Notes under the pieces: generated by a model
The model's database searches: none
What the model was told of the DNA's origin: nothing
The model's input: the letters and a program-made list of their open reading frames with translations, nothing else
In this document: one piece after another, positions 1-64,000 of the stretch
How positions within the stretch are numbered: position 1 is the first letter of the stretch
Layout of the letters: the number at the start of each line of letters is the position of its first letter
Translations under genes and position numbers: made by a program
IMG/VR virus record: IMGVR_UViG_3300044213_000060
Span: 1 to 64,000 of that record
Origin: a virus
Direction: 5' to 3' (one strand)
DNA: 64,000 nucleotides

Positions 1-461
1 TCGCCTGGCTCATCTAAATCACCATCACCGTCGATATCGCCTGCTGGCTCTTCGCCGCTTTCGTTGCCCATCAAATCAGCAAATTCTGCTTTTAGGTCTT
101 CTAGTGCGTCTTCAATGCTACGAAACTTGTCTTCTAAGTCGTCTTCACCGGCTTCACCACCAAAGTCGTGATCCATTTCGCCACCTTCGTCTCCAAAGTC
201 GTGATCCATTTCGTCGCCGCCTAGTGCTGGCTCTTCTCCTGCTTCATCGTTCTCTCCTAGGCCGTCAGTTTCGTCTTGGGTAATTTCATCAACTAGCCCA
301 GAAACCTGATTGCCACCAATTTCTTCTTCCATGGCCTCTTCATCCATGATAGATTCGTAGATATCGCGGCTGCGCTCTACTACGATTTCGTGAAATAGTT
401 CACGTGCTGCTTGCTCATTATCATTGATAATGTGCTCAATCAACTGTTCATATTTGTTCAT
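1..461 (-). CDS. gp67: Prohead core protein, gp67-like (partial, C-terminus beyond window)
   Basis: The reading frame starts at ATG 461 after a good ribosome site (AGGAG, 8 bases upstream) and runs off the left edge. The visible 153 residues begin MNKYEQLIEHIINDNEQAAR and continue with a helical stretch and then a very acidic Glu/Asp/Gly tail. The N-terminal helix pattern (EQLIEHI..ND..AARELF) resembles T4 gp67, an 80-residue acidic prohead scaffold-core protein, but this copy is much longer. The position next to the portal gene, on the same strand, matches the T4 order 20-67-68-21. In T4 this protein acts inside the assembling prohead and is cleaved by the gp21 protease; that role is inferred here. 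An in-frame 33-base duplication lies in the acidic part. Confidence 0.68.
   Translation of the reverse strand, partial: MNKYEQLIEHIINDNEQAARELFHEIVVERSRDIYESIMDEEAMEEEIGGNQVSGLVDEITQDETDGLGENDEAGEEPALGGDEMDHDFGDEGGEMDHDFGGEAGEDDLEDKFRSIEDALEDLKAEFADLMGNESGEEPAGDIDGDGDLDEPG
160..213 (-). repeat. In-frame direct repeat in the acidic core protein
   Basis: A 21-base sequence occurs at 160-180 and again, identically, at 193-213, giving a 33-base period (11 codons). It encodes EMDHDFG twice inside the acidic tail. The exact identity suggests recent tandem duplication. Confidence 0.85.
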
Positions 462-493
462 AAGAACTCCTTCTAAATATGGTTTCGTAAAGA

Positions 494-499
494 TATTTA
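494..499 (-). promoter_or_regulatory. Candidate late promoter element (GTAAATATC)
   Basis: On the minus strand the sequence reads TAGTAAATATC, a partial match to the T4 late -10 element TATAAATA, about 33 bases before the start of the gp67-like gene. That distance is similar to better matches elsewhere in the window. The flanking 462-600 stretch is AT-rich and holds no gene. Confidence 0.4.
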
Positions 500-600
500 C
501 TAATATACGTATATATCTCGGTTATAACGGTGTTTTTGCGGTATTTTTTAAGGGATTTATTACAGAAATATTAAATTTACAGTAAAGATATGTAATTTTG

Positions 601-843
601 TTATATTCCAGGCATAGCACCGCCCTCAGGTGCAGGAGCTTTGTATTGTTTAGATATGTTTTTTAATTTCTTTTCGTGCTCAAATTTACGCACATCATTG
701 GCCATTCTTAGCTTGTTTAGATGTGCTAGAGTTAGTCTTGTTTTGCGTAGATCACTGAGTTTCATAACAGAATGATCATCTTTTTCTGTACGATATCCAG
801 CAGGCATTTTCTCAGGATTTTCAAATAAATTTACTAGTAACAT
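601..843 (-). CDS. Small basic protein between portal and prohead core genes
   Basis: An 80-residue protein, rich in Lys and Arg in the middle (KLKNISKQYK) and ending in a Pro/Gly segment. It starts at ATG 843, 24 bases after the portal stop, and no strong ribosome site is visible. I do not recognise the family. Its place between gene 20 and the gp67-like gene suggests a head-assembly role, possibly a core component like T4 gp68, but only position supports this. Strand and spacing make it part of the head operon. Confidence 0.6.
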   Translation of the reverse strand: MLLVNLFENPEKMPAGYRTEKDDHSVMKLSDLRKTRLTLAHLNKLRMANDVRKFEHEKKLKNISKQYKAPAPEGGAMPGI

Positions 844-866
844 ATAGTTTATTTACTCAAAATGTA

Positions 867-2576
867 TCAAACCGCCGAAGCTGGTGCTGCTGCTGCAGGT
901 GCTCCACCTGGGCCGCCGCCGCCCACTGCTGGTGCTGCCGGAGCAACGCCAAGATCCCCCAAGTCACCTTCAGGAGGAGTCACTGCTTCCAAATCACTGC
1001 TGAGTCCACCAGGAGTCACGCCTACACTACGCAAGTTTGGTTCTGCACTGGGTGCATTTTCAACATCGCCTTGTTCTTCGGTCCATTGTGTTTCATTTTC
1101 GCTCATTTCAGCTTCACTCATACCTAAATAACGTTTCATTAAGAAACGTTTACTAAAGTAAGGGTATTGTTCAAGTTGTGTAAATGTGCCAATACGTGCA
1201 CTATCTACGTCTGCTTGACGATATTGTGCAAAGTTTTGTGGTTCTTCAAATACTAGATCAAATAGTTGTCCATCAATATTAATGCCTCTCCAACGCATAA
1301 ACATCTTAAACTCGTGATCAAGTTTGTCAATAATCATTGCTTGTAAACGCTTACAATATTGATTAAAACGCCATTCTTGTATTAATGCAGTTCCAACTCT
1401 CCCGTCTGTTACTGCTTGTGTACCATCATCTACTCCTGTTGGCAAATAACTACTTGGAATACGTAAACCACGGAATAACTTGTTAGTAAAGAAGCGTAAG
1501 TCTGTGATTTCACCTAGATTTTGCCCGCCTGCTAGTGCTTCAACACTGGATCCGCGGCCATCTGCGGTGACCGGGAAGAAAAAGTCTTCGTTTGTGCTTA
1601 ATGGATTATATGTAGCATCCATCATATTCTGCCCACCACCAGTTTGTGTAGGAATACGACGTTGGTGTATTTCGTTTTTGATACGTTCTACAAAAGCCAT
1701 AGCCATGTGTGTTGGCATGTTGCCTACATCAATTTTAAACACACGACGTTCCGGCGCACGTTGCACACGATAGATAATAATAGCATCTTCAAGCAATTCT
1801 TTTTGTTTAAAGACTTTAAAAATATTCTCTAGTACAGAGTTTCCAAAAGGCCAATATACATCCAACCCTTCAGTTAAACTTACATGAACTACGTGTTCTG
1901 CATTAATAACTGCTTCGTTTTGTGCATGTTGAAATCTTGATCCACCACCCATACTACTGCTAGGTTGCACATAAGCACCCGATGGACCACCAACTTGGGG
2001 GTGATTCATAAATGTATCACTGGTACTAACTGCAGTCACAGTTAAGTTTTGAAAGTTAGGATTTAAATCTTTAACAATATACTGTTCAGGTTTTTTACCT
2101 TCGGCTTCGTTAACAATAACTTTGCTAACTTTACTCATTTCTGTCCAAAACAATTTAAATGTTTCAGGATCACGAATAAACACTTGGTCGCCATATTTTA
2201 GTACATTGCGCACAATTTTAAATATGCGTTTGTTAAATTCGTTTAATGCTACCCATTGTTGAAGTTGTTCTTTGATAATTTTAACTTCGTTGTCTGTGGG
2301 TTTTTCTTTATAACTGATATTAAATGCAGTATGATTTTCTAAATTCTTTTGTGTGCAGAATTCTGCTAAAATATCCAAGGCCGCGTTGATTTCACTGTCC
2401 ATGTCCATTTGTTCGTATTGATTATAACGCTCAATACGATTTGGGTGTCCAATATAAACTTCAGGTAACTTGCTTTGATAGTTGCGATACCCAGGATCAA
2501 CAGAACGATTGTTGCCCAAAGGACTTACGTTAGTTGGTAAATTAGACGATTTAAAATACTTTTTCCACGTGGCCAT
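867..2576 (-). CDS. gp20: Portal vertex protein gp20
   Basis: A 569-residue protein with the T4-like portal signature near the N-terminus: pairs such as YNQYEQMDMDSEINAALDIL followed by AEFCTQKN, and later YLPTGVDDG. The portal is a dodecameric ring at one head vertex through which DNA is packaged and ejected, and on which prohead assembly starts. T4 gp20 is 524 residues; the extra length here is mostly a Pro/Gly/Ala-rich C-terminal tail (last ~45 residues), unusual for a portal and probably disordered. It begins at ATG 2576 after GGAAGA. A TAAATA element lies at 2595-2600, so it may have its own late start. Confidence 0.93.
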   Translation of the reverse strand: MATWKKYFKSSNLPTNVSPLGNNRSVDPGYRNYQSKLPEVYIGHPNRIERYNQYEQMDMDSEINAALDILAEFCTQKNLENHTAFNISYKEKPTDNEVKIIKEQLQQWVALNEFNKRIFKIVRNVLKYGDQVFIRDPETFKLFWTEMSKVSKVIVNEAEGKKPEQYIVKDLNPNFQNLTVTAVSTSDTFMNHPQVGGPSGAYVQPSSSMGGGSRFQHAQNEAVINAEHVVHVSLTEGLDVYWPFGNSVLENIFKVFKQKELLEDAIIIYRVQRAPERRVFKIDVGNMPTHMAMAFVERIKNEIHQRRIPTQTGGGQNMMDATYNPLSTNEDFFFPVTADGRGSSVEALAGGQNLGEITDLRFFTNKLFRGLRIPSSYLPTGVDDGTQAVTDGRVGTALIQEWRFNQYCKRLQAMIIDKLDHEFKMFMRWRGINIDGQLFDLVFEEPQNFAQYRQADVDSARIGTFTQLEQYPYFSKRFLMKRYLGMSEAEMSENETQWTEEQGDVENAPSAEPNLRSVGVTPGGLSSDLEAVTPPEGDLGDLGVAPAAPAVGGGGPGGAPAAAAPASAV

Positions 2577-2607
2577 ATTATTCTTCCAGTAGTATATTTA
2601 CCATGTT

Positions 2608-5448
2608 TTATGCGGTAGCACTAAGAAGCTTGCGCGATATATCTTTGTGATCTTTTAATATATTCAACATATCTGCGTTTTGTCCAACAATCTGTTTAAA
2701 CAAATTTGCCAATTCAGTCATTTTAGATGCCATATCATCTGTTTGTACACGTGATGTTACTGCACCTCGACCAGTTACCAATTCTGGACCACGTTCTCCA
2801 ACAATTGTGGGACCTTCAAAATACCCACCATCATCCCGGTGTTCTATATGTGGAGGATCACCTCTTAAGGTATTAAATCCGTATTTTGCTAATAATCCTG
2901 CGCTGTTTAACTCACTAACCTGTTGACTGTTTAAATCAAGTGCACGACCTTTTCCGTGCCAACTGGCACCAGGTTTGCCTACTGGGTTTCCTTTTTTGCC
3001 CCCACGAACCCATTCATCGTACAACTTTTGTTGTTCTTCGTCACTGCGGTATGATGTATTAACCTGCACAGGTTTTCCGTACTCGCTGATCATTTTTAAG
3101 AAATCAGTACCAACGTCTTGATCAAGATTTTTAAAATGCGCTTCATCGCCTAACTGTGTTCCTGAAAAATTAACAAGTTTAAGTGCATCCGACAGCCCGC
3201 CACCGCCTTGTTGTAGCGTATCTCCAATTGTTTTATGTGGACCACCAAAAAATCCTAATATACTCTGGCCAGCTTTTTTTTCATCTAACAAACCAAATGT
3301 TAAACCTGAAGCTATACTACCTGCAGCACTTGCAGCACGTTCGCCACCGGTCGCATCTCTTCCGCTGGCTATACCAAGATTTTCCTCAGCATGCGTGGCT
3401 CCTTGGTATCCTTCATATATTGAAGTAGCCGCTGCCAACGGTAAAGCCGCTTTGCCGGCTACTCGTCCTAAAAATTTCCCGGCTCGTCCAATTTTGCCTA
3501 ACAAGCCGCCTTTTTTACTAACTGCACCGGCTGCATCTTCAGCTGCGTCTAGTAATCCGCTACCACCTGGTGTTTTTCCTAGATGAGATAATACCAATGG
3601 TATTGCGGATGCAATAACCCCCGGCAATATAGACATAGCAAGTATTTTCCAGTCCATGCCTTTTATTGTGTCTTTTATAGCATCTACCATTCTACCTTCA
3701 GACACATCTCGTAGTACTTTAACTGACTCTTGTACTTGTTTCATGGTCTCATCAACTGCACTGGCAAATAGTCCTAGATTATTAGCAGCTAACCCTTCCA
3801 TGTCAGCTAAGAATTGTTGATTTTTTTCTACTAACGAAACTTCGGGCCCAGCACCACCTTGAGCACCTTGATTTTGCCGTTCAGCAATAAGTGTAGCAGT
3901 TTTTTGTGCATCTGCAAATCTGTTTGCCCATTGAGTTTGATTGTTTATAGATTTAGCAGCATCTGCACCAGCACCACTTTGTACTCGACCAAGCGTTTTA
4001 CCTAATTGATTAGATTGTTCTAGTATTTCTTTTTGATTACTTTGATAAGACTTAATTACTCCTGCTTGATCTAAATTATTTTGTTTAGCAAGTTCAAATT
4101 GTTCATCTTGTGCTTTTCGTATACCATCATTAGTAGCACGACTAATAGCTAGATCTTTGCTTATAACCTGACCGTATATTTGTTTTTCTCTGAACGCACG
4201 TTGATCTTCTGTACTCATTAGAGCCATTGCTTCAACTGTTTTTTTGCGTTCTTTTTCGTTTAATCCATTTAGATAACTATTAAATGCCAAAGTATCGTTA
4301 TCTTGACGCAGTTTTTCCATTCTTGCTTTTGCGTCTTGACCAGTAATATCTGCGATAGTTTTTAGACTTCTAGCGTATTCTGCGGTTTGTGCAGCTACTT
4401 CAGCATTACTGGCTTTTAACTGTCCACTAGGACCGGCCATTAACGCCATAGTTTGTGCATATGCATCGGCTTGATCCTGTGCAGTCATGCCCAGTGCATA
4501 CATGCCTTCTTTGGCGGCTCTGCCACCAGTTTCCATTGCATCTGCTAGACGTTTGCTAGCACCGCCTACACTTAAACCAGTCTTTGATAAATTATCTTTG
4601 TTTGCTGAAACTGCTTTACTAAATTGTTCTAGAGTTAATCCTGCACGTTGGCTAGTATGAATCATTTCCATCATACCGCCGGCAAATACAGCACCCGAAG
4701 ATGACATTTCTTGGAAATTGCTGATCAACTTCCTTGTTTCTGTCATCATAAAGCCGATGCCGGCTTTTACCAATTCAGCTAATGCAGATGATACTGTTCC
4801 TGCAGCAGCTCCTAGTGCCGAAACTGCAACCCCGGCAACTCCCAGTGCCCCGCCAGCTCCAGCAACTGCTTTTCCAAAGTCCATCATAGCACCGGCGCCA
4901 ACTTGTATGCCACCGTTAAATTGATCAACTTGTGCCGTCATTGTTGCGGCAGCTGCGTCCATGGCATCGCCACCGGCCAAAGCCGCTTTACCACCGGCAA
5001 AAAATGCTTTAGATGCTCCTGCTATAGCAGTTCCGGCTAGTGTGCCCAATGATGTTTTAAATATTTCTGTTGCTTTATTTCTAGCATTGGCGTTTTCTAA
5101 TTGACTCTTGGCTTCAATTAATGCTGATTTTTTGTGTTGATCAGATGTATTGTTTATTTGTTTGCGTAGATAATCCAGTTCTTCTTCTAGATCTTCAGCA
5201 GTTTTAGTACCTTTTTTATACTCGGCATTTAAATCTTCAATTGTTTTTGTTATTTGTTCGTAGGTCTTTTTAAATTTTTTATTGGCATCTTGTGTGGCTT
5301 TAATAAACTTCAGAGTTTCGGCCGCAGACACTTGATCGCTCTTGCCCATTTTTTTCAAATTTACAAGATGCTTATCTATTAAATCTGCATATTCTTTACT
5401 AGACGCTCGCAGTCGTTCCAGTTCGTCGTTTATTTCTTTGTCATCCAT
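2608..5448 (-). CDS. Tail tape-measure-like protein with M15 peptidase domain
   Basis: A 946-residue protein. Residues 1-120 are charged and predicted coiled coil; 130-240 and 610-720 are Ala/Gly-rich hydrophobic stretches typical of tape measures; 260-600 are mostly helical. Near residues 795-870 there is a D-Ala-D-Ala carboxypeptidase-like (M15/VanY) domain: SYRSDEEQQKLYDEW, then SWHGKGRALDLN with the zinc ligands His and Asp, then HIEH. The C-terminus has GYFEGPTIVGERGPE, a motif often seen at tape-measure ends. I infer a role in setting tail length and cutting peptidoglycan during DNA entry (T4 gp29 position and function). It starts at ATG 5448, 38 bases after a perfect TATAAATA. Exact equivalence to gp29 is not shown. 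Confidence 0.75.
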   Translation of the reverse strand: MDDKEINDELERLRASSKEYADLIDKHLVNLKKMGKSDQVSAAETLKFIKATQDANKKFKKTYEQITKTIEDLNAEYKKGTKTAEDLEEELDYLRKQINNTSDQHKKSALIEAKSQLENANARNKATEIFKTSLGTLAGTAIAGASKAFFAGGKAALAGGDAMDAAAATMTAQVDQFNGGIQVGAGAMMDFGKAVAGAGGALGVAGVAVSALGAAAGTVSSALAELVKAGIGFMMTETRKLISNFQEMSSSGAVFAGGMMEMIHTSQRAGLTLEQFSKAVSANKDNLSKTGLSVGGASKRLADAMETGGRAAKEGMYALGMTAQDQADAYAQTMALMAGPSGQLKASNAEVAAQTAEYARSLKTIADITGQDAKARMEKLRQDNDTLAFNSYLNGLNEKERKKTVEAMALMSTEDQRAFREKQIYGQVISKDLAISRATNDGIRKAQDEQFELAKQNNLDQAGVIKSYQSNQKEILEQSNQLGKTLGRVQSGAGADAAKSINNQTQWANRFADAQKTATLIAERQNQGAQGGAGPEVSLVEKNQQFLADMEGLAANNLGLFASAVDETMKQVQESVKVLRDVSEGRMVDAIKDTIKGMDWKILAMSILPGVIASAIPLVLSHLGKTPGGSGLLDAAEDAAGAVSKKGGLLGKIGRAGKFLGRVAGKAALPLAAATSIYEGYQGATHAEENLGIASGRDATGGERAASAAGSIASGLTFGLLDEKKAGQSILGFFGGPHKTIGDTLQQGGGGLSDALKLVNFSGTQLGDEAHFKNLDQDVGTDFLKMISEYGKPVQVNTSYRSDEEQQKLYDEWVRGGKKGNPVGKPGASWHGKGRALDLNSQQVSELNSAGLLAKYGFNTLRGDPPHIEHRDDGGYFEGPTIVGERGPELVTGRGAVTSRVQTDDMASKMTELANLFKQIVGQNADMLNILKDHKDISRKLLSATA

Positions 5449-5459
5449 GGATTTTTACC

Positions 5460-5467
5460 AATAAATA
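5460..5467 (+). promoter_or_regulatory. Candidate late promoter (AATAAATA) for the gp26 operon
   Basis: AATAAATA lies 36 bases before the gp26-like start on the plus strand. It has seven of eight matches to the T4 late element, and its spacing matches that of the opposing minus-strand promoter. Confidence 0.55.
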
Positions 5468-5485
5468 TTACAGTACCTTCAATTA

Positions 5486-5493
5486 TATTTATA
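5486..5493 (-). promoter_or_regulatory. Late promoter TATAAATA for the tape-measure gene
   Basis: The minus strand reads TATAAATA exactly, the T4 gp55-dependent late -10 element, 38 bases before ATG 5448. It lies back to back with the plus-strand element at 5460-5467. Confidence 0.75.
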
Positions 5494-5503
5494 GGATAAA
5501 AAC

Positions 5504-6352
5504 ATGTCAGAAATTTCGAATAACCCGTTAGCCAAACATTTTAGGCAACCTGCACTGTATATTAACTTAACCAGCGGTGGACGATACTGGAAAAATGGTA
5601 GTCTAGAATTACCTGCAACTGGGGGTATTCCAGTCTTCCCGATGACAACCAAAGATGAAATTACCTTACGGACTCCAGACGCATTGGTAAATGGAACTAG
5701 TGTAGTCGAAGTAATTCAAAGTTGTGTGCCAAATATCAAAAATGCCTGGGAAATGCCCAGTGTTGATGTTGATAGCACACTGATTGCTATTAGACTTGCT
5801 AGTTATGGAAAATACATGACTATTAAAAGCAAATGCCCTGCATGCAATGAAGAACATGATTATGATGTAGATCTAAATACTGTACTCGATGGTATTAGTA
5901 TGCCTGATTATTCTACACCAGTTAAGTTGCCTAATTTATCAATAACACTAAAACCAATGAATTATCAACAGGTCAGTCGTGCTGGGAATATTAGCCTAGA
6001 AGAAGAAAAACTAATACAAGCACTAGCAAATCCTGACGTTGATGAAGATACTCGTAAAATTGAGTATGAAAAACATATTAATAAAATGATAGATCTCAAT
6101 ATCGAAAACGTTGTTAGCTGCACAGATTATATTGCTACCAGCGATGGTGAACGAGTATCAAATCCAGATTTTATTCAAGAATTTTATACTCAAGCAGATG
6201 CCGGAGTTATGCGAGCTGTACAGGCCAAAATTAGAGAATTAGCCGAAGCTATTGCAATTAAGCCAATGGATGCTACCTGTGATAGTTGTGATAATAAATT
6301 TCAATTAACTATAGAATTTGATTACGCAAGTTTTTTCGCTCAAGGCTTTTGA
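5504..6352 (+). CDS. gp26: Baseplate hub protein, gp26-like
   Basis: A 282-residue protein with the T4_baseplate (gp26) family look: an N-terminal LTSGGRYW segment, a middle region, and two cysteine pairs, C111PAC114 and C259DSC262, that could together bind one zinc. In T4, gp26 is needed for assembly of the central baseplate hub. T4 gp26 is 208 residues, so this one is longer, as in marine relatives. It starts at ATG 5504 after AGGA. The following gene overlaps its stop codon (TTGA), so the two are probably translated together. Confidence 0.75.
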   Translation: MSEISNNPLAKHFRQPALYINLTSGGRYWKNGSLELPATGGIPVFPMTTKDEITLRTPDALVNGTSVVEVIQSCVPNIKNAWEMPSVDVDSTLIAIRLASYGKYMTIKSKCPACNEEHDYDVDLNTVLDGISMPDYSTPVKLPNLSITLKPMNYQQVSRAGNISLEEEKLIQALANPDVDEDTRKIEYEKHINKMIDLNIENVVSCTDYIATSDGERVSNPDFIQEFYTQADAGVMRAVQAKIRELAEAIAIKPMDATCDSCDNKFQLTIEFDYASFFAQGF

Positions 6353-6567
6353 ACTCAACCGCAGATGAAATTGATGCGTTAATCAACGAATATGAATTAA
6401 GTTCAAAAGCCTTACGTGAAGAAGCATTACGAATGTGTTGGTATATGAGAGGTGGACTCACTTATACTGAAGCTATGTATTTGAGCAATAGTGAAAAAGA
6501 TTTAATCAATAAAATAATCAAAGATAACATGCAAACAACCAAAGACTCAGGACTTCCTTTTTTCTAA
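6349..6567 (+). CDS. Small baseplate hub assembly protein, possibly gp51-like
   Basis: A 72-residue protein that begins with TTG overlapping the gp26 stop codon; no ATG is available in frame near the start. It contains the segment CWYMRGGLTYTEAMYLS and ends SGLPFF, a pattern I associate with the short protein that follows gp26 in marine T4-like phages and is usually assigned to gp51. T4 gp51 is much longer (249 residues), so the name rests on position and a remembered motif. The role would be hub assembly. Coupled translation with gp26 is likely. Confidence 0.55.
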   Translation: MNSTADEIDALINEYELSSKALREEALRMCWYMRGGLTYTEAMYLSNSEKDLINKIIKDNMQTTKDSGLPFF

Positions 6568-6568
6568 T

Positions 6569-7081
6569 ATGAATTTAAAATCAATAATTACAGAAACTGC
6601 CGATTGGCCAAAACCAGGAATTAATTTCCTTGACATAATTCCCATACTCGAAACTCCACTGGCATTCGACTACTGCGTAAAGCAGTTTATGCCGTTTGCA
6701 GAACAATCATCAAGTATTGTTGCAATTGAAAGTCGTGGATTTCCAATTGGCGCAGTATTAGCACAACAACTAAAACTACCATTGGTATTAGTTCGTAAAC
6801 CAAATAAATTACCAAGACCGGTATACTCTCAGAGTTATACAACTGAATACAGCACTGACTCCGTCGAAATTAAACAATCAGCAAACGTAAGAGACTACCC
6901 GTTAATTGTTGATGATTTACTTGCAACCGGCGGCACTGTAACGGCCGCAGCAGATTTATTAAAAAATAACTTTGCGGTTAATTTAGTTAGATGTGCAGTT
7001 ATAATAAATCTTAGTTTTTTACCTGGTGCAGAGTTGTTAAAGCAAAATCAAATTGAATTATTAAGTTTGGAAACTTATTAA
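6569..7081 (+). CDS. apt: Adenine phosphoribosyltransferase
   Basis: A 170-residue cytosolic enzyme that would convert adenine and PRPP to AMP. Visible family marks are the start KSIITETADWPKPGINFLDI, AIESRGFPIGAVLA (residues 52-65), the RKPNKLPRP flexible-loop region (76-83) and the PRPP-binding loop IVDDLLATGGTV (113-124). Length is normal for Apt. It begins one base after the previous gene's stop and its stop overlaps the start of the nucleosidase gene (TAATG), so the two are co-expressed. Together they form a salvage pair: nucleosidase releases adenine, Apt returns it to the nucleotide pool. The placement inside a structural operon is odd. Confidence 0.9.
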   Translation: MNLKSIITETADWPKPGINFLDIIPILETPLAFDYCVKQFMPFAEQSSSIVAIESRGFPIGAVLAQQLKLPLVLVRKPNKLPRPVYSQSYTTEYSTDSVEIKQSANVRDYPLIVDDLLATGGTVTAAADLLKNNFAVNLVRCAVIINLSFLPGAELLKQNQIELLSLETY

Positions 7082-7611
7082 TGGATAATATTATATTATT
7101 AGCACTTAAAGAAGAAGCTCCTGCATTAGCTGCAAGACCAGATGTGTTTTTTACTGGAGTTGGCAAAGTAAATGCAGCTATTGTTGCGGCACAGTTAATT
7201 GAACGTTATAAACCTACACAAGTAATTAACTTTGGCACTGCAGGTGGTATTACTGTTGTATCAGGACTGCATCAAGTAACTCGTTTTGTACAACGAGATA
7301 TGAATTGTTCAGCACTAGGGTTCGCAGTAGGGCAAACACCTTACGAGACTGAACTAGCACTAGGCACAGGACTAACTTGTAGCTCAGGAGATAGTTTTGT
7401 TGACAATCCAGTGTTAAACGTACCCGCAGACCTAGTAGATATGGAAGCATATGCTATAGCCAAGGCATGCCATTTAGCTAATACCAAATTTCTTTGTTAT
7501 AAGTTTATTAGTGATACTGCTGATCATAATGCCAGCACCGAATGGGTTACTATGATCTCAGCTGGTGAAAAGTATTACTTAGAAAAGCTAAAACAACTAC
7601 AAATCATATAA
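7081..7611 (+). CDS. mtnN: 5'-methylthioadenosine/S-adenosylhomocysteine nucleosidase-like enzyme
   Basis: A 176-residue PNP/UDP-phosphorylase-fold protein. Visible marks are E11/E12 near the N-terminus (as Glu12 of the E. coli enzyme), FGTAGG (51-56), VDMEAYA (119-125, the Met-Glu ribose-binding pair) and ISDTAD (143-148, holding the general-acid Asp). This set fits an MTA/SAH nucleosidase, which frees adenine from methylthioadenosine, S-adenosylhomocysteine or 5'-deoxyadenosine. It is about 55 residues shorter than the E. coli enzyme, mainly in the middle, so substrate range may differ. It overlaps apt by one base. 5'-Deoxyadenosine is the by-product of radical SAM enzymes, eight of which lie downstream. 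Confidence 0.85.
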   Translation: MDNIILLALKEEAPALAARPDVFFTGVGKVNAAIVAAQLIERYKPTQVINFGTAGGITVVSGLHQVTRFVQRDMNCSALGFAVGQTPYETELALGTGLTCSSGDSFVDNPVLNVPADLVDMEAYAIAKACHLANTKFLCYKFISDTADHNASTEWVTMISAGEKYYLEKLKQLQII

Positions 7612-7628
7612 GATGTCTAAAGACATCT
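7611..7628 (+). terminator. Hairpin at the end of the nucleosidase gene
   Basis: AGATGTC, loop TAAA, GACATCT gives a 7-base-pair stem starting at the stop codon, followed by GTTGTTT. The weak T-run makes terminator function uncertain; it could equally be the first stem of the non-coding region. Confidence 0.45.
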
Positions 7629-8029
7629 GTTGTTTCGCTCTCGCTCACAACACTTTTCTTACTCGCTTTAGCGAGATAGTTTCATCCAGATTGTTTGGTC
7701 ACACTTTGCCCGCACAGGGCAAAGATTGCTTCATCCGAGTTACCTCAGTCACTTAGCGTTACTGCATTACAGAGGCGGTTGTCCGGTACCTCGAGCAGCG
7801 TCTTTTACAACGGCGGGCTTGTATCTATACGCTAACATACATACAAACCGTGTAGCATCAACTGCTACGTCTTTTTCAGCCTTAGAATCCTATTCAAACA
7901 ATCAAACTCGGGCATTACGAGTCTACATCCTTCTCGGGTAGTGATTGAGCACTCTTAACGGCAGAGATTTACGTCCGAGCGACCCTAGGTCCTCTTTTCA
8001 TGTACACAAGAAATTAGCCTGTGTGAGCC
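7629..8029. ncRNA. Hairpin-rich non-coding region, candidate structured RNA
   Basis: About 400 bases between two convergent genes with no credible coding frame, visibly more GC-rich than its flanks. Perfect stems are ctcgc/gcgag at 7662-7675, ctttgccc/gggcaaag at 7704-7724, gtagca/tgctac at 7852-7868, actcg/cgagt at 7906-7922, and gacc/ggtc near 7981. Two near-identical 14-base blocks, agatagtttcatcc (7674-7687) and agattgcttcatcc (7723-7736), each lie beside a hairpin. I found no tRNA, tmRNA tag, group I intron core or hammerhead motif. The strand is not decided: it could be read through from the nucleosidase gene or from the minus-strand operon. Confidence 0.4.
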
Positions 8030-8464
8030 TTAACCGTTTAATTTGTGTTTAATGTGGGAGCCATGGATACGGACTTGTATATGTCCGTTATAATAATCGT
8101 CGGATTCTAAGACTTGGTGTCTAAATTGTTCTCTTGCTTCTATGTACGAGCATTCTGCTTTACTATTGCAATAAAAAAGTATTTCTCTTTTAAAATTTTC
8201 TTTGCCTAATAAATTCACATCCTTAGTAAGTTCTGGACTGCTACCATAGTAGTCTCGCCAATCACTATCTATTTTACTGCGAATTTTCTTTTTCTTCTTT
8301 GTGCCGTTTTTGAGTTTTACTGTTTTTTGTGTTGTTTTAGAGAATTTTGCTAGTTTTTTGCCTATGTATTTGCGTCCTGATATTGTATTTGTGATCAAAT
8401 ATACAAACCCCACGCAGTTGTCGGGTAAGTTTTCGATACTAGTGCCTTGATAAAACCATGTCAT
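8030..8464 (-). CDS. GIY-YIG endonuclease-like protein
   Basis: A 144-residue protein. The GIY-YIG core is VGFVYLITN followed by GRKYIGKK near residues 17-39, then a Lys-rich stretch (KNGTKKKKKIRSK) and DWRDYYGSS, then the Glu-containing helix EAREQFRHQVL. This is a short nuclease of the type scattered through T4-like phages; it may be a homing endonuclease or a DNA-processing protein. It lacks a clear DNA-binding NUMOD region, unlike the longer enzyme at 46416-46994. It is the last gene of the minus-strand gp47-gp46 block, 39 bases past gp46, and borders the hairpin-rich region. Confidence 0.75.
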   Translation of the reverse strand: MTWFYQGTSIENLPDNCVGFVYLITNTISGRKYIGKKLAKFSKTTQKTVKLKNGTKKKKKIRSKIDSDWRDYYGSSPELTKDVNLLGKENFKREILFYCNSKAECSYIEAREQFRHQVLESDDYYNGHIQVRIHGSHIKHKLNG

Positions 8465-8503
8465 TGTGTAACATAATTATGCCTTAATGTGCCATGATAA
8501 AAA

Positions 8504-10273
8504 TTATGTTATATCTACGTCTGTGTTATAGGTTGTGTACCCGTTTTCTTTAACTACACGCAGAGTATTATTAACACGTCCGGCTAGTTCGTCTTTGTGA
8601 CTGACTAACCAAATACTTTTGTTACTATCCCTGCTCATTTTCTTGAGAATACCTAAACTGTTTTCTACTCCGCTACTATCCATTCCCGAATCAACTAACT
8701 CGTCAATGAACAACAAGTTAATAGGTTGATATAAACTTTCCCAAACATCCCGGAATGCCCAGGATAAACTTAAAATAAGTCTATTGCGTTCGCCGCGTGA
8801 TAAGTTATCAAAGTCTAGATCGCGTCCTAGTTCTGTAATGCTAACCGTTAAGTCATTGTTAAATTTTACAGTATGTGGCAAGCCGATACGATCTAAGTAT
8901 TGTCCTAGTCGTGCGTTTAAGTAGGATAAGTTTTGATCAATAATACGCTTACGGATAAACGAATCTTTGTTGGTTAATAGTTTTAACAAAAACTCTTGAT
9001 GGTCTTTAATATTGGTTAATTCGTTTATTAAATCAAAACTGATTCCTTCAACTGCTTGTTCCTGCATATCCCGAATTTGTTCTGCATAAGGATCTGTCTC
9101 ACTTTCTTTTGCAGTAAGTTGAGTTAGCACACTAGCCATGCTACTGCGGTGTTCAAATGCATCCGACTCGTCGCTGTAATATACCTGCGGTTGAGTGCCT
9201 AATTCGCCTAATTCTTTTAACGCATCAGTATGTTCCATCCATTGTGAGTTGGTTGCTAGTGCTTGTAGTGCGGCTTCTTGCAATGCTAATTGTTTGTCTG
9301 CTAACATCTTTTCGTGATTGTTATCATGTAGGTCTTGCCCACACGCATGGCATCGGTGGTTTTCTAAAGCAGTAATTTCTGCTTTAAGTTGGTCAATTAG
9401 TTTTTGCTCGCGTTTTTCATCTAGTTCGCAACGACGAATCCAGGAGTTTAATTCGGCAATTGCTTTTCTTTTTACATTATACTCAGATAAAAGTTTATGT
9501 GCTGATAGTTCTGCTTCAATGTCTAAGGTGCTGAGTTCGTCGTAGGCAGACTGCAGTTTTGCAATATCTTCTTGACGTTTATTTTGCCAAATTGTTTGTT
9601 TACGCTTTGTGGATTCAATTTGTTCTTCGATACGCCGGTTAGCATCTGTTACTGCTTTAATTCTAAATTCTTCTTGACTGATAGCATCCTTTGTGGCTTT
9701 TGTTTGTTCTTTTAATGCTTCGGCTTTTTCACTTAGTAATGTAATACCTAACAACTGCTCAATAATAGCACGCTGGTCGTTGGCTTTTAATGCTAAGAAT
9801 GGCTCGGTGTATGTATTAAGTGCAACAATGTGCTTGAACATATCGTGGCTCATACCTAACATACGCTCGATGTCTGCTTGGGTTTCTCTACTATCGCCTT
9901 GTGCTTCATCAGTGATTTCTTTTTCTTGATCATCAACAAAGAATTTCATAACGCCGGGTTTTCGACCACGCTCGATACGATAGTTAATGCCGTCTTTTTC
10001 AAAATCAACACATACCATCATACCTTTGGTATTTGTTTTGTTGATTAGGTTATCTTTTTTAATGTTAGTTAACGCATTACCATATAATGCAAATGACAAC
10101 GCATTGATGATCGTAGTTTTGCCAGTACCATTTCTAGCACCCGAATCGTCCCCGCCTAAGTCTAGATTTTCACCTAAGACTAATGTAAGATCATTGCGGT
10201 CAAAGTTAACTGCTTGCGTGGCATTGCCCACGCTCATAAAGTTTTTTACAGTAAGGTCTTTTATCTTAAACAT
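8504..10273 (-). CDS. gp46: Recombination/repair ATPase subunit gp46 (Rad50/SbcC type)
   Basis: A 589-residue SMC-like ATPase. Walker A is GARNGTGKTT at residues 45-54; a long coiled coil is interrupted by the zinc hook CHACG near residue 307; the ABC signature LSRGERNRL is near 490 and Walker B NLLFIDEL near 515. With gp47 it forms the Mre11/Rad50-like exonuclease that resects DNA ends for recombination-dependent replication and host DNA breakdown. T4 gp46 is 560 residues. It starts at ATG 10273, overlapping the previous gene's end by 8 bases. In T4, gp46 and gp47 sit close together; here two extra genes lie between them. Confidence 0.95.
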   Translation of the reverse strand: MFKIKDLTVKNFMSVGNATQAVNFDRNDLTLVLGENLDLGGDDSGARNGTGKTTIINALSFALYGNALTNIKKDNLINKTNTKGMMVCVDFEKDGINYRIERGRKPGVMKFFVDDQEKEITDEAQGDSRETQADIERMLGMSHDMFKHIVALNTYTEPFLALKANDQRAIIEQLLGITLLSEKAEALKEQTKATKDAISQEEFRIKAVTDANRRIEEQIESTKRKQTIWQNKRQEDIAKLQSAYDELSTLDIEAELSAHKLLSEYNVKRKAIAELNSWIRRCELDEKREQKLIDQLKAEITALENHRCHACGQDLHDNNHEKMLADKQLALQEAALQALATNSQWMEHTDALKELGELGTQPQVYYSDESDAFEHRSSMASVLTQLTAKESETDPYAEQIRDMQEQAVEGISFDLINELTNIKDHQEFLLKLLTNKDSFIRKRIIDQNLSYLNARLGQYLDRIGLPHTVKFNNDLTVSITELGRDLDFDNLSRGERNRLILSLSWAFRDVWESLYQPINLLFIDELVDSGMDSSGVENSLGILKKMSRDSNKSIWLVSHKDELAGRVNNTLRVVKENGYTTYNTDVDIT

Positions 10274-10868
10274 GCATTTTCCAATGAGATAGGTCTTGCT
10301 CGATCAAATCTTCAAAATTGTCAATGAAATTGTTTATTATTATAATATCTCGATCATGAAAAGTCAAAGTTTTTGTATATGTTGTTTTATTGATATACAT
10401 AGGTTGTAACTGTACACTTGGTATTTCTAAAAAGTTAGTTATTTTATCAAGCACAGCCTGCGGATCTTTTTTTATATTGTCGTAAAGTAAAATCATAGTG
10501 TTAGCAGGCAACCTTTTCATTATTGGTACATAGTCGAAATACTGTAGAAATGTTGAAATAAAGATTGAATCATCTATGTCAGATTTCCAAAAATTATATA
10601 AACTATTGGCATAGCTGTAAGGATCTCGAAAAATAACTGAGCGATGAGTAGCAACAGAATCTAGTAAAGCTAGTTGATAACTGTCTAGCTGCCATAAATT
10701 TGTATTAAAATTTACACTAAAATCTTGTTCTGCAAAATAATTTTGATACACACCGTTGTGGACTATTTGAATACTTGGTTCTTTTTCAGAATTAAATCTC
10801 AGATTTTTAAACAGCCACGATGTAGCAGTTTTAGCTGTTCCGTAATTAATGTAGTGTTTAAATCGCAT
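10266..10868 (-). CDS. Sulfotransferase-like protein
   Basis: A 200-residue protein. The N-terminal YGTAKTATSWLFKNLR resembles the PAPS-binding loop of sulfotransferases (GTxKxxTxWL), and HRSVIFRDPYSYANSLYNFW resembles the 3'-phosphate-binding segment (RDPxxxxxSxY). Sulfotransferases move a sulfuryl group from PAPS to a hydroxyl or amine on a sugar, lipid or protein. I chose ATG 10868 rather than an upstream TTG; it overlaps the preceding gene by 11 bases. It sits between gp47 and gp46, an unexpected place, and shares overlaps on both sides, so it is expressed with them. An APS kinase begins at the right edge of the window and could supply PAPS. The acceptor is unknown. Confidence 0.7.
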   Translation of the reverse strand: MRFKHYINYGTAKTATSWLFKNLRFNSEKEPSIQIVHNGVYQNYFAEQDFSVNFNTNLWQLDSYQLALLDSVATHRSVIFRDPYSYANSLYNFWKSDIDDSIFISTFLQYFDYVPIMKRLPANTMILLYDNIKKDPQAVLDKITNFLEIPSVQLQPMYINKTTYTKTLTFHDRDIIIINNFIDNFEDLIEQDLSHWKMHV

Positions 10869-11250
10869 GAATAAAATCACGTATTGGGTGGAAGAATTCA
10901 AAAATTAAATCGCCCATAAAAAATAAAATATGATTATCTGTTACAGAATAGTCTACTTTTATAGAGTTTATATTAGCATAGTTAACGAAATTACTATGGT
11001 ATATATTTTTACCAATGCCTAATTTGTTCCCCGTAACCCTCCAAAATTCATCAAAAATAATCATTGTTATTTCTACTGGGTGAGACATAATTTTTGTATT
11101 ATCACAGTTTATGCGTATACTATAAATTTTATCATAATTAGGTTGATAATCAAATACATGAGAGCCAGTACCTGATTTAACACTAACAGTTTGATTGTCA
11201 AAAAATATATTAAAATCTGTTCCAGCAGAATAGAAGATTTCTAATTTCAT
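10858..11250 (-). CDS. Hypothetical protein between gp47 and the sulfotransferase
   Basis: A 130-residue protein whose start overlaps the gp47 stop (TAATG). It is rich in beta-forming residues (KLEIFYSAGTDFNIFFDN, YSIRINCDN, VEITMIIFDEFWRVTG) and may form a small beta-sandwich. No catalytic motif, signal peptide or membrane segment is evident, and I do not recognise the family. Tight overlap with both neighbours says it is translated with gp47 and the sulfotransferase-like protein; a carbohydrate-binding or acceptor role linked to sulfation is possible but speculative. Confidence 0.6.
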   Translation of the reverse strand: MKLEIFYSAGTDFNIFFDNQTVSVKSGTGSHVFDYQPNYDKIYSIRINCDNTKIMSHPVEITMIIFDEFWRVTGNKLGIGKNIYHSNFVNYANINSIKVDYSVTDNHILFFMGDLIFEFFHPIRDFIHAI

Positions 11251-12266
11251 TACAAATTTCTATAAATGTCTAGTAATAGATTTGGGTCGTATTGTTTACT
11301 GTCGATAGTATTAAGTTGACTATATACAATTTGGTCAACACTTTCAAATTCAATATTACCTTGTATTTCGTATTCAGTTAAGTCTGTTACCTTAGCAGGT
11401 ATAAGTGTAATCTCTCTAAGATTGTAAGTACCAATAAATGTTTCTTTGATAAACGTTGCTTCTTCGTAACTAATATCGATATCCAAATTAACACGCACAT
11501 GCATGTTTGGTTGCAACATTGCTTCTGTGTGCTTTAACACATCACTAAGTTGGAACACACGATACTTGGGTTGATTGGGCCAAGCATGATATTCTGGAGA
11601 CTCGCCCCATTCTAAAATAGTTAGCCCACGATCATCGTCGCCGGCATCGGCATAGTTATGTGGGAAACAGTTGCCGATGTAGGTAATATTCTTTTGAGTT
11701 TGTCGTTTATGAAAGTGTCCAGTAAACACATGATCAAAGTGGGAGAATTGTTCTCTACGGACTTCCCCGTGTTCGGGCATCGCAACCATTGCGTTCATTA
11801 AATAACCAGGCAACTCAAAATGTCCAAATACATATTTGCCTTTTAATTTAGGAATTCGTTTGTGGTCATCACCTACCAGCCAAGGCGCAATAACAACGTC
11901 ACCGCTGTTAAACCAATCATTGACAATATGGATGTTAGATAAATGTCTTGCCCATTCAACACTTTGTACATCTCTCTTATCCCGATAATAAAGATCGTGA
12001 TTACCAGGTATAAAGTACACATTTGAAAAATGTTCATTTAAATGCTCCAATGCTTGCAGACTATATTGCAAAGTTAAAATATTAATACTTGCACGGTTGT
12101 TGTGCCAATCACCAAGAAACAAAGCAGTTTCACACCCCTCTTCTTTGGCTTTAGCAGTTGCCCATTTTACAAACTTCAAACAGTCCTCATTATGTAGAGT
12201 ACTGTTTGACTTTAATCCAAAATGTATATCAGTAAATAATGCGGCTTTTTTAAATAAGTTACTCAT
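11250..12266 (-). CDS. gp47: Recombination nuclease subunit gp47 (Mre11/SbcD type)
   Basis: A 338-residue metallophosphoesterase. Motifs in order: FTDIHFGLKSN (residues ~12-22), ALFLGDWHNN (~49-58), FIPGNHDLYY (~85-94), GHFELPG (~149) and FTGHFHKRQT (~180), together the two-metal active site of the Mre11 family. It pairs with gp46 for end resection and recombination. T4 gp47 is 339 residues. It starts at ATG 12266 and lies 40 bases after gp55. Confidence 0.95.
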   Translation of the reverse strand: MSNLFKKAALFTDIHFGLKSNSTLHNEDCLKFVKWATAKAKEEGCETALFLGDWHNNRASINILTLQYSLQALEHLNEHFSNVYFIPGNHDLYYRDKRDVQSVEWARHLSNIHIVNDWFNSGDVVIAPWLVGDDHKRIPKLKGKYVFGHFELPGYLMNAMVAMPEHGEVRREQFSHFDHVFTGHFHKRQTQKNITYIGNCFPHNYADAGDDDRGLTILEWGESPEYHAWPNQPKYRVFQLSDVLKHTEAMLQPNMHVRVNLDIDISYEEATFIKETFIGTYNLREITLIPAKVTDLTEYEIQGNIEFESVDQIVYSQLNTIDSKQYDPNLLLDIYRNL

Positions 12267-12306
12267 CTCGCTAGTTTAACAACTATATCTAATAAAAGTC
12301 AAATAG

Positions 12307-13164
12307 TTATTCTTCATAAATTGGTGCACTGCTCCCGCTGCTCATACCCTGTCGGGTGTAACTTGGATTTAGTCCATTCATTTCTAAAATATCATCACGC
12401 AGATTTTGATTGCGCTTTTCGATGTTTAGTACACGAGTAAATGAGTTTGTAATTGCGGCTGTGTAGTAAGCAAATGGATTTTGTGATTTGGACTCATCAA
12501 ACTGCAGTCCAATTTGGCTTAACTGTAACAATGCTTGACTGCGCATTTCGTCATTGTAGGTATATCCACGCCAGTTGCTACGGGTAGCATAGCGTTCGCA
12601 GAGTTTCATAAACATATGAGCTAACTTATTGGTCATGGTCCCGTGATCTTTGCTGAAACTACCGGTATCTAACGGACCCTTCCAGTGACTTTTACCTACA
12701 CAAACAGGTTCTCCAACATCATTTAATTTGTAATGTTGGAAAGGTGGAAAATTACATTTGGTATACTTTATTACTGCTATTTCTGCAGGATCATCGTATT
12801 CACTAACAACAACTTCCTCTTCAACTACTGCTTTTTTACGTTTACTTAGATCTTCCGGTATATGTTCCCAGGTCATTATCCTAAAAACCACATCTGTATC
12901 GCGAACATCTTTGAGTTTTACTTCAAATTCATCCAATTTACGTTTAATCCCAGATTCGGCAACTGCTGCTTCGTGAGCCAATTTGGCCAATCTTTCAGCA
13001 CGATTTTTACGTCCTTGCATGATGTTGGTTTTGTTAATTTTCTTAACATCGGGCAAAATTATATCATAATCGGCATCTGCACGATCCAGGTATGAACAAT
13101 ACGTGGTTTTACTTTTATGAATCTCTTTTAAAATGTCCTTGTTGTTAAGGTAGTTAGTTTTCAT
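12307..13164 (-). CDS. gp55: Late transcription sigma factor gp55
   Basis: A 285-residue protein. The conserved C-terminal part, LCERYATRSNWRGYTYNDEM through SQNPFAYYTAAITNSFTRVL and NIEKRNQNLRDDILE, is the sigma-like region of gp55, which directs host RNA polymerase with the sliding clamp to TATAAATA promoters. T4 gp55 is only 185 residues; the extra N-terminal ~100 residues here are charged and coiled-coil-like. I place the start at ATG 13164 because it follows AAAGGAA at 13171-13177; a GTG 33 bases upstream would also extend the frame. The gene is divergent from the late structural operon, whose TATAAATA lies 36 bases away. Confidence 0.92.
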   Translation of the reverse strand: MKTNYLNNKDILKEIHKSKTTYCSYLDRADADYDIILPDVKKINKTNIMQGRKNRAERLAKLAHEAAVAESGIKRKLDEFEVKLKDVRDTDVVFRIMTWEHIPEDLSKRKKAVVEEEVVVSEYDDPAEIAVIKYTKCNFPPFQHYKLNDVGEPVCVGKSHWKGPLDTGSFSKDHGTMTNKLAHMFMKLCERYATRSNWRGYTYNDEMRSQALLQLSQIGLQFDESKSQNPFAYYTAAITNSFTRVLNIEKRNQNLRDDILEMNGLNPSYTRQGMSSGSSAPIYEE

Positions 13165-13199
13165 TAATTTTTCCTTTAAACTAAGCATATAATACACAT

Positions 13200-13207
13200 T
13201 ATAAATA
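13200..13207 (+). promoter_or_regulatory. Late promoter TATAAATA for the baseplate operon
   Basis: TATAAATA is an exact match to the T4 late element, 23 bases before ATG 13231, with a ribosome site (AGAGGA) between them. It heads the 31-kb plus-strand structural block. Confidence 0.85.
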
Positions 13208-13230
13208 TAAAAAGCAAGAGGATTTTTATA

Positions 13231-14040
13231 ATGGATAATACGGTACTAGATACTGGCGACGACGGATACGGCCCTGCACAAACTACCACCCCTGACGCAG
13301 TTTCGGGTGGGAATACACCGTCATTCTTTGATAGAATAGCATCAAAATTGAATCCCATTTTTAATCCAAATACAAATTTAAATCCTAGTGTATTCAATAC
13401 TCCTAATGCCAATAACGGTGTTCCTTCAGTGACTTTTACTGGTTCTGCAGCATCGGGTACAGACTGGCGTTTAAAAATTAAGTACGCTGGAACTGCCCTG
13501 GCATATGCTGGAATTATGCAACCGTTAGCAACAACAGGGGGTGTCATATTTCCACATACTCCGTCATTGACAGTTCAGGAAACTGCAACCTATGGAACAC
13601 AAAAATTAACACATAGTAATTACGCACAATATTTTTATGAAGGATCCGAAGTACCGGCAATTAGCATTTCTGGTGAATTCACTGTACAAAATACCTCTGA
13701 AGGTGCATACTTGTTGGCAGCAATCTACTTCTTTAGATCAGCTACAAAAATGTTTTTTGGTACCGGCAACAATGTTGGAAATCCACCACCCGTATTAAAG
13801 TTAAATGGCTACGGCTCTAGCTATTTATCTGATGTTCCGTGTGTGTTAACCAGTTTTTCACACACAATGCCACAAGAAGTAGACTACATTGATATTGGTG
13901 GGCCTTATGCCACTAGGGTGCCTACTATCAGCACAATACAAATATCAGTGCAACCAATTTACAGTAGAAGTAGTCAACGCCAGTGGAACCTGTCGGACTT
14001 TAGTCAGGGCAAGTTGATCACAGGAAAAGGTTTTCTATAA
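13231..14040 (+). CDS. gp48: Baseplate tail-tube cap/initiator, gp48-like
   Basis: A 269-residue protein. Recognisable segments are VIFPHTPSLTVQE, ISISGEFTVQNTSEGAYLLA followed by AIYFFRSATKMFFG, and GNPPPVLKLNGYG, typical of the baseplate protein that caps the hub and starts the tail tube. T4 has two related proteins, gp48 (364 residues) and gp54 (320); I favour gp48 because gp53 follows directly, but gp54 cannot be excluded. The first ~60 residues are Pro/Asn/Thr-rich and probably flexible. Its stop overlaps the gp53 start (TAATG). Confidence 0.75.
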   Translation: MDNTVLDTGDDGYGPAQTTTPDAVSGGNTPSFFDRIASKLNPIFNPNTNLNPSVFNTPNANNGVPSVTFTGSAASGTDWRLKIKYAGTALAYAGIMQPLATTGGVIFPHTPSLTVQETATYGTQKLTHSNYAQYFYEGSEVPAISISGEFTVQNTSEGAYLLAAIYFFRSATKMFFGTGNNVGNPPPVLKLNGYGSSYLSDVPCVLTSFSHTMPQEVDYIDIGGPYATRVPTISTIQISVQPIYSRSSQRQWNLSDFSQGKLITGKGFL

Positions 14041-14342
14041 TGGCAATTACATATAGCAAGACAAGTCCATATTTTGGAACTGAACTATTTGGTCAATTTT
14101 TAGATGTAATGACCAGTAGACCTATTACTGCACGTGCTGATGATGTTTTATATACAATTGATAATGTGTATCAATTTAGACCTGATGTTTTGAGCTTTGA
14201 CTTATACGGCGACAGTGCATTGTGGTGGGTGTTTGCACAACGTAATCCTAATGTATTAAAAGATCCACTTTTTGATTTTCGTGCCGGAGTGCAGATCTAT
14301 GTTCCTAGAAAAGATACATTAACTGCTGATTTGGGATTATAA
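14040..14342 (+). CDS. gp53: Baseplate wedge protein gp53
   Basis: A 100-residue protein. It carries the gp53 signature DDVLYTIDNVYQFRPDVLSF, LYGDSALWWVFAQRNPN and FRAGVQIYVPRKDTL, the LysM-like fold that joins wedges around the hub. T4 gp53 is 196 residues, so this is a shorter core version. It overlaps the preceding stop by one base and is followed after three bases by the hub gene. Confidence 0.9.
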   Translation: MAITYSKTSPYFGTELFGQFLDVMTSRPITARADDVLYTIDNVYQFRPDVLSFDLYGDSALWWVFAQRNPNVLKDPLFDFRAGVQIYVPRKDTLTADLGL

Positions 14343-14345
14343 TCA

Positions 14346-16877
14346 ATGGCTGGTACAACGATTAATGGATTAACGTTTGAGTTATCAAGTGCTGGTCAAG
14401 TTTTAGTAACAGGGCCCGGAATACCAAGCTCCGGAATTTTTATAGGAACTTATAACAATTTAACAATACGCTCGTTTACATCAGCAACTACTAGTCCAAA
14501 TGTAACAGAGCCTGCTACGTCGGCATTACTTGCTATTACTCAATCAGATCTTGAAGCTATACAAGCCGCAGTGGCCCCAACTCCACCTGCACCAGAACCA
14601 CCACCTGCAGAAGATACAGTAGCACAAACACCCACTGCCAATCCTCCTGAAGAAGAAGGAACTCCACTTACAGAAGAAGAACAGGCAAATATTGCTAATG
14701 CAGCACCGCCTGGAGAAGCAAGTTATACTCCGCCAGCGACAAATACAACAACCGCAGAACTGCCACCTGCAGTGGTAACAAAATCTGCTACTCAGTCTGT
14801 GGGAACAGATACTCCAGCCGGTGTTGCCACAACTGCTGCGTCCGTTGCAACCGGCAATCCATTAAACGATTTTGCCAGTTATACATATAATTTAACTTTG
14901 TTTATTTTAACTTCTGATGATTTTAATAATCTAGCAAAATCTTCTAGTGGGTGGAATCCTCAACAGGCGTTGATCAGCAGTGCTGGTAGATACAATGACA
15001 ATACCGCAAATTCTGTTACTGTTAGAAACCCAGAATTTTTAGATAACTTTTATTTTACTCATTTAGATATTTCTACAGTAATTGGTCTTAACGAATCATC
15101 TCGTAGTAGTAATTCTATTGAAGTTAAATTTGGTATTATAGAACCATATGGCATGACATTATTAGACAGATTAATAAATGCCAGTACCGCACTGGGTGGA
15201 TCCAACTATACTGCACAACCATATCTGCTTCAGATTGACTTTTTTGGTATAAAAGAAGACGGGTCAATGACTCAACTTACAAATCAAAGAAAACGTATTC
15301 CGATTAATATTATTGATTTTAAAATCAAAGTAGGAAAATCTGGTGCCACCTACGATGTAAGTTGTATACCTTACAACCATGTGGCGTTAACAACTTATAA
15401 TAACAGTAGTCCTGGAAGTTTTGAAGTTACCGCGAGTACTGTTGGGGAATTTTTTGATCCTAATTCAGATAACAGTGCCAGTGCTGCGTTAACAAATTAT
15501 AATCGGTTAGAAACAGATTTGGTAAATGCACAAACTGCATTAAATTCTGCAACTACACTAGACCCTCAGTATAGATCAAAAGCAACACAAGTAAACGATG
15601 CAGCATTAAAATTACAAGCTGCACAACAAGCATTGGCAAATGCAAATTATAATGTAAAAAGTTTTGCTGACGCTTGGAACAAATGGCACCTAAATGTTAA
15701 AGATGCTAAGATTGCCACAGAAAATAATGAAATAGCTTTTGTATTTGATGATGAAATTAAAAATAGTAAGATAGTTGATGCAGACGGTAGTACAACAAGT
15801 CCCGGACAAACACCCATGACAAATGCTGCAGGTAAAACTGCAGAAGCAAAAGTACAGACTGGTGCAGCAAAATCAAACAATAACTATCAAACCAGCAAAA
15901 AAGCATTTCATGTTGCGCAAGGCGATAGTATTGTAAAACTAATAGAAGATGTTGTACGCCAAAGCGAATACTTTAGAAGTCAATTGATTAATGATGCAGA
16001 AACTAAAAAGTTAGATTTGCCAACCAACAAAGATATAAATTGGATTAAAATAATTCCGCAGGTTGAATTAAAAAGTTTTGACACCAATAGAAACGAGTAT
16101 GCTAAAAAAACCACATACTATGTTAAAAAACATACTGTTAAAAATACCAAACATCCACAGGTTGCACTAAGCGGACCACCTGCACCAGTTAAAGAATACA
16201 ATTATATCTATACTGGACTGAATACAGATGTATTAGATTTTGATATAGAATTTAATGCTGCTTACTATGTATCTGTTACCTTAGATAAAAATTTAGTACA
16301 ATCAACCAGCGGAGCACCTGTGGCACAAATCGACGCAGATGCACAATCTACCGCAGGCATTACTCCTCCGGTACCTAATTCAGTAACTCCTAGAGTTACT
16401 AAAGTAATTGGCAACGATGCACAAAGTAGTGCGACCATGGACGCCAGTAGAGATGCCAAAGCACAATTGGCCAGCAGTTTTATCAAATCTCTTTATACAA
16501 ATGCACAAGGAGATATGATATCATTAAAACTAAAAATAAATGGCGATCCAACACTTATAAAACAAGATGATGTGTATGCTAATCCTAGCCAATCTGACTA
16601 TGCCAGCTCACCAGGCATAAATCCAGCAACTGGCAGTGTTAACATGGACTCGGGGCAGGTATTTTGTCGTGTGAATTTTTTAACTCCAACAGATATAGAT
16701 ACAGATACTGGGCTACTAATAAAAAATGCCAAGTATACAAATTCTACATTTAATGGATACTATCAAATTTTAACCGTAGACAATCATTTTGCCAATGGTA
16801 AGTTTGAACAAACACTAGAACTAGTTAGAATATTTGATGTAGCAAATCCTGCTACAAACGTAGAACGTAGCCAATAA
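14346..16877 (+). CDS. Putative baseplate hub protein (gp27-like position)
   Basis: An 843-residue protein. Residues 60-170 are a Pro/Thr/Ala/Glu linker rich in PP pairs; after it come structured parts: FGIIEPYGMTLLDRL and QPYLLQIDFFG near 260-305, RIPINIIDFKIKVG near 320-333, a short helical segment near 390-440, and FHVAQGDSIVKLIEDVVRQS near 525. The combination resembles phage hub proteins that form the ring above the spike (T4 gp27), and the spike gene gp5 follows directly. No enzyme motif is seen. The disordered linker is unusual for a hub. The assignment is by position and weak motif memory. Confidence 0.6.
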   Translation: MAGTTINGLTFELSSAGQVLVTGPGIPSSGIFIGTYNNLTIRSFTSATTSPNVTEPATSALLAITQSDLEAIQAAVAPTPPAPEPPPAEDTVAQTPTANPPEEEGTPLTEEEQANIANAAPPGEASYTPPATNTTTAELPPAVVTKSATQSVGTDTPAGVATTAASVATGNPLNDFASYTYNLTLFILTSDDFNNLAKSSSGWNPQQALISSAGRYNDNTANSVTVRNPEFLDNFYFTHLDISTVIGLNESSRSSNSIEVKFGIIEPYGMTLLDRLINASTALGGSNYTAQPYLLQIDFFGIKEDGSMTQLTNQRKRIPINIIDFKIKVGKSGATYDVSCIPYNHVALTTYNNSSPGSFEVTASTVGEFFDPNSDNSASAALTNYNRLETDLVNAQTALNSATTLDPQYRSKATQVNDAALKLQAAQQALANANYNVKSFADAWNKWHLNVKDAKIATENNEIAFVFDDEIKNSKIVDADGSTTSPGQTPMTNAAGKTAEAKVQTGAAKSNNNYQTSKKAFHVAQGDSIVKLIEDVVRQSEYFRSQLINDAETKKLDLPTNKDINWIKIIPQVELKSFDTNRNEYAKKTTYYVKKHTVKNTKHPQVALSGPPAPVKEYNYIYTGLNTDVLDFDIEFNAAYYVSVTLDKNLVQSTSGAPVAQIDADAQSTAGITPPVPNSVTPRVTKVIGNDAQSSATMDASRDAKAQLASSFIKSLYTNAQGDMISLKLKINGDPTLIKQDDVYANPSQSDYASSPGINPATGSVNMDSGQVFCRVNFLTPTDIDTDTGLLIKNAKYTNSTFNGYYQILTVDNHFANGKFEQTLELVRIFDVANPATNVERSQ

Positions 16878-16886
16878 GGAACTTCG

Positions 16887-18881
16887 ATGGCAGTAGATAA
16901 TAGATCAGGAAAGAAAACACCAAATTGGGTTAATAGAGAATCTACCGCAGGTTCTCGTATAGACCCAGGCCCGTTTATTGGCATTGTCAAGGACAATGTA
17001 GATCCCGCACGACTAGGAAGACTAAGAGTTTATATTCCTGAAATATCAGGTAAAGATCCCACAGTTGAGGATAACTGGATTAAAGTTGAGTATGCAAGTC
17101 CTTTTGCTGGGCAAACTCCCGGTCTTGGGGCCACAACAAACAATGCATTTGGTAGTGTAAAACATACCTATGGATTTTGGGCAGTCCCGCCAGATATTGA
17201 TAATCAAGTTTTAGTTATGTTTACCCTAGGTGATCAAGCACGAGGATTTTATTTTGCTTGCTTGCACCCAAATCTAAGTAACTACATGACTCCAGGACTT
17301 GCTACTGCTGTAGATGTGGATTCTTCGGGTGTTAGTGATACAATTAAGCCTGCTATTGGCAAAGACAGTGTGTTGCCGGTTGCGGAGTTTAATGTAAACG
17401 ATGTTGCAAATAATGCCAGCAACTGGACAAACAATAAAAAACCTGTGCATGATGCTCAAGCACAAGTATTAATAAATCAAGGTCTAGACAGAGATCCTGT
17501 ACGTGGGGCAATTACTTCTAGCAGTCAGCGTGAAGCACCGAGTGCAGTATTTGGAATGAGCACACCGGGGCGAGCACTACAAAATGATCCCGCCGACGAT
17601 CCAAACTTTGCTAACAAAGTAGCCAGTGGGAAATATAATCCTGATGATTATGCGGTTACCGGTCGCAAAGGTGGACACACATTTGTAATGGACGACGGTG
17701 ATATCAATAGTAAAAATAAGTTAGTGAGATTACGTACATCAGGCGGTCATCAAATAATGATGAATGATTCAGAAGATGTTCTTTATATTGCCAACATGGA
17801 TGGTAGTTGTTATATTGAATTTACCGGAGAAGGTTATATAAACATCTACGGACAACGCAGCATTAGTCTGCGAGCAGAAAAAGACGTTAACATACACGCC
17901 GATAATGATATTAATTTAAATGCACAAAATACAATTCGTATGCATAGCAACACAAGTATAGAAACCGAAACAGATGTTGCAACTGATTTGGCGATAACAG
18001 GAAAAACTTCTAAAGGCGGTTATATTGATGTTACCAGCGATAGTAGTCTGCGCATACAAACTACAACGTTTGGATTAACCGCCAGCGATAGTTTATTGTT
18101 AAGCAGTGACAACGGTGGATGGACTGCAGCCGAGGGATTGTTGTTTAAGTCGGCAGTTGGCGGTTGGACAACCTCCAACGCACTAACCTTTAAATCAACC
18201 GGCGGCGGATGGCATGACACTGGAGATTTAACATTAAAAGCCGACGGTAAGATATATCTAAACACAAATACACCCGCTGATCCTGCAACGCCGCCTGCAC
18301 CAGACACACCAAACGATGTTAATTTGTTTGATTTTAACAATGGGTTATACAAACAAGATGATACAAGTTATACTTCTGCTACAGGAAAATGGGATACAGT
18401 AAGTCAAAGTGCAGAAACAGTTGCGGCAATTATGCCTGCACACGAACCTTGGATACGAGTAAGTGGCACTAACAACATTGCTGAAATAGACAATTTAGTT
18501 AATCAAAAACCTGTACCAGTTGAGAAGTCTAGTTCTGCACCTCCAAATACTCCATTAGGATCCGGAACTGACAACAATACCGGGATCAACACTTCAGGAG
18601 TGTTGCCTAAAAATCCTTTGACTGACGGCTTAGGCAACAGCGCCGGAGTCGGTGGTATTGCAGCTGGTATAGCTACTGCAGTCAACGGAACAATACCAAA
18701 TCCAGCTTCTGCAACCGACATGTTAGCTGCAAATGTTCCTGGTGCATTTCCGTTAACTCCTGATAAAGCCGCGGCCAGTATTGCAGCCAACGGTACCGCA
18801 GGTCTAAATCAGCTAACAGATGCAGTGGGCAACGGAGCAAATCAGCTGGGATTGTTAGCTAGTTCAACAAATATAGTTTAA
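16887..18881 (+). CDS. gp5: Baseplate central spike gp5 (no lysozyme domain seen)
   Basis: A 664-residue protein. Residues 30-130 form the OB-fold domain: FIGIVKDNVDPARLGRLRVY, GFWAVPPDIDNQVLVMF. Residues ~255-490 carry the triple beta-helix repeats with alternating hydrophobics (YINIYG, SISLRAEKDVNIHADNDINL), ending in Gly-rich copies such as NGGWTAAEGLLF, GGWTTSNALTF. The T4 lysozyme-like domain between OB and needle is absent; the linker (130-255) has no lysozyme motif. The last ~170 residues are Ala/Asn/Pro-rich. It would pierce the outer membrane. Peptidoglycan cutting may instead come from the M15 domain of the tape-measure-like protein. Confidence 0.88.
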   Translation: MAVDNRSGKKTPNWVNRESTAGSRIDPGPFIGIVKDNVDPARLGRLRVYIPEISGKDPTVEDNWIKVEYASPFAGQTPGLGATTNNAFGSVKHTYGFWAVPPDIDNQVLVMFTLGDQARGFYFACLHPNLSNYMTPGLATAVDVDSSGVSDTIKPAIGKDSVLPVAEFNVNDVANNASNWTNNKKPVHDAQAQVLINQGLDRDPVRGAITSSSQREAPSAVFGMSTPGRALQNDPADDPNFANKVASGKYNPDDYAVTGRKGGHTFVMDDGDINSKNKLVRLRTSGGHQIMMNDSEDVLYIANMDGSCYIEFTGEGYINIYGQRSISLRAEKDVNIHADNDINLNAQNTIRMHSNTSIETETDVATDLAITGKTSKGGYIDVTSDSSLRIQTTTFGLTASDSLLLSSDNGGWTAAEGLLFKSAVGGWTTSNALTFKSTGGGWHDTGDLTLKADGKIYLNTNTPADPATPPAPDTPNDVNLFDFNNGLYKQDDTSYTSATGKWDTVSQSAETVAAIMPAHEPWIRVSGTNNIAEIDNLVNQKPVPVEKSSSAPPNTPLGSGTDNNTGINTSGVLPKNPLTDGLGNSAGVGGIAAGIATAVNGTIPNPASATDMLAANVPGAFPLTPDKAAASIAANGTAGLNQLTDAVGNGANQLGLLASSTNIV

Positions 18882-18882
18882 T

Positions 18883-19365
18883 ATGATACCTACTTTTACC
18901 AAATATCAAATTCGCGGACTACTAGTTCAATTGACTAAAATTGACTATGTCACACCAACGAACCCACAGACCATGTTTGGCAGATATCGCATACCTGATA
19001 TTGTACTACAAGCAAAAGGGTACCGTGACGCAAATAACAATTGGTTAGGAAAAAATGCAGTAAGAACTACTAATACATTTGTATTAAGTACCGGACTGCA
19101 GGACACAATAATGGCCGACATCGTGCAGAGATTATACTTGTCATTGATCAATAATGGCACTATTCAAGATGGTGATCCTACTGATGTTGCTGCTGGATTA
19201 TTGTTGGTAGCGTACTTTTTGATGTCTTGGTATCCCTACGAAATCACAGCCGCAGAAGCAGCTCGTCAATGGAAGTTGAATGCTCTAAGTCCCGATAACA
19301 TTGGATCAGCACAGTATTTTAACTATGGTAGATATGCAGTGAATCAACTAAGTACACTATATTAG
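18883..19365 (+). CDS. Conserved baseplate-region protein, unknown role
   Basis: A 160-residue protein that starts two bases after the gp5 stop. Features are LLVQLTKIDYVTP, a middle segment YRDANNNWLGKNAVRTT and a hydrophobic helix VAAGLLLVAYFLMSWYPYE near residues 107-125, too mixed for a clear membrane anchor. There is no signal peptide. Position between the spike and the gp25 wedge gene suggests a hub or spike accessory protein. I do not recognise the fold. Confidence 0.7.
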   Translation: MIPTFTKYQIRGLLVQLTKIDYVTPTNPQTMFGRYRIPDIVLQAKGYRDANNNWLGKNAVRTTNTFVLSTGLQDTIMADIVQRLYLSLINNGTIQDGDPTDVAAGLLLVAYFLMSWYPYEITAAEAARQWKLNALSPDNIGSAQYFNYGRYAVNQLSTLY

Positions 19366-19375
19366 GAACAGGCAA

Positions 19376-20791
19376 ATGGGAGTTTACGATCAACTCAGTA
19401 GTCAGATGCAATCGCAGATATCTAGTATATCTAATGGCGTATCATCGGCTATTCCCAGTGATGGAGTTGGCAGCGGGTTAAGTCTAGATCAACTTAAATC
19501 TATAAAGGCCAGTGCGATTGCAAGTGGGCAAGATCCTGCTGCTGCAGTGTCTAGCGCAATATCAGGTGCAGGAGTTAGTTTGCCTGGTGTTCCGTCTAGT
19601 GCTGCAATTGCAGCGTCGGCTAGTGCACTATCAGCATTTAAATTACCTAGTATAGCCAGAATAGATCTACAACAGTTAGCCAGTGAAAAAATAAAACCAG
19701 AAACGTTGTCCGATGTCTCTGCGGCTGCAGATTCAGCTTCTGCTACTGCAGATAGTGTAAAAACAAAATTAGCAAAACTTCAATCTGCAATGAGCAGTAA
19801 TCCTTTGACTGCGGGACTAAGTGCAGGATTACCAAGTTTACCTAGCAATCCGTTATCGTCTGCAAGTATAGTATCCGCAGCAGGTAGTGCTGCCGAAGTC
19901 AGTGCCACAGACTTATCAAGTAAATTAGCAAAAATACAAGCCGTTTCAGGAAACAATCCGTTGGTAGCAGCATCTGCTTCAACTTTGTCTGCGGCATCAA
20001 GTCTTACAGGTTCATTGTCGTCAAGTGCAGTATCAGCATTTAATTCAGCGTCTGCTGCAGCTGCAGGAGCTGCAAATAAATTAGTTAGTGGTCTAGCCAG
20101 TGGAGCACCTAATATTAGTGCGTTAGCTAGTTCAGCGGGATCAGCATTTACTGCAAAAGCCGACGCTTTTGCTGCAGTAAGTGCATCTGCAGCCGCGCTA
20201 GGAAAAGTATTACCAAATGTTAAATCATTGGCTATTAATCCAGATACAATAATTGCCCGAGCACAAGCTGCAGGATTGCCGTTGCCGTCTGGCGGATTAT
20301 TGGCTCTAAAAGATGCAGCAGCAAAAGTACAACTGACTCCAGAGCAAAAACAACAACTCATTGCAGACGCCAAAGACAAAGGAATTTCGCCGGCAGTTGC
20401 ACTAGCAAATGCAAGTTTAAATGGCGTAGCTGCACAATTAGCATTGCCTAGCACATTTAAACCACCAGCTTTTCCTAGCGTATTACCTAAGTTGCCGTCG
20501 CTTGATACAAGTAGTATACCAAGTGCATTTCCTACAGGTGTGCTGGGTGCTGCAAGTTCGTTAACTAATGCGGCACAATCAGCTACCTCTGCATTAACTG
20601 GTATATCTAGTCTAGCACCAGGATTATCTGCTACTGCCGGACAAGCTGTTAATGGAGTTAGCAGTCAATTGATACCAAGCCCAGCTTATGCAGTTGACAT
20701 ATTAGCTGCAGGGAGTAAAACGATCGGTGGGCAAACCGCACAAATACTAGCCGACGGTTATGGCGTAGTTGGAATTAAATCAGTAGGATAA
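19376..20791 (+). CDS. Ala/Ser-rich structural protein of the baseplate block
   Basis: A 471-residue protein made almost entirely of Ala, Ser, Leu, Gly and Pro, with loosely repeated units such as SSAxSA and LPSLPS. A helical segment with charged residues, TPEQKQQLIADAKDKGISPA, lies near 320-340. The final ~30 residues (TIGGQTAQILADGYGVVGI) look like a small folded cap. A ribosome site (AGGAACAGG) precedes ATG 19376. It lies between spike and gp25, so it is probably in the virion; a long flexible or helical fibre is likely. The composition also produces long false antisense frames. Confidence 0.7.
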   Translation: MGVYDQLSSQMQSQISSISNGVSSAIPSDGVGSGLSLDQLKSIKASAIASGQDPAAAVSSAISGAGVSLPGVPSSAAIAASASALSAFKLPSIARIDLQQLASEKIKPETLSDVSAAADSASATADSVKTKLAKLQSAMSSNPLTAGLSAGLPSLPSNPLSSASIVSAAGSAAEVSATDLSSKLAKIQAVSGNNPLVAASASTLSAASSLTGSLSSSAVSAFNSASAAAAGAANKLVSGLASGAPNISALASSAGSAFTAKADAFAAVSASAAALGKVLPNVKSLAINPDTIIARAQAAGLPLPSGGLLALKDAAAKVQLTPEQKQQLIADAKDKGISPAVALANASLNGVAAQLALPSTFKPPAFPSVLPKLPSLDTSSIPSAFPTGVLGAASSLTNAAQSATSALTGISSLAPGLSATAGQAVNGVSSQLIPSPAYAVDILAAGSKTIGGQTAQILADGYGVVGIKSVG

Positions 20792-20799
20792 GTATTATT

Positions 20800-21180
20800 A
20801 TGGCAATAACATACAAAGGTTTTAGTACAGTAGGACGCTACAAAAAGTTTAGATTAACTGATTTTGATTTAGTCAAGCAAGATCTGTTAAATCACTTTAA
20901 TATTCGACGCGGCGAAAAACTCATGCAACCAAATTTTGGCACTATAATTTGGGATATGATTTTTGAACCCTTAACTGAAGAAACCAAAGCCGTTATTATT
21001 GCTGACCTACAACAAATAGTTGCGTATGATCCTCGCATTTATGTGACTAGAATAACTGTAGATCAACTTGATGCCGGACTACAATTAGAGTTTGATATTA
21101 CATATGTACCAACAGATCAAACACAAAATATGTATCTAACATTTGACGGACACAGTAGAACACTAACTACTGGATCTTAA
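20800..21180 (+). CDS. gp25: Baseplate wedge protein gp25
   Basis: A 126-residue protein with the gp25 family pattern: DFDLVKQDLLNHFNIRRGE, then KLMQPNFGTIIWDMIFEPL and YDPRIYVTRI. The gp25 fold resembles a lysozyme but in T4 is a structural wedge part that contacts gp6, gp53 and the first sheath ring. T4 gp25 is 132 residues. It is followed by a 48-base gap with a late-promoter-like element and then gp6. Confidence 0.95.
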   Translation: MAITYKGFSTVGRYKKFRLTDFDLVKQDLLNHFNIRRGEKLMQPNFGTIIWDMIFEPLTEETKAVIIADLQQIVAYDPRIYVTRITVDQLDAGLQLEFDITYVPTDQTQNMYLTFDGHSRTLTTGS

Positions 21181-21200
21181 TATTAGCATAAAATAAAGCA

Positions 21201-21209
21201 GATAAATAT
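21201..21209 (+). promoter_or_regulatory. Candidate late promoter (GATAAATAT) before gp6
   Basis: AGATAAATATC in the gp25-gp6 gap matches seven of eight positions of TATAAATA, about 20 bases before ATG 21229. The leader would be very short, so this is tentative. Confidence 0.4.
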
Positions 21210-21228
21210 CTAATATAGGTATTTGTCC

Positions 21229-24200
21229 ATGGCATTAACAACACGTCAAACAAGTTTATTAGTCCAGCAAGACTGGACAAAAGTATATCAGACTTTTAGA
21301 GAAGCTGATTTCCAAAGCTACGACTTTGAAACTCTACGCAAGTCAATGATTGACTATTTGCGTGCATATTATCCTGAAGATTTTAACGATTTCACAGACA
21401 GCAGTGAATACATTGCACTTATCGATTTAATTGCATTTTTAGGACAAAGTCTAGCATTTCGCACAGATTTAAACGCCCGTGAAAATTTTATAGATACTGC
21501 ACAACGTCGTGACAGTATTCTTAAACTTGCAAGATTAATTAGCTATAACCCAAAGCGTAATGTAAGTGCTTCGGGGTATTTGAAATTTGATACAGTTAGC
21601 ACAACCGAAAGCGTCACAGACAGCAATGGACTTAATCTAGCTAACTTAGTAATTTCATGGAATGACGCCAGCAACGATAATTGGCTAGAACAGTTTACTA
21701 CTATTTTAAATTCTGTGTTAGTTTCTAATCAAATTATAGGTAAACCTGGAGCTAGTCAAACACTTAATGGCATACAAACAGATGAATATGCTATTTCTAT
21801 TCCAGCTAGCCAGGTACCGGTTGCACCATATGTTGCTCAAGTTGAAGGGTTAACTACAAATTTTGAAGCTGTAAGTGCTACCAGCGCCAACGAAAGTTAT
21901 GTTTATGAAGTAAATCCTACACCAGCAGGTAAGTTTAACTTTTTATATCGTAATGACAATCTAGGTAACGGTAGCGTCAACACTGGATTTTTCTTTTATT
22001 TTAAACAAGGAACACTACAAACTCAAGTTTTTAATATTGCAGATAGTTTACCAAATCGCGTTGTAAACATAAATTTTGATAACATAAACAATACCGATGT
22101 ATGGTTGTATGCTTTAGATCAAAGCAATAATGACAGTACTACATGGACATCAGTACCGGCAGTCAACGGTATTAATATTGTTTACAATAATTCTACAAAT
22201 AGAAACCTATACCAAATTAATACAAGAGCCAATGATCAAATTGATCTAGTATTTGGTGATGGATCTTTTACAAATGTACCACAAGGCAACTTTAGATTGT
22301 ATTATCGCCAGGGAAATAATCTTAGTTATAAGATTACTCCTGAAGAAATGCAAAACATTACTTTAACTATTCCATACATTAGTGCCAAGGGTGTTACAGA
22401 AAGCTTAACAGTACGTGCAAGTTTAAAATACACAGTGACCAACGCCAATACTCGAGAAAGTATTGATAATATTAGAGCTAAAGCTCCACAACAGTATTAT
22501 ACTCAAAATCGTATGATCACTGGTGAAGATTATAATATTTTGCCGTATACAACTTTTAATGATATTTTAAAAGTAAAAACAGTTAATCGTACCAGCAGTG
22601 GTATTAGCCGTTATTTAGATGTTATTGATGTTACTGGAAAATATTCTAGTACAAATATTTTTGCTGAAGATGGTATAATTTATAAAGCACCAACAAGTCA
22701 AACACTTAACTTTCAGTTTAGCAGCAGTAGTCAAGTAGCTGCAATTGTTATTGACCAACTTCGTCCGCTGATTGCATCAAAAGAAATGCAACATTTATTC
22801 TATGATACTGCTACAAGACCAGTGCCGTTGAATTCAAATACAAACACATGGTATCAAGCGAGTTATAGTACTAATTCTAGTGTTGGTTATTTTTTAGATA
22901 ATTCTGGAAATCCTGTTAGTATTGGCCTAGGAGCAGCAAATAATTTTCAGTTCGTTACAGTAGGAGCATTACTGCATTTTGTTGCACCCTCGGGATATTA
23001 TTTTAATGCCCAAAATAATTTAGTAGCCGGAGCACCACAAACAAAAAATGATCGTTTAGAAATATGGGCTAGTGTTGCTTATAACAATAATACACAAGCC
23101 AATTTAAACAGTATAGTTCCAACAAATGCTGTATTAAAAGAAATTATTCCTGCATGGACTACTACTTGGTCCAATGATATTATTACTAGCATTGTTAATA
23201 ATATCCTAACTTATAATAAGAAATTTGGTTTACGTTACAGCACGGGTGTTAAATCTGATGGCATAACACAACAGATAGCTGGCTGGAGATTAATCGACCA
23301 ATCAGATATTAGTGACGCTGATTTTAGTCTGCAATACGAAGGCGACATTAGCGGTCAAGGATTAGATAGTAGTTGGTTATTAAAATTTGAATATATCAAT
23401 CAAGAATATGTGGTAACCTACAGAGGGTTAAGTTATGTATTTGAAAGCGTATTAGAAACACGTTTTTACTTTGACCCACAGGTCAAAGTGTATGATACAA
23501 CACTTGGTACTACCATATTAGATCAAATTAAAGTATTGAAAACAAATACACAACCCGATAATCTGTTACCATTGGGAACTGATCAAGCCTGGACAATTTA
23601 TAACAATATTGTACAAAGCGATGGCTATGAAGATAATACAAAAATATTGATCACATTCCCTGATACTAATGCCACGGGTATCCCTGATGATCCTGATTTG
23701 TTTACAAAATTAGTAGCTCCATTAGTTAATCCTACGCAAAAATATGTTTACTTTAAACAAAATACCGCAGACACTACGGATTTTATAAATGTAACTCCGG
23801 TGGCAGAAGGAGTAGTTATTTCTAACTACGGAACACAAAATGAAATTATCAGTAAGTTAGGATTGTTCCCTGTCAATACAATTTTTTATGCTTACAGCGA
23901 AAATGCGTTTTATCAATTTGTTGATCCTAATCTAGTAGAGTTAACCGACTACACAGTTAAAACTGGAAGAAGCGGTTTATACTTCCAATACACACATGCA
24001 AGTCCAAATAATCGTAGAATAGATCCAAGTCCATCCAATATCATGGATTTATATATTCTTACAAAAACATACAGTGATGATTATTTTAGTTGGGTTCGAG
24101 ACAACACAGGTAAAATCTCAGAACCTGTTGCACCAACCAGCGAAGAATTAAAAACAAATTTTGGTACACTAGAAAATTATAAAGCATTAAGTGATACTAT

Positions 24201-24609
24201 CATTTATAATACTGTATCATTTAAACCACTGTTTGGTAACAAAGCTGCAACTTCTCTCCGTGCCACATTTAAAGTAGTAAAAAATCCTAATGTTGTTATC
24301 AGTGACAACGATGTTAAGAGTTCTGTTATTGCAGCTATCAATAATTATTTTGATATTGGCAACTGGGATTTTGGTGAAACTTTTTATTTTAGTGAATTAA
24401 GTGCTTATCTACATCAATCTCTAACACCTAATATTGCAAGTATTATTATTGTCCCAACTGCCGGAACAACCAGTTTTGGTGGCTTATATCAAATTAATGC
24501 TGAGCCCAATGAGATCGTTGTTAGTTGTGCCACTGTTGACAATGTAGAAATTATTAGTGCCATCACTGCTGCTCAAATCAACCTGACTGCGGCAGGCTTA
24601 AATATATAA
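21229..24609 (+). CDS. gp6: Baseplate wedge protein gp6
   Basis: A 1126-residue protein with the gp6 N-terminal signature: YDFETLRKSMIDYLRAYYPE, FTDSSEYIALIDLIAFLGQS, LAFRTDLNARENFIDTAQRR. In T4 gp6 (660 residues) dimers join wedges into the inner baseplate ring. The extra ~450 residues here lie in the middle and are Asn/Thr/Tyr-rich. The C-terminal part FNDILKVKTVNR and the final NYFDIGNWDFGETFYFSEL agree with gp6/gpJ-type wedge proteins. I use ATG 21229, after ATAGG, rather than the TTG six bases upstream. Confidence 0.92.
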   Translation: MALTTRQTSLLVQQDWTKVYQTFREADFQSYDFETLRKSMIDYLRAYYPEDFNDFTDSSEYIALIDLIAFLGQSLAFRTDLNARENFIDTAQRRDSILKLARLISYNPKRNVSASGYLKFDTVSTTESVTDSNGLNLANLVISWNDASNDNWLEQFTTILNSVLVSNQIIGKPGASQTLNGIQTDEYAISIPASQVPVAPYVAQVEGLTTNFEAVSATSANESYVYEVNPTPAGKFNFLYRNDNLGNGSVNTGFFFYFKQGTLQTQVFNIADSLPNRVVNINFDNINNTDVWLYALDQSNNDSTTWTSVPAVNGINIVYNNSTNRNLYQINTRANDQIDLVFGDGSFTNVPQGNFRLYYRQGNNLSYKITPEEMQNITLTIPYISAKGVTESLTVRASLKYTVTNANTRESIDNIRAKAPQQYYTQNRMITGEDYNILPYTTFNDILKVKTVNRTSSGISRYLDVIDVTGKYSSTNIFAEDGIIYKAPTSQTLNFQFSSSSQVAAIVIDQLRPLIASKEMQHLFYDTATRPVPLNSNTNTWYQASYSTNSSVGYFLDNSGNPVSIGLGAANNFQFVTVGALLHFVAPSGYYFNAQNNLVAGAPQTKNDRLEIWASVAYNNNTQANLNSIVPTNAVLKEIIPAWTTTWSNDIITSIVNNILTYNKKFGLRYSTGVKSDGITQQIAGWRLIDQSDISDADFSLQYEGDISGQGLDSSWLLKFEYINQEYVVTYRGLSYVFESVLETRFYFDPQVKVYDTTLGTTILDQIKVLKTNTQPDNLLPLGTDQAWTIYNNIVQSDGYEDNTKILITFPDTNATGIPDDPDLFTKLVAPLVNPTQKYVYFKQNTADTTDFINVTPVAEGVVISNYGTQNEIISKLGLFPVNTIFYAYSENAFYQFVDPNLVELTDYTVKTGRSGLYFQYTHASPNNRRIDPSPSNIMDLYILTKTYSDDYFSWVRDNTGKISEPVAPTSEELKTNFGTLENYKALSDTIIYNTVSFKPLFGNKAATSLRATFKVVKNPNVVISDNDVKSSVIAAINNYFDIGNWDFGETFYFSELSAYLHQSLTPNIASIIIVPTAGTTSFGGLYQINAEPNEIVVSCATVDNVEIISAITAAQINLTAAGLNI

Positions 24610-24624
24610 ACTAGGTAATTTTTA

Positions 24625-27600
24625 ATGGCTGCTACACGAACAATACAATTTCTACCAGAAATATTTAGAACAGACACAAATCAAAAGTTCTTAAATGCAA
24701 CTTTAGATCAGTTGGTCACAGAACCTGATTTTCGAAAGATTAACGGATATATTGGTAGAGAATTTGCCCCTAGTTATAAATCAACAGACAACTATATTGC
24801 CGAGCCTAGCACAGATAGACAAAACTATCAGTTAGAGCCGCATGTTGTTATTAATAATCCTTTAACAAATAATTTAGATTTTTATTCTGGATACACAGAT
24901 GTAGTCAATAAAATTGGATACTATGGCGGTAACACAACAAATCATAATAGACTTTTTAACAGCGAATATTATACGTTTGATGGACATTTTGATCTAGACA
25001 AATTTGTAAACTTTAATAATTATTACTGGTTGCCATATGGTCCAGATGCGGTTCCTTTGTCTTCGGGCGGAGTTCCGAAAACATATACATATGATGTAAC
25101 GTTTGATAGTGCAAGTCGTAGCTGGCGTTTTAGTAGTAATGGTGTTGAAAACAACCCTAATTTAATATTAGAACAAGGCGGAACATATACCTTTAACATC
25201 GATGAACCGGGCAATCAATTTTATATCCAAACAAAACCAAGCCAATCTGGCATGGATCCGGCACAACCAAACATTGACATTACACAAGTATTGGGAGTCG
25301 AAAATAACGGAACAGATGTTGGCACAATTACCTTTAACGTACCGCCGTTGGATGCACAAACACGTTGGACAAGCATGCCAATTGCTGGCACTGCCGATTT
25401 TGCAACAACATTATCTTACGCAGAGTTGCAAGGTCGGCCGGTTTCCGATATACAAACTGCATTAAATGGCATAGATGGTTATACTGGTAATTTTGATTTA
25501 AAAACAGTAATCTTTATTGGTAATTATGTTGATGACAAATACTGGACTTCGTTGTCTGAGTTCGACACAGACACTTTTGATTCTGTATTTGATATTTCAG
25601 GAACAGTTCCTGAAAATCAAAGGACTGGTATTTTTAGGATAAATGTTGTTAACGATACATATAGTCAGCCACATGTTTTATTAACTCCGATAATTGCAGT
25701 TAATAACAATACTAAAGTATATGTTCAAGCTGGTGTTGTTTATGCTACTGAAAGTTTCTACGTAGATACAAATAACCTATATCAAAAAGTACCTCTTATT
25801 ACCGCACCGTTGACTACATTATATTATCAAAGTAGACAATATGCGGCAGCTGGTAGTATATCGATTAGTAATACGCAAACCTCTGCAATTAATCCTGCAG
25901 TAGATATTGTTGGAAAAACAAATTATACAAGTCCTAATGGCGTTACTTTAACAAACGGGTTAAAAGTAAAATTTGATTCTACTGCTACTGGTGTTTACGC
26001 CGGAAATTCCTATTATGTTGAAGGGGTTGGCTCTGCAATAGTATTAATTGATATTAATAATACTGTAACTCCAGAACTATCAGATACAACAACGTATATA
26101 GGATTTGATGCAACCGGTCACGGTTTTGATTTTGACCAGTTTGATTCTACCATTACCGGCGCACTAACAACAGATTATATTACTATCAATAGAGCTAGTC
26201 AAGATTTAAATGCATGGAGCCGTAGTAATCGTTGGTTCCATATTGATGTTATAACGTCAAGTGCTTCTTATCTAGGTAATACACCGGTAATTGACCAACT
26301 TGCTCGAGCACAAAGACCTATTATTGAATTTGAAGCTAACTTACAATTGTTTAATTACGGCAAAGTAGCTAAGTTACCAGTTGATATTTTAGATACAAAT
26401 ATAACAAATGTCTACACTCAGCTAGAAGGACTACCATCTACAAAACCAACATCTGCAGATATCAATGTAAATGGAACTGTTATTACAATTAAAAATAATA
26501 GCAGAATAATTTTTAGTGCAGACTCTAATCCTAATGTTAGAAATAAAATTTACAGATTTAACATTGATAATAAAGTTGCAAGTGTAACAAATCCTGAATA
26601 TATTTGTTATATCACTGAAGAAGCTGATAGTTTAGTTGAAGCAGGTCATACTATTATTGTATTAAGCGGAGACAGTGCAGGATTACAATATTATTTTAAT
26701 GGTTCTATTTGGATTAAAGCACAACAAAAAACAGAAGTTAATCAACCACCGTTAATAGATGTTGTTGACAGCAATGGCAATAGTTTCAGCGATAAAAGCA
26801 TTTATACAAATAGTTCGTTTGCAGGAACAAAACTATTTTCTTATTCCGTTGGCACAGGAACTGTTGATAAAGTTCTAGGATTTCCTTTAAGTTATAGAAA
26901 TTTTAATAATATTGGCGATATACAATTTCAAAATAATTTTGACTTAGATACATTTACATATCTAATAGGTTCTACCGCAACATCTGCTAGTGTTAATACA
27001 GGATTGTTGGTTAAAAATTCTGGATTAACTTCTAGTACAAATGTAAACTTGTGGTCCAAGGTAAACAGTCCTAGCAAACAATATCAATTAAGAAAACACA
27101 TCTATGATGGGGCAAATAATTATTTTGAGTTAGATGTATTACCAAATCCGACTACGACCCAACCTAATTTAAAAATTGTAGTTAATAACACACCTGTGGC
27201 ATTAGGCGAATATGCAATTGTTAAAATTGTTGATAGATATGCAGTTGCAGTTAATTCTTCATTAATGGCCAAAGGAGATACAGTATATGTGCAGGTATAC
27301 AGTGATACACCTAGCAGTTTATCATATTATCAAATTCCCACAAATCTTGATTTAAACAGTTTGAATACAAATTTCCAATTGCTAACGCTTGGACAAATTC
27401 GTAACCATTTAAAAACTGTAGCACAAAATAATACCGGCATTACAGGACAGGTTCCTGGTAATAATAATCTGCGTGATATTGTTTATAAAAATACTCCAGG
27501 TACAATTTTACAACATAGTGCGCCACAAATTTACAGTAATTTGTTTTTAGTAAACAAAAATTTAAATTTTATAAATGGTCTGCGTCTAGCACAAAAAGAA

Positions 27601-30600
27601 TACAGCAAATTTAAAAATCGTTTTTTAGAAAATGCATTAAAGTTAGAAATTGATTACACAGATCCTGTTAGCGCAGTTGACACAATTTTAAACTCTATCA
27701 ACGCAGTAAAAAATCAAACATTCCCTTGGTACTACAGTGATATGGTACCATACGGTCAAGTTAAAACAGTATTACCTACTTATAAAGTCTTAACTGCAAG
27801 TATAAGAAGTTATGAAATTACCAGTATATTCAATGACGCCGAATTAAGTAATAGCGCGGTCTTAGTTTACTTAACTAGAATTATTGCCGGAGTCGCAAAT
27901 AAAACTCAATTAGTAAAAGATCGTGATTATAAATTTGATCAAGACAAACCAAGTATTACATTTTTAGATACTTTTGATTTAGTCTACGGTGACGAAATTA
28001 ATATTGTTGAGTATACAAATACAGATGGAAACTATATTCCCGAAACCCCTACAAAACTAGGATTGTATCCTAAATTTGTTCCTAGTATATTTGTAGATAA
28101 CACATACCTAACACCAACAACAGTAATACAAGGACACGATGGAAGTATAACTCCGGCGTTTGGCGATTTTAGAGATCAATTGTTGTTAGAACTTGAACTT
28201 AGAATTTATAACAATTTAAAGATTACCTATAACAAAAATAATTTTAATCTTTACGATTACATTCCTGGAAAATTTAGATTAACAGAATATAACCTAACCG
28301 AATTTAATAGAGTTATTACACAAAACTTCTTAGAATGGGTTGGAACAAATCGTTTAGATTATAGTTCAAATACTACGGCCACAAGCACTGACGGTTTTAC
28401 CTGGAATTATAAAGGGTATAATGATTTAATCACAGGCGAAGCGATGCCGGGATCTTGGAGAGCAGTATTTAAATATCTATTTGACACAGATCGTCCGCAT
28501 ACACATCCCTGGGAAATGTTAGGATTCACTGATAAGCCAACTTGGTGGGAAGAACGTTACGGACCTGCTCCTTATACAAGTGGCAACACAGTATTATGGA
28601 GTGATCTAAGTATTGGGTATATTTACAGTGGTGATCGTGTTGGTTTTGATGCACAATTCCAACGTCCCGGTTTGTTTAATTTTATTCCAGTAGACGACCA
28701 AGGTAATTTACGAGCACCAAGTGATTTTTTAACAAAAATCACTAACACAGGAAAGATTGGCGGAAGTTGGGAAATTGGAAATATGGGTCCAACAGAAACT
28801 GCTTGGCGCCGTAGTAGTGATTATCCGTTTGCGGTTCAATATGCTATGGCATTGATGAAACCTGCGAGATTTTTCGGAACATTAGTTAACATTGAAAGAT
28901 ACAGATATTTAACCGCCTTATCTCAGTTTGGCAACGTTACAACAAACAAACACCTACAACCAACAGACATTCAAATTAATGGGTATGTTAACACAGATGG
29001 AACTGTTGTTCGCACAGCTGGCTATATAAACTGGGTACGTGATTACTTGACTAATTTAGGCATTAGCAATAGTTCTAGTTATATTAAAAATATTTTGCTA
29101 AATCTTAATGTGCAGTTAGCTTATCACGTTGGTGGTTATACTGATAAAAATTATATAACAGTCTTAGCAGAACAAAGCAGTCCTAGCAGTATCAACGATA
29201 GCATCGTAGTTCCAAATGAAAACTATACTATCACATTGAACAAATCTTCGCCTACTGGTAAAATTTCTTATAGCGCAGTTATTGTTGAACGAACAAACAG
29301 TGGATACACAGTAACTGGATATAATTTAGCTAGTCCTTATTTTACAGTGATTCCAAGTCAAGTTGACAATAATTTTTATACTATAAAATCTGGCAGTGCC
29401 AGTGTATCAGTATACAGAAACTACAGACCTGTAAAAGTGCAGTTTAATTATGGCACTGAATTTACTTCTGTTCAACAGTTAGCTGATTTTCTAGTAGGAT
29501 ACCAACGATATTTAAAAAGTCAAGGGTTTGTATTTACAAATGTAGATCCGGATCTTCAAGAAACACTAGATTGGACTGTGAGTATCAAAGAATTTTTGCA
29601 CTGGAGTCAACAAGGTTGGGCCCCAGGCAATGTTATTGTATTAAGTCCAGTCAATACAAAATTAACTGCTGTTACCAAGTTATCGGTTGTTGATGAAATA
29701 AAAAATGCACCGTACAGCAGTAAAGTGTTAGATGTTAACTTTGCTACAATTAAATCTAACAATTTCTCAATTGCTAGAACTGGTAATCAATTTGACATTA
29801 CGAGCATCAGTGGACAAACAATTGCATTTGCAGAATTAGATCTAGTACAGTTTGAGCAGACCATTGTGTTTGATAACCAAACAGTGTTTAATGATATTAT
29901 TTACAGTCCCGAAACCGGTAATAGACAATATCGTTTAAAACTTGTTGGCAACAAAACCGGTGACTGGGATGGTAGTTTTAGTATTCCAGGATTTGTATAT
30001 AACAATAATCAAATCAATGATTGGCAACCCGGCACAGATTATCAGAAAGGTGATCTAGTCAAGTACAAATCAAGTTATTATACTGCCATAGCAGACACAT
30101 CGGGCTCGGCTACATTTGTTATTGCCAATTGGTCATTGATAGATGGTGCAACCATCAAGTCTGGTTTATTAAATAATTTTGGTTATAACTCGGGTAAGTT
30201 TAATCGCGTTTATGACATTGACAATCCAGTTGAAGATGCATCTTTGTTACAATTCAGTCAAGGCTTAACTGGATTTAGATCTAGAAGTTATCTAACAGAT
30301 ATCGGTGTAGACAACGACACACAAGCCAAGTTTTATCAAGGCTTTATTAAACAAAAAGGCACATTAAATGCTGTGAACGCATTCCAAGGTGCACAGTTTG
30401 GTGCGATAACTTCTAACATAGCATACAATGAAGAATGGGCTATTCGTGTTGGTGAATACGGTGCGTTAGACAGCAACAACTACATTGAAGTTGTTCTGCC
30501 TGAAACTAATATTCATACAAGTCCAACACCGATAGAATTTATTGAAAATACTGCAGAACGTCCTTACGATATACAAAGTTATAATGAAAATGATGTCTAT

Positions 30601-33600
30601 AGAATATCAGGATCGTATAGCCCTGATATATTAAAAACACGTACTAGAGATGTTGTTAACACACAAGACTTGCCGACTGCAGGCTATGTTAACCTAAATG
30701 ATGTTGACGCCACTATTTTTGACATAAGAAACTATGCGGTACTAGATGCGGTTATCAACAACATCCGCGACGGATATAAAATTTGGGCTGCAAAAAGTTT
30801 TGATGGACAATGGAATGTTTATAGATCTTCGGGACTAAACAATACAGTTTTGCAAATGAGCTATACAAACGATAGCCTTGTAAAAGTATATCTAAACCGA
30901 ACACATAATTTGTCCAGTGGTGATGTTGTTGTAATTAAAAACTTTGATTCACGCTTTGATGGTTTTTATCAAGTGTTTGGATCAGATAGTAGTACAACAT
31001 TTTTTGTGGTAATGTACCAAAATCTTGACGTCGTACAAAAATTAAAAACCTTATACGGATCTGGTGTTATATTCCACTTGACCAGTATGCGTATCACACA
31101 ACCTAGTCAAGTACTACAACTTACTCCGCCTACCGGATGGATAAATGGCGACAAAGTTTGGATAGATGGCACGGCCACAACAAATTGGGAAGTCTATAAC
31201 AAAACTGATCCTTGGGCATTTGAACAAACACTATCACTAAATCCAAGTGAATACATCGGTAATGATCAATTTGGTACCAGTGTAAAATTTAATTCAGACT
31301 CTACAGTACTATATAGTGGAAGTCCTAATACTGGAATGGGCCGACTGGCAATATTCCAACGCAGTAGTGCCGATAATTCTTGGTCTTCTGCAGGAACTAT
31401 AGCACCAAACGGAAATGCAACAGTACAGTTTGGACAAGCAGTTGATACTGGTAAGCAAACAGTTGTAGTCGCTGCTCCTGGCAGTAATTCTGGTGCAGGA
31501 TATGTTTATGTTTATAAAGCACAAAGTGCTGGTGTTGGCTTATCACAGATTTTAACCGCACCAAATGTTGCATTAACAAATGCTGGGTTTGGGACTGCAG
31601 TTTCTGTTAGCAAAGACGATCGTTGGATGTACATAAGTTCCCCGGGAGTAGGTGAAGTATATGCTTATGCTAAAGTAAGCCAGCCTATTGTTAATACTAC
31701 TTTCACTGTATACGGCAACGAAGTTACAGCTAACTTATCGTCACAAGGTATCGGTAGTACATTAACAAATGTTGGTGGCAACAGCGGAAACTTTACTGTT
31801 TATAATGGTTTAACTTCTTTAATTCCCGGTAACGATTATACATTTACTGCACATTCTATTAGTCTAACAGCACCTGCAACTCAAAGCAATGCTAGTGTTT
31901 CTGGTACCGGTGTAATAAATCAAGTTTATACATCACCGTTTGTTATTGGACCTGTAAAACGAATTCGTGTTGATAATAATGATGGCTCTGGTAGTATTAT
32001 AAAAACAGAAGGAAACATAGACGCTGGACAAGGCGACTACAGAATTTTTGCAAATAGTTCTTCGATTAGCACAATAGTATTTTCGTCAACTGCAACACCA
32101 ACATTAAATGCAAACATTTATATTGAAAATGGTACAAATTATGTATTTTATCAAAATGATTACTATACTCTAGAACACGTAATTTCTGCAGATCACACAA
32201 CTAGTTTTGGCAGCAGCATAAAGTCTAGTACCGATGGTACACAATTGGCTGTTGGTGCTAAAAAATATTCAGTAAACGGATTTAATGAAGCCGGGGCGGT
32301 ATTTGTATACGGACGCAGCATTGAGAAATTTACCGGATCTGGAACAAACAATAGATTTATTACAAAAGATCCAGTGCCACCAATACACTATGTTGAATTA
32401 AATGGTGTTACACAACGAGAAAACGTTGATTACGCAGTAGTGGCTGGTACAGTAACTTTTGCAGTTCCTCCTACGCCAGGAAGTACAATAAGCGTAGACA
32501 CAAATCAATTTAGATTAATAAATTATTTTACTGATACGGCTCCTAGCGCATACGAACACTATGGAGAATCGGTTGAAATATGCCCACTTGATTGCACAGT
32601 ATACGCAACAGCACCAAGATATAAAACTGCACACTATGTTGAAGGAGCAGTTTTTAGATATACTAACCAAGGAAAAGTCTACGGAACTATTCTTGGAACT
32701 GTACAAAATCCTACAGTAACACCAGGAGACTGGTTCTCTATTAACGGATTTAAAGTTTCTTTTGATGGATCAACACTAGATAGCGTTGTAAAAAATATTA
32801 ACAATGCATCAATACTTGGTGTGCAGGCTAGCAACTTAAATGGATATCTATATATTGAAAGTATTTTGTTAACATCATTTAAGAAATTAGATATTAATCC
32901 TGGCAGTGGGACTGCATTAACTGATTTAGGATTGAATGTTTTTGTTTATACTCAAACAATAACAAATCCTGTGGCAATTAACAATCAAAGATTTGCATCT
33001 GGTATCGCAGTAGCCGATACTGCAGATACAATTTTAGTTTCTAGCAGTGGCTCGACTACATATTTAGATAATACGTTTGATTCAATAACAACAACATTTG
33101 ATAGTGGTGCAACTAAATTTACGCATCCTATACCAAATGCTGGCGCAGTTTACGTGTTTGATCTAATGACAAATACCAGCGCAAGTGCAGCTAATCCAGC
33201 ATTATTTGCTTATACTCAGCAATTAGAAGCACCAAATATTTCCGGTGGAATGAATTTTGGTGCCAGCATGGCGGTAGCCAATAACTATATGGCAATTGGC
33301 AGCAACCTAGACTCTGAATACAAAAATAATGGTGGAGTTGTATCTGTGTTAGCAGGGTCAGGTGTAAAAGGTTGGGAATTGATTAGAAGCCAATCACCTG
33401 CAGTAGATTTAAACAGTCTTGGGCATGCATTTATATACAATAATAAAACACAGCAGATTATTCAACATTTAGATTATATTGATCCTGCTAAAGGTAAGAT
33501 ACTCGGGGCCGCGGAACAATTTATTGACATTAAGTCTGAGTTTGACCCGGCGGTATATAATAGTGCGTTGCGTACCGATGTGGTTAATAAAATAGAATTA

Positions 33601-36600
33601 AATTGGAATAGTCAACAACGTGGACGTACTTGGTGGGACTTGAGTACAATTAGATACGTTGACTATGAACAAGATACAATAACATACAGAAGCAAAAACT
33701 GGGGAAGATTATTTCCAGGATCTGTAGTGACAGTGTACGAATGGGTAGAAAGCAATTACTTACCAAGTCAATATGTGTCAAGCGGTGGTGATGGCACACC
33801 AAAATATCCCGACGATACAGCATACTGTTCTGTGGTACAAGTTAATCCGTCTACAGGAATAGTCACAAGTACATATTATTTCTGGGTAAGCAAAAAAGTT
33901 AATGTTGATTTTATTTCTGATAATGGTAGAAAAATCAGCACAATTGAATTAGAAAACATTATACGTAGTCCCGAAAGTCAGGGTATATCGTACTCGGCGT
34001 TGTTGGCACCTAACGCAATGAATTTATATAATATTTCTGATAAATTAGTTGCCAACGAAGTAGTACTACATCTAGATACAACACAGTTAACAAATACAAA
34101 TATTATTCACAGTGAATATCAATTGATAACAGAGTCATCTGCTGATACTGTGTTTCCAAAACGTATTATTACTAAACTAAGGGATAGTCTTAGTGGATTG
34201 AATTCTACAGGCCAAGTTGTTCCAGATCCTACATTAAAAGCCAGTGATAGATATGGTGTATTGATTAGACCTCGTCAAGGATTGTTTATTAACCGTCAGA
34301 CCGCAGTTGAAAACTTTGTTGACAAAGTCAATCAAGTAATGGCTGCAAACCCTGTTGCGTTACAATACAATATTACTACACTAAAATCAAGTCAACCTGT
34401 ACCAGCTGGCTCTTATGATCTTGCAGTTGATATGTATTCTGAACTCGATTATATCAATCGCTCAACACTATCGGATGGATCCCGCGTATTAGTTAATAGT
34501 GATTCTAACAATAACGGATTATGGGTAATCTACAGTTATGTTGCTGCTGACGATTCGTGGACAGTCAATAGAATTCAAAGTTATAATACTTCGTTGTATT
34601 GGACTTACTCTGACTGGTATGCAGTTGGATTTGATACATCGCGAAAAATTACCAAACAAGTTGCAATATACGCCGACATAAAATTATTATCTTATTCTGC
34701 TGGTGATATTATTAAAGTATTAAACAACGGAAATGGAAACTGGTCATTGTACGAAGTACTTGACAATTTGTCTTTGCAAATTGCCGGGGTACAAAATGGA
34801 ACAGTACAACTATTACCAAGTGTATACAATTTGGCCGAAGGCAGCATGGGATTTGATGCTGATAACTTTGGTATAATCAGATACGATCAGAATCCGTTTA
34901 TTGAGTTAGGATACATCTTTGATGCAATTTATAACGATATATTTGTTGGCGATCTAAGTATAGAATTTAATAATTTATTCTTTACGTTGGTAAATTATAT
35001 CTTTACAGAACAACTAGCACCCGATTGGATATTTAAAACCAGTTTTGCAACAGTAACACACTATTTGCGTACTCTAGCTCAACTGCCAAGTTTTGTTAAT
35101 GATAATCAAACATATTATCAAGATTACATCAACGAAATCAAACCTTATCGTACACAAGTGAGAGAATACCTTCCTGTATACTCTGGCACAGATCAAGCCG
35201 ACGGTCGTATCACAGACTTTGATTTGCCGGTGTATTTTGATACAACATACAACAGGTATCGTCCACTTGATAATGCTAATATTTTTGATGCCAACGTTAT
35301 CGCTACCACGGATGAGTATCAAGATTGGTTGTTAAATTACACCTATAGTGTAACTGAATTGTTGATTGAAAATCCTGGATCTGGATATACAGTTCCTCCT
35401 ATTATTACTATTAGCGGTGGCGGAGGATCTGGGGCAACAGCGATTGCTGAAATTAATTTAGACTTTGGTACAGTCACAAATATTATAATTACAAATCCTG
35501 GGTCAGGATATACAACTACACCTACAGTAACAATTAACGGTAACGGCATTGGTGCTACTGCATATGCAATATTAAATAATGAATATTATTCTACTAGTAC
35601 CGCATCAAGTTACAATAAAGTTAGAAACTTAAACACTACAATTAAATTTGATAGAATAAACTATACAAGTAACGTACAAACTTGGTCTGCAAATACTGCG
35701 TATGCAAACAATGCCATTGTTAGCTATAATGGAGTAGCATACCAGGCAGTATCAGCTTGGAATACATATACAGACACAGTATTTGATCCATCTAAATATA
35801 CAGAACTAACAGGCGACTTCTTTACACAAGCAACAGATAGAATCTCTGCTTACTATCAACCAGCAACAGGTATGCCGGGGCGTGATTTTGCACAGTTAAT
35901 GACTGGTATAGATTATCCTGGTACTGAAGTTAAAGGATTAGAATTTACTGCTAATACACTTAACATATCTTCAAATGTTATAGGTTTTAACTATCAAGGC
36001 ATGACTATAACCAGTGCCAATACTTCTAAAATTGATTTTGTGGCGCTAGGATTCTCTGCGGATAAAACTATTGAAGTACGCGGATTAGTTCCGTTTGCAT
36101 TTGACAATAATGCTAGATATACCATTTTAAGCGTTACATCAAATGCTATGATGCTAACCGGAGCACCTGTAACAACTATTAGTAGTTTAGTATTGTCATC
36201 TAATGTAACAGTTAACGCTGGGGATTTCGTACAACAAACATATAGTCCATCTGGTACCGGATTAGTAACTGCCAATGGTAGAGTGGTTAGCTCAACAACA
36301 AACTCTAATGTTATATCTGTTATTAGTACCAATGAATATGTTGTTTCAAATACCAATTATTTGTTAGTTAACAATGCAAATGTACATGCTACAGTTGCAA
36401 ATGTAATGCCAACTGGAACTGCTGATGTTGAACTAATTTATTTTGATGACGCGAACACTAGTAGACTTGATACTATTATTCAAAGTAGTTATACTGATAC
36501 TGCGTTAGGTACAAGACCTGAAGATATTAATGTTGATGGTGGTGCTTATGTTGATCAATACAATAGTCATGCACCAGAAGAACTAATACCTGGTCGTATG

Positions 36601-37359
36601 TATGATACATTAAGTCTAAAAGTAATGCATGTTGATGGTGGATATTCTTGGGCATGGGAATATTTCTACGATATGAACGGTTCTAGACAGTACTATCGTC
36701 TAAGTGATCAACACTCTACGACGCTTCGTGCCAACTTGAATGTTACAGATTCCAATATTCAAGTGGTAAATGCTGCTAGACTATCTGCACCAAATACTCC
36801 ACTTGCACTTCCTGGTGTAGTCTACATTAACGGTGAAAAAATAACATATTATGGAATTGACTACACAAATAATGTATTAACACAGATACGTAGAGGAGTC
36901 GATGGTACGGGAACACCTCAGCGCCACCTAGTGAATTCAACTGCATTCGACAACAGTCTAACACAAGAAATACCTTGGAATTATGTTAATACTGAATTGT
37001 ACTTAACTGGTACAGGTACTAAAACCGCATTTAACAGTAATGTTGACATTTATGGGGTCACTTCTGTTAAAGTTAATGGAAATATAGTACAAAATTACAA
37101 ATTTGTATCTAATACTATTTCACCAGTTAGTGAGTGGGATATAGAATTTTCAACTGCACCGCCACTAGGAGCAAATATCGCAATTACTAACCAATCAGAA
37201 CGTAGTTTCTTAACCATGACCGGAAATACAATTGTTATTGATTCCCACAGCGGCGGATTTATAGTTGCAAATACAGTTGCTGCAACTTTTATGAAACAAT
37301 ACGGGTTAGCTTCATTCTTGAGTAATACATTCTCGTATACGGATCAAAAAATTAGTTGA
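24625..37359 (+). CDS. Giant baseplate wedge/fibre protein, gp7-like position
   Basis: A single uninterrupted 4244-residue frame between gp6 and a gp8-like gene, where T4 has gp7 (1032 residues). The N-terminus (FLPEIFRTDTNQKFL, GYIGREF, YQLEP) resembles large structural proteins of marine T4-like phages. Domains seen: two WxxGTxYxxGxxVxYxxxxYxA carbohydrate-binding-like modules (CBM5/12 style, near residues 1798-1840 and 3685-3725); seven FG-GAP-like blades at ~2209-2919; and paired NPGSGYT Gly-rich units at ~3580-3648. The rest is Asn/Thr/Tyr-rich beta structure. No catalytic motif is clear. It probably forms peripheral wedge arms that touch the cell surface. It starts 13 bases after gp6. 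Confidence 0.8.
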   Translation: MAATRTIQFLPEIFRTDTNQKFLNATLDQLVTEPDFRKINGYIGREFAPSYKSTDNYIAEPSTDRQNYQLEPHVVINNPLTNNLDFYSGYTDVVNKIGYYGGNTTNHNRLFNSEYYTFDGHFDLDKFVNFNNYYWLPYGPDAVPLSSGGVPKTYTYDVTFDSASRSWRFSSNGVENNPNLILEQGGTYTFNIDEPGNQFYIQTKPSQSGMDPAQPNIDITQVLGVENNGTDVGTITFNVPPLDAQTRWTSMPIAGTADFATTLSYAELQGRPVSDIQTALNGIDGYTGNFDLKTVIFIGNYVDDKYWTSLSEFDTDTFDSVFDISGTVPENQRTGIFRINVVNDTYSQPHVLLTPIIAVNNNTKVYVQAGVVYATESFYVDTNNLYQKVPLITAPLTTLYYQSRQYAAAGSISISNTQTSAINPAVDIVGKTNYTSPNGVTLTNGLKVKFDSTATGVYAGNSYYVEGVGSAIVLIDINNTVTPELSDTTTYIGFDATGHGFDFDQFDSTITGALTTDYITINRASQDLNAWSRSNRWFHIDVITSSASYLGNTPVIDQLARAQRPIIEFEANLQLFNYGKVAKLPVDILDTNITNVYTQLEGLPSTKPTSADINVNGTVITIKNNSRIIFSADSNPNVRNKIYRFNIDNKVASVTNPEYICYITEEADSLVEAGHTIIVLSGDSAGLQYYFNGSIWIKAQQKTEVNQPPLIDVVDSNGNSFSDKSIYTNSSFAGTKLFSYSVGTGTVDKVLGFPLSYRNFNNIGDIQFQNNFDLDTFTYLIGSTATSASVNTGLLVKNSGLTSSTNVNLWSKVNSPSKQYQLRKHIYDGANNYFELDVLPNPTTTQPNLKIVVNNTPVALGEYAIVKIVDRYAVAVNSSLMAKGDTVYVQVYSDTPSSLSYYQIPTNLDLNSLNTNFQLLTLGQIRNHLKTVAQNNTGITGQVPGNNNLRDIVYKNTPGTILQHSAPQIYSNLFLVNKNLNFINGLRLAQKEYSKFKNRFLENALKLEIDYTDPVSAVDTILNSINAVKNQTFPWYYSDMVPYGQVKTVLPTYKVLTASIRSYEITSIFNDAELSNSAVLVYLTRIIAGVANKTQLVKDRDYKFDQDKPSITFLDTFDLVYGDEINIVEYTNTDGNYIPETPTKLGLYPKFVPSIFVDNTYLTPTTVIQGHDGSITPAFGDFRDQLLLELELRIYNNLKITYNKNNFNLYDYIPGKFRLTEYNLTEFNRVITQNFLEWVGTNRLDYSSNTTATSTDGFTWNYKGYNDLITGEAMPGSWRAVFKYLFDTDRPHTHPWEMLGFTDKPTWWEERYGPAPYTSGNTVLWSDLSIGYIYSGDRVGFDAQFQRPGLFNFIPVDDQGNLRAPSDFLTKITNTGKIGGSWEIGNMGPTETAWRRSSDYPFAVQYAMALMKPARFFGTLVNIERYRYLTALSQFGNVTTNKHLQPTDIQINGYVNTDGTVVRTAGYINWVRDYLTNLGISNSSSYIKNILLNLNVQLAYHVGGYTDKNYITVLAEQSSPSSINDSIVVPNENYTITLNKSSPTGKISYSAVIVERTNSGYTVTGYNLASPYFTVIPSQVDNNFYTIKSGSASVSVYRNYRPVKVQFNYGTEFTSVQQLADFLVGYQRYLKSQGFVFTNVDPDLQETLDWTVSIKEFLHWSQQGWAPGNVIVLSPVNTKLTAVTKLSVVDEIKNAPYSSKVLDVNFATIKSNNFSIARTGNQFDITSISGQTIAFAELDLVQFEQTIVFDNQTVFNDIIYSPETGNRQYRLKLVGNKTGDWDGSFSIPGFVYNNNQINDWQPGTDYQKGDLVKYKSSYYTAIADTSGSATFVIANWSLIDGATIKSGLLNNFGYNSGKFNRVYDIDNPVEDASLLQFSQGLTGFRSRSYLTDIGVDNDTQAKFYQGFIKQKGTLNAVNAFQGAQFGAITSNIAYNEEWAIRVGEYGALDSNNYIEVVLPETNIHTSPTPIEFIENTAERPYDIQSYNENDVYRISGSYSPDILKTRTRDVVNTQDLPTAGYVNLNDVDATIFDIRNYAVLDAVINNIRDGYKIWAAKSFDGQWNVYRSSGLNNTVLQMSYTNDSLVKVYLNRTHNLSSGDVVVIKNFDSRFDGFYQVFGSDSSTTFFVVMYQNLDVVQKLKTLYGSGVIFHLTSMRITQPSQVLQLTPPTGWINGDKVWIDGTATTNWEVYNKTDPWAFEQTLSLNPSEYIGNDQFGTSVKFNSDSTVLYSGSPNTGMGRLAIFQRSSADNSWSSAGTIAPNGNATVQFGQAVDTGKQTVVVAAPGSNSGAGYVYVYKAQSAGVGLSQILTAPNVALTNAGFGTAVSVSKDDRWMYISSPGVGEVYAYAKVSQPIVNTTFTVYGNEVTANLSSQGIGSTLTNVGGNSGNFTVYNGLTSLIPGNDYTFTAHSISLTAPATQSNASVSGTGVINQVYTSPFVIGPVKRIRVDNNDGSGSIIKTEGNIDAGQGDYRIFANSSSISTIVFSSTATPTLNANIYIENGTNYVFYQNDYYTLEHVISADHTTSFGSSIKSSTDGTQLAVGAKKYSVNGFNEAGAVFVYGRSIEKFTGSGTNNRFITKDPVPPIHYVELNGVTQRENVDYAVVAGTVTFAVPPTPGSTISVDTNQFRLINYFTDTAPSAYEHYGESVEICPLDCTVYATAPRYKTAHYVEGAVFRYTNQGKVYGTILGTVQNPTVTPGDWFSINGFKVSFDGSTLDSVVKNINNASILGVQASNLNGYLYIESILLTSFKKLDINPGSGTALTDLGLNVFVYTQTITNPVAINNQRFASGIAVADTADTILVSSSGSTTYLDNTFDSITTTFDSGATKFTHPIPNAGAVYVFDLMTNTSASAANPALFAYTQQLEAPNISGGMNFGASMAVANNYMAIGSNLDSEYKNNGGVVSVLAGSGVKGWELIRSQSPAVDLNSLGHAFIYNNKTQQIIQHLDYIDPAKGKILGAAEQFIDIKSEFDPAVYNSALRTDVVNKIELNWNSQQRGRTWWDLSTIRYVDYEQDTITYRSKNWGRLFPGSVVTVYEWVESNYLPSQYVSSGGDGTPKYPDDTAYCSVVQVNPSTGIVTSTYYFWVSKKVNVDFISDNGRKISTIELENIIRSPESQGISYSALLAPNAMNLYNISDKLVANEVVLHLDTTQLTNTNIIHSEYQLITESSADTVFPKRIITKLRDSLSGLNSTGQVVPDPTLKASDRYGVLIRPRQGLFINRQTAVENFVDKVNQVMAANPVALQYNITTLKSSQPVPAGSYDLAVDMYSELDYINRSTLSDGSRVLVNSDSNNNGLWVIYSYVAADDSWTVNRIQSYNTSLYWTYSDWYAVGFDTSRKITKQVAIYADIKLLSYSAGDIIKVLNNGNGNWSLYEVLDNLSLQIAGVQNGTVQLLPSVYNLAEGSMGFDADNFGIIRYDQNPFIELGYIFDAIYNDIFVGDLSIEFNNLFFTLVNYIFTEQLAPDWIFKTSFATVTHYLRTLAQLPSFVNDNQTYYQDYINEIKPYRTQVREYLPVYSGTDQADGRITDFDLPVYFDTTYNRYRPLDNANIFDANVIATTDEYQDWLLNYTYSVTELLIENPGSGYTVPPIITISGGGGSGATAIAEINLDFGTVTNIIITNPGSGYTTTPTVTINGNGIGATAYAILNNEYYSTSTASSYNKVRNLNTTIKFDRINYTSNVQTWSANTAYANNAIVSYNGVAYQAVSAWNTYTDTVFDPSKYTELTGDFFTQATDRISAYYQPATGMPGRDFAQLMTGIDYPGTEVKGLEFTANTLNISSNVIGFNYQGMTITSANTSKIDFVALGFSADKTIEVRGLVPFAFDNNARYTILSVTSNAMMLTGAPVTTISSLVLSSNVTVNAGDFVQQTYSPSGTGLVTANGRVVSSTTNSNVISVISTNEYVVSNTNYLLVNNANVHATVANVMPTGTADVELIYFDDANTSRLDTIIQSSYTDTALGTRPEDINVDGGAYVDQYNSHAPEELIPGRMYDTLSLKVMHVDGGYSWAWEYFYDMNGSRQYYRLSDQHSTTLRANLNVTDSNIQVVNAARLSAPNTPLALPGVVYINGEKITYYGIDYTNNVLTQIRRGVDGTGTPQRHLVNSTAFDNSLTQEIPWNYVNTELYLTGTGTKTAFNSNVDIYGVTSVKVNGNIVQNYKFVSNTISPVSEWDIEFSTAPPLGANIAITNQSERSFLTMTGNTIVIDSHSGGFIVANTVAATFMKQYGLASFLSNTFSYTDQKIS
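31249..33380 (+). other. Seven-bladed propeller-like region within the giant protein
   Basis: Seven FG-GAP-like repeats are visible, each with an (Y/F)G.S/A turn, a middle strand and a V.VY/VFVY-type strand: NDQFGTSV, VQFGQAV, AGFGTAV, TSFGSSI, EHYGESV, QRFASGI, MNFGASM. An insert of about 170 residues separates blades three and four. Seven copies is a usual number for a closed beta-propeller. Confidence 0.6.
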
Positions 37360-37378
37360 TAGGATTTAACCCGATAAA

Positions 37379-38050
37379 ATGAACACGATAAATAATAATA
37401 TGAACAACAACGAACAATCACAAACCGTTGACGAAGCAGGTGCTTTATATGTCCGCGGGCATATTAAAATATTTGATCCCGAATCCGGGGAAGTGTTTGT
37501 TAACAAAACAAATGCCATTCACTACGAAAATATCAGTGAAGCTATTGCTTACTGTTTGGCCAATAAAGGACAAAGTTATATATTTGAAATGAATTTTGGT
37601 AATGGTGGAACAAGTATTGATCCAACTGGTATTATTACATATCTACCACCAAATACAAATACTCAAAATGCTACGTTGTATAATGCTACATTTACTAAAA
37701 TTGTAGATGACACCAGCAGTTATAATCCTGACCCGGCAAGAAACAAGATACAAATACGTCATATTCCTGGAAATATCTACAGTGACATAGTTGTTACCTG
37801 TTTAATTGACTACGGCGAGCCTAGTACACAAAGTGCCTTTGATACAAGCACAACACTTAATGATACATTCACGTTTGATGAATTGGGACTAAGAGCTAGA
37901 AGTACAGACGGCACTATTGGACTTGCTAGTACCGGTAAATTATTGACACACGTAATCTTTCATCCTGTACAAAAAAGTTTAAATCGTTTAATTCAAATTG
38001 ACTATACAGTCCGTATTCAAACTCTAACAAATTTGAGTTCACTGGGGTAA
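37379..38050 (+). CDS. Baseplate wedge protein, gp8-like (tentative)
   Basis: A 223-residue protein. After an Asn-rich N-terminus (a second ATG at 37400 is possible) come GALYVRGHIKIFDPESGE, FEMNFGNGG, and the closing FTFDELGLRAR with LLTHVIFHPVQKSLNRL and IQIDYTVRIQT. That closing pattern is common in phage baseplate and fibre-attachment proteins. The place after the giant wedge protein fits T4 gp8 (334 residues), which sits at the wedge periphery. Equivalence is inferred mainly from gene order. Confidence 0.6.
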   Translation: MNTINNNMNNNEQSQTVDEAGALYVRGHIKIFDPESGEVFVNKTNAIHYENISEAIAYCLANKGQSYIFEMNFGNGGTSIDPTGIITYLPPNTNTQNATLYNATFTKIVDDTSSYNPDPARNKIQIRHIPGNIYSDIVVTCLIDYGEPSTQSAFDTSTTLNDTFTFDELGLRARSTDGTIGLASTGKLLTHVIFHPVQKSLNRLIQIDYTVRIQTLTNLSSLG

Positions 38051-38053
38051 TCA

Positions 38054-39742
38054 ATGAGTTATCAAATTAACAAAAGCAACGGTGATAGTATTATAGTATT
38101 AGATGGTACTAAAGATACCACCAGCACAAGTTTGACTCTTATTGGTCGCAAAAGTTTAAATTATGGGCAGTATGAAAATCAAAATTTTGTAAGACTGTTA
38201 GAAAATTTTGCATATACATTACCACCGGTAAATGCTATAACTGGACAACTTTGGTATAATACTTCTAATCAGACATTAAATTTATATAATACGCAAACTT
38301 GGAAACCATTGGCAACAGAAGAATTTGTTGCCAACTTATTTTCAAATAGTACAGAGTTAGCCAATGTAGTAGTAACAAATTATGTAACAACATATGGTTA
38401 TTCTGATTCTAATGTTGCTGCATATATACCAACTGATCCTAGTTTTACAATTTTACAAGCTAATGTTGCAGCTCTTTCTCTAGGATTAACGGCTGCAAAT
38501 GCTTATTCGGTATCTACAAATGCAACAACGCAGGCAGCGATTACAAGTTTAAATTCATTTATTAGTGTAGTTAACACCCAATTAAATTCATCAATTTCTA
38601 GTATATCTGCAAATATTGGTGCATTTGAAACGTATGCTAATATTAGTTTTGATACAAAATCAACTACAAACTCTATACAAGCAAACATTGGTGCATTTGA
38701 AACTTATGCTAATTTACAGTTTTTGTTAGTTCAAGGAAATACCGCAACTATAACAAATCAACTTGTTTCATATGAATTGTATGCAAATGCACAAATGTCA
38801 TCGATCCAAGGCTATGTGAATTCTGTTAATTCTAATGTTGGTACTCTTGCATCTAATTTAACTACATTTGAAACTTATGCTAATTTAGCATTTGGCCCCA
38901 GTTCGCCAAGTTCATATAGTAATAGTAATGTAGCCGCATATTTGCCAACTGATCCTACTATTAAATCTATACAGGCAAACATTGGTGCATTTGAAAATTA
39001 CGCCAACACAACATTTACTGTAAGTAGTTATAACAATAGTAATGTAGCATCTTACCTGCCATCTGATCCTACTATTACAACAATACAAGCAAACATTGGT
39101 GCATTTGAAACGTATGCTAATACTCAAATACGAACTCAATCAAATCTCATATCAAACATAAATGCCAATATTGGTGCATTTGAAACTTATGCTAATGCTA
39201 CGTTTTCAACAAGTGGCGGAAGTAGTTATGGCAATACAAATGTAGCTGCATATTTGCCATCGTACACAGGAAATGTATCTGCTAATTATGTTACTGCAAA
39301 TAGATTTAACTTTGCAAATGGTGTAAACATACTAAGCACAGTTAGCGGCGGCAGTGGCGCACTACCATCACGAACAACAGTAACAGTTAGTACTGGAAAT
39401 TTATCTGCGGGTGCAAGTGCAAATATTAATGTTGCTGGATATAAAGGCTATGCCTTATATGCAATATCAACAACTGCTAACGCATGGGTAACAGTCTACT
39501 CATCAAACAGTTCTTTATCTAGTGATTATAGTAGAAGTATCACAACTGATCCATCGCCTGGATCAGGGGTAATAGCAGAAATGATTTCTACAACAGGTTC
39601 TGCAACACAATATTTTACTCCGGCAGTTGTTGGGTTTAATACCGAATCACCGGTTACTACTAACATTCCTATCAAAGTATATAATAATGGGGGCACTGGT
39701 ACTATATCAGTAACGTTAACATTATTACAAACGGAAAGCTAA
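38054..39742 (+). CDS. Tail fibre/adhesin protein with ANIGAFETYAN repeats
   Basis: A 562-residue protein. The N-terminal ~95 residues (SLTLIGRKSLNYGQYENQNF, LLENFAY, GQLWYNTS) form a head domain shared with the protein at 41633-43117. Residues ~180-385 hold repeated units around SIQANIGAFETYANLQF, predicted coiled coil or triple-stranded fibre. The C-terminal ~140 residues are beta-rich (GASANINVAGYKGYALYAIS) and probably form the receptor-binding tip. It starts three bases after the preceding stop. It is likely a trimeric fibre. Repeats could change length by recombination. Confidence 0.78.
   Translation: MSYQINKSNGDSIIVLDGTKDTTSTSLTLIGRKSLNYGQYENQNFVRLLENFAYTLPPVNAITGQLWYNTSNQTLNLYNTQTWKPLATEEFVANLFSNSTELANVVVTNYVTTYGYSDSNVAAYIPTDPSFTILQANVAALSLGLTAANAYSVSTNATTQAAITSLNSFISVVNTQLNSSISSISANIGAFETYANISFDTKSTTNSIQANIGAFETYANLQFLLVQGNTATITNQLVSYELYANAQMSSIQGYVNSVNSNVGTLASNLTTFETYANLAFGPSSPSSYSNSNVAAYLPTDPTIKSIQANIGAFENYANTTFTVSSYNNSNVASYLPSDPTITTIQANIGAFETYANTQIRTQSNLISNINANIGAFETYANATFSTSGGSSYGNTNVAAYLPSYTGNVSANYVTANRFNFANGVNILSTVSGGSGALPSRTTVTVSTGNLSAGASANINVAGYKGYALYAISTTANAWVTVYSSNSSLSSDYSRSITTDPSPGSGVIAEMISTTGSATQYFTPAVVGFNTESPVTTNIPIKVYNNGGTGTISVTLTLLQTES
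38606..39198 (+). repeat. In-frame fibre repeats (ATTGGTGCATTTGAAA core)
   Basis: The 16-base core ATTGGTGCATTTGAAA occurs at least five times (near 38614, 38687, 38978, 39093, 39169), with a diverged copy near 38862. Copies sit in the same reading frame and encode ANIGAFETYAN. Spacing is uneven (about 70-290 bases), unlike a CRISPR array. Confidence 0.85.
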
Positions 39743-39743
39743 T

Positions 39744-41570
39744 ATGGCAGTATTAGCAAACGTTTTGGCGTCTACTGCACCAAATTCGGCTACAACGTCT
39801 ATAGCTGATACTAATGAAGTTATAACCGCAAGTGTTCTAATAAGAAAATCAACATTTAACGGCATGTCGTTAAAAGAGTATGCCGACGGCATTATAAACG
39901 GTACAATAACAAAAATATTATCTCATGATGAATTTAAAGATGCATTTGGCTCATCTCGTGATGAGCTGGCTCTTGTTGCTAACTATGTGCAACAATACGG
40001 TATCACAGTGCCAGAGACACATAGAACTAGTGGCACAGTAAAAATGCAAGGAACAGTGGGTGCATTTAATTCTGCGTTTGGGATTACAATTATAAATGTA
40101 ATTGACTCTGATAGAAGTTATATAAGTTATACAGGGCAAATAACTGTTCCCGATAATCTAGCAAGCATCGTAGAAAATATTCTAGGATTAGACACATCAT
40201 TTCAAGCTAGCCATTATGCTGTTGTTGGGGACAGGGCAGCATTAACTAACGCAAATCCCAATGCTGGATCTTATGCACCATTAACTCCTATGCAGGTAGC
40301 GCAAGCGTATAAAATGCCTGCTAGTTCGGGGTATGGTCAAACCATTGGTATTGTTGAATTAGGCGGCGGCTATACCGCAAACAATTTATTGAAAACTTTT
40401 GTCACGGGCGGGTATGACTATGTAACAACGAACACTTATCCTGGCTATGGATTTAGCAAAGTTCCAACCGTTGTTGACTATCTTTACAATGGTGCTAGTA
40501 ATATACCTGATTTAAGTGCGTCTGTTGAAGTGATGTTAGATATATCAGTATCGGCAGGCATAGCGCCTGGTGCTAAAATTATAATGTATTTTGCAAAAAA
40601 TACTGACAGTGATTTTGTTGGGGTATTTAATGCTGCCGTAAACGATAATGTAAATAACCCGAGTGTACTATCATTGAGTTGGGGAGGTGCAGATTGGGCG
40701 TATTCTGATTCATTGATTGCATCATTTGAATCAGTTTTTCAAACTGCAGTTGTAAAAGGCATAACAATTTGTGTAGCCACAGGAGATTATGGCTCTCAAG
40801 CAGTCAACGGCGATCTTGCACCGTTAACGGTACAATATCCTGGATCTAGTCCTTATGTATTGGCCTGCGGTGGCACCAATTTATTGCTAAATTCCGATAA
40901 TTCAATATTATCAGAAGTAACTTGGAATACAAATGATAACGGAACCGGCGGTGGCGTTAGTGGGGTAGCTCCAAGCCAATCAGTTATTAATACAGGTTTT
41001 CCACCTTCGGGCGGAGTCCCGCAGTATACTGCAAAACATTTTGCAGTACCAAGTTGGCAATCTGGAATAACCAGTCAAACATGGCAAGTAACTCCAGGAA
41101 CAAAAATTGCTTTAACCGGCAGAGGGGTACCAGATGTCTGCGGCAATGCTTATCAACTAAGTGGATATTACTTCTGGTATGGCCCCGATCCTAGGCCGTT
41201 TTATGCTCCCCAAGTTGGTGGCACAAGTGCAGCTTCACCACTTTGGGCAGGGTACATTGCTAGATTAAATGCGTTAACTGGTCGTAGGCAAGGATTTATT
41301 AACGCTAAACTATATGCAAATCCTGGATTATTAAATGACATCAACGATGGTGGTAATAATGCCTGTACAAATCTTGCAGTAAACGGGTATATTGGATATT
41401 ATGCAGGAGCAGGGTGGGACGCATGTACTGGCCTTGGCAGCCCCAACGGAACAGCAACTTATAAAAGTTTAAAAGTAGGTAGTACATTTCCTAGATCAAA
41501 TTATGGATTTAGGCCTGCAACAGGACAAGCATATCCACGCCTTGCTGCAAAGGTACAAAGAAATGCATAA
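39744..41570 (+). CDS. Sedolisin (S53 family) serine-carboxyl peptidase
   Basis: A 608-residue protein. Residues ~30-185 match the pro-kumamolisin activation domain (LKEYADGIINGTITKIL, HRTSGTVKMQGTVGAFNSAF). The catalytic part has ASVEVMLDIS with Glu262 and Asp266 spaced as in kumamolisin, SLSWGG near 312, and GGTSAASPLWAG with the nucleophile Ser495. The end has DINDGG and GAGWDACTGLGSP, the calcium-binding signature of the family. Sedolisins are acid proteases that mature by cutting off the prodomain. There is no signal peptide. The gene sits between two fibre genes with a one-base gap, so the product may be in the virion. All key residues look intact. Confidence 0.9.
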   Translation: MAVLANVLASTAPNSATTSIADTNEVITASVLIRKSTFNGMSLKEYADGIINGTITKILSHDEFKDAFGSSRDELALVANYVQQYGITVPETHRTSGTVKMQGTVGAFNSAFGITIINVIDSDRSYISYTGQITVPDNLASIVENILGLDTSFQASHYAVVGDRAALTNANPNAGSYAPLTPMQVAQAYKMPASSGYGQTIGIVELGGGYTANNLLKTFVTGGYDYVTTNTYPGYGFSKVPTVVDYLYNGASNIPDLSASVEVMLDISVSAGIAPGAKIIMYFAKNTDSDFVGVFNAAVNDNVNNPSVLSLSWGGADWAYSDSLIASFESVFQTAVVKGITICVATGDYGSQAVNGDLAPLTVQYPGSSPYVLACGGTNLLLNSDNSILSEVTWNTNDNGTGGGVSGVAPSQSVINTGFPPSGGVPQYTAKHFAVPSWQSGITSQTWQVTPGTKIALTGRGVPDVCGNAYQLSGYYFWYGPDPRPFYAPQVGGTSAASPLWAGYIARLNALTGRRQGFINAKLYANPGLLNDINDGGNNACTNLAVNGYIGYYAGAGWDACTGLGSPNGTATYKSLKVGSTFPRSNYGFRPATGQAYPRLAAKVQRNA

Positions 41571-41599
41571 ATACAAGAAATTCGGTGTTTTTGTAGCAT

Positions 41600-41607
41600 C
41601 ATAAATA
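41600..41607 (+). promoter_or_regulatory. Candidate late promoter (CATAAATA) with a second upstream copy
   Basis: CATAAATA lies 26 bases before ATG 41633 with AGGTTAGGAAC between them. Another ATAAATA (GCATAAATAC) lies at the end of the sedolisin gene, near 41566-41575. Either could start late transcription of the second fibre gene. Confidence 0.55.
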
Positions 41608-41632
41608 ATTAAAAGGTTAGGAACAAACAAAA

Positions 41633-43117
41633 ATGGCTTATACAATTAACTTATCAAACGGCAACAGCCTACTAGGAACAACAGGCCTGCCTGATGGTAC
41701 TGTTGATACAACATCATCGAGTTTAACACTTATTGGTAAGAATTATCCTGGGTACGGTACTTTCTTAAATGAAAATTTTGTATATCTATTAGAAAATTTT
41801 GCAAAAAGTACCAGTCCGGCTAATCCATTGCCCGGACAACTATGGTGGGATTCTGGTAACAAGATTTTAAAAGTTAATGCGGCTAGCGCACCTGGAACCG
41901 CAGTTTGGAAAGCATTGGCTGCGATTTCAAGTAACAGCAGCGCACCATCAACACCAAACATTGGTGATATGTGGTGGAATACGAGTACAGGACAGTTAAA
42001 TGTATATTCTGGCGCAACAGGTTGGACAGTCATTGGACCGTTAAGTTCAAGTGCAGTTGGTAATTCTGGTGCTATCCCCGATCTTATTGTTGATTCTAGC
42101 AGCCAAACACACGTTGTTATTAAATTTTATGTTAGTAGTGTGCTTGTTGGTGTATGGAGTAAAGATTCAACATTTAGTACAACTATCGCTGGCTTAACAA
42201 CAATTAATCCAGGTCTAACACTCACTGGAGGTATCAACCAACAGTTTTCTGGTAATGCAAGTGCTGCATATGGTTTAATAAATTCTTTAAGTGGTGCAGT
42301 TATTTCTGGGCAGAATTTCTTACGTAAAGACATTGCAGACAATACACCTAACGCATTTAGTGTATTAAATAACACTGGATTTACAGTTGGTAATAACAGT
42401 GATCACAACATCTATGTTGACGGTTATGGAGTTGTTAGAAGTAGAAATACGGTTGTAAACAAAGATTATGTAATCAGTATTAACAATGGCTCGCAAGTTG
42501 ACGTAATGAAAGCTAATGCAACTTCTGGTAAAATGGAATTGTACGGCGATCCTATTACAAGTTTAGGTATAGCAACAAAACAATATGTAGATAATATATT
42601 AGGTGGCGGAGTAGGTGGTAATAGCACTTTTACCAGTAATATTGTGCCAACCGCAAACTTAGCATATAATCTTGGTAGTAGTACTGCATGGTGGAATAAT
42701 ATTTACGGAACTGCCATCCACGCACAATATGCCGACTTAGCAGAACGTTTTGAATCAGACATGCCACTTGATGCTGGAACGGTAGTTGAAATTGGTGGTC
42801 CTGCAGAAATCACCGCAGTTGGCGATGATTTAAGTGAAAATGTATTCGGCGTCATAAGTACACAAGCAGCTTATTTAATGAATTCTGGTGCAGGAACAAA
42901 TGAAACACATCCACCAGTTGCAGTGCAAGGACGAGTTCCTGTTAAAGTAACTGGTCGAGTTTGTAAAGGCGATAGGCTTGTAAGCGCAGGTAATGGATTA
43001 GCCAGATCTGCTGCTAAATCTGAGATTACCCCATGGAATGTTATCGGAAGAGCATTAGCATCTAAAGACACAGACTCGGTTGGTGTAGTTGAGGCAATAG
43101 TAAAAATTAACAGTTAA
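41633..43117 (+). CDS. Tail fibre protein with C-terminal YADLAERF-type domain
   Basis: A 494-residue protein. The N-terminal domain (SLTLIGKNYPGYGTFLNENF, LLENFAK, GQLWWDS) is paralogous to that of the fibre at 38054-39742. The middle is beta-rich. The C-terminal ~140 residues start QYADLAERFESDMPLDAGTV and continue VFGVISTQAAYLMNSG, VQGRVPVKVTGRVCKGD, a domain found at the ends of many phage fibres and similar in layout to self-cleaving chaperone/peptidase-type tips; cleavage is not shown. It starts after AGGTTAGGA. Confidence 0.78.
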   Translation: MAYTINLSNGNSLLGTTGLPDGTVDTTSSSLTLIGKNYPGYGTFLNENFVYLLENFAKSTSPANPLPGQLWWDSGNKILKVNAASAPGTAVWKALAAISSNSSAPSTPNIGDMWWNTSTGQLNVYSGATGWTVIGPLSSSAVGNSGAIPDLIVDSSSQTHVVIKFYVSSVLVGVWSKDSTFSTTIAGLTTINPGLTLTGGINQQFSGNASAAYGLINSLSGAVISGQNFLRKDIADNTPNAFSVLNNTGFTVGNNSDHNIYVDGYGVVRSRNTVVNKDYVISINNGSQVDVMKANATSGKMELYGDPITSLGIATKQYVDNILGGGVGGNSTFTSNIVPTANLAYNLGSSTAWWNNIYGTAIHAQYADLAERFESDMPLDAGTVVEIGGPAEITAVGDDLSENVFGVISTQAAYLMNSGAGTNETHPPVAVQGRVPVKVTGRVCKGDRLVSAGNGLARSAAKSEITPWNVIGRALASKDTDSVGVVEAIVKINS

Positions 43118-43131
43118 TCAGGATAATATAA

Positions 43132-44097
43132 ATGACATACGCTTCAGGTCAGTTAATAACAACAACAGAATATAATACATTTGTTCAAGGCGGTGACGCT
43201 GCAACAGCAAACGTAGCCTGTATAAACAATATATGGGGTACAGGATACGGTAGTGTAGGCTATGGCCAAGGTACAACACTAAGTGCAGTAAGTTCTCAAG
43301 GAACTATTACTGCTACACAATGGGCTTCTTTGTTTGCTAGAGTTAATAGTATTATTACACACCAGACAAACACGACACCAAATTTTGTACAACCAACTGC
43401 AGGAACAATTGTTAGTGCAAATGCAACTGTAAATACCAACATCACAAACGGTTATAACAATGCAGCAACTTTTGGTAGTTTAGGTACAACAACTACAGGC
43501 AGCAACTTTACTGCAACATGTACAGTAGCAACCACTACTAGTGCAAACACATTTAGTATCACACGTACAGTAACTTTTGCAAGTGCAGACCAAGCACGTT
43601 ATTTCTTTAATGCTGGTGGTCAGTTGACATTTGCAGTAACAGCAACAAATAATGACGGTACAAGCCGCTCTGGCGACCTAGTAACACTAGCACAGACTAA
43701 CCTAGCTACATTTAGTAGATTTAGTTCTGCTGGTTCGGGAACCACAACAAGTGCCACAGGTGGTACAGGTAGAAGTGGTACAGGGGGTACTGCAAACACT
43801 AATGCTACAAATATCGGTTACTATCAACTAACTGCAAGTCCACAGACATTAGTGTCTCTAACAAGTACAACCAGTGCATACACAAGTGATACTGCAGTAT
43901 TAACAGTCACAGGTGGTGCAGGTACTTCAACAGGTGGTCGTGGTGCAGTAGTTACATTCACCTTAACAATGACATCTGCGGCACGTAGTAGCTCGTTTAA
44001 CCAAAGTATTGGCGTAACATATACAACACGGGTTGATATTGTTAATCCGGAAACAACTAACTTGTCCAACAGTTGGGGCACTATTACTATTACCTAA
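43132..44097 (+). CDS. Putative virion structural protein (Thr/Ser/Gly-rich)
   Basis: A 321-residue protein. The N-terminal ~85 residues are ordered (NTFVQGGDAATANVACINNI, WASLFARVNSII); the rest is a Thr/Ser/Ala/Gly-rich beta protein with a Gly-rich stretch near 205-225 (GGTGRSGTGGTANTN). The pattern fits a fibre or decoration protein exposed on the particle. It starts after AGGATA, 14 bases past the fibre gene, and is the last gene before the terminator-like hairpin. No enzyme motif is seen. Confidence 0.68.
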   Translation: MTYASGQLITTTEYNTFVQGGDAATANVACINNIWGTGYGSVGYGQGTTLSAVSSQGTITATQWASLFARVNSIITHQTNTTPNFVQPTAGTIVSANATVNTNITNGYNNAATFGSLGTTTTGSNFTATCTVATTTSANTFSITRTVTFASADQARYFFNAGGQLTFAVTATNNDGTSRSGDLVTLAQTNLATFSRFSSAGSGTTTSATGGTGRSGTGGTANTNATNIGYYQLTASPQTLVSLTSTTSAYTSDTAVLTVTGGAGTSTGGRGAVVTFTLTMTSAARSSSFNQSIGVTYTTRVDIVNPETTNLSNSWGTITIT

Positions 44098-44113
44098 TAG
44101 TAGCCAGTTAGAC

Positions 44114-44142
44114 TTGACAATATATGGACAGGTTGTTATAAT
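44114..44142 (+). promoter_or_regulatory. Consensus sigma-70 promoter heading the accessory operon
   Basis: TTGACA at 44114-44119, a 17-base spacer, then TATAAT at 44137-44142: exact matches at both boxes with ideal spacing. The start would be near 44150, about 20 bases before ATG 44170. This points to transcription by unmodified host RNA polymerase, probably early in infection, for the plus-strand block to the right edge. The -10 box lies in the loop of an inverted repeat. Confidence 0.85.
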
Positions 44143-44152
44143 CTGTCCATAT
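44122..44152 (+). terminator. Inverted repeat with T-rich tail, terminator or operator
   Basis: ATATGGACAG (44122-44131) and CTGTCCATAT (44143-44152) form a perfect 10-base-pair stem around an 11-base loop, followed by TCTTTTATAT. As RNA it could end transcription of the late structural block. As DNA it brackets the -10 box and could bind a repressor. Confidence 0.6.
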
Positions 44153-44169
44153 TCTTTTATATATACTAT

Positions 44170-44490
44170 ATGTCTAACTTAGAAAATCTAGTAAATCAAA
44201 CACGTTTGGCAACAGATTACGCCAAAAACAAAACTTTATTACGAGAAAAGATTCAAACGGATCTACATTTTGCCTACAACGGTGGATTGTTTCGAGCAGA
44301 TCCCGCACAATACACATTTGTAATATTGTGGCAAGGTGATTCGGATGCATTGTTTTTGGAAGATACTTATGGTAATCCTATAAAGATCGAACAAAAAGAA
44401 TTTGTCAAACTATCCACAGAACACTATCAACGAGTAATGAACCGTTGGCATCAAGAACATGCAGAACTCAAACGAATCCGTAAAGTCTAA
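44170..44490 (+). CDS. Conserved hypothetical protein, first gene of the accessory operon
   Basis: A 106-residue protein with helical ends and a beta-rich middle (YTFVILWQGDSDALFLEDTY). No known motif is seen. It starts 28 bases after the -10 box of the sigma-70 promoter, and its end overlaps the next gene by 32 bases. Position as the promoter-proximal gene suggests early expression. Function not recognised. Confidence 0.7.
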   Translation: MSNLENLVNQTRLATDYAKNKTLLREKIQTDLHFAYNGGLFRADPAQYTFVILWQGDSDALFLEDTYGNPIKIEQKEFVKLSTEHYQRVMNRWHQEHAELKRIRKV

Positions 44491-45271
44491 AGGTGTGTTA
44501 ATATTTGCATTTAATACTGCTGAAACCGATTATGTCGGTATTGCAGATCGTGCTGCTGCTCTTGCACAAAAAAATTTACAATTACCAGTAACATTAATCA
44601 CTGACACAGATAGCCAGCCTAAATTTGCATACGATAAAATTGTACGCATTACACAAGAAGACAGCAAAAATGTTAGACAAACAGTAGAAACAAATCAAAC
44701 AGTGACCTGGCGTAATCTTGGAAGATATCAAGCATATAATCTTAGTCCTTACGATCAAACTATATTAATTGACAGTGATTATTTTGTTCTTGACTCAAGT
44801 CTCGCAACATTATTTGATAAATCAGAATATCAAATAATGTATAATAATTATGGACTTAATGGGCACATCAATAATATTATGGGTCCAATGAGTTTGCAGT
44901 ATGTATGGGCAACTGTTATTGTATTTGATCGGTCTAATTTGTCTGAAGCGTTATTTGATCTTGCAGGAAAAATACAACGTAATTATGGGTATTATTGCAG
45001 TTTGTTTAATGTTCCTGCAACGAACTATAGAAATGATTATGCGTTTGCAATGGCGCACTATATCGTATCAAACGATCCTGGGCATTTTATACCTTACAGT
45101 ATGTTTACCGTTGACACAGCCATAGACTCTATTGAACTTGCTGAACGTATTACTATTAAAACTCCTAATACCGCACATATTGTTCCTGTGCAAAATTTAC
45201 ATATAATGAGTAAACAATTTTTGACCAGCAACAAATTTGACCGATTTTATCAGGCAGCAATAAATGTTTAA
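44459..45271 (+). CDS. Glycosyltransferase-like protein (GT8-like layout)
   Basis: A 270-residue protein. The core is VLIFAFNTAETDYVGIADRA, a nucleotide-sugar region VTLITDTDSQP, and YDQTILIDSDYFVLDSS holding a DxD-like DSD at about residues 105-107, which in this fold binds metal and sugar nucleotide. It would transfer a sugar to an unknown acceptor in the cytosol. ATG 44459 overlaps the previous gene; its stop overlaps the following glycosyltransferase-like gene by 8 bases, so the pair are made together. Confidence 0.65.
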   Translation: MQNSNESVKSKGVLIFAFNTAETDYVGIADRAAALAQKNLQLPVTLITDTDSQPKFAYDKIVRITQEDSKNVRQTVETNQTVTWRNLGRYQAYNLSPYDQTILIDSDYFVLDSSLATLFDKSEYQIMYNNYGLNGHINNIMGPMSLQYVWATVIVFDRSNLSEALFDLAGKIQRNYGYYCSLFNVPATNYRNDYAFAMAHYIVSNDPGHFIPYSMFTVDTAIDSIELAERITIKTPNTAHIVPVQNLHIMSKQFLTSNKFDRFYQAAINV

Positions 45272-46103
45272 TCATCAAGCACAACAGGGATTTTTAACAT
45301 TAGCCATTGGCGCAGATTATCTACGTATGGCTTATGCACAAGCATTGAGTGTCAAAACTGCAATGCCTGATGCACTATATGCAGTGGCAGTTGATGCAGA
45401 AACAAAACTATTGATTACAGATAAACACATGACAGTATTTGATTATGTAGTTGATGTTCCTGAATTTAACAATCCAATGCAAGCAGAGCCTGAGTTATTT
45501 TGGGTCACTCCGTTTAAAGAAACAATTAAGTTAGAAGCAGACTTGTTAATACCGCGCAACATCAACCATTGGTGGACGGCATTAAGGCACAGAGAGTTAG
45601 TTATTAGTACCAACTGCAGAGACTATCGCGGCAACATTGTTGTGGATACAACATATAGACGATTATGGGCAGATAATAATTTACCAAATGTCTATAATGG
45701 TCTAATGTATTTTAGATTTACTAGAGAAAATTTAGAATTCTTTATGTTAGCACGTGATATATTTGCTAACTGGGATGCCATTAAAGAAGAATTAAAAAAT
45801 TGTAGAGATGATGCGCCCGAAACAGATCAAGTATATGCATTGGCTGCTAGCATACACGGTGTTGAAAGATCTACTATGCCCAGTTTAGATTTTTTCACAA
45901 TGACCCACATGAAACCACACATACAAGGATGGCCGTATGACACAGTTTGGCCTACTGCGGTTATTACCGAAGTTTACGATTCAGTTATAAGAATTAATAA
46001 TGTAGAACAACTGTATCCGTTTCATTATCATGAGAAAGACTGGCTAACTGAAGATATAATAAATACATATGAATCAATTAGATCCCTTAGAAGAATTTCT
46101 TAA
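45264..46103 (+). CDS. Second glycosyltransferase-like protein
   Basis: A 279-residue protein. It starts FLTLAIGADYLRMAYAQALS and contains a DxD-like site in KETIKLEADLLIPRNINHWW (Asp near residue 94), then PNVYNGLMYFRFT near 152, which fits the acceptor-side strand of GT8-like enzymes. It differs clearly from its upstream neighbour in sequence. The two overlap and probably act in one pathway. The donor sugar and acceptor are unknown. Confidence 0.62.
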   Translation: MFNHQAQQGFLTLAIGADYLRMAYAQALSVKTAMPDALYAVAVDAETKLLITDKHMTVFDYVVDVPEFNNPMQAEPELFWVTPFKETIKLEADLLIPRNINHWWTALRHRELVISTNCRDYRGNIVVDTTYRRLWADNNLPNVYNGLMYFRFTRENLEFFMLARDIFANWDAIKEELKNCRDDAPETDQVYALAASIHGVERSTMPSLDFFTMTHMKPHIQGWPYDTVWPTAVITEVYDSVIRINNVEQLYPFHYHEKDWLTEDIINTYESIRSLRRIS

Positions 46104-46431
46104 AGCACTAGCATCATTGCCCGAACCAGTTGTGCCAGAACCAAAAGAGTATAGAATATACTACAATGAAACTGGTAGAATAACAATGTTGTCCATGACC
46201 AATCACCCCGAAGGTGATTATATTGTTGTAGATTTAGAAACTTTTGAAAACTATACTAGATACGCCGGAGTCAAGGATAAAAAACTCATACCGGTTGCAC
46301 AAAACAGTGGATATCAAGTACAATTGTCAAAAGGTTTATTGGGTTTTACAGTAGTAGCAGGACATGCTGGATTACTAATAGAAGACGAATCTTATCAAAA
46401 TACGGAGAACTATGGCTACACAAATCGTTGA
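46069..46431 (+). CDS. Hypothetical protein upstream of the homing endonuclease
   Basis: A 120-residue protein. The Pro/Glu-rich start ([19 protein letters not shown]) leads into a beta-rich part ([18 protein letters not shown]). No motif is recognised. It overlaps the previous gene by 35 bases. A second start with a strong ribosome site (ACGGAGAAC) lies at 46412 inside its end; that downstream frame appears broken by the endonuclease insertion. Confidence 0.65.
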
Positions 46432-46438
46432 TGTTGCA
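46412..46438 (+). pseudogene. Remnant N-terminus of a displaced glycosyltransferase-like gene
   Basis: ATG 46412 has a good ribosome site (GGAG, 7 bases upstream) and reads MATQIVDVA, then stops 10 codons later inside the endonuclease region. The intact gene at 47075 begins MKNPEIIDVADLDTIYL, which shares the QIVDVA/EIIDVA motif but has no visible ribosome site. The simplest reading is that a homing endonuclease gene was inserted at this point and the downstream gene regained a start. Confidence 0.45.
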
Positions 46439-46994
46439 ACAATTTTCTACGTTCGTTGGACGCTTTAACTCCGGCGGCAATTTTGTCTTTTGTCTCTTGA
46501 GAATACACCCGCCGTTTATTGGATTCTGCTATTTCGGCTTTGGATTCTGGGGTATGTTGTGGACCAGCAACTTTGCCCTTCTTGTGAGAAGGTCTCCCTT
46601 TAAGTTTTTCGGACCGTTGTTTCTTTTCTTCCTCGGTCCATAGTCTTCTTTTCTTTTTATGTGTAAACGTTTTTCCTTGCATTTGCAATCCTTTAGCAAG
46701 GCGTTGACTTGTAGTCCACACCCTTCCGGATGTTCCGTCACCACCATCGGTTTGATTTCGGAGTATCCCAGTTCCCAAGTCTTTGCGTCCGTACCATTTT
46801 ATAAGTTGTCGCTCAATTGCAAGAGCACCAATTTCTGTTAAATTTTGTTCAATTATAATGATACGATTTAGTTCGCTTGGTATTCTGATATATTTGCGAT
46901 TGTCCGAAAATGCTCGCTTACCTGAGTCTTTTCCTATATAATAAGGGGTGCCATCTGTTCTTAGATAGGCATAGACATAAAAGTGTAAATACAT
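46416..46994 (-). CDS. GIY-YIG homing endonuclease with NUMOD3-type motifs
   Basis: A 192-residue protein. The GIY-YIG domain has [20 protein letters not shown] (residues ~7-26) and the catalytic Glu-containing helix [20 protein letters not shown]. The C-terminal half carries repeated NUMOD3-type DNA-binding motifs ([49 protein letters not shown]). It is the only minus-strand gene in the 44-64 kb block, as expected for a selfish mobile gene. ATG 46994 follows AAGGAAC, and an ATAAATA lies about 65 bases upstream. Its last codons read antisense through the MATQIVDVA remnant. Confidence 0.9.
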
Positions 46995-47058
46995 TGCTGA
47001 TAGTTCCTTATAAACTGTTAGAGCAGGTGGATGCTTCCAACATCGCGATCTGCACTAT

Positions 47059-47065
47059 TATTTAT
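47059..47065 (-). promoter_or_regulatory. Candidate late promoter (ATAAATA) for the homing endonuclease
   Basis: The minus strand reads AATAAATAAT upstream of ATG 46994, giving a leader of roughly 60 bases. Many T4 homing endonuclease genes carry their own late promoter, so this fits an autonomous unit. Confidence 0.5.
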
Positions 47066-47074
47066 TAAAAAAAA

Positions 47075-47980
47075 ATGAAAAATCCTGAAATAATCGATGT
47101 AGCTGATCTTGATACAATATATTTGACATATGATGAACCTCAAAAAGAAGAATTCTGGATTAAAATCCAAAATATGGTACCTTGGGCAAAGCGTGTTGAT
47201 GGAGTTAAGGGCAGCGATGCTGCCCATAAGGCCGCAGCCGATGCCAGTGAAACTGATCGTTTTGTGCTTATTGACGGAGATAATTTGCCCGACGCTGATT
47301 TCTTTAACCTGCAGTTACGTTTGGATAGTACCAATGCTGATTGCGTGTTTCGTTGGCGGGCTCGCAATAGTATAAACGGCCTAATGTATGGCAACGGCGG
47401 AATGAGTTGTTGGACCAAAGACTTTGTTTATAATATGAAAACACACGAAGCATCCGACGGTGCTGATGATACTGCAGTGGAGTTTTGTTTTGACCCCAAA
47501 TATTGGGCCATGCACGACTGCTACTCAACTACATACCCAGACGCAACCCCATTCCAAGCATGGCGTGCTGGATATCGTGAAGGTGTTAAGATGTGTTTAG
47601 ACCGTGGCACTAAACCTACTATTGCCGAATTTGAGCAAAGAGTAAACGGCCGGAACTACGACAACTTATGCATTTGGCAATCAGTTGGAGCAGACAACCC
47701 CAATGGTCTGTGGGCTATATATGGTGCACGACTAGGTACTATTATGACCATGAACGAAGAAACCTGGAACTATAGAGATGTGCAAGACTTTGATAAACTA
47801 AAAGACCTTTGGCAAACATTCGGCAAACTTGATCCGGCTAAAGAATTAGAAAAACTAACCAAGTCTTTAACTAATAGACTAGGATTGCCGGTTACATTAT
47901 TAAATGCCGAAGCAAGCCGGTTCTTCAAGCATCATTATCGTGCAGTATTTCGAAATCAAGGACCAATGGTACGTGAGTAA
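47075..47980 (+). CDS. Glycosyltransferase-like protein (DGDN motif)
   Basis: A 301-residue protein. Family marks: IYLTYDEPQKEEFWIKI near residues 13-29, KRVDGVKGSDAAHKAA near 40-55, and FVLIDGDNLPDADFFNLQL with a DGDN metal-binding site near 67-70. This layout is seen in phage-encoded glycosyltransferase-like proteins of marine T4-like viruses. It starts with an A-rich leader and no visible ribosome site, probably because the endonuclease insertion replaced the original 5' end. Its stop overlaps the next gene's GTG start. Donor and acceptor are unknown. Confidence 0.68.
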   Translation: MKNPEIIDVADLDTIYLTYDEPQKEEFWIKIQNMVPWAKRVDGVKGSDAAHKAAADASETDRFVLIDGDNLPDADFFNLQLRLDSTNADCVFRWRARNSINGLMYGNGGMSCWTKDFVYNMKTHEASDGADDTAVEFCFDPKYWAMHDCYSTTYPDATPFQAWRAGYREGVKMCLDRGTKPTIAEFEQRVNGRNYDNLCIWQSVGADNPNGLWAIYGARLGTIMTMNEETWNYRDVQDFDKLKDLWQTFGKLDPAKELEKLTKSLTNRLGLPVTLLNAEASRFFKHHYRAVFRNQGPMVRE

Positions 47981-48680
47981 TTTAACAGCAATTTCTTTTT
48001 ATCCCAGAGGCGGAGGAAATAGATACCTACGTTATATTAAGGGGGATGATTTTAGTTTACCAAATATGTCATATGATCAATTTATTAAAGATCAAATTTT
48101 AGAACATAGATATTTATTGTCAAGTCCGCCAAAAACCAATAATGATTTTGTACTAACGCATTGTGCTAATGTTAAAAGAATAAACGAAGTTCTTGCCCCG
48201 ACAAACATTATTTTTATAAAAACTGACTTTAAAAACAGTTTGCAAAGAGAATGGATGCTACATGGAAAATTTAGATATTCATCTACTAGAATTAAAAAAA
48301 CTTATGATAAATTATTGTTAGAAACATATAACGATATCCGTGCTATGCATTGGCCAATAATTGATACGATAGATGAATTTTATTGTTTAAATGAAAACAT
48401 AAAAAATGAAGTTATTACACAAATTAAAAATTTAACAATAAATGAAACGCTAAACTCGGCGTGGGCTACTATTTGCTGGCATCACCAATACTACGAACGC
48501 TACACAGCTGATTGTAGAGTAGATGTTAATGTTGATAATGATAATAATGAATTTGCTAATATGATGCGTGAAGAGCTAGCAAGATATCCAAGTGAATTAT
48601 TTGATTTTTGCTGGAAAATTTATACACAATATAGACCTAACGCTAAAATAACAGACTTATACGAAAATGACAAAAAGTGA
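47973..48680 (+). CDS. Unknown protein, possibly a divergent sulfotransferase
   Basis: A 235-residue protein starting at GTG 47973, overlapping the preceding stop by 8 bases (an in-frame start further upstream would lie deep in the previous gene). The N-terminal SFYPRGGGNRYLRYI resembles the PAPS-loop form YPRSGNxxLR of some sulfotransferases, and IIFIKTDFKNSLQREW could be the equivalent of the 3'-phosphate site. These matches are weak. The rest (FVLTHCANVKRINEVL, WHHQYYERYTADCRVD) is not recognised. It overlaps the first radical SAM gene by 14 bases and is part of the same unit. Confidence 0.55.
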   Translation: MSNLTAISFYPRGGGNRYLRYIKGDDFSLPNMSYDQFIKDQILEHRYLLSSPPKTNNDFVLTHCANVKRINEVLAPTNIIFIKTDFKNSLQREWMLHGKFRYSSTRIKKTYDKLLLETYNDIRAMHWPIIDTIDEFYCLNENIKNEVITQIKNLTINETLNSAWATICWHHQYYERYTADCRVDVNVDNDNNEFANMMREELARYPSELFDFCWKIYTQYRPNAKITDLYENDKK

Positions 48681-50052
48681 TTTTATGGCTAGTGCCGAGT
48701 GGATGAAAGATAATCTCGGCGAAGGCTTGTGTTTAGCTAAATGGAAGCAAGTTAGCCTGCATTTACCTACAGGCTTAAACAACAGTTGCTATCATCCTCC
48801 ACTGCATGCTATTGACGCCGATGTATTAAAAGACAATCCGGGAGCATTACATAATACAGCACACAAAAAAGCTCAACGTAAAATAATGCTTCGTCATGAA
48901 CGTCCTGGTGAATGTCAATATTGCTGGAACATGGAAGACTTGGGTAAACTAAGTGATCGTCATTATAGATCTGGAGAACGTTGGGCCGCAGAGGAATATG
49001 ATACAATTGTAAATAGTACAGGAGACGAAAACGATGTTATCCCTTCATACGTTGAGGTTAATTTTAACCACGCTTGTAATTTGGCTTGCAGCTATTGCAG
49101 TCCTCAGTTTAGCAGTACGTGGCAAACAGAAATCGACCGTTATGGTGGCTATCCTACTAGTACTATTCACAACGACCCTAGTCATTTCACTGGGCGCAAT
49201 CGTCCTATTCCCGCCTCCACTGATAACCCCTATGTAACGGCATTTTGGGAATGGTGGCCCACTTTATATCCTAAATTAAAACACTTTCGTATGACTGGCG
49301 GTGAGCCATTAATGGACAAGAATACATACCGAGTATTTGATTATGTGTTGGCTATACCTAACCCAGAATTGCATTTAAATGTAACAAGTAATTTTAGTGT
49401 CGAAGATGCATTGTTTGAAAAATATATAAATTATGTAAAACAGTTATGCAGTACCAATATTGAACATTTCATGCAGTATGTAAGTTTAGATTCTGGAAAA
49501 TACACTCACGCCGAATATATTAGACACGGCTTAAACTTTCATCGTATGCAAAATAATGTGCATAGATTCCTTGGTGAGATTCCATATCGTAATAGTCTTA
49601 CATTTATTATTACAATGAATAATTTAAGTGTATTGGGCTTACAACAACAACTGGAATGGATATTGGATTTACGTAAATCCTATAGCTCAACTTATCAACG
49701 TGTATGGTTTGACACTCCAGTATTGCGTCGACCAGAATGGCAGAGCCTGCAACTGTTACCACCTGTGTATGCAGGAGTATTAGAACGTACTGCAGACTGG
49801 ATGGAAGCAAACTTAGAAACCCCAGATAAACCATTTTGTGGATTTAAAGATTATGAAGTTCAGCGTTTACGCAGAGACATAGCATGGATGCGAGAAGGTA
49901 GCAATCTAGACCCTGACTATGTTAAACTACACAAAGGGAACTTTTATCGATTCTTTAACGAACACGATAAACGTAGAAAAACAAATTTTTTATCAACTTT
50001 CCCGCAGATGAAAGAATTCTGGAAAGAATGTGAATACTATGCCAAAAATTAA
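48667..50052 (+). CDS. Radical SAM protein 1 of 8 (SCYHP subtype)
   Basis: A 461-residue protein. The radical SAM cluster motif is C137NLAC141SYC144, which holds the 4Fe-4S cluster that cleaves S-adenosylmethionine; the SAM-binding TGGEP is at 210-214. An N-terminal domain has C22, C41 (in SCYHP), C83 and C86 (ECQYCW), a likely second Fe-S or metal site. The C-terminus has the shared RRKTNFLSTFP motif. Subtype matches genes 3 and 4. It opens the array, overlapping the previous gene by 14 bases. Substrate unknown. Confidence 0.9.
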   Translation: MTKSDFMASAEWMKDNLGEGLCLAKWKQVSLHLPTGLNNSCYHPPLHAIDADVLKDNPGALHNTAHKKAQRKIMLRHERPGECQYCWNMEDLGKLSDRHYRSGERWAAEEYDTIVNSTGDENDVIPSYVEVNFNHACNLACSYCSPQFSSTWQTEIDRYGGYPTSTIHNDPSHFTGRNRPIPASTDNPYVTAFWEWWPTLYPKLKHFRMTGGEPLMDKNTYRVFDYVLAIPNPELHLNVTSNFSVEDALFEKYINYVKQLCSTNIEHFMQYVSLDSGKYTHAEYIRHGLNFHRMQNNVHRFLGEIPYRNSLTFIITMNNLSVLGLQQQLEWILDLRKSYSSTYQRVWFDTPVLRRPEWQSLQLLPPVYAGVLERTADWMEANLETPDKPFCGFKDYEVQRLRRDIAWMREGSNLDPDYVKLHKGNFYRFFNEHDKRRKTNFLSTFPQMKEFWKECEYYAKN

Positions 50053-51199
50053 TTTAGTAGAAAATAAGACATTTTGTATGCTACCTTTTATTCATACTAT
50101 GTTAGATGAACACGATAATTTAAGACTTTGTTGTTTTTCTAATAAAGTAAAATCTTTCCCTGTTGATTTTAATTTTAAAAGCGACAAAATTCTTAATGAT
50201 GTTAGATCAAAGATGCTAGTAGGCGATAAAGTATCTTATTGTGAAACATGCTATAGTATAGAGGACTCCGGAGGCGAAAGTTTTCGTAGTATAAATTCTC
50301 TGGAATGGATGGAAAAATTAGGTATATCAGACACTGATGATTTAGAACCAGAGTTAATTTATTACGACATACGTAATGATAATTTATGTAATTTAGCATG
50401 TAGAATTTGCCACCCGGCGGCAAGTAGTCAGTTAGAAAAAGAATATAAAAAACTCAATTGGGTAATATGGCCGCGTTCACCAAAATTAAAGATAACAGAT
50501 ATTGTAAATTATTCTACAGTTAAAAAGATGTATATAGCCGGGGGCGAACCTACAATTATGCCATCATTTAGAGAATTTTTAGTTAAAGCAATCGAAAATA
50601 ATAGAACTGATATCGAGATAAGAATGTTAACCAATGCAACAAATCTAAACAAAGATATCTTGTCATTATTGTCTAATTTTAATCATCTAGAAGTATCTAT
50701 TAGTATTGATGGGTTTGATGACGTAAACACTTATATAAGATGGCCAAGTGATTGGAATTCTATAGTAAACAATATAGAAAAAATACTAAAAATAACTAAT
50801 TCTGTGTCTATCGGAATCGATGTAAATATTTGGAATATATGCAGTTTATATAAATTAATTGATTTTTTGGAGAATAAATTCCCGGGGGTAATTATTAATT
50901 TAACTGAAGGATGGCCAACAGAAGGTATAAACATTAGACCATTTAATTTTCCAAATAAAGAATTGGCGGTCGAAAGATTAAATTTAATTAAACATTCTAT
51001 TACATACCAAACTAAAACTTTGTTTAAAAATAAAATTGATTATTTTATAACTCGAATTCAAACAGAACCTATAGATTATGATGCACTAAAAAAGTTTTTT
51101 ACCTATAATGATGCACTTGATGCTAGTAGAGAAGTTAAATTAAAAGATTATATACCGGAATTAGAAGCATGCCGAGAATTAATAACGAAACAGATTTAG
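50039..51199 (+). CDS. Radical SAM protein 2 of 8 (twitch-type N-terminus)
   Basis: A 386-residue protein. N-terminal twitch-like domain: C13MLPFIHT, C31C32, then C68ETC71. Radical SAM motif C117NLAC121RIC124 and AGGEP near 162-166. I use ATG 50039 rather than the GTG nine bases upstream; it overlaps gene 1 by 14 bases. It is noticeably more Ile/Asn/Lys-rich than its neighbours and lacks the clear C-terminal FP motif of genes 1 and 3-6, so it is the most divergent in base use and tail. It would act on SAM with an external electron donor. Confidence 0.9.
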   Translation: MPKINLVENKTFCMLPFIHTMLDEHDNLRLCCFSNKVKSFPVDFNFKSDKILNDVRSKMLVGDKVSYCETCYSIEDSGGESFRSINSLEWMEKLGISDTDDLEPELIYYDIRNDNLCNLACRICHPAASSQLEKEYKKLNWVIWPRSPKLKITDIVNYSTVKKMYIAGGEPTIMPSFREFLVKAIENNRTDIEIRMLTNATNLNKDILSLLSNFNHLEVSISIDGFDDVNTYIRWPSDWNSIVNNIEKILKITNSVSIGIDVNIWNICSLYKLIDFLENKFPGVIINLTEGWPTEGINIRPFNFPNKELAVERLNLIKHSITYQTKTLFKNKIDYFITRIQTEPIDYDALKKFFTYNDALDASREVKLKDYIPELEACRELITKQI

Positions 51200-52518
51200 A
51201 ATACAAACACAGAGTGATTGATGTTAAGTCAACATCATTCTGTGGAGCAAAATGGTACAACGCCACTATCTGGTTGGGGTCAGGCATGACCACCAGTTGC
51301 CATCACCCATTGCCGCATAAAGTGGAGGTTGGTGATGTAGTACGAAATCCCAAAGCATTGCACAACACGCAACAAAAAAAGATGGAGCGTGAACAAATGC
51401 AAAAAGGTGAACGACCAAGTGGTTGTGAATACTGCTGGAAGATAGAAGATATCGGCCGCGATAATATTAGTGACCGTGTTTATAAGACAGTTATCTATTC
51501 AGATGAAGATTTAGCTTATGCATATCGTACTCCTGCAAGCCGAGATATTAATTTACAGACTCTTGAGATCGCCTTTGATCGTACTTGCCAGCTTGCTTGC
51601 AGTTATTGCAACCCAGCTTTCAGTTCTACCTGGGTCCGTGATATTGATCGTAATGGGCCTTATACCGATCTTGTCAGTGATGGCCGTAACCATTTTACGC
51701 ATAATCACAGATCATCGCAACTATACCGATTTGGCGAAGAAAATCCATATGTCACAGCCTTCCACAAATGGTGGGAATCAGATTTACATCGAACACTAAA
51801 AGAACTACGTATTACAGGTGGGGAACCGCTTATGTCAGGCGAAACGTGGCGACTTATTGATTGGTTTAAAAGTAACAAAGGTAAGTCAAAGACTAGGTTA
51901 GCCATTAACAGTAATTTAGGCCCCGATGTAGATATAGATCGTTTGTTAGATTCAATTGACGGGGTCGAAGTAGACTTATATACTAGTAATGAGTCTATGA
52001 GTTTGCAAGCAGAATATATTCGCGATGGTCTTGTGTTTGATGACTGGGCAAACAATGTAGAACGATTGCTTGATAGCGGTAAGTTTCGTGGACTACATGT
52101 TATGTGTACAATAAATGCATTGTGTTTAGACAGTATTGATAGTTTTCTAGAATGCGTTTTACAATGGAAAACCGAATATGGTCAAGATGCTATTAATTTT
52201 ACATTAAATATATTAAGGTTCCCAAGTTTTCAATCGCCATTGGTGTTTACTGATGATTTACGTTCTTATTACAAAAACAAGTTAGAAACTTGGTTTAAGA
52301 ATAATAAGCATTCAGAGTTTTTACATGAAATGGAACAAAATCAAGTTCAACGATTAATTGATTATCTTGATGTTGTTAAAACTCCGCATGCTGATGCCGC
52401 AGAAAGATCTATGCTAGAGAAAGATTTCAAACAGTTTTATACTCAATACGATTTAAGAAGAAATAAAAATTTTGTTGACGCATTTCCAAATATAGCAGAC
52501 TGGTACAATTCGATATGA
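51169..52518 (+). CDS. Radical SAM protein 3 of 8 (SCHHP subtype)
   Basis: A 449-residue protein. N-terminal site C25 (FCGAKWY), C44 (SCHHP), C86 and C89 (GCEYCW). Radical SAM motif C140QLAC144SYC147 and RITGGEPLMSG near 220-230. The C-terminus RRNKNFVDAFPNIADWYNS is the shared tail. It is closest to gene 4: both have ALHNT, PSGC.YCW and SDLH.TLKELRITGGEP, which suggests duplication. It overlaps gene 2 by 31 bases and gene 4 by 4. Confidence 0.92.
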   Translation: MPRINNETDLEYKHRVIDVKSTSFCGAKWYNATIWLGSGMTTSCHHPLPHKVEVGDVVRNPKALHNTQQKKMEREQMQKGERPSGCEYCWKIEDIGRDNISDRVYKTVIYSDEDLAYAYRTPASRDINLQTLEIAFDRTCQLACSYCNPAFSSTWVRDIDRNGPYTDLVSDGRNHFTHNHRSSQLYRFGEENPYVTAFHKWWESDLHRTLKELRITGGEPLMSGETWRLIDWFKSNKGKSKTRLAINSNLGPDVDIDRLLDSIDGVEVDLYTSNESMSLQAEYIRDGLVFDDWANNVERLLDSGKFRGLHVMCTINALCLDSIDSFLECVLQWKTEYGQDAINFTLNILRFPSFQSPLVFTDDLRSYYKNKLETWFKNNKHSEFLHEMEQNQVQRLIDYLDVVKTPHADAAERSMLEKDFKQFYTQYDLRRNKNFVDAFPNIADWYNSI

Positions 52519-53855
52519 TCAAAGTATTCGATCCTTTAGAATATAAAAAAATAAAGATTGATAGCAAATCCACAAGTTTTTGTGGAGCAAAATATTATCT
52601 TGCAACTATGTGGCTACAAGCAGGAATGACGGCCAGTTGTCATCATAATCCTTCGCATGCAATAGATATTAACGAAATTGCATTAAATCCTAGTGCACTA
52701 CATAATACAAAACAAAAAAAACAAGAACGTGAAGATATGCGGCAAGGATTAAAACCCAGTGGTTGTCATTATTGTTGGAATATAGAATCTATTGGCGATC
52801 TAGCTGTAAGTGATAGAATTTGGAATAGTCATGCAAACAGTGATGAAGAATTAGATCGAGCTTTTGCAGCAGACTATGACGAAAATTTTAATTTAACTAG
52901 ATTGGAAATTAGTTTTGACAGAACTTGCCAATTCGCTTGTAGTTATTGTAGTCCATGGGTAAGTAGTTCATGGCACAAAGATATAAAAATAAACGGCACA
53001 TATAAAAATCTAGAGGTAGAAACTAGACGGCAATATACATCACCAGTAGACAACGATATGCCATATGCACCAAATGAATCTAATCCATATATAGATGCAT
53101 TTTTTAAATGGTGGGAATCAGATCTACATAAAACATTAAAAGAACTACGCATCACTGGCGGGGAACCTTTTATGAGTGGACATTTTTGGAGATTGATAGG
53201 TTGGCTACAACATCATAAAGATCAAACAACTGCAACATTTGCTATTAACACTAATCTCGGTTATAATATAAATGAATTAGAGAAATTGTTTAATAAAATA
53301 AATGGGAATAATGTAGCCTTTTATGTTAGTATTGAATCCGTCGGAGGAAAAAGTGAATATGCACGTGATGGGTTAGATTGGAACGTATTTCATAACAATT
53401 TAGAATATCTTTTTAAACAAAACTGTAAAGTATACATAATGAGTACAGTGAGTGCTATAACATTAGACGGAATGGTTGATTTTTTAGAATACAGCATGAA
53501 CTACAAACTTAAATACGGAATTTCTATATTACAATATACTATAGCTATAGTAGATCATCCTAATTTCCAAAGCCCACTAGTATTACCCTACTATATAAGA
53601 AAACAATATGCAGACGAAATACAACAATGGGTTAACAAATATAAACACAATTATCCCATGATCTTGCAAGAAGAATCGCATATTGAGAGATTAATACAAT
53701 TTTTAAAAACTCCTGACTCAGAAGAAATAAACGGAGTCCCAATAAAAGATTTAAGATCTGGATTTAAAAGTTTTTTCACACAATATGATCAACGAAGAGG
53801 AAAAAGTTTCACAGACACTTTTCCTAGATTAGCAGAATGGTACAACACACTATGA
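52515..53855 (+). CDS. Radical SAM protein 4 of 8 (SCHHN subtype)
   Basis: A 446-residue protein and close paralogue of gene 3. N-terminal site C23, C42 (SCHHN), C84 and C87 (GCHYCW). Radical SAM motif C138QFAC142SYC145, then RITGGEPFMSG. Tail RRGKSFTDTFPRLAEWYNT. Start overlaps the previous stop as ATGA. The similarity to gene 3 across the whole length, with complete motifs in both, argues that both are active and have diverged in substrate or partner. Confidence 0.92.
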   Translation: MIKVFDPLEYKKIKIDSKSTSFCGAKYYLATMWLQAGMTASCHHNPSHAIDINEIALNPSALHNTKQKKQEREDMRQGLKPSGCHYCWNIESIGDLAVSDRIWNSHANSDEELDRAFAADYDENFNLTRLEISFDRTCQFACSYCSPWVSSSWHKDIKINGTYKNLEVETRRQYTSPVDNDMPYAPNESNPYIDAFFKWWESDLHKTLKELRITGGEPFMSGHFWRLIGWLQHHKDQTTATFAINTNLGYNINELEKLFNKINGNNVAFYVSIESVGGKSEYARDGLDWNVFHNNLEYLFKQNCKVYIMSTVSAITLDGMVDFLEYSMNYKLKYGISILQYTIAIVDHPNFQSPLVLPYYIRKQYADEIQQWVNKYKHNYPMILQEESHIERLIQFLKTPDSEEINGVPIKDLRSGFKSFFTQYDQRRGKSFTDTFPRLAEWYNTL

Positions 53856-55174
53856 GTATACAAAAAAATTATGATTACCTGTCTAGATATCCTATGTATA
53901 TTGACAAAAATCAATTAACTGAACAACAAGAATTTCGTCTTGTTAAAAGTGATCGTTTTTGCATGATGCCATGGGTTCATATGCATGCGTTTCCGGATGG
54001 TCGTGCATATCCGTGTTGTCTAAGTGATTACTGGCACCCGGTTGGGGATTTGCGTAAAAATACAATGCAGGAAGTCTGGAACCAAAACAGGTATAAAACA
54101 ATGCGCAGAAATATGTTAAATGACAAGCCGTCTAAGGAGTGCGTAAAATGTTATGAACAAGAACAACACGGTGCATTCAGCATGCGTAATGACGCTAATA
54201 GAAACTATGGACATCACATTGCTGAAGTAGATAAAACTACTGAAGATGGTGAAAATCCAGATTTTAAAATTCGTTATTGGGATGTTAGATTTAGCAATCT
54301 TTGTAATTTTAAATGCCGTACCTGTGGTCCTATTTTTAGCAGCAATTGGTACAACGACCATGTAAAATTATTTGGTGTAGTTCCGGATGTATTATCACGA
54401 CCCATGGAGCGAGTAGAATATACTACTGGTACTGAAGATGGCATGCTTGCACAAATGGAAGAACATATCCCTTACCTTGAGCAAGTTTATTTTGCTGGTG
54501 GTGAGCCACTTATTATGAAAGAACATTATTACCTGCTTGAAAAATTAATCGAGTACGGTAAAACAGATGTTAGAATTTTATATAATACCAACTTTAGTGA
54601 ATTGCATTATAAAGATAAACATGTATTTGAATATTGGCGGCATTTTAAAAATGTCAGTGTTGGTGCAAGTTTAGATGCTAGTGGTTCAAGAGCAGAATTG
54701 ATGCGTAGTGGTACGGACTGGCAGCAAACACTAGATAATCGTCGTCGCATGATGAAAGAAGTTCCGCATGTAGATTTTTATGTAGGCTCCACAGTAAGTT
54801 CAATGAATGTGCTGCATGTGTTAGACTTTCATAGAGAGTGGACCGAATTAGGATTAATACGAGCAAAAGATTGGAATGTAAATATTTGTCAAAGTCCGGA
54901 TTGTTATAGAGCAGATATATTTCCGGAACAGTTTAAACAGGAAGTTATTAAACCTGCATATGAACGACATATAGAGTGGATCGACAGCCAAGATAATCTA
55001 AGACGTGCAACCAACGGTTTTAAAAGTATGTTAAGTTTTATATTAAACAATAACGGAGTAGAACATTGGGGTAAATTTATTGAAGAAATTAACAGACTTG
55101 ATCAAGTAAGAAATGAAAATTTTTGGAAAACATTTCCTGAACTTGCAGAATTAAAAAATTATGAACCTACCTAA
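53852..55174 (+). CDS. Radical SAM protein 5 of 8 (twitch-type)
   Basis: A 440-residue protein. Twitch-like domain: C37MMPWVHMHAFPDG, C55C56, GDLRKNTMQEVWN, C97VKC100, a textbook example of the N-terminal twitch radical SAM layout. Radical SAM motif C151NFKC155RTC158; FAGGEPLIMKEHY follows. Tail NFWKTFPELAELKN. I prefer ATG 53852, which forms ATGA with the previous stop, to the ATG 15 bases upstream. Confidence 0.92.
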   Translation: MSIQKNYDYLSRYPMYIDKNQLTEQQEFRLVKSDRFCMMPWVHMHAFPDGRAYPCCLSDYWHPVGDLRKNTMQEVWNQNRYKTMRRNMLNDKPSKECVKCYEQEQHGAFSMRNDANRNYGHHIAEVDKTTEDGENPDFKIRYWDVRFSNLCNFKCRTCGPIFSSNWYNDHVKLFGVVPDVLSRPMERVEYTTGTEDGMLAQMEEHIPYLEQVYFAGGEPLIMKEHYYLLEKLIEYGKTDVRILYNTNFSELHYKDKHVFEYWRHFKNVSVGASLDASGSRAELMRSGTDWQQTLDNRRRMMKEVPHVDFYVGSTVSSMNVLHVLDFHREWTELGLIRAKDWNVNICQSPDCYRADIFPEQFKQEVIKPAYERHIEWIDSQDNLRRATNGFKSMLSFILNNNGVEHWGKFIEEINRLDQVRNENFWKTFPELAELKNYEPT

Positions 55175-56375
55175 TACTATTTGTATGTTGCCTTGGATTA
55201 GCATAGAAACTAGTCCTGTTGGAACTGCACGCCCATGTTGTATGGCACACGAAGAAATCACCGACGAACACGGGGAAAAATACGATTTAAATCAAACTGA
55301 TTTAACCACGATATACCGTAGTGAATATATGCAAAATTTGCGCAGGCAATTTCGCAATGGCCTAAAACCTGAAACATGCTCGCGATGCTGGGATGAAGAA
55401 GACGCCGGCAGAACCAGTAAACGATTGCACACACAAGATCGATTGAAGGAACTATTTGCACAAGTTGATTGGACCAATGATAACCCTGAACAACTGTGGT
55501 TTATTGATTTAAAGTTAGGCAATATCTGTAATTTAAAATGTCGTATCTGCGGTTCGTGGTCTAGCAGTAAATGGGCCGAAGAAGAACTAGCATACATGCC
55601 CGAATTAGAAGATAAAAAATCTCATCTTGCATACAAACTGCTACGTGCCGGAGCATGGCCTCGTAAAACAGAAACATTTTGGGACGATTTAAAATCACTG
55701 CTACCTAACATCAAATACTTTGAGTTTACTGGCGGCGAACCCTGGATGATTCAAGAACATTTTGACCTTCTACAATATGCAGTGGATACGGGGCATAGTC
55801 ATCATATTGATATTCACTATAATACTAATGGTTCCCAGTGGCCTAAGAATCCGCTATTATGGAAAGAATTTGGCCGGGTGGATATTGCATTCAGTATTGA
55901 CAATGTGGGCGATCGATTTGAGTATGAACGCTATGGTGCCAAGTGGGATGAAGCAAATAAAATTATTGATGCCACACATGTTTTAAAAGATACAAGTTTA
56001 CCAAATATTACCACACAACTTTGCTTTACGATCAACGTACAAAATGTTTACTACTTAGATGAACTTCTTGCGTGGGCAGATACAAAAGGATTTGGAGATA
56101 TCTATTTTAACATGATGCATGGCCCTGCACACATGAGTGTTCAATACATGCCCTTGGCTGCTAAAGAATTAGTATTAAACAAATTAAAAACAACATCTTG
56201 GACAACCAATAATTATCAACAAGAAATTAACAATATTATTAATTTTATTGAATTAGGTCCTGGCAGCGACGGAAAAGAATTTTTAATTAAAATGAAAATA
56301 ACGGATCAATATCGCCGACAAAACTTTATGGATACACATCCAGAAATAGCTGCAGCAATGGGTTATGGACGCTGA
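55161..56375 (+). CDS. Radical SAM protein 6 of 8 (twitch-type)
   Basis: A 404-residue protein. C8MLPWISIETSPVG, C26C27, then C73SRC76. Radical SAM motif C123NLKC127RIC130, FTGGEPWMIQEHF near 194-206. Tail RRQNFMDTHPEIAAAMGY is the shared motif with His in place of Phe. It starts inside the end of gene 5 (14-base overlap) and overlaps gene 7 by 11 bases. It follows gene 5 in layout but is shorter. Confidence 0.92.
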   Translation: MNLPNTICMLPWISIETSPVGTARPCCMAHEEITDEHGEKYDLNQTDLTTIYRSEYMQNLRRQFRNGLKPETCSRCWDEEDAGRTSKRLHTQDRLKELFAQVDWTNDNPEQLWFIDLKLGNICNLKCRICGSWSSSKWAEEELAYMPELEDKKSHLAYKLLRAGAWPRKTETFWDDLKSLLPNIKYFEFTGGEPWMIQEHFDLLQYAVDTGHSHHIDIHYNTNGSQWPKNPLLWKEFGRVDIAFSIDNVGDRFEYERYGAKWDEANKIIDATHVLKDTSLPNITTQLCFTINVQNVYYLDELLAWADTKGFGDIYFNMMHGPAHMSVQYMPLAAKELVLNKLKTTSWTTNNYQQEINNIINFIELGPGSDGKEFLIKMKITDQYRRQNFMDTHPEIAAAMGYGR

Positions 56376-57375
56376 TTTAATATTTCACCGGCAACATAGA
56401 AATTTGCCTTCGCCAAAAACAGTTACTAATACCTGTGACTGGCCATGGCATCAATTAAACATTGACAGCCAAGGGCGATTGTTTGTCTGCGGGTGTGATG
56501 CATGGGTACCGTTTAGTGCAGGTACTGTAAATGATTTTGGTAGTTTTGCACAGGTGTTTGCAAGTCCGGTTGCACAGCAAGTACAAAATGCTATTACCGC
56601 AGGTACATTTGATTACTGCGATACCCGCCATTGCGGAGTTATGCAAAACAATCAAACAACACAATATGATTATTATTTGCATATAGGTATAGATGACAGT
56701 TGTAATTTGTTATGTCCAAGCTGTCGAAAAGATAAAATATTTAGAAGTGATGCTGAATGGATTGATCCTAGACTACAATGGATAGAACAAATAAATCAAT
56801 GGATACAACAAGTTCCTGATAAGACGGTACATATTATGATAGGTGCAAATGGTGATCCATTTGCAAGTTTAATTTATAGACACTTGATTAAACGTGTTGA
56901 TTTCGCTCAAAATGTCAGTTTTAGTTTTCGCACCAATGGATTGTTAATGCAAAAACATCTGGCAGAATTTACCATACTGCCCAGGATACGCAATTTAGAT
57001 ATTAGCATAGATGCCGCAACTGCTAAAACCTATGCTATTACACGTCGTGGCGGTGATTGGGACATACTAATAGAAAATTTAAAATTTGCTCAGAGTATAA
57101 AAGAACAGTACAATATTAATCTTGTTGGCAATTTCGTAGTACAACGTGCAAACTTTAGAGAAGTTCCTGAATTTGCACAATTGTGTTGGCAGTACGAGTT
57201 AGTGCCTAGTTATCAAATATTACAAGATTGGGGTACATACAAAAACTTTAAAGAAGAATGTGTACATTTCACTGATAGCCTACACTATAATGAATTCTGC
57301 CAAATATTTAAAGACGCCAGCTGGCAAACAGACAAGATTTATTTAAACGCGGTCCATGAGTATATTAAAACCTGA
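56365..57375 (+). CDS. Radical SAM protein 7 of 8 (short, GDP variant)
   Basis: A 336-residue protein, the shortest of the array. N-terminal cysteines are C24 (CDWPWHQ), C42, C44, C85 and C90, a different spacing from the others (CGC instead of CC). Radical SAM motif C113NLLC117PSC120. In place of TGGEP it has GANGDPFAS, a variant known from some radical SAM proteins, so activity is likely. It lacks the shared C-terminal tail. It overlaps genes 6 and 8 by 11 and 20 bases. Confidence 0.88.
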   Translation: MDADLIFHRQHRNLPSPKTVTNTCDWPWHQLNIDSQGRLFVCGCDAWVPFSAGTVNDFGSFAQVFASPVAQQVQNAITAGTFDYCDTRHCGVMQNNQTTQYDYYLHIGIDDSCNLLCPSCRKDKIFRSDAEWIDPRLQWIEQINQWIQQVPDKTVHIMIGANGDPFASLIYRHLIKRVDFAQNVSFSFRTNGLLMQKHLAEFTILPRIRNLDISIDAATAKTYAITRRGGDWDILIENLKFAQSIKEQYNINLVGNFVVQRANFREVPEFAQLCWQYELVPSYQILQDWGTYKNFKEECVHFTDSLHYNEFCQIFKDASWQTDKIYLNAVHEYIKT

Positions 57376-58660
57376 TACACTATGTATGGCTCCGTGGACT
57401 CACACATATCTAAGTCCACAAACAGAAAGACGCATGTGCTGTGCGTCGCGAGAGCCTGCGCAGAATTTTCAGCAGTATATTGATACTGGTAGTGGTACTG
57501 GTCAGTATATACCGATCACTTTGGATGAACATTGGAATGGGGAGCATCTAAGATCAGTGCGCCTGCGCATGTTGCGCGGGGAAACCCTCCCAGAGTGTGA
57601 AGTATGCAATGACAAGCTATTGAACACTGATGTTTACCGTAGTTATTTTAATCAACTGTTTGGGCATAAGTACGATAGTGTAATTGAAACTACAGATAGC
57701 ACGGGTTATACAACAATGAAACCAGTGTCGTGGGATTATCGTTTTAGTAATCTCTGTAATTTCAAATGCCGTATGTGCGGAGACATGTTAAGCAGTGCTT
57801 GGGAGTCAGAGCAACGCCAACACAACATGGTCGATTATGCTAATCCAAAAAATAATTGGATGCGACCTGAAGTCAAGCAACAAATTGAACAGTTTCAATC
57901 TACTCAAGTAGAGCAAGAATTTGCCGATGCAGTTGAAGAACACCGTGTCGAAGAGGTCTACTGGGTAGGAGGAGAACCGTTGATGTACGAACAACACTGG
58001 AAGTACATGCAACGTATTGTTGAATTAGGAGATGGACCAAATGTTTACGCACGTTACAACACCAACCTTTCAAGGGTTCGTTACAAAGGTGTTAATTTAT
58101 ACAGCGATATTCTTGGGCATTTGCGCGATTGGCAAATTTGTGCGTCAATTGATGGCACCGGCCAAATCGGAGAATACATCCGAACAGGCCTTGACTATGA
58201 TCAATGGCTTAGAAACTTCCGTGAAGGAGTTGAGATCGCAACTAACCGACGTCAAATGCGAATTGACTTCACACTCACATTGCCAGGTATGTTCGAAACC
58301 CATAACATTATGCGATTGTCGCGAGAGCTAGATGTAGATATACTAGCTAAAGTAATTTTTAGTTTTAGCCCGGACATAGTTATGTCACCTTTAGCCCTAC
58401 CTAGAGAACTTTTAGAACCCTGGATAGACGAAACAATTAGCAAATTAGCAAGTGGTAGCAACCCGTTAAAGGATATACTTGTCCAACTAAAAACTAGACC
58501 TACATTTGCGGAACAATGGCCCAATGAATATGCCAACGCCATTGCTCGAGGCAAGGCTCGTGTGTTAAAATTAGAAAGTATACGCACACAGCCTATTACA
58601 ATGGCCGAAATATTAAAGGAAAGACCTGATGTCTACAACTGGTGGCAATCAATTGCTTGA
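57356..58660 (+). CDS. Radical SAM protein 8 of 8 (twitch-type)
   Basis: A 434-residue protein. C10MAPWTHTYLSP, C28C29, EHWNGEHLRSVRLRMLRGE, C81EVC84; radical SAM motif C134NFKC138RMC141; WVGGEPLMYEQHW follows. Tail ILKERPDVYNWW is a weak form of the shared motif. It ends the array, overlapping the companion gene by 32 bases. It is nearest to gene 5 in layout. Confidence 0.92.
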   Translation: MSILKPDTLCMAPWTHTYLSPQTERRMCCASREPAQNFQQYIDTGSGTGQYIPITLDEHWNGEHLRSVRLRMLRGETLPECEVCNDKLLNTDVYRSYFNQLFGHKYDSVIETTDSTGYTTMKPVSWDYRFSNLCNFKCRMCGDMLSSAWESEQRQHNMVDYANPKNNWMRPEVKQQIEQFQSTQVEQEFADAVEEHRVEEVYWVGGEPLMYEQHWKYMQRIVELGDGPNVYARYNTNLSRVRYKGVNLYSDILGHLRDWQICASIDGTGQIGEYIRTGLDYDQWLRNFREGVEIATNRRQMRIDFTLTLPGMFETHNIMRLSRELDVDILAKVIFSFSPDIVMSPLALPRELLEPWIDETISKLASGSNPLKDILVQLKTRPTFAEQWPNEYANAIARGKARVLKLESIRTQPITMAEILKERPDVYNWWQSIA

Positions 58661-59738
58661 TCAATTTGAAATAGTTTTACAGGATAATAATGATCCACTA
58701 ACTGTTTATGTTGATGTGTATGACAATTCACTTGGCCGTAAATGGCTATCTGCACTTAATGATTTAATTGCAAACAATTATCACCTTGAAAAGAATTACT
58801 GTTTTTTTGGATTTGTCAATAGCAAGCGCAATGGTCAGTATATGCTTAATCAAGTAAATCAGTCAATCTCTGCAATTAATAATGCTAATTTAGGATATCA
58901 CATAGATGATTATTTTTCCATGGATAATTGTATCAGTGATAAATCCGAAGATGGTAGAGCATTTGGCAGAAACATTGTGCACGATAAATTTAATCATCTG
59001 CATAGATATTTTGAAGACCTTCAAGGAGTTAGCGGACAAATGTCGCCGTTCTATCAACAAGCCAATGACGCAATACGTTGGCATATACGACAATTAAATT
59101 TATTGTGTCACGAATTTGAATCTTGGGCACTTAGTTATCGTAAACAAATAGAAGCACCAGAATGGCAACGGCCCAGCCAATTGATGTGTTGGTTGCATGC
59201 CCCTCGGTTCACGCTAGATGAAGAAGATTATGAATTATTTGGTGTTGACACTATAAATCGCAGTCTCGGGGGAGTCTATGTTGGAGTTAATAAAGCGGTT
59301 GGCAAACATCATTGGGAAGTATTTAATGACGAAGGTAGAGATAGTAGGATAGATGAATTAACAACAACAACACTAAGAAGTCAAACCGAAGCTGCCGGAG
59401 ATTTTGATATAGAATGGGCAAACGATCCTGGAAAATATCATTGGCAACAGCGCAGACTACAAGAATTCAGAGATTGGCTTACTGCAAACAACTTTGACCC
59501 TGATGATAAAAGTTTAACCATAGGACATCCAAAAGTTGGACAAGTTGATTTAGTTCGTAGTTTTGGTACAGAAAATTATGAAATAATCTGGCGCTTATTG
59601 TTGGATAGATTAAATGTGCAGAGTATATCTACATCTACTGCACAAGCTGTATACAACTATAATTGGTCCAACGCTGATTATATGCAACAACAAATTGAAA
59701 GTTTAAAACCAGGATATGATCTTAGTAGCCGGGGGTGA
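58629..59738 (+). CDS. Unknown companion of the radical SAM array
   Basis: A 369-residue protein without recognised motifs. Visible parts are a charged, helical first half (NDAIRWHIRQLNLLCHEFES), WLHAPRFTLDEEDYELFGV near 188-206, and LTIGHPKVGQVDLVRSFG near 295. No Cys motif, signal peptide or membrane segment is present. It begins within radical SAM gene 8 and ends within the first SGNH gene, so it is translated as part of the array. It could be a partner or scaffold for the radical SAM proteins; this rests only on position. Confidence 0.65.
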   Translation: MSTTGGNQLLDQFEIVLQDNNDPLTVYVDVYDNSLGRKWLSALNDLIANNYHLEKNYCFFGFVNSKRNGQYMLNQVNQSISAINNANLGYHIDDYFSMDNCISDKSEDGRAFGRNIVHDKFNHLHRYFEDLQGVSGQMSPFYQQANDAIRWHIRQLNLLCHEFESWALSYRKQIEAPEWQRPSQLMCWLHAPRFTLDEEDYELFGVDTINRSLGGVYVGVNKAVGKHHWEVFNDEGRDSRIDELTTTTLRSQTEAAGDFDIEWANDPGKYHWQQRRLQEFRDWLTANNFDPDDKSLTIGHPKVGQVDLVRSFGTENYEIIWRLLLDRLNVQSISTSTAQAVYNYNWSNADYMQQQIESLKPGYDLSSRG

Positions 59739-60450
59739 TAGTTTTATTTTTGGAAATGAATTAACAGATTGGCAATTAAATAAATCAACGCCAAGTAAAT
59801 TTACATTTCCTGCGCTAATTGCAGATTATCTAAGGTTAGATTATTCATGTTGTGCAATACCAGGAAATGCCAATGATGCTATTGCAAGAATGACCATAGA
59901 TAGATGCGAAATGCTGTTAAACGAAGGCAAACAAGTTGCAGTGATAGTCGCTTGGACTTTCCCGGAAAGATTTGAATTTCCCTTTGAATTTGAAATTAAC
60001 AGCCCTATTAGCCCATGGTCAAGCATTACTGTAAATGATCTAATCAATAAACCTGAAACAAGAAGTTTTGCACGAGAGTTTTATAAAAATATTAATTCTG
60101 GTTGGTTTGCAGAATACAATACAGTAAAAAACATAATTATGCTAGAACAATATTTAAAATCGAAAAATATCAATTATGTTTTTACTGTTGCAGACAACAT
60201 ACTTTTAAAAAATCGAAACGATCAAGCATTAAAACCCTATTGGGATTTAATAGATTTTGATTCTTGGTTTCTATTTCCTGCGGCAACAGAGCCACATAAT
60301 ACTGTAACACCAAGAGGTTTTTACCAATGGGCTCAAGAGAATAAATATCCAGTAGGCCCTGATCAACATCCACTTGAGCAAGCACATCAAATAGCCGCCA
60401 CACTAATCCAGGAGAAATTTAATGAAATGGTTAAAAAATCTGTACAATAA
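59716..60450 (+). CDS. SGNH-hydrolase-like protein 1
   Basis: A 244-residue protein. Block I is GGDSFIFGNEL (Ser near residue 9), the GN block is AIPGNANDAI near 48-57, and the late GPDQHPLEQAH near 218-228 carries the Asp-x-His pair. SGNH enzymes cut or move acyl groups on sugars, lipids or proteins. No signal peptide is seen, so it would act in the cytosol. ATG 59716 overlaps the previous gene; the 33-residue gene starts inside its end. Confidence 0.75.
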   Translation: MILVAGGDSFIFGNELTDWQLNKSTPSKFTFPALIADYLRLDYSCCAIPGNANDAIARMTIDRCEMLLNEGKQVAVIVAWTFPERFEFPFEFEINSPISPWSSITVNDLINKPETRSFAREFYKNINSGWFAEYNTVKNIIMLEQYLKSKNINYVFTVADNILLKNRNDQALKPYWDLIDFDSWFLFPAATEPHNTVTPRGFYQWAQENKYPVGPDQHPLEQAHQIAATLIQEKFNEMVKKSVQ

Positions 60451-60523
60451 AATTGTACTGGAAATTCGCTATCGTAAAAAACTACGAGAACTACGCAAAA
60501 GAGATCCGTTTATTTACAAATGA
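60422..60523 (+). CDS. 33-residue basic protein
   Basis: ATG 60422 follows a strong ribosome site (AGGAGA) and the stop overlaps the next start as ATGA. The product MKWLKNLYNKIVLEIRYRKK continues to end RKRDPFIYK: basic, amphipathic at the start, net charge strongly positive. I recall similar tiny proteins ending in DPFIYK in marine T4-like phages but cannot name a function. Strong translation signals on both sides argue that it is real. It could bind membrane, nucleic acid or one of the neighbouring enzymes, or be a substrate. Confidence 0.75.
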   Translation: MKWLKNLYNKIVLEIRYRKKLRELRKRDPFIYK

Positions 60524-61182
60524 TTCAAAGTATTTTAACAATCGGTGATAGCTTTACCTACGGTGAAGAATTAGATAATCGGGAACATGCCTGGCCTTAT
60601 TATCTTGCACGAGGACTAAAAGCCGATGTAGTAAATTTAGGTCAGCCCAGTGCCGGCAACACCGGAATGGTTCGCAAGGCCATGAGTTATAGTGTAACCG
60701 ATGCTCCTGTGGACCTAGTTATAGTAGCATGGTCGAGTGCAGGACGCATGGAGTTTGCTGACGAAAATGGCACCTATGATATATGGCCCGGGTATCTTGG
60801 CGGTAAGTTTACAAGAGACGATCAACTCTGGAGATTTGAAATATTAGAATATATCAACAAATATCATAGTCCAGAATATTTGTTCCAACAATATCTCGTA
60901 AACATAATATCATTGCAGAGTTTTTTCAAAGCTAACAATCAACGATATCTAATGTTAGATATTGTTGGGCGAGACTACTATAAAAATACATATACAACAC
61001 GCATGCCTCAATTGGCAGGAATGGTTGACCCTACATATTTTATTGGGTGGCCCAATGATGGCATGGCAGAATGGACACAAGGATGTAGACGTGGCTCAGG
61101 TGGGCATTTTCTAGAAGATGGTCACAAGAAAGTGACTGCAAAAATTTATGAACATATTCGGAATCTCGGCTGGATTTCATGA
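60520..61182 (+). CDS. SGNH-hydrolase-like protein 2
   Basis: A 220-residue protein. Block I is TIGDSFTYGEEL (Ser near residue 11), then LGQPSAGNTGM near 40-50 with Gly and Asn of the oxyanion hole, and GGHFLEDGHKKVTAKI near 195-210 with the Asp-x-His pair. The full catalytic set looks intact. It starts as ATGA with the small gene and overlaps the carbamoyltransferase by 35 bases. It is not closely similar to its neighbour at 59716. Role: probable esterase or acyltransferase on a small molecule or glycan. Confidence 0.8.
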   Translation: MIQSILTIGDSFTYGEELDNREHAWPYYLARGLKADVVNLGQPSAGNTGMVRKAMSYSVTDAPVDLVIVAWSSAGRMEFADENGTYDIWPGYLGGKFTRDDQLWRFEILEYINKYHSPEYLFQQYLVNIISLQSFFKANNQRYLMLDIVGRDYYKNTYTTRMPQLAGMVDPTYFIGWPNDGMAEWTQGCRRGSGGHFLEDGHKKVTAKIYEHIRNLGWIS

Positions 61183-62662
61183 TGCAGCCATAACAGTATT
61201 GCAGGACAACAAAATTGTCTTTGCAGGGCACGCTGAACGATACAGCAAAAGAAAAAACGATGCTAATCTCAATGACGATCTTGTTGCAGATGCTTTATCT
61301 TATGGCAATCCAGATCAAATAGTGTACTACGAACGTCCTTGGATTAAGAAATTACAACAACTATATTCGGGACAGTACAATGAAGCTGCAAATTTTGATA
61401 ATTTTACTATTGGTCAGCATATTCGCAAATATATACATGTTCCTGTTCATCAGGAGCGACTACTATCTTGCCCTAGACGAAATATGTCCCATCATTTATC
61501 ACACGCTGCCGCGGGATTCCAAACAAGTCCTTACCAAAAAGCCACAGTTGTGGTTATAGATGCTATCGGTGAATTAGATACCGTTAGTATTTACGGTGCA
61601 GAGTATGTTAATGGGCGGGCTCAGTATCGAAAACTATGGGGACAACGTTATCCACATAGCATAGGATTATTTTATAGTGCAATGACACAAGCAGTTGGAT
61701 TAAAGCCTAACGAAGAAGAATATATAATGATGGGCATGAGTGCATATGGTACTGATGCTGTAATCACAGATGGGCTATCTACGGTTATAAAAAATAAATT
61801 TGTTGCAGACGAATATGCAATTGAATTTAAGGAAAACTTACATGCAGGTGCTGATTTGCATCCATTTGATTATTTAGAAAAAGAAGATATTGCTTATGGT
61901 GCACAACGATTAGCTGAACGTTTGATATACAATGTTATGCATCGTGCTAAGATGTTCGACTTTAGTTCAAACTTGGTTTATATGGGCGGTGTGGCACTTA
62001 ACTGTTTAGCAAATAGAAACTTAGGAGATTATTTTGATAATATATGGATTATGCCTAATCCTGGTGATGCTGGCAGTAGCCTGGGCGCTGCCGCCCTTGC
62101 TTATGGCGGTCCTCTTGTGTGGCGCGATGCTTACCTTGGGACTAATATTGCCGGTGACTATCCTGTTAATGGATTGTTGGATACTTTACTCACTGAAAAA
62201 ATTGTCGGAGTTGCCTCGGGACGAGCAGAATTCGGGCCCAGGGCACTAGGCAATCGTAGTTTGTTAGCGGACCCAAGAGGGCCAGATATAAAGGATCGTG
62301 TAAATGAAATTAAACGAAGACAAAAATTTCGACCTTTTGCCCCAGTTATTCTGGAAGAGATGGTTGATGAGTACTTTGATGTTCCTCGTGGTTGGAGTGA
62401 CAGCAGGTATATGCAGCTCGTCGGTAAGTGTAGGCGTCCTGACTTATTTCCTGCTATCGTTCACGTGGATGGGACTAGTCGTATTCAGACCGTTCCACAA
62501 GATGGATCAGGAATAAGACAACTGTTAGAAAAATGGTATGTAATGACAGATTGCCCAATGTTGTTAAATACTAGTTTGAACATACGCGGAGAACCTATGG
62601 TTAATGACCGCGCAGATGCTGATAGATTTGAAAAAATGTATAACGTAAAGGTATGTAGTTAA
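61148..62662 (+). CDS. Carbamoyltransferase (NodU/CmcH/TobZ family)
   Basis: A 504-residue protein. The Kae1-like half begins IFGISAGFHDAAITVLQDNK; MSHHLSHAAAGFQTSPYQKA near 113-132 carries metal-binding His residues; IMMGMSAYG, MGGVALNCLANRNLGD near 280 and SLGAAALAYGG follow. The C-terminal half has GRAEFGPRALGNRSLLADPR and KFRPFAPVILEE. These enzymes use carbamoyl phosphate and ATP to carbamoylate a hydroxyl, often on a sugar. Length is slightly below the family norm but all blocks are present. It overlaps SGNH gene 2 and abuts the ferredoxin. Confidence 0.93.
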   Translation: MNIFGISAGFHDAAITVLQDNKIVFAGHAERYSKRKNDANLNDDLVADALSYGNPDQIVYYERPWIKKLQQLYSGQYNEAANFDNFTIGQHIRKYIHVPVHQERLLSCPRRNMSHHLSHAAAGFQTSPYQKATVVVIDAIGELDTVSIYGAEYVNGRAQYRKLWGQRYPHSIGLFYSAMTQAVGLKPNEEEYIMMGMSAYGTDAVITDGLSTVIKNKFVADEYAIEFKENLHAGADLHPFDYLEKEDIAYGAQRLAERLIYNVMHRAKMFDFSSNLVYMGGVALNCLANRNLGDYFDNIWIMPNPGDAGSSLGAAALAYGGPLVWRDAYLGTNIAGDYPVNGLLDTLLTEKIVGVASGRAEFGPRALGNRSLLADPRGPDIKDRVNEIKRRQKFRPFAPVILEEMVDEYFDVPRGWSDSRYMQLVGKCRRPDLFPAIVHVDGTSRIQTVPQDGSGIRQLLEKWYVMTDCPMLLNTSLNIRGEPMVNDRADADRFEKMYNVKVCS

Positions 62663-62983
62663 ATGACTCACTTAGTCACAGATAATTGTATTAAATGTAA
62701 ACACACAGATTGTGTAGATGTGTGCCCGGTAGATTGTTTTTATGAAGGACCTAATTTTTTAGCAATCAACCCTGATGAATGTATTGATTGTGCAGTATGT
62801 ATTCCCGAATGTCCGGTTAATGCAATTAAAGCCGAAGAAGATGTACCGGATCGAGACATATGGTTTGATATTAACAAAAGATTAAGTGCAAAATGGCCCA
62901 ATATCAAACGCAGTAAAGAATCATTGCCGGATGCCGACGAATGGAACGGTCGGCCCAATAAGTTGCCGTTATTAGAAGAATGA
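62663..62983 (+). CDS. fdxA: 7Fe ferredoxin (FdxA type)
   Basis: A 106-residue protein, the same length as Azotobacter ferredoxin I and strikingly alike: [20 protein letters not shown], then [19 protein letters not shown] and CPVNAI, with C-terminal [17 protein letters not shown]. The cysteine pattern (C9, C17, C21, then C25 and [11 protein letters not shown]) binds one 3Fe-4S and one 4Fe-4S cluster. It carries single electrons. It starts directly after the carbamoyltransferase stop and overlaps the next gene (ATGA). The obvious partners are the eight radical SAM proteins upstream. It was probably taken from a bacterial host. Confidence 0.95.
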
Positions 62984-63723
62984 CGTTGGAAAATAATTTA
63001 TATTATACCAACAAAGAAAAAAATATATTTTTTGTTGGAGATAGTTTTTGCGCAAGCTATAATAGAGAATTATTTCATAAATTAGGATCTCGTAATTCTC
63101 AATACGGCAAAAATAATTCTTACATAGACTTAGTAGCAAGGCATTTTAACTGTATTTTACAACCTCATGGTTATGGTGGAAAAAGTTGGTGGTGGTCAAG
63201 AGTTAGATTTTATAGAGATTTAGAGTCCATAGATCTAAATTCAATTTTTGCTATAGTATTTTGTCATACTGATCACAAAAGAATAAACAATTCTTGGAAT
63301 GATAATAATGAACTACAACATCCAGATCTATCGTCAGAAGCCAAAATTTTTTACAAATATTATTACGACAACGAGTTCAACAAATGGGCATGCGAAAATT
63401 GGTTTAAAGAAATCAACGAAAAATTTGCAGATGTAAAGACCGTGCATTTTAATTGTTTTCGGGATACAGTTGAATTGTCGCGTCAATTAAACGGTGTAGT
63501 AATTAACACTCCTCTTATAGATTTAAGTCTTAAAGAGTTTCCGACATCTACTAATATACGGAAAATGATACTAAATGACAAAAGAACTAATCATTTTAGT
63601 TCGAGAAATAATCAAGTGTTAGCCAATTATATTATTAGACATTTAGAAAACTATACACCTGGTCAATATGAATTGAATTTGTCAGATTTTGAACTTCGAG
63701 GATTATCTAATACATGGGAATAA
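62980..63723 (+). CDS. SGNH-hydrolase-like protein 3 (divergent)
   Basis: A 247-residue protein. Block I is [12 protein letters not shown] (Ser near residue 22); a Gly/Trp-rich part ([20 protein letters not shown]) follows; [12 protein letters not shown] lies mid-way; the late [15 protein letters not shown] near 198-212 holds a His but has Asn where the Asp is usual. The catalytic set is therefore incomplete or shifted, so it may be a non-catalytic relative. It overlaps fdxA as ATGA and is four bases from the kinase gene. Confidence 0.65.
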
Positions 63724-63727
63724 TAAA

Positions 63728-64000
63728 ATGACACGAAAAATATTAGTAATGGGTTTACCGGGTTCAGGTAAAACAACATTCAGTCAAAACTTAGTTAAAC
63801 GACTTATGCTGTCGCATAGTGTAAGTTGGTATAATGCCGACAGTGTGCGTGAACAGTTTGACGACTGGGATTTTAGTCCAGAAGGTCGTGCACGACAAGT
63901 TCAACGCATGATTGATTTATCAAACAATTCAGGCAGTGATTTTGCTGTCTGCGACTTTGTTTGCCCTACAGATGAATTGCGCCAAGAGTTCGATGCTGAC
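63728..64000 (+). CDS. cysC: Adenylylsulfate (APS) kinase-like protein, partial
   Basis: The first 91 residues are visible before the window ends. Walker A is GLPGSGKTT (residues 9-17); WYNADSVREQFDDWDFSPEG with RARQVQRM matches the APS kinase segment (normally DGDxVR..LN..LGFS...R). APS kinase phosphorylates adenylylsulfate to PAPS, the donor for sulfotransferases, of which this phage seems to have at least one. A general nucleotide or polynucleotide kinase of the same P-loop class is the main alternative; the rest of the gene would decide. Confidence 0.75.
   Translation, partial: MTRKILVMGLPGSGKTTFSQNLVKRLMLSHSVSWYNADSVREQFDDWDFSPEGRARQVQRMIDLSNNSGSDFAVCDFVCPTDELRQEFDAD

Follow-up and report, generated by a model that had tools for sequence, protein, structure and literature searches.

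Among the RNAs carried by bacteriophages, GOLLD and ROOL are large and pseudoknotted, and their function is unknown (PMC12286853). The RNA described here is alike in kind, a large and ornate phage RNA, although it is about half the size of GOLLD and matches neither family in Rfam; RF01718 was the only entry to reach threshold in the window (the whole 64-kb stretch of viral DNA that was analysed) and in the loci searched. GOLLD and ROOL often, if not universally, lie near a tRNA island. This is not so here: no tRNA genes were found in the 64-kb window, and in G380, which also carries the RNA, the RNA (at 207 kb) and the tRNAs (at 294–308 kb) are some 85 kb apart.

Two other systems invite comparison. 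TnpB and its reRNA show the same order of a nuclease gene followed by an RNA (PMC11061315). The reRNA, or omega RNA (formerly the orphan motif RAGATH-18), resembles the present RNA in being structured, orphan, and placed immediately after a nuclease gene; in the present case the gene encodes a GIY-YIG protein rather than TnpB, there is no guide segment, and the RNA is also found without a nuclease gene nearby. In the vibriophage ICP1, a gap lacking ORFs yields a transcript of about 800 nt, the most abundant of the phage (PMC7567579). Ours is likewise a phage RNA in an ORF-less gap; the length and the phage differ, and the two are set side by side by description. Since the ICP1 gap gives that phage's most abundant transcript, strong expression of the present RNA is plausible by analogy.

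The closest catalogued motif is Polynucleobacter-1 (RF01718), published in 2010 by Weinberg et al. as a probable RNA of Burkholderiales and fresh water and entered in their table as "cis-reg: y," that is, scored as probably cis-regulatory (PMC2864571). In our literature search the motif was named only in that paper.

A gene-free stretch and its match to Rfam

Between the end of a plus-strand ORF at 7611 and a minus-strand GIY-YIG ORF at 8030–8464 the window has a gap of 418 nt, whereas the next longest gap between called ORFs is 80 nt, in keeping with the initial annotation, which had singled this out as the only long gene-free stretch. The perfect hairpins and the elevated GC content that it reported are also there: the gap contains the inverted repeats I10 and I12 together with GTAGCA/TGCTAC, ACTCG/CGAGT, and CTCGC/GCGAG, and its GC content is 44–48% (200-nt windows) against 30–42% in most flanking windows. 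The minus strand folds better than 100 of 100 shuffled sequences (z = −2.6), the plus strand less clearly so (better than 98 of 100; z = −2.2). Folding energy by itself is weak evidence; the proof of an RNA structure is covariation.

The same annotation had recognised no RNA class and had proposed a covariance search. On that point it was mistaken, the family not being one that can be recognised by eye: positions 7896–8029 (minus strand), the 5′ third of the RNA, match RF01718 over the full model (1–141 of 141) at 88.7 bits (E = 1.4e-17; cmscan), which by score (the gathering score is 37 bits) makes the locus a member. The six relatives found first all match RF01718 too. In an alignment of these six, however, conservation extends about 280 nt past the Rfam model, so that the conserved RNA is three times as long as RF01718. 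The model covers the 5′ 134 nt of the RNA in the window, about one third, and lacks two of its pseudoknots (PK2 and PK3), a twin motif described below, and the 3′ hairpins; it was scored as probably cis-regulatory in Burkholderiales and fresh water, whereas the present RNA is a phage RNA. Eight loci belonging to two divergent subtypes (2 and 3) gave no Rfam match. A search for RF01718 in 369 genomes of the class of G001, a set that included no known carrier genome as a positive control, gave 0 matches. RF01718 stands in the catalogue as an orphan motif, and the part catalogued earlier is only the first third of the RNA.

Structure of the RNA and the strand that encodes it

The elements of the RNA are as follows (window coordinates).

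7611–8037, minus strand: whole conserved RNA, 5′ end near 8037 (where one strand of a pseudoknot overlies the stop codon of the GIY-YIG gene), 3′ end a terminal hairpin; covariation throughout in the alignment of 62 relatives
7896–8029, minus strand: 5′ domain, the sole part in the RF01718 model (cmscan, 88.7 bits)
7958–8037, minus strand: pseudoknot PK1, 8037–8034 with the loop 7961–7958 of a 5′ hairpin; 4 of 4 pairs change on both sides, 78% of cells paired
8004–8029, minus strand: second 5′ pseudoknot, 8029–8027 with 8018–8016 and 8024–8020 with 8008–8004; 94% and 100% paired, both-side changes
7899–7947, minus strand: three-way element, 7947–7942/7904–7899, 7937–7936/7930–7929, and 7923–7919/7909–7905; 99.5–100% paired
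7852–7868, minus strand: hairpin 7868–7864/7856–7852; sequence highly variable, pairing kept, 5 of 5 pairs change on both sides
7753–7849, minus strand: stem 7849–7837/7828–7816 and pseudoknot PK2, its loop 7835–7829 (UUAGCGU) with 7759–7753 (ACGCUAA)
7762–7811, minus strand: most conserved domain, with pseudoknot PK3, 7811–7807 (GUUGU)/7782–7778 (ACAAC), and stems 7798–7795/7765–7762 and 7791–7789/7775–7773; 99%, 95%, and 100% paired
7704–7724, minus strand: hairpin CUUUGCCC-UGUGC-GGGCAAAG between the twin copies; one helix of the covariation model; a different hairpin instead in subtypes 2 and 3
7631–7650, minus strand: hairpin preceding the terminal one, its apical loop of GNNA type; two helices of the covariation model
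7611–7628, minus strand: 3′ terminal hairpin and 3′ end of the RNA; 98.6% paired, 7 of 7 pairs change on both sides, sequence variable

The ends given, 8037 and 7611, are limits of conservation rather than mapped transcript ends. The initial annotation had placed the structured stretch at 7629–8029; the stretch itself stands, but the RNA runs from about 8037 to 7611 on the minus strand, some 18 nt beyond one end and, at the other, slightly into the region of the GIY-YIG stop codon, PK1 extending into the end of that reading frame.

The structure, 95 pairs in 22 helices, was derived by covariation on 123 relatives and tested on 62 chosen to share less than 80% identity. Standard pairs occupy 93.3% of cells (95 pairs, 62 relatives), as against 33–43% when one side is slid by 1–3 columns; both-side changes affect 70 of the 95 pairs and 919 cells, compared with 49.6 pairs and 268 cells in shuffles; and the covariation score is 0.441, compared with at most 0.091 when slid and at most 0.165 when shuffled, a comparison that leans towards the structure, as the derivation set shares relatives with the test set, and whose margin is very large. 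PK2 illustrates the pattern: in this contact between a loop and a strand 70 nt away, 95.5% of cells are paired and 7 of 7 pairs change on both sides, the locus L002, for instance, having AUAGCAG with CUGCUGU. At the level of covariation, the alignment shows a fold with three pseudoknots (PK1, PK2, and PK3) and a terminal hairpin. Within the proposed pairs, G-U occurs in 363 cells and A-C in 76, an asymmetry that settles the strand of the RNA as the minus strand.

The observation of a structured gene-free stretch is confirmed, and its interpretation as a structured non-coding sequence under selection, for which a comparison with relatives had been proposed, receives strong support from compensating changes along the whole RNA; the lack of conservation that was to count against it did not occur. 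Nor was a match found to a decayed gene, another outcome named beforehand as refuting it. Chance or gene decay is refuted by the covariation and carries practically no weight, given some 200 homologous loci with an intact covarying structure and alignment gaps that keep to no reading frame.

Genomic setting and carriers

Three genes of the window define the immediate surroundings of the RNA.

8030–8464, minus strand: GIY-YIG (SegE-like) gene, directly upstream of the RNA; PF19835, E = 1.3e-33
8504–10273, minus strand: gp46-like (SbcC-like) gene, upstream and in the same orientation as the RNA; phrog_77, E = 5.5e-100
7081–7611, plus strand: convergent gene, its stop codon touching the terminal hairpin of the RNA; PF01048 (PNP_UDP_1), E = 2e-17

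Several features of this region can be recorded in passing. The GIY-YIG protein at 8030–8464 (SegE, PF19835) is widely annotated in phage records as "NAD synthetase" (phrog_447), a label that looks like a misannotation. Beside the RNA, at 6569–7611, adjacent phosphoribosyltransferase-like and nucleoside-phosphorylase-like genes are a possible nucleotide-salvage pair. A sulfotransferase-like gene lies between gp46 and gp47 (10266–10901), and other ORFs lie around this variable place in related loci. The structural region contains a single ORF of 4244 codons (24625–37359).

Six phage contigs were found first, with a DNA pattern made from the motif, and they share an arrangement in which the GIY-YIG gene is followed by the RNA at its stop codon and then, in most, by a convergent baseplate-type gene. 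Searches baited with the GIY-YIG protein and with the invariant 3′ domain brought the number of loci carrying the RNA to about 200, some of them pieces of the same contig and nearly all from uncultured contigs. A covariance model of the RNA (R1) finds exactly one copy of the RNA in 19 of 20 long contigs (44–347 kb); the twentieth carries the divergent subtype 3. The RNA is a single-copy feature of uncultured T4-like phages of jumbo size, with contigs of up to 347 kb. The parent virus record of the window (92.9 kb) has T4-like genes (gp20 portal, a T4 baseplate-like protein, gp46, gp47, and a late sigma factor), and among cultured phages its closest kin by portal and gp46, with 45–51% protein identity, are PA5oct, Callisto, Atu_ph07, Phosso, and GAP32, all of them jumbo phages.

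The RNA had no BLAST match among 50,697 records of cultured phages, and R1 gave no credible match in cultured phages with distant GIY-YIG relatives or, with filters off as well, in the nearest cultured kin PA5oct, Phosso, Atu_ph07, and GAP32. In several of these jumbo phages the region from gp46 to the portal gene has, in a roughly corresponding position, an ORF-less gap of 0.66–1.0 kb.

PA5oct 76516–77180: ORF-less gap, no match to the RNA model
GAP32 177396–178201: ORF-less gap, no match to the RNA model
Phosso 229758–230773: ORF-less gap, no match to the RNA model

These gaps (L237, L240, and L238, respectively) may hold a diverged counterpart of the RNA. When genomes were scanned for the most conserved domain by means of a short consensus, 24 stretches came up; of the seven scored with R1, only L218 was a true match (152.5 bits), the other six being rejected for scores of at most 23.5 bits over short lengths or for having no R1 score. 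In L218 the RNA is followed by T4-type baseplate-like genes on a contig within a Bacteroidetes MAG, probably a phage contig that was binned with a bacterium. A separate observation concerns the 332-kb phage contig G385 (the contig of L152), in which ARAGORN calls a tRNA-Pyl with anticodon CTA at 329801–329875; three contigs related to it have 25–28 tRNAs each.

The RNA is nearly always found behind a GIY-YIG gene downstream of gp46; the GIY-YIG gene lies directly upstream in 158 of 200 loci, and, leaving aside about a dozen loci with an inserted gene (see below), most of the others are cut by a contig end. This adjacency, and an order like that of TnpB and its RNA (PMC11061315), could mean that the RNA is a guide or scaffold for the adjacent nuclease, as the reRNA or omega RNA is behind TnpB. 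We consider this improbable. The RNA has no terminal variable guide, for it closes at its 3′ end with a conserved hairpin, after which comes a promoter box or the next gene; the partnership is not constant, as one locus, L183, has the RNA on a 3.5-kb piece that lacks a GIY-YIG gene; cultured phages that encode distant GIY-YIG relatives lack such an RNA after the gene; and the twin motif shows no coupling to GIY-YIG residues above background. GIY-YIG genes are, moreover, common mobile neighbours.

On another reading, which we think unlikely but to which we allow some weight, the RNA is a 3′ UTR or another cis-regulatory element: it would control the downstream gene, or else stabilise the gp47-gp46-GIY-YIG transcript, attenuate it, or bring it to an end. 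The RNA starts at the upstream stop codon, even where the upstream gene is an insert; PK1 uses the stop-codon region; the terminal hairpin at 7611–7628 scores as terminator-like on both strands; and the published table lists the motif as cis-regulatory (PMC2864571). Control of the downstream gene is made less likely by the orientation of that gene, which is convergent in the window and, among the 109 relatives that could be scored, in at least 78. Of 31 loci in which the downstream region is co-directional or unassigned, 18 (L018, L063, L087, and L141 among them) have a T4-late-type NATAAATA box immediately after the terminal hairpin, the background being about 1%; the downstream gene therefore probably has its own promoter, and the RNA is probably not its leader, although it may have a role for the upstream transcript. 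In about a dozen loci a gene of 0.7–1.8 kb has been inserted between the GIY-YIG gene and the RNA, which then follows the stop codon of the insert, and L183 has the complete RNA between unrelated genes. Because of L183, where no GIY-YIG gene adjoins, and these copies behind inserted genes, we favour an independent RNA over a 3′ UTR, for which, besides, a 420-nt fold with twin motifs would not be needed. No promoter for the RNA stands out, a sigma-70 scan having given no more than chance, and the RNA may be processed from the end of the operon.

The twin 7-mer motif and a proposed role

Mutual information across the alignment brought out, beside the base pairs, two segments about 50 nt apart that are strongly coupled by identity.

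7730–7736, minus strand: twin motif copy A, 5′-GGAUGAA-3′, preceded by ACUC (alignment columns 318–324)
7681–7687, minus strand: twin motif copy B, 5′-GGAUGAA-3′, preceded by AUCU (alignment columns 371–377)

In most relatives the 7-mer is [AG]GAU[AG]A[AUG], and the copies flank the CUUUGCCC hairpin. They are identical to each other in 121 of 123 unique RNAs, although a tree from which the motif columns had been left out places about 37 changes in the 7-mer. Parsimony at the three variable positions requires 22, 8, and 14 changes for copy A and 23, 8, and 14 for the two copies jointly; the joint counts being equal or one higher, the copies almost never change singly. Subtype 2 has AGAUAAU twice and subtype 3 has ACAUGAA twice, so that the identity of the twins is kept in both. 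Across all loci we count ten versions of the motif in 140 unique regions, a tally that searched for identical copies and so catalogues versions without testing identity. Subtype 3 is very divergent (L015, L044, L046, and L069, some 30–500 nt behind the GIY-YIG gene) and is a candidate for an RNA family of its own. We know of no phage RNA described as having 7-mer copies tied in this way by identity rather than complementarity.

Gene conversion is rejected as the cause of this identity, since the three bases before the copies differ (CUC and UCU) and yet both are invariant, and a fixed DNA spacing is rejected because the distance between copies varies from 47 to 61 nt. The copies might nevertheless work as DNA, as direct repeats that bind a phage protein at an origin, a recombination site, or a packaging site: a pair of short co-evolving direct repeats is present, and such repeats recall the iterons to which proteins bind. 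The variable spacing shows no helical phasing, however, and both the strand-asymmetric pairing (G-U 363, A-C 76) and the compensatory changes act on RNA, which makes a DNA element very improbable. In subtype 1 the copies could form a helix with each other (ACUCRGAU with AUCURGAU), yet this leaves their identity unexplained, and in subtype 3 the helix is broken.

Other candidates for what the motif does fared no better. No column inside the RNA covaries with it as a partner. Pairing with phage sequence is unsupported by the flanks, where complementary 7-mers show no excess (56 seen, 57.5 expected), and by five long phage contigs, where none is visible; reading by the GIY-YIG protein is unsupported as well, coupling between its residues and the motif not rising above background. 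Pairing with a tRNA anticodon was rejected on paper, as position 37 would not be a purine. A CsrA sponge of the CsrB/RsmZ type was rejected, since seven GGA in 418 nt is about the chance number and several variants of the twin motif (AGAUAAU, ACAUGAA) have no GGA.

That the copies almost always change together suggests that both recognise one common partner. The reading we prefer, at a probability of roughly 0.6, is that the locus is an independent, single-copy non-coding RNA gene of T4-like phages of jumbo size, whose product would be a trans-acting scaffold with two copies of one recognition site. An RNA of about 420 nt would be made from the minus strand, probably either from the end of the gp47-gp46-GIY-YIG transcript or from a promoter of its own, and closed by the terminal hairpin. 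Acting in trans as a rigid scaffold, it would hold out the two copies of its recognition sequence, which a hairpin separates, to partners all of one kind. This partner would most likely be a host or phage nucleic acid bound by base pairing, which we favour over a protein because the motif changes easily and often; the alternative is a dimeric or multimeric protein or a like-with-like contact between RNAs. Two points weigh against the preferred reading: the position of most copies, immediately after a stop codon, would suit a 3′ UTR element as well, and no partner was found in the RNA columns, the flanks, the five contigs, or the GIY-YIG residues. More tentatively, the 7-mers may be an exchangeable recognition sequence in a phage regulatory RNA of a new kind, both copies of the word being adjusted together as the partner differs from host to host or from phage to phage; if this is true, the partner might be, for instance, a host small RNA or mRNA captured by the phage.

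RF01718, an orphan Rfam motif with a bacterial name, covers no more than the opening third of an RNA that is widespread in giant phages, so that its catalogue entry needs revision as to length and probably also as to carrier and presumed cis-regulatory role. The twin motif gives a concrete handle on the function of that RNA, as altering one copy, altering both, or swapping in another natural version predicts different outcomes.
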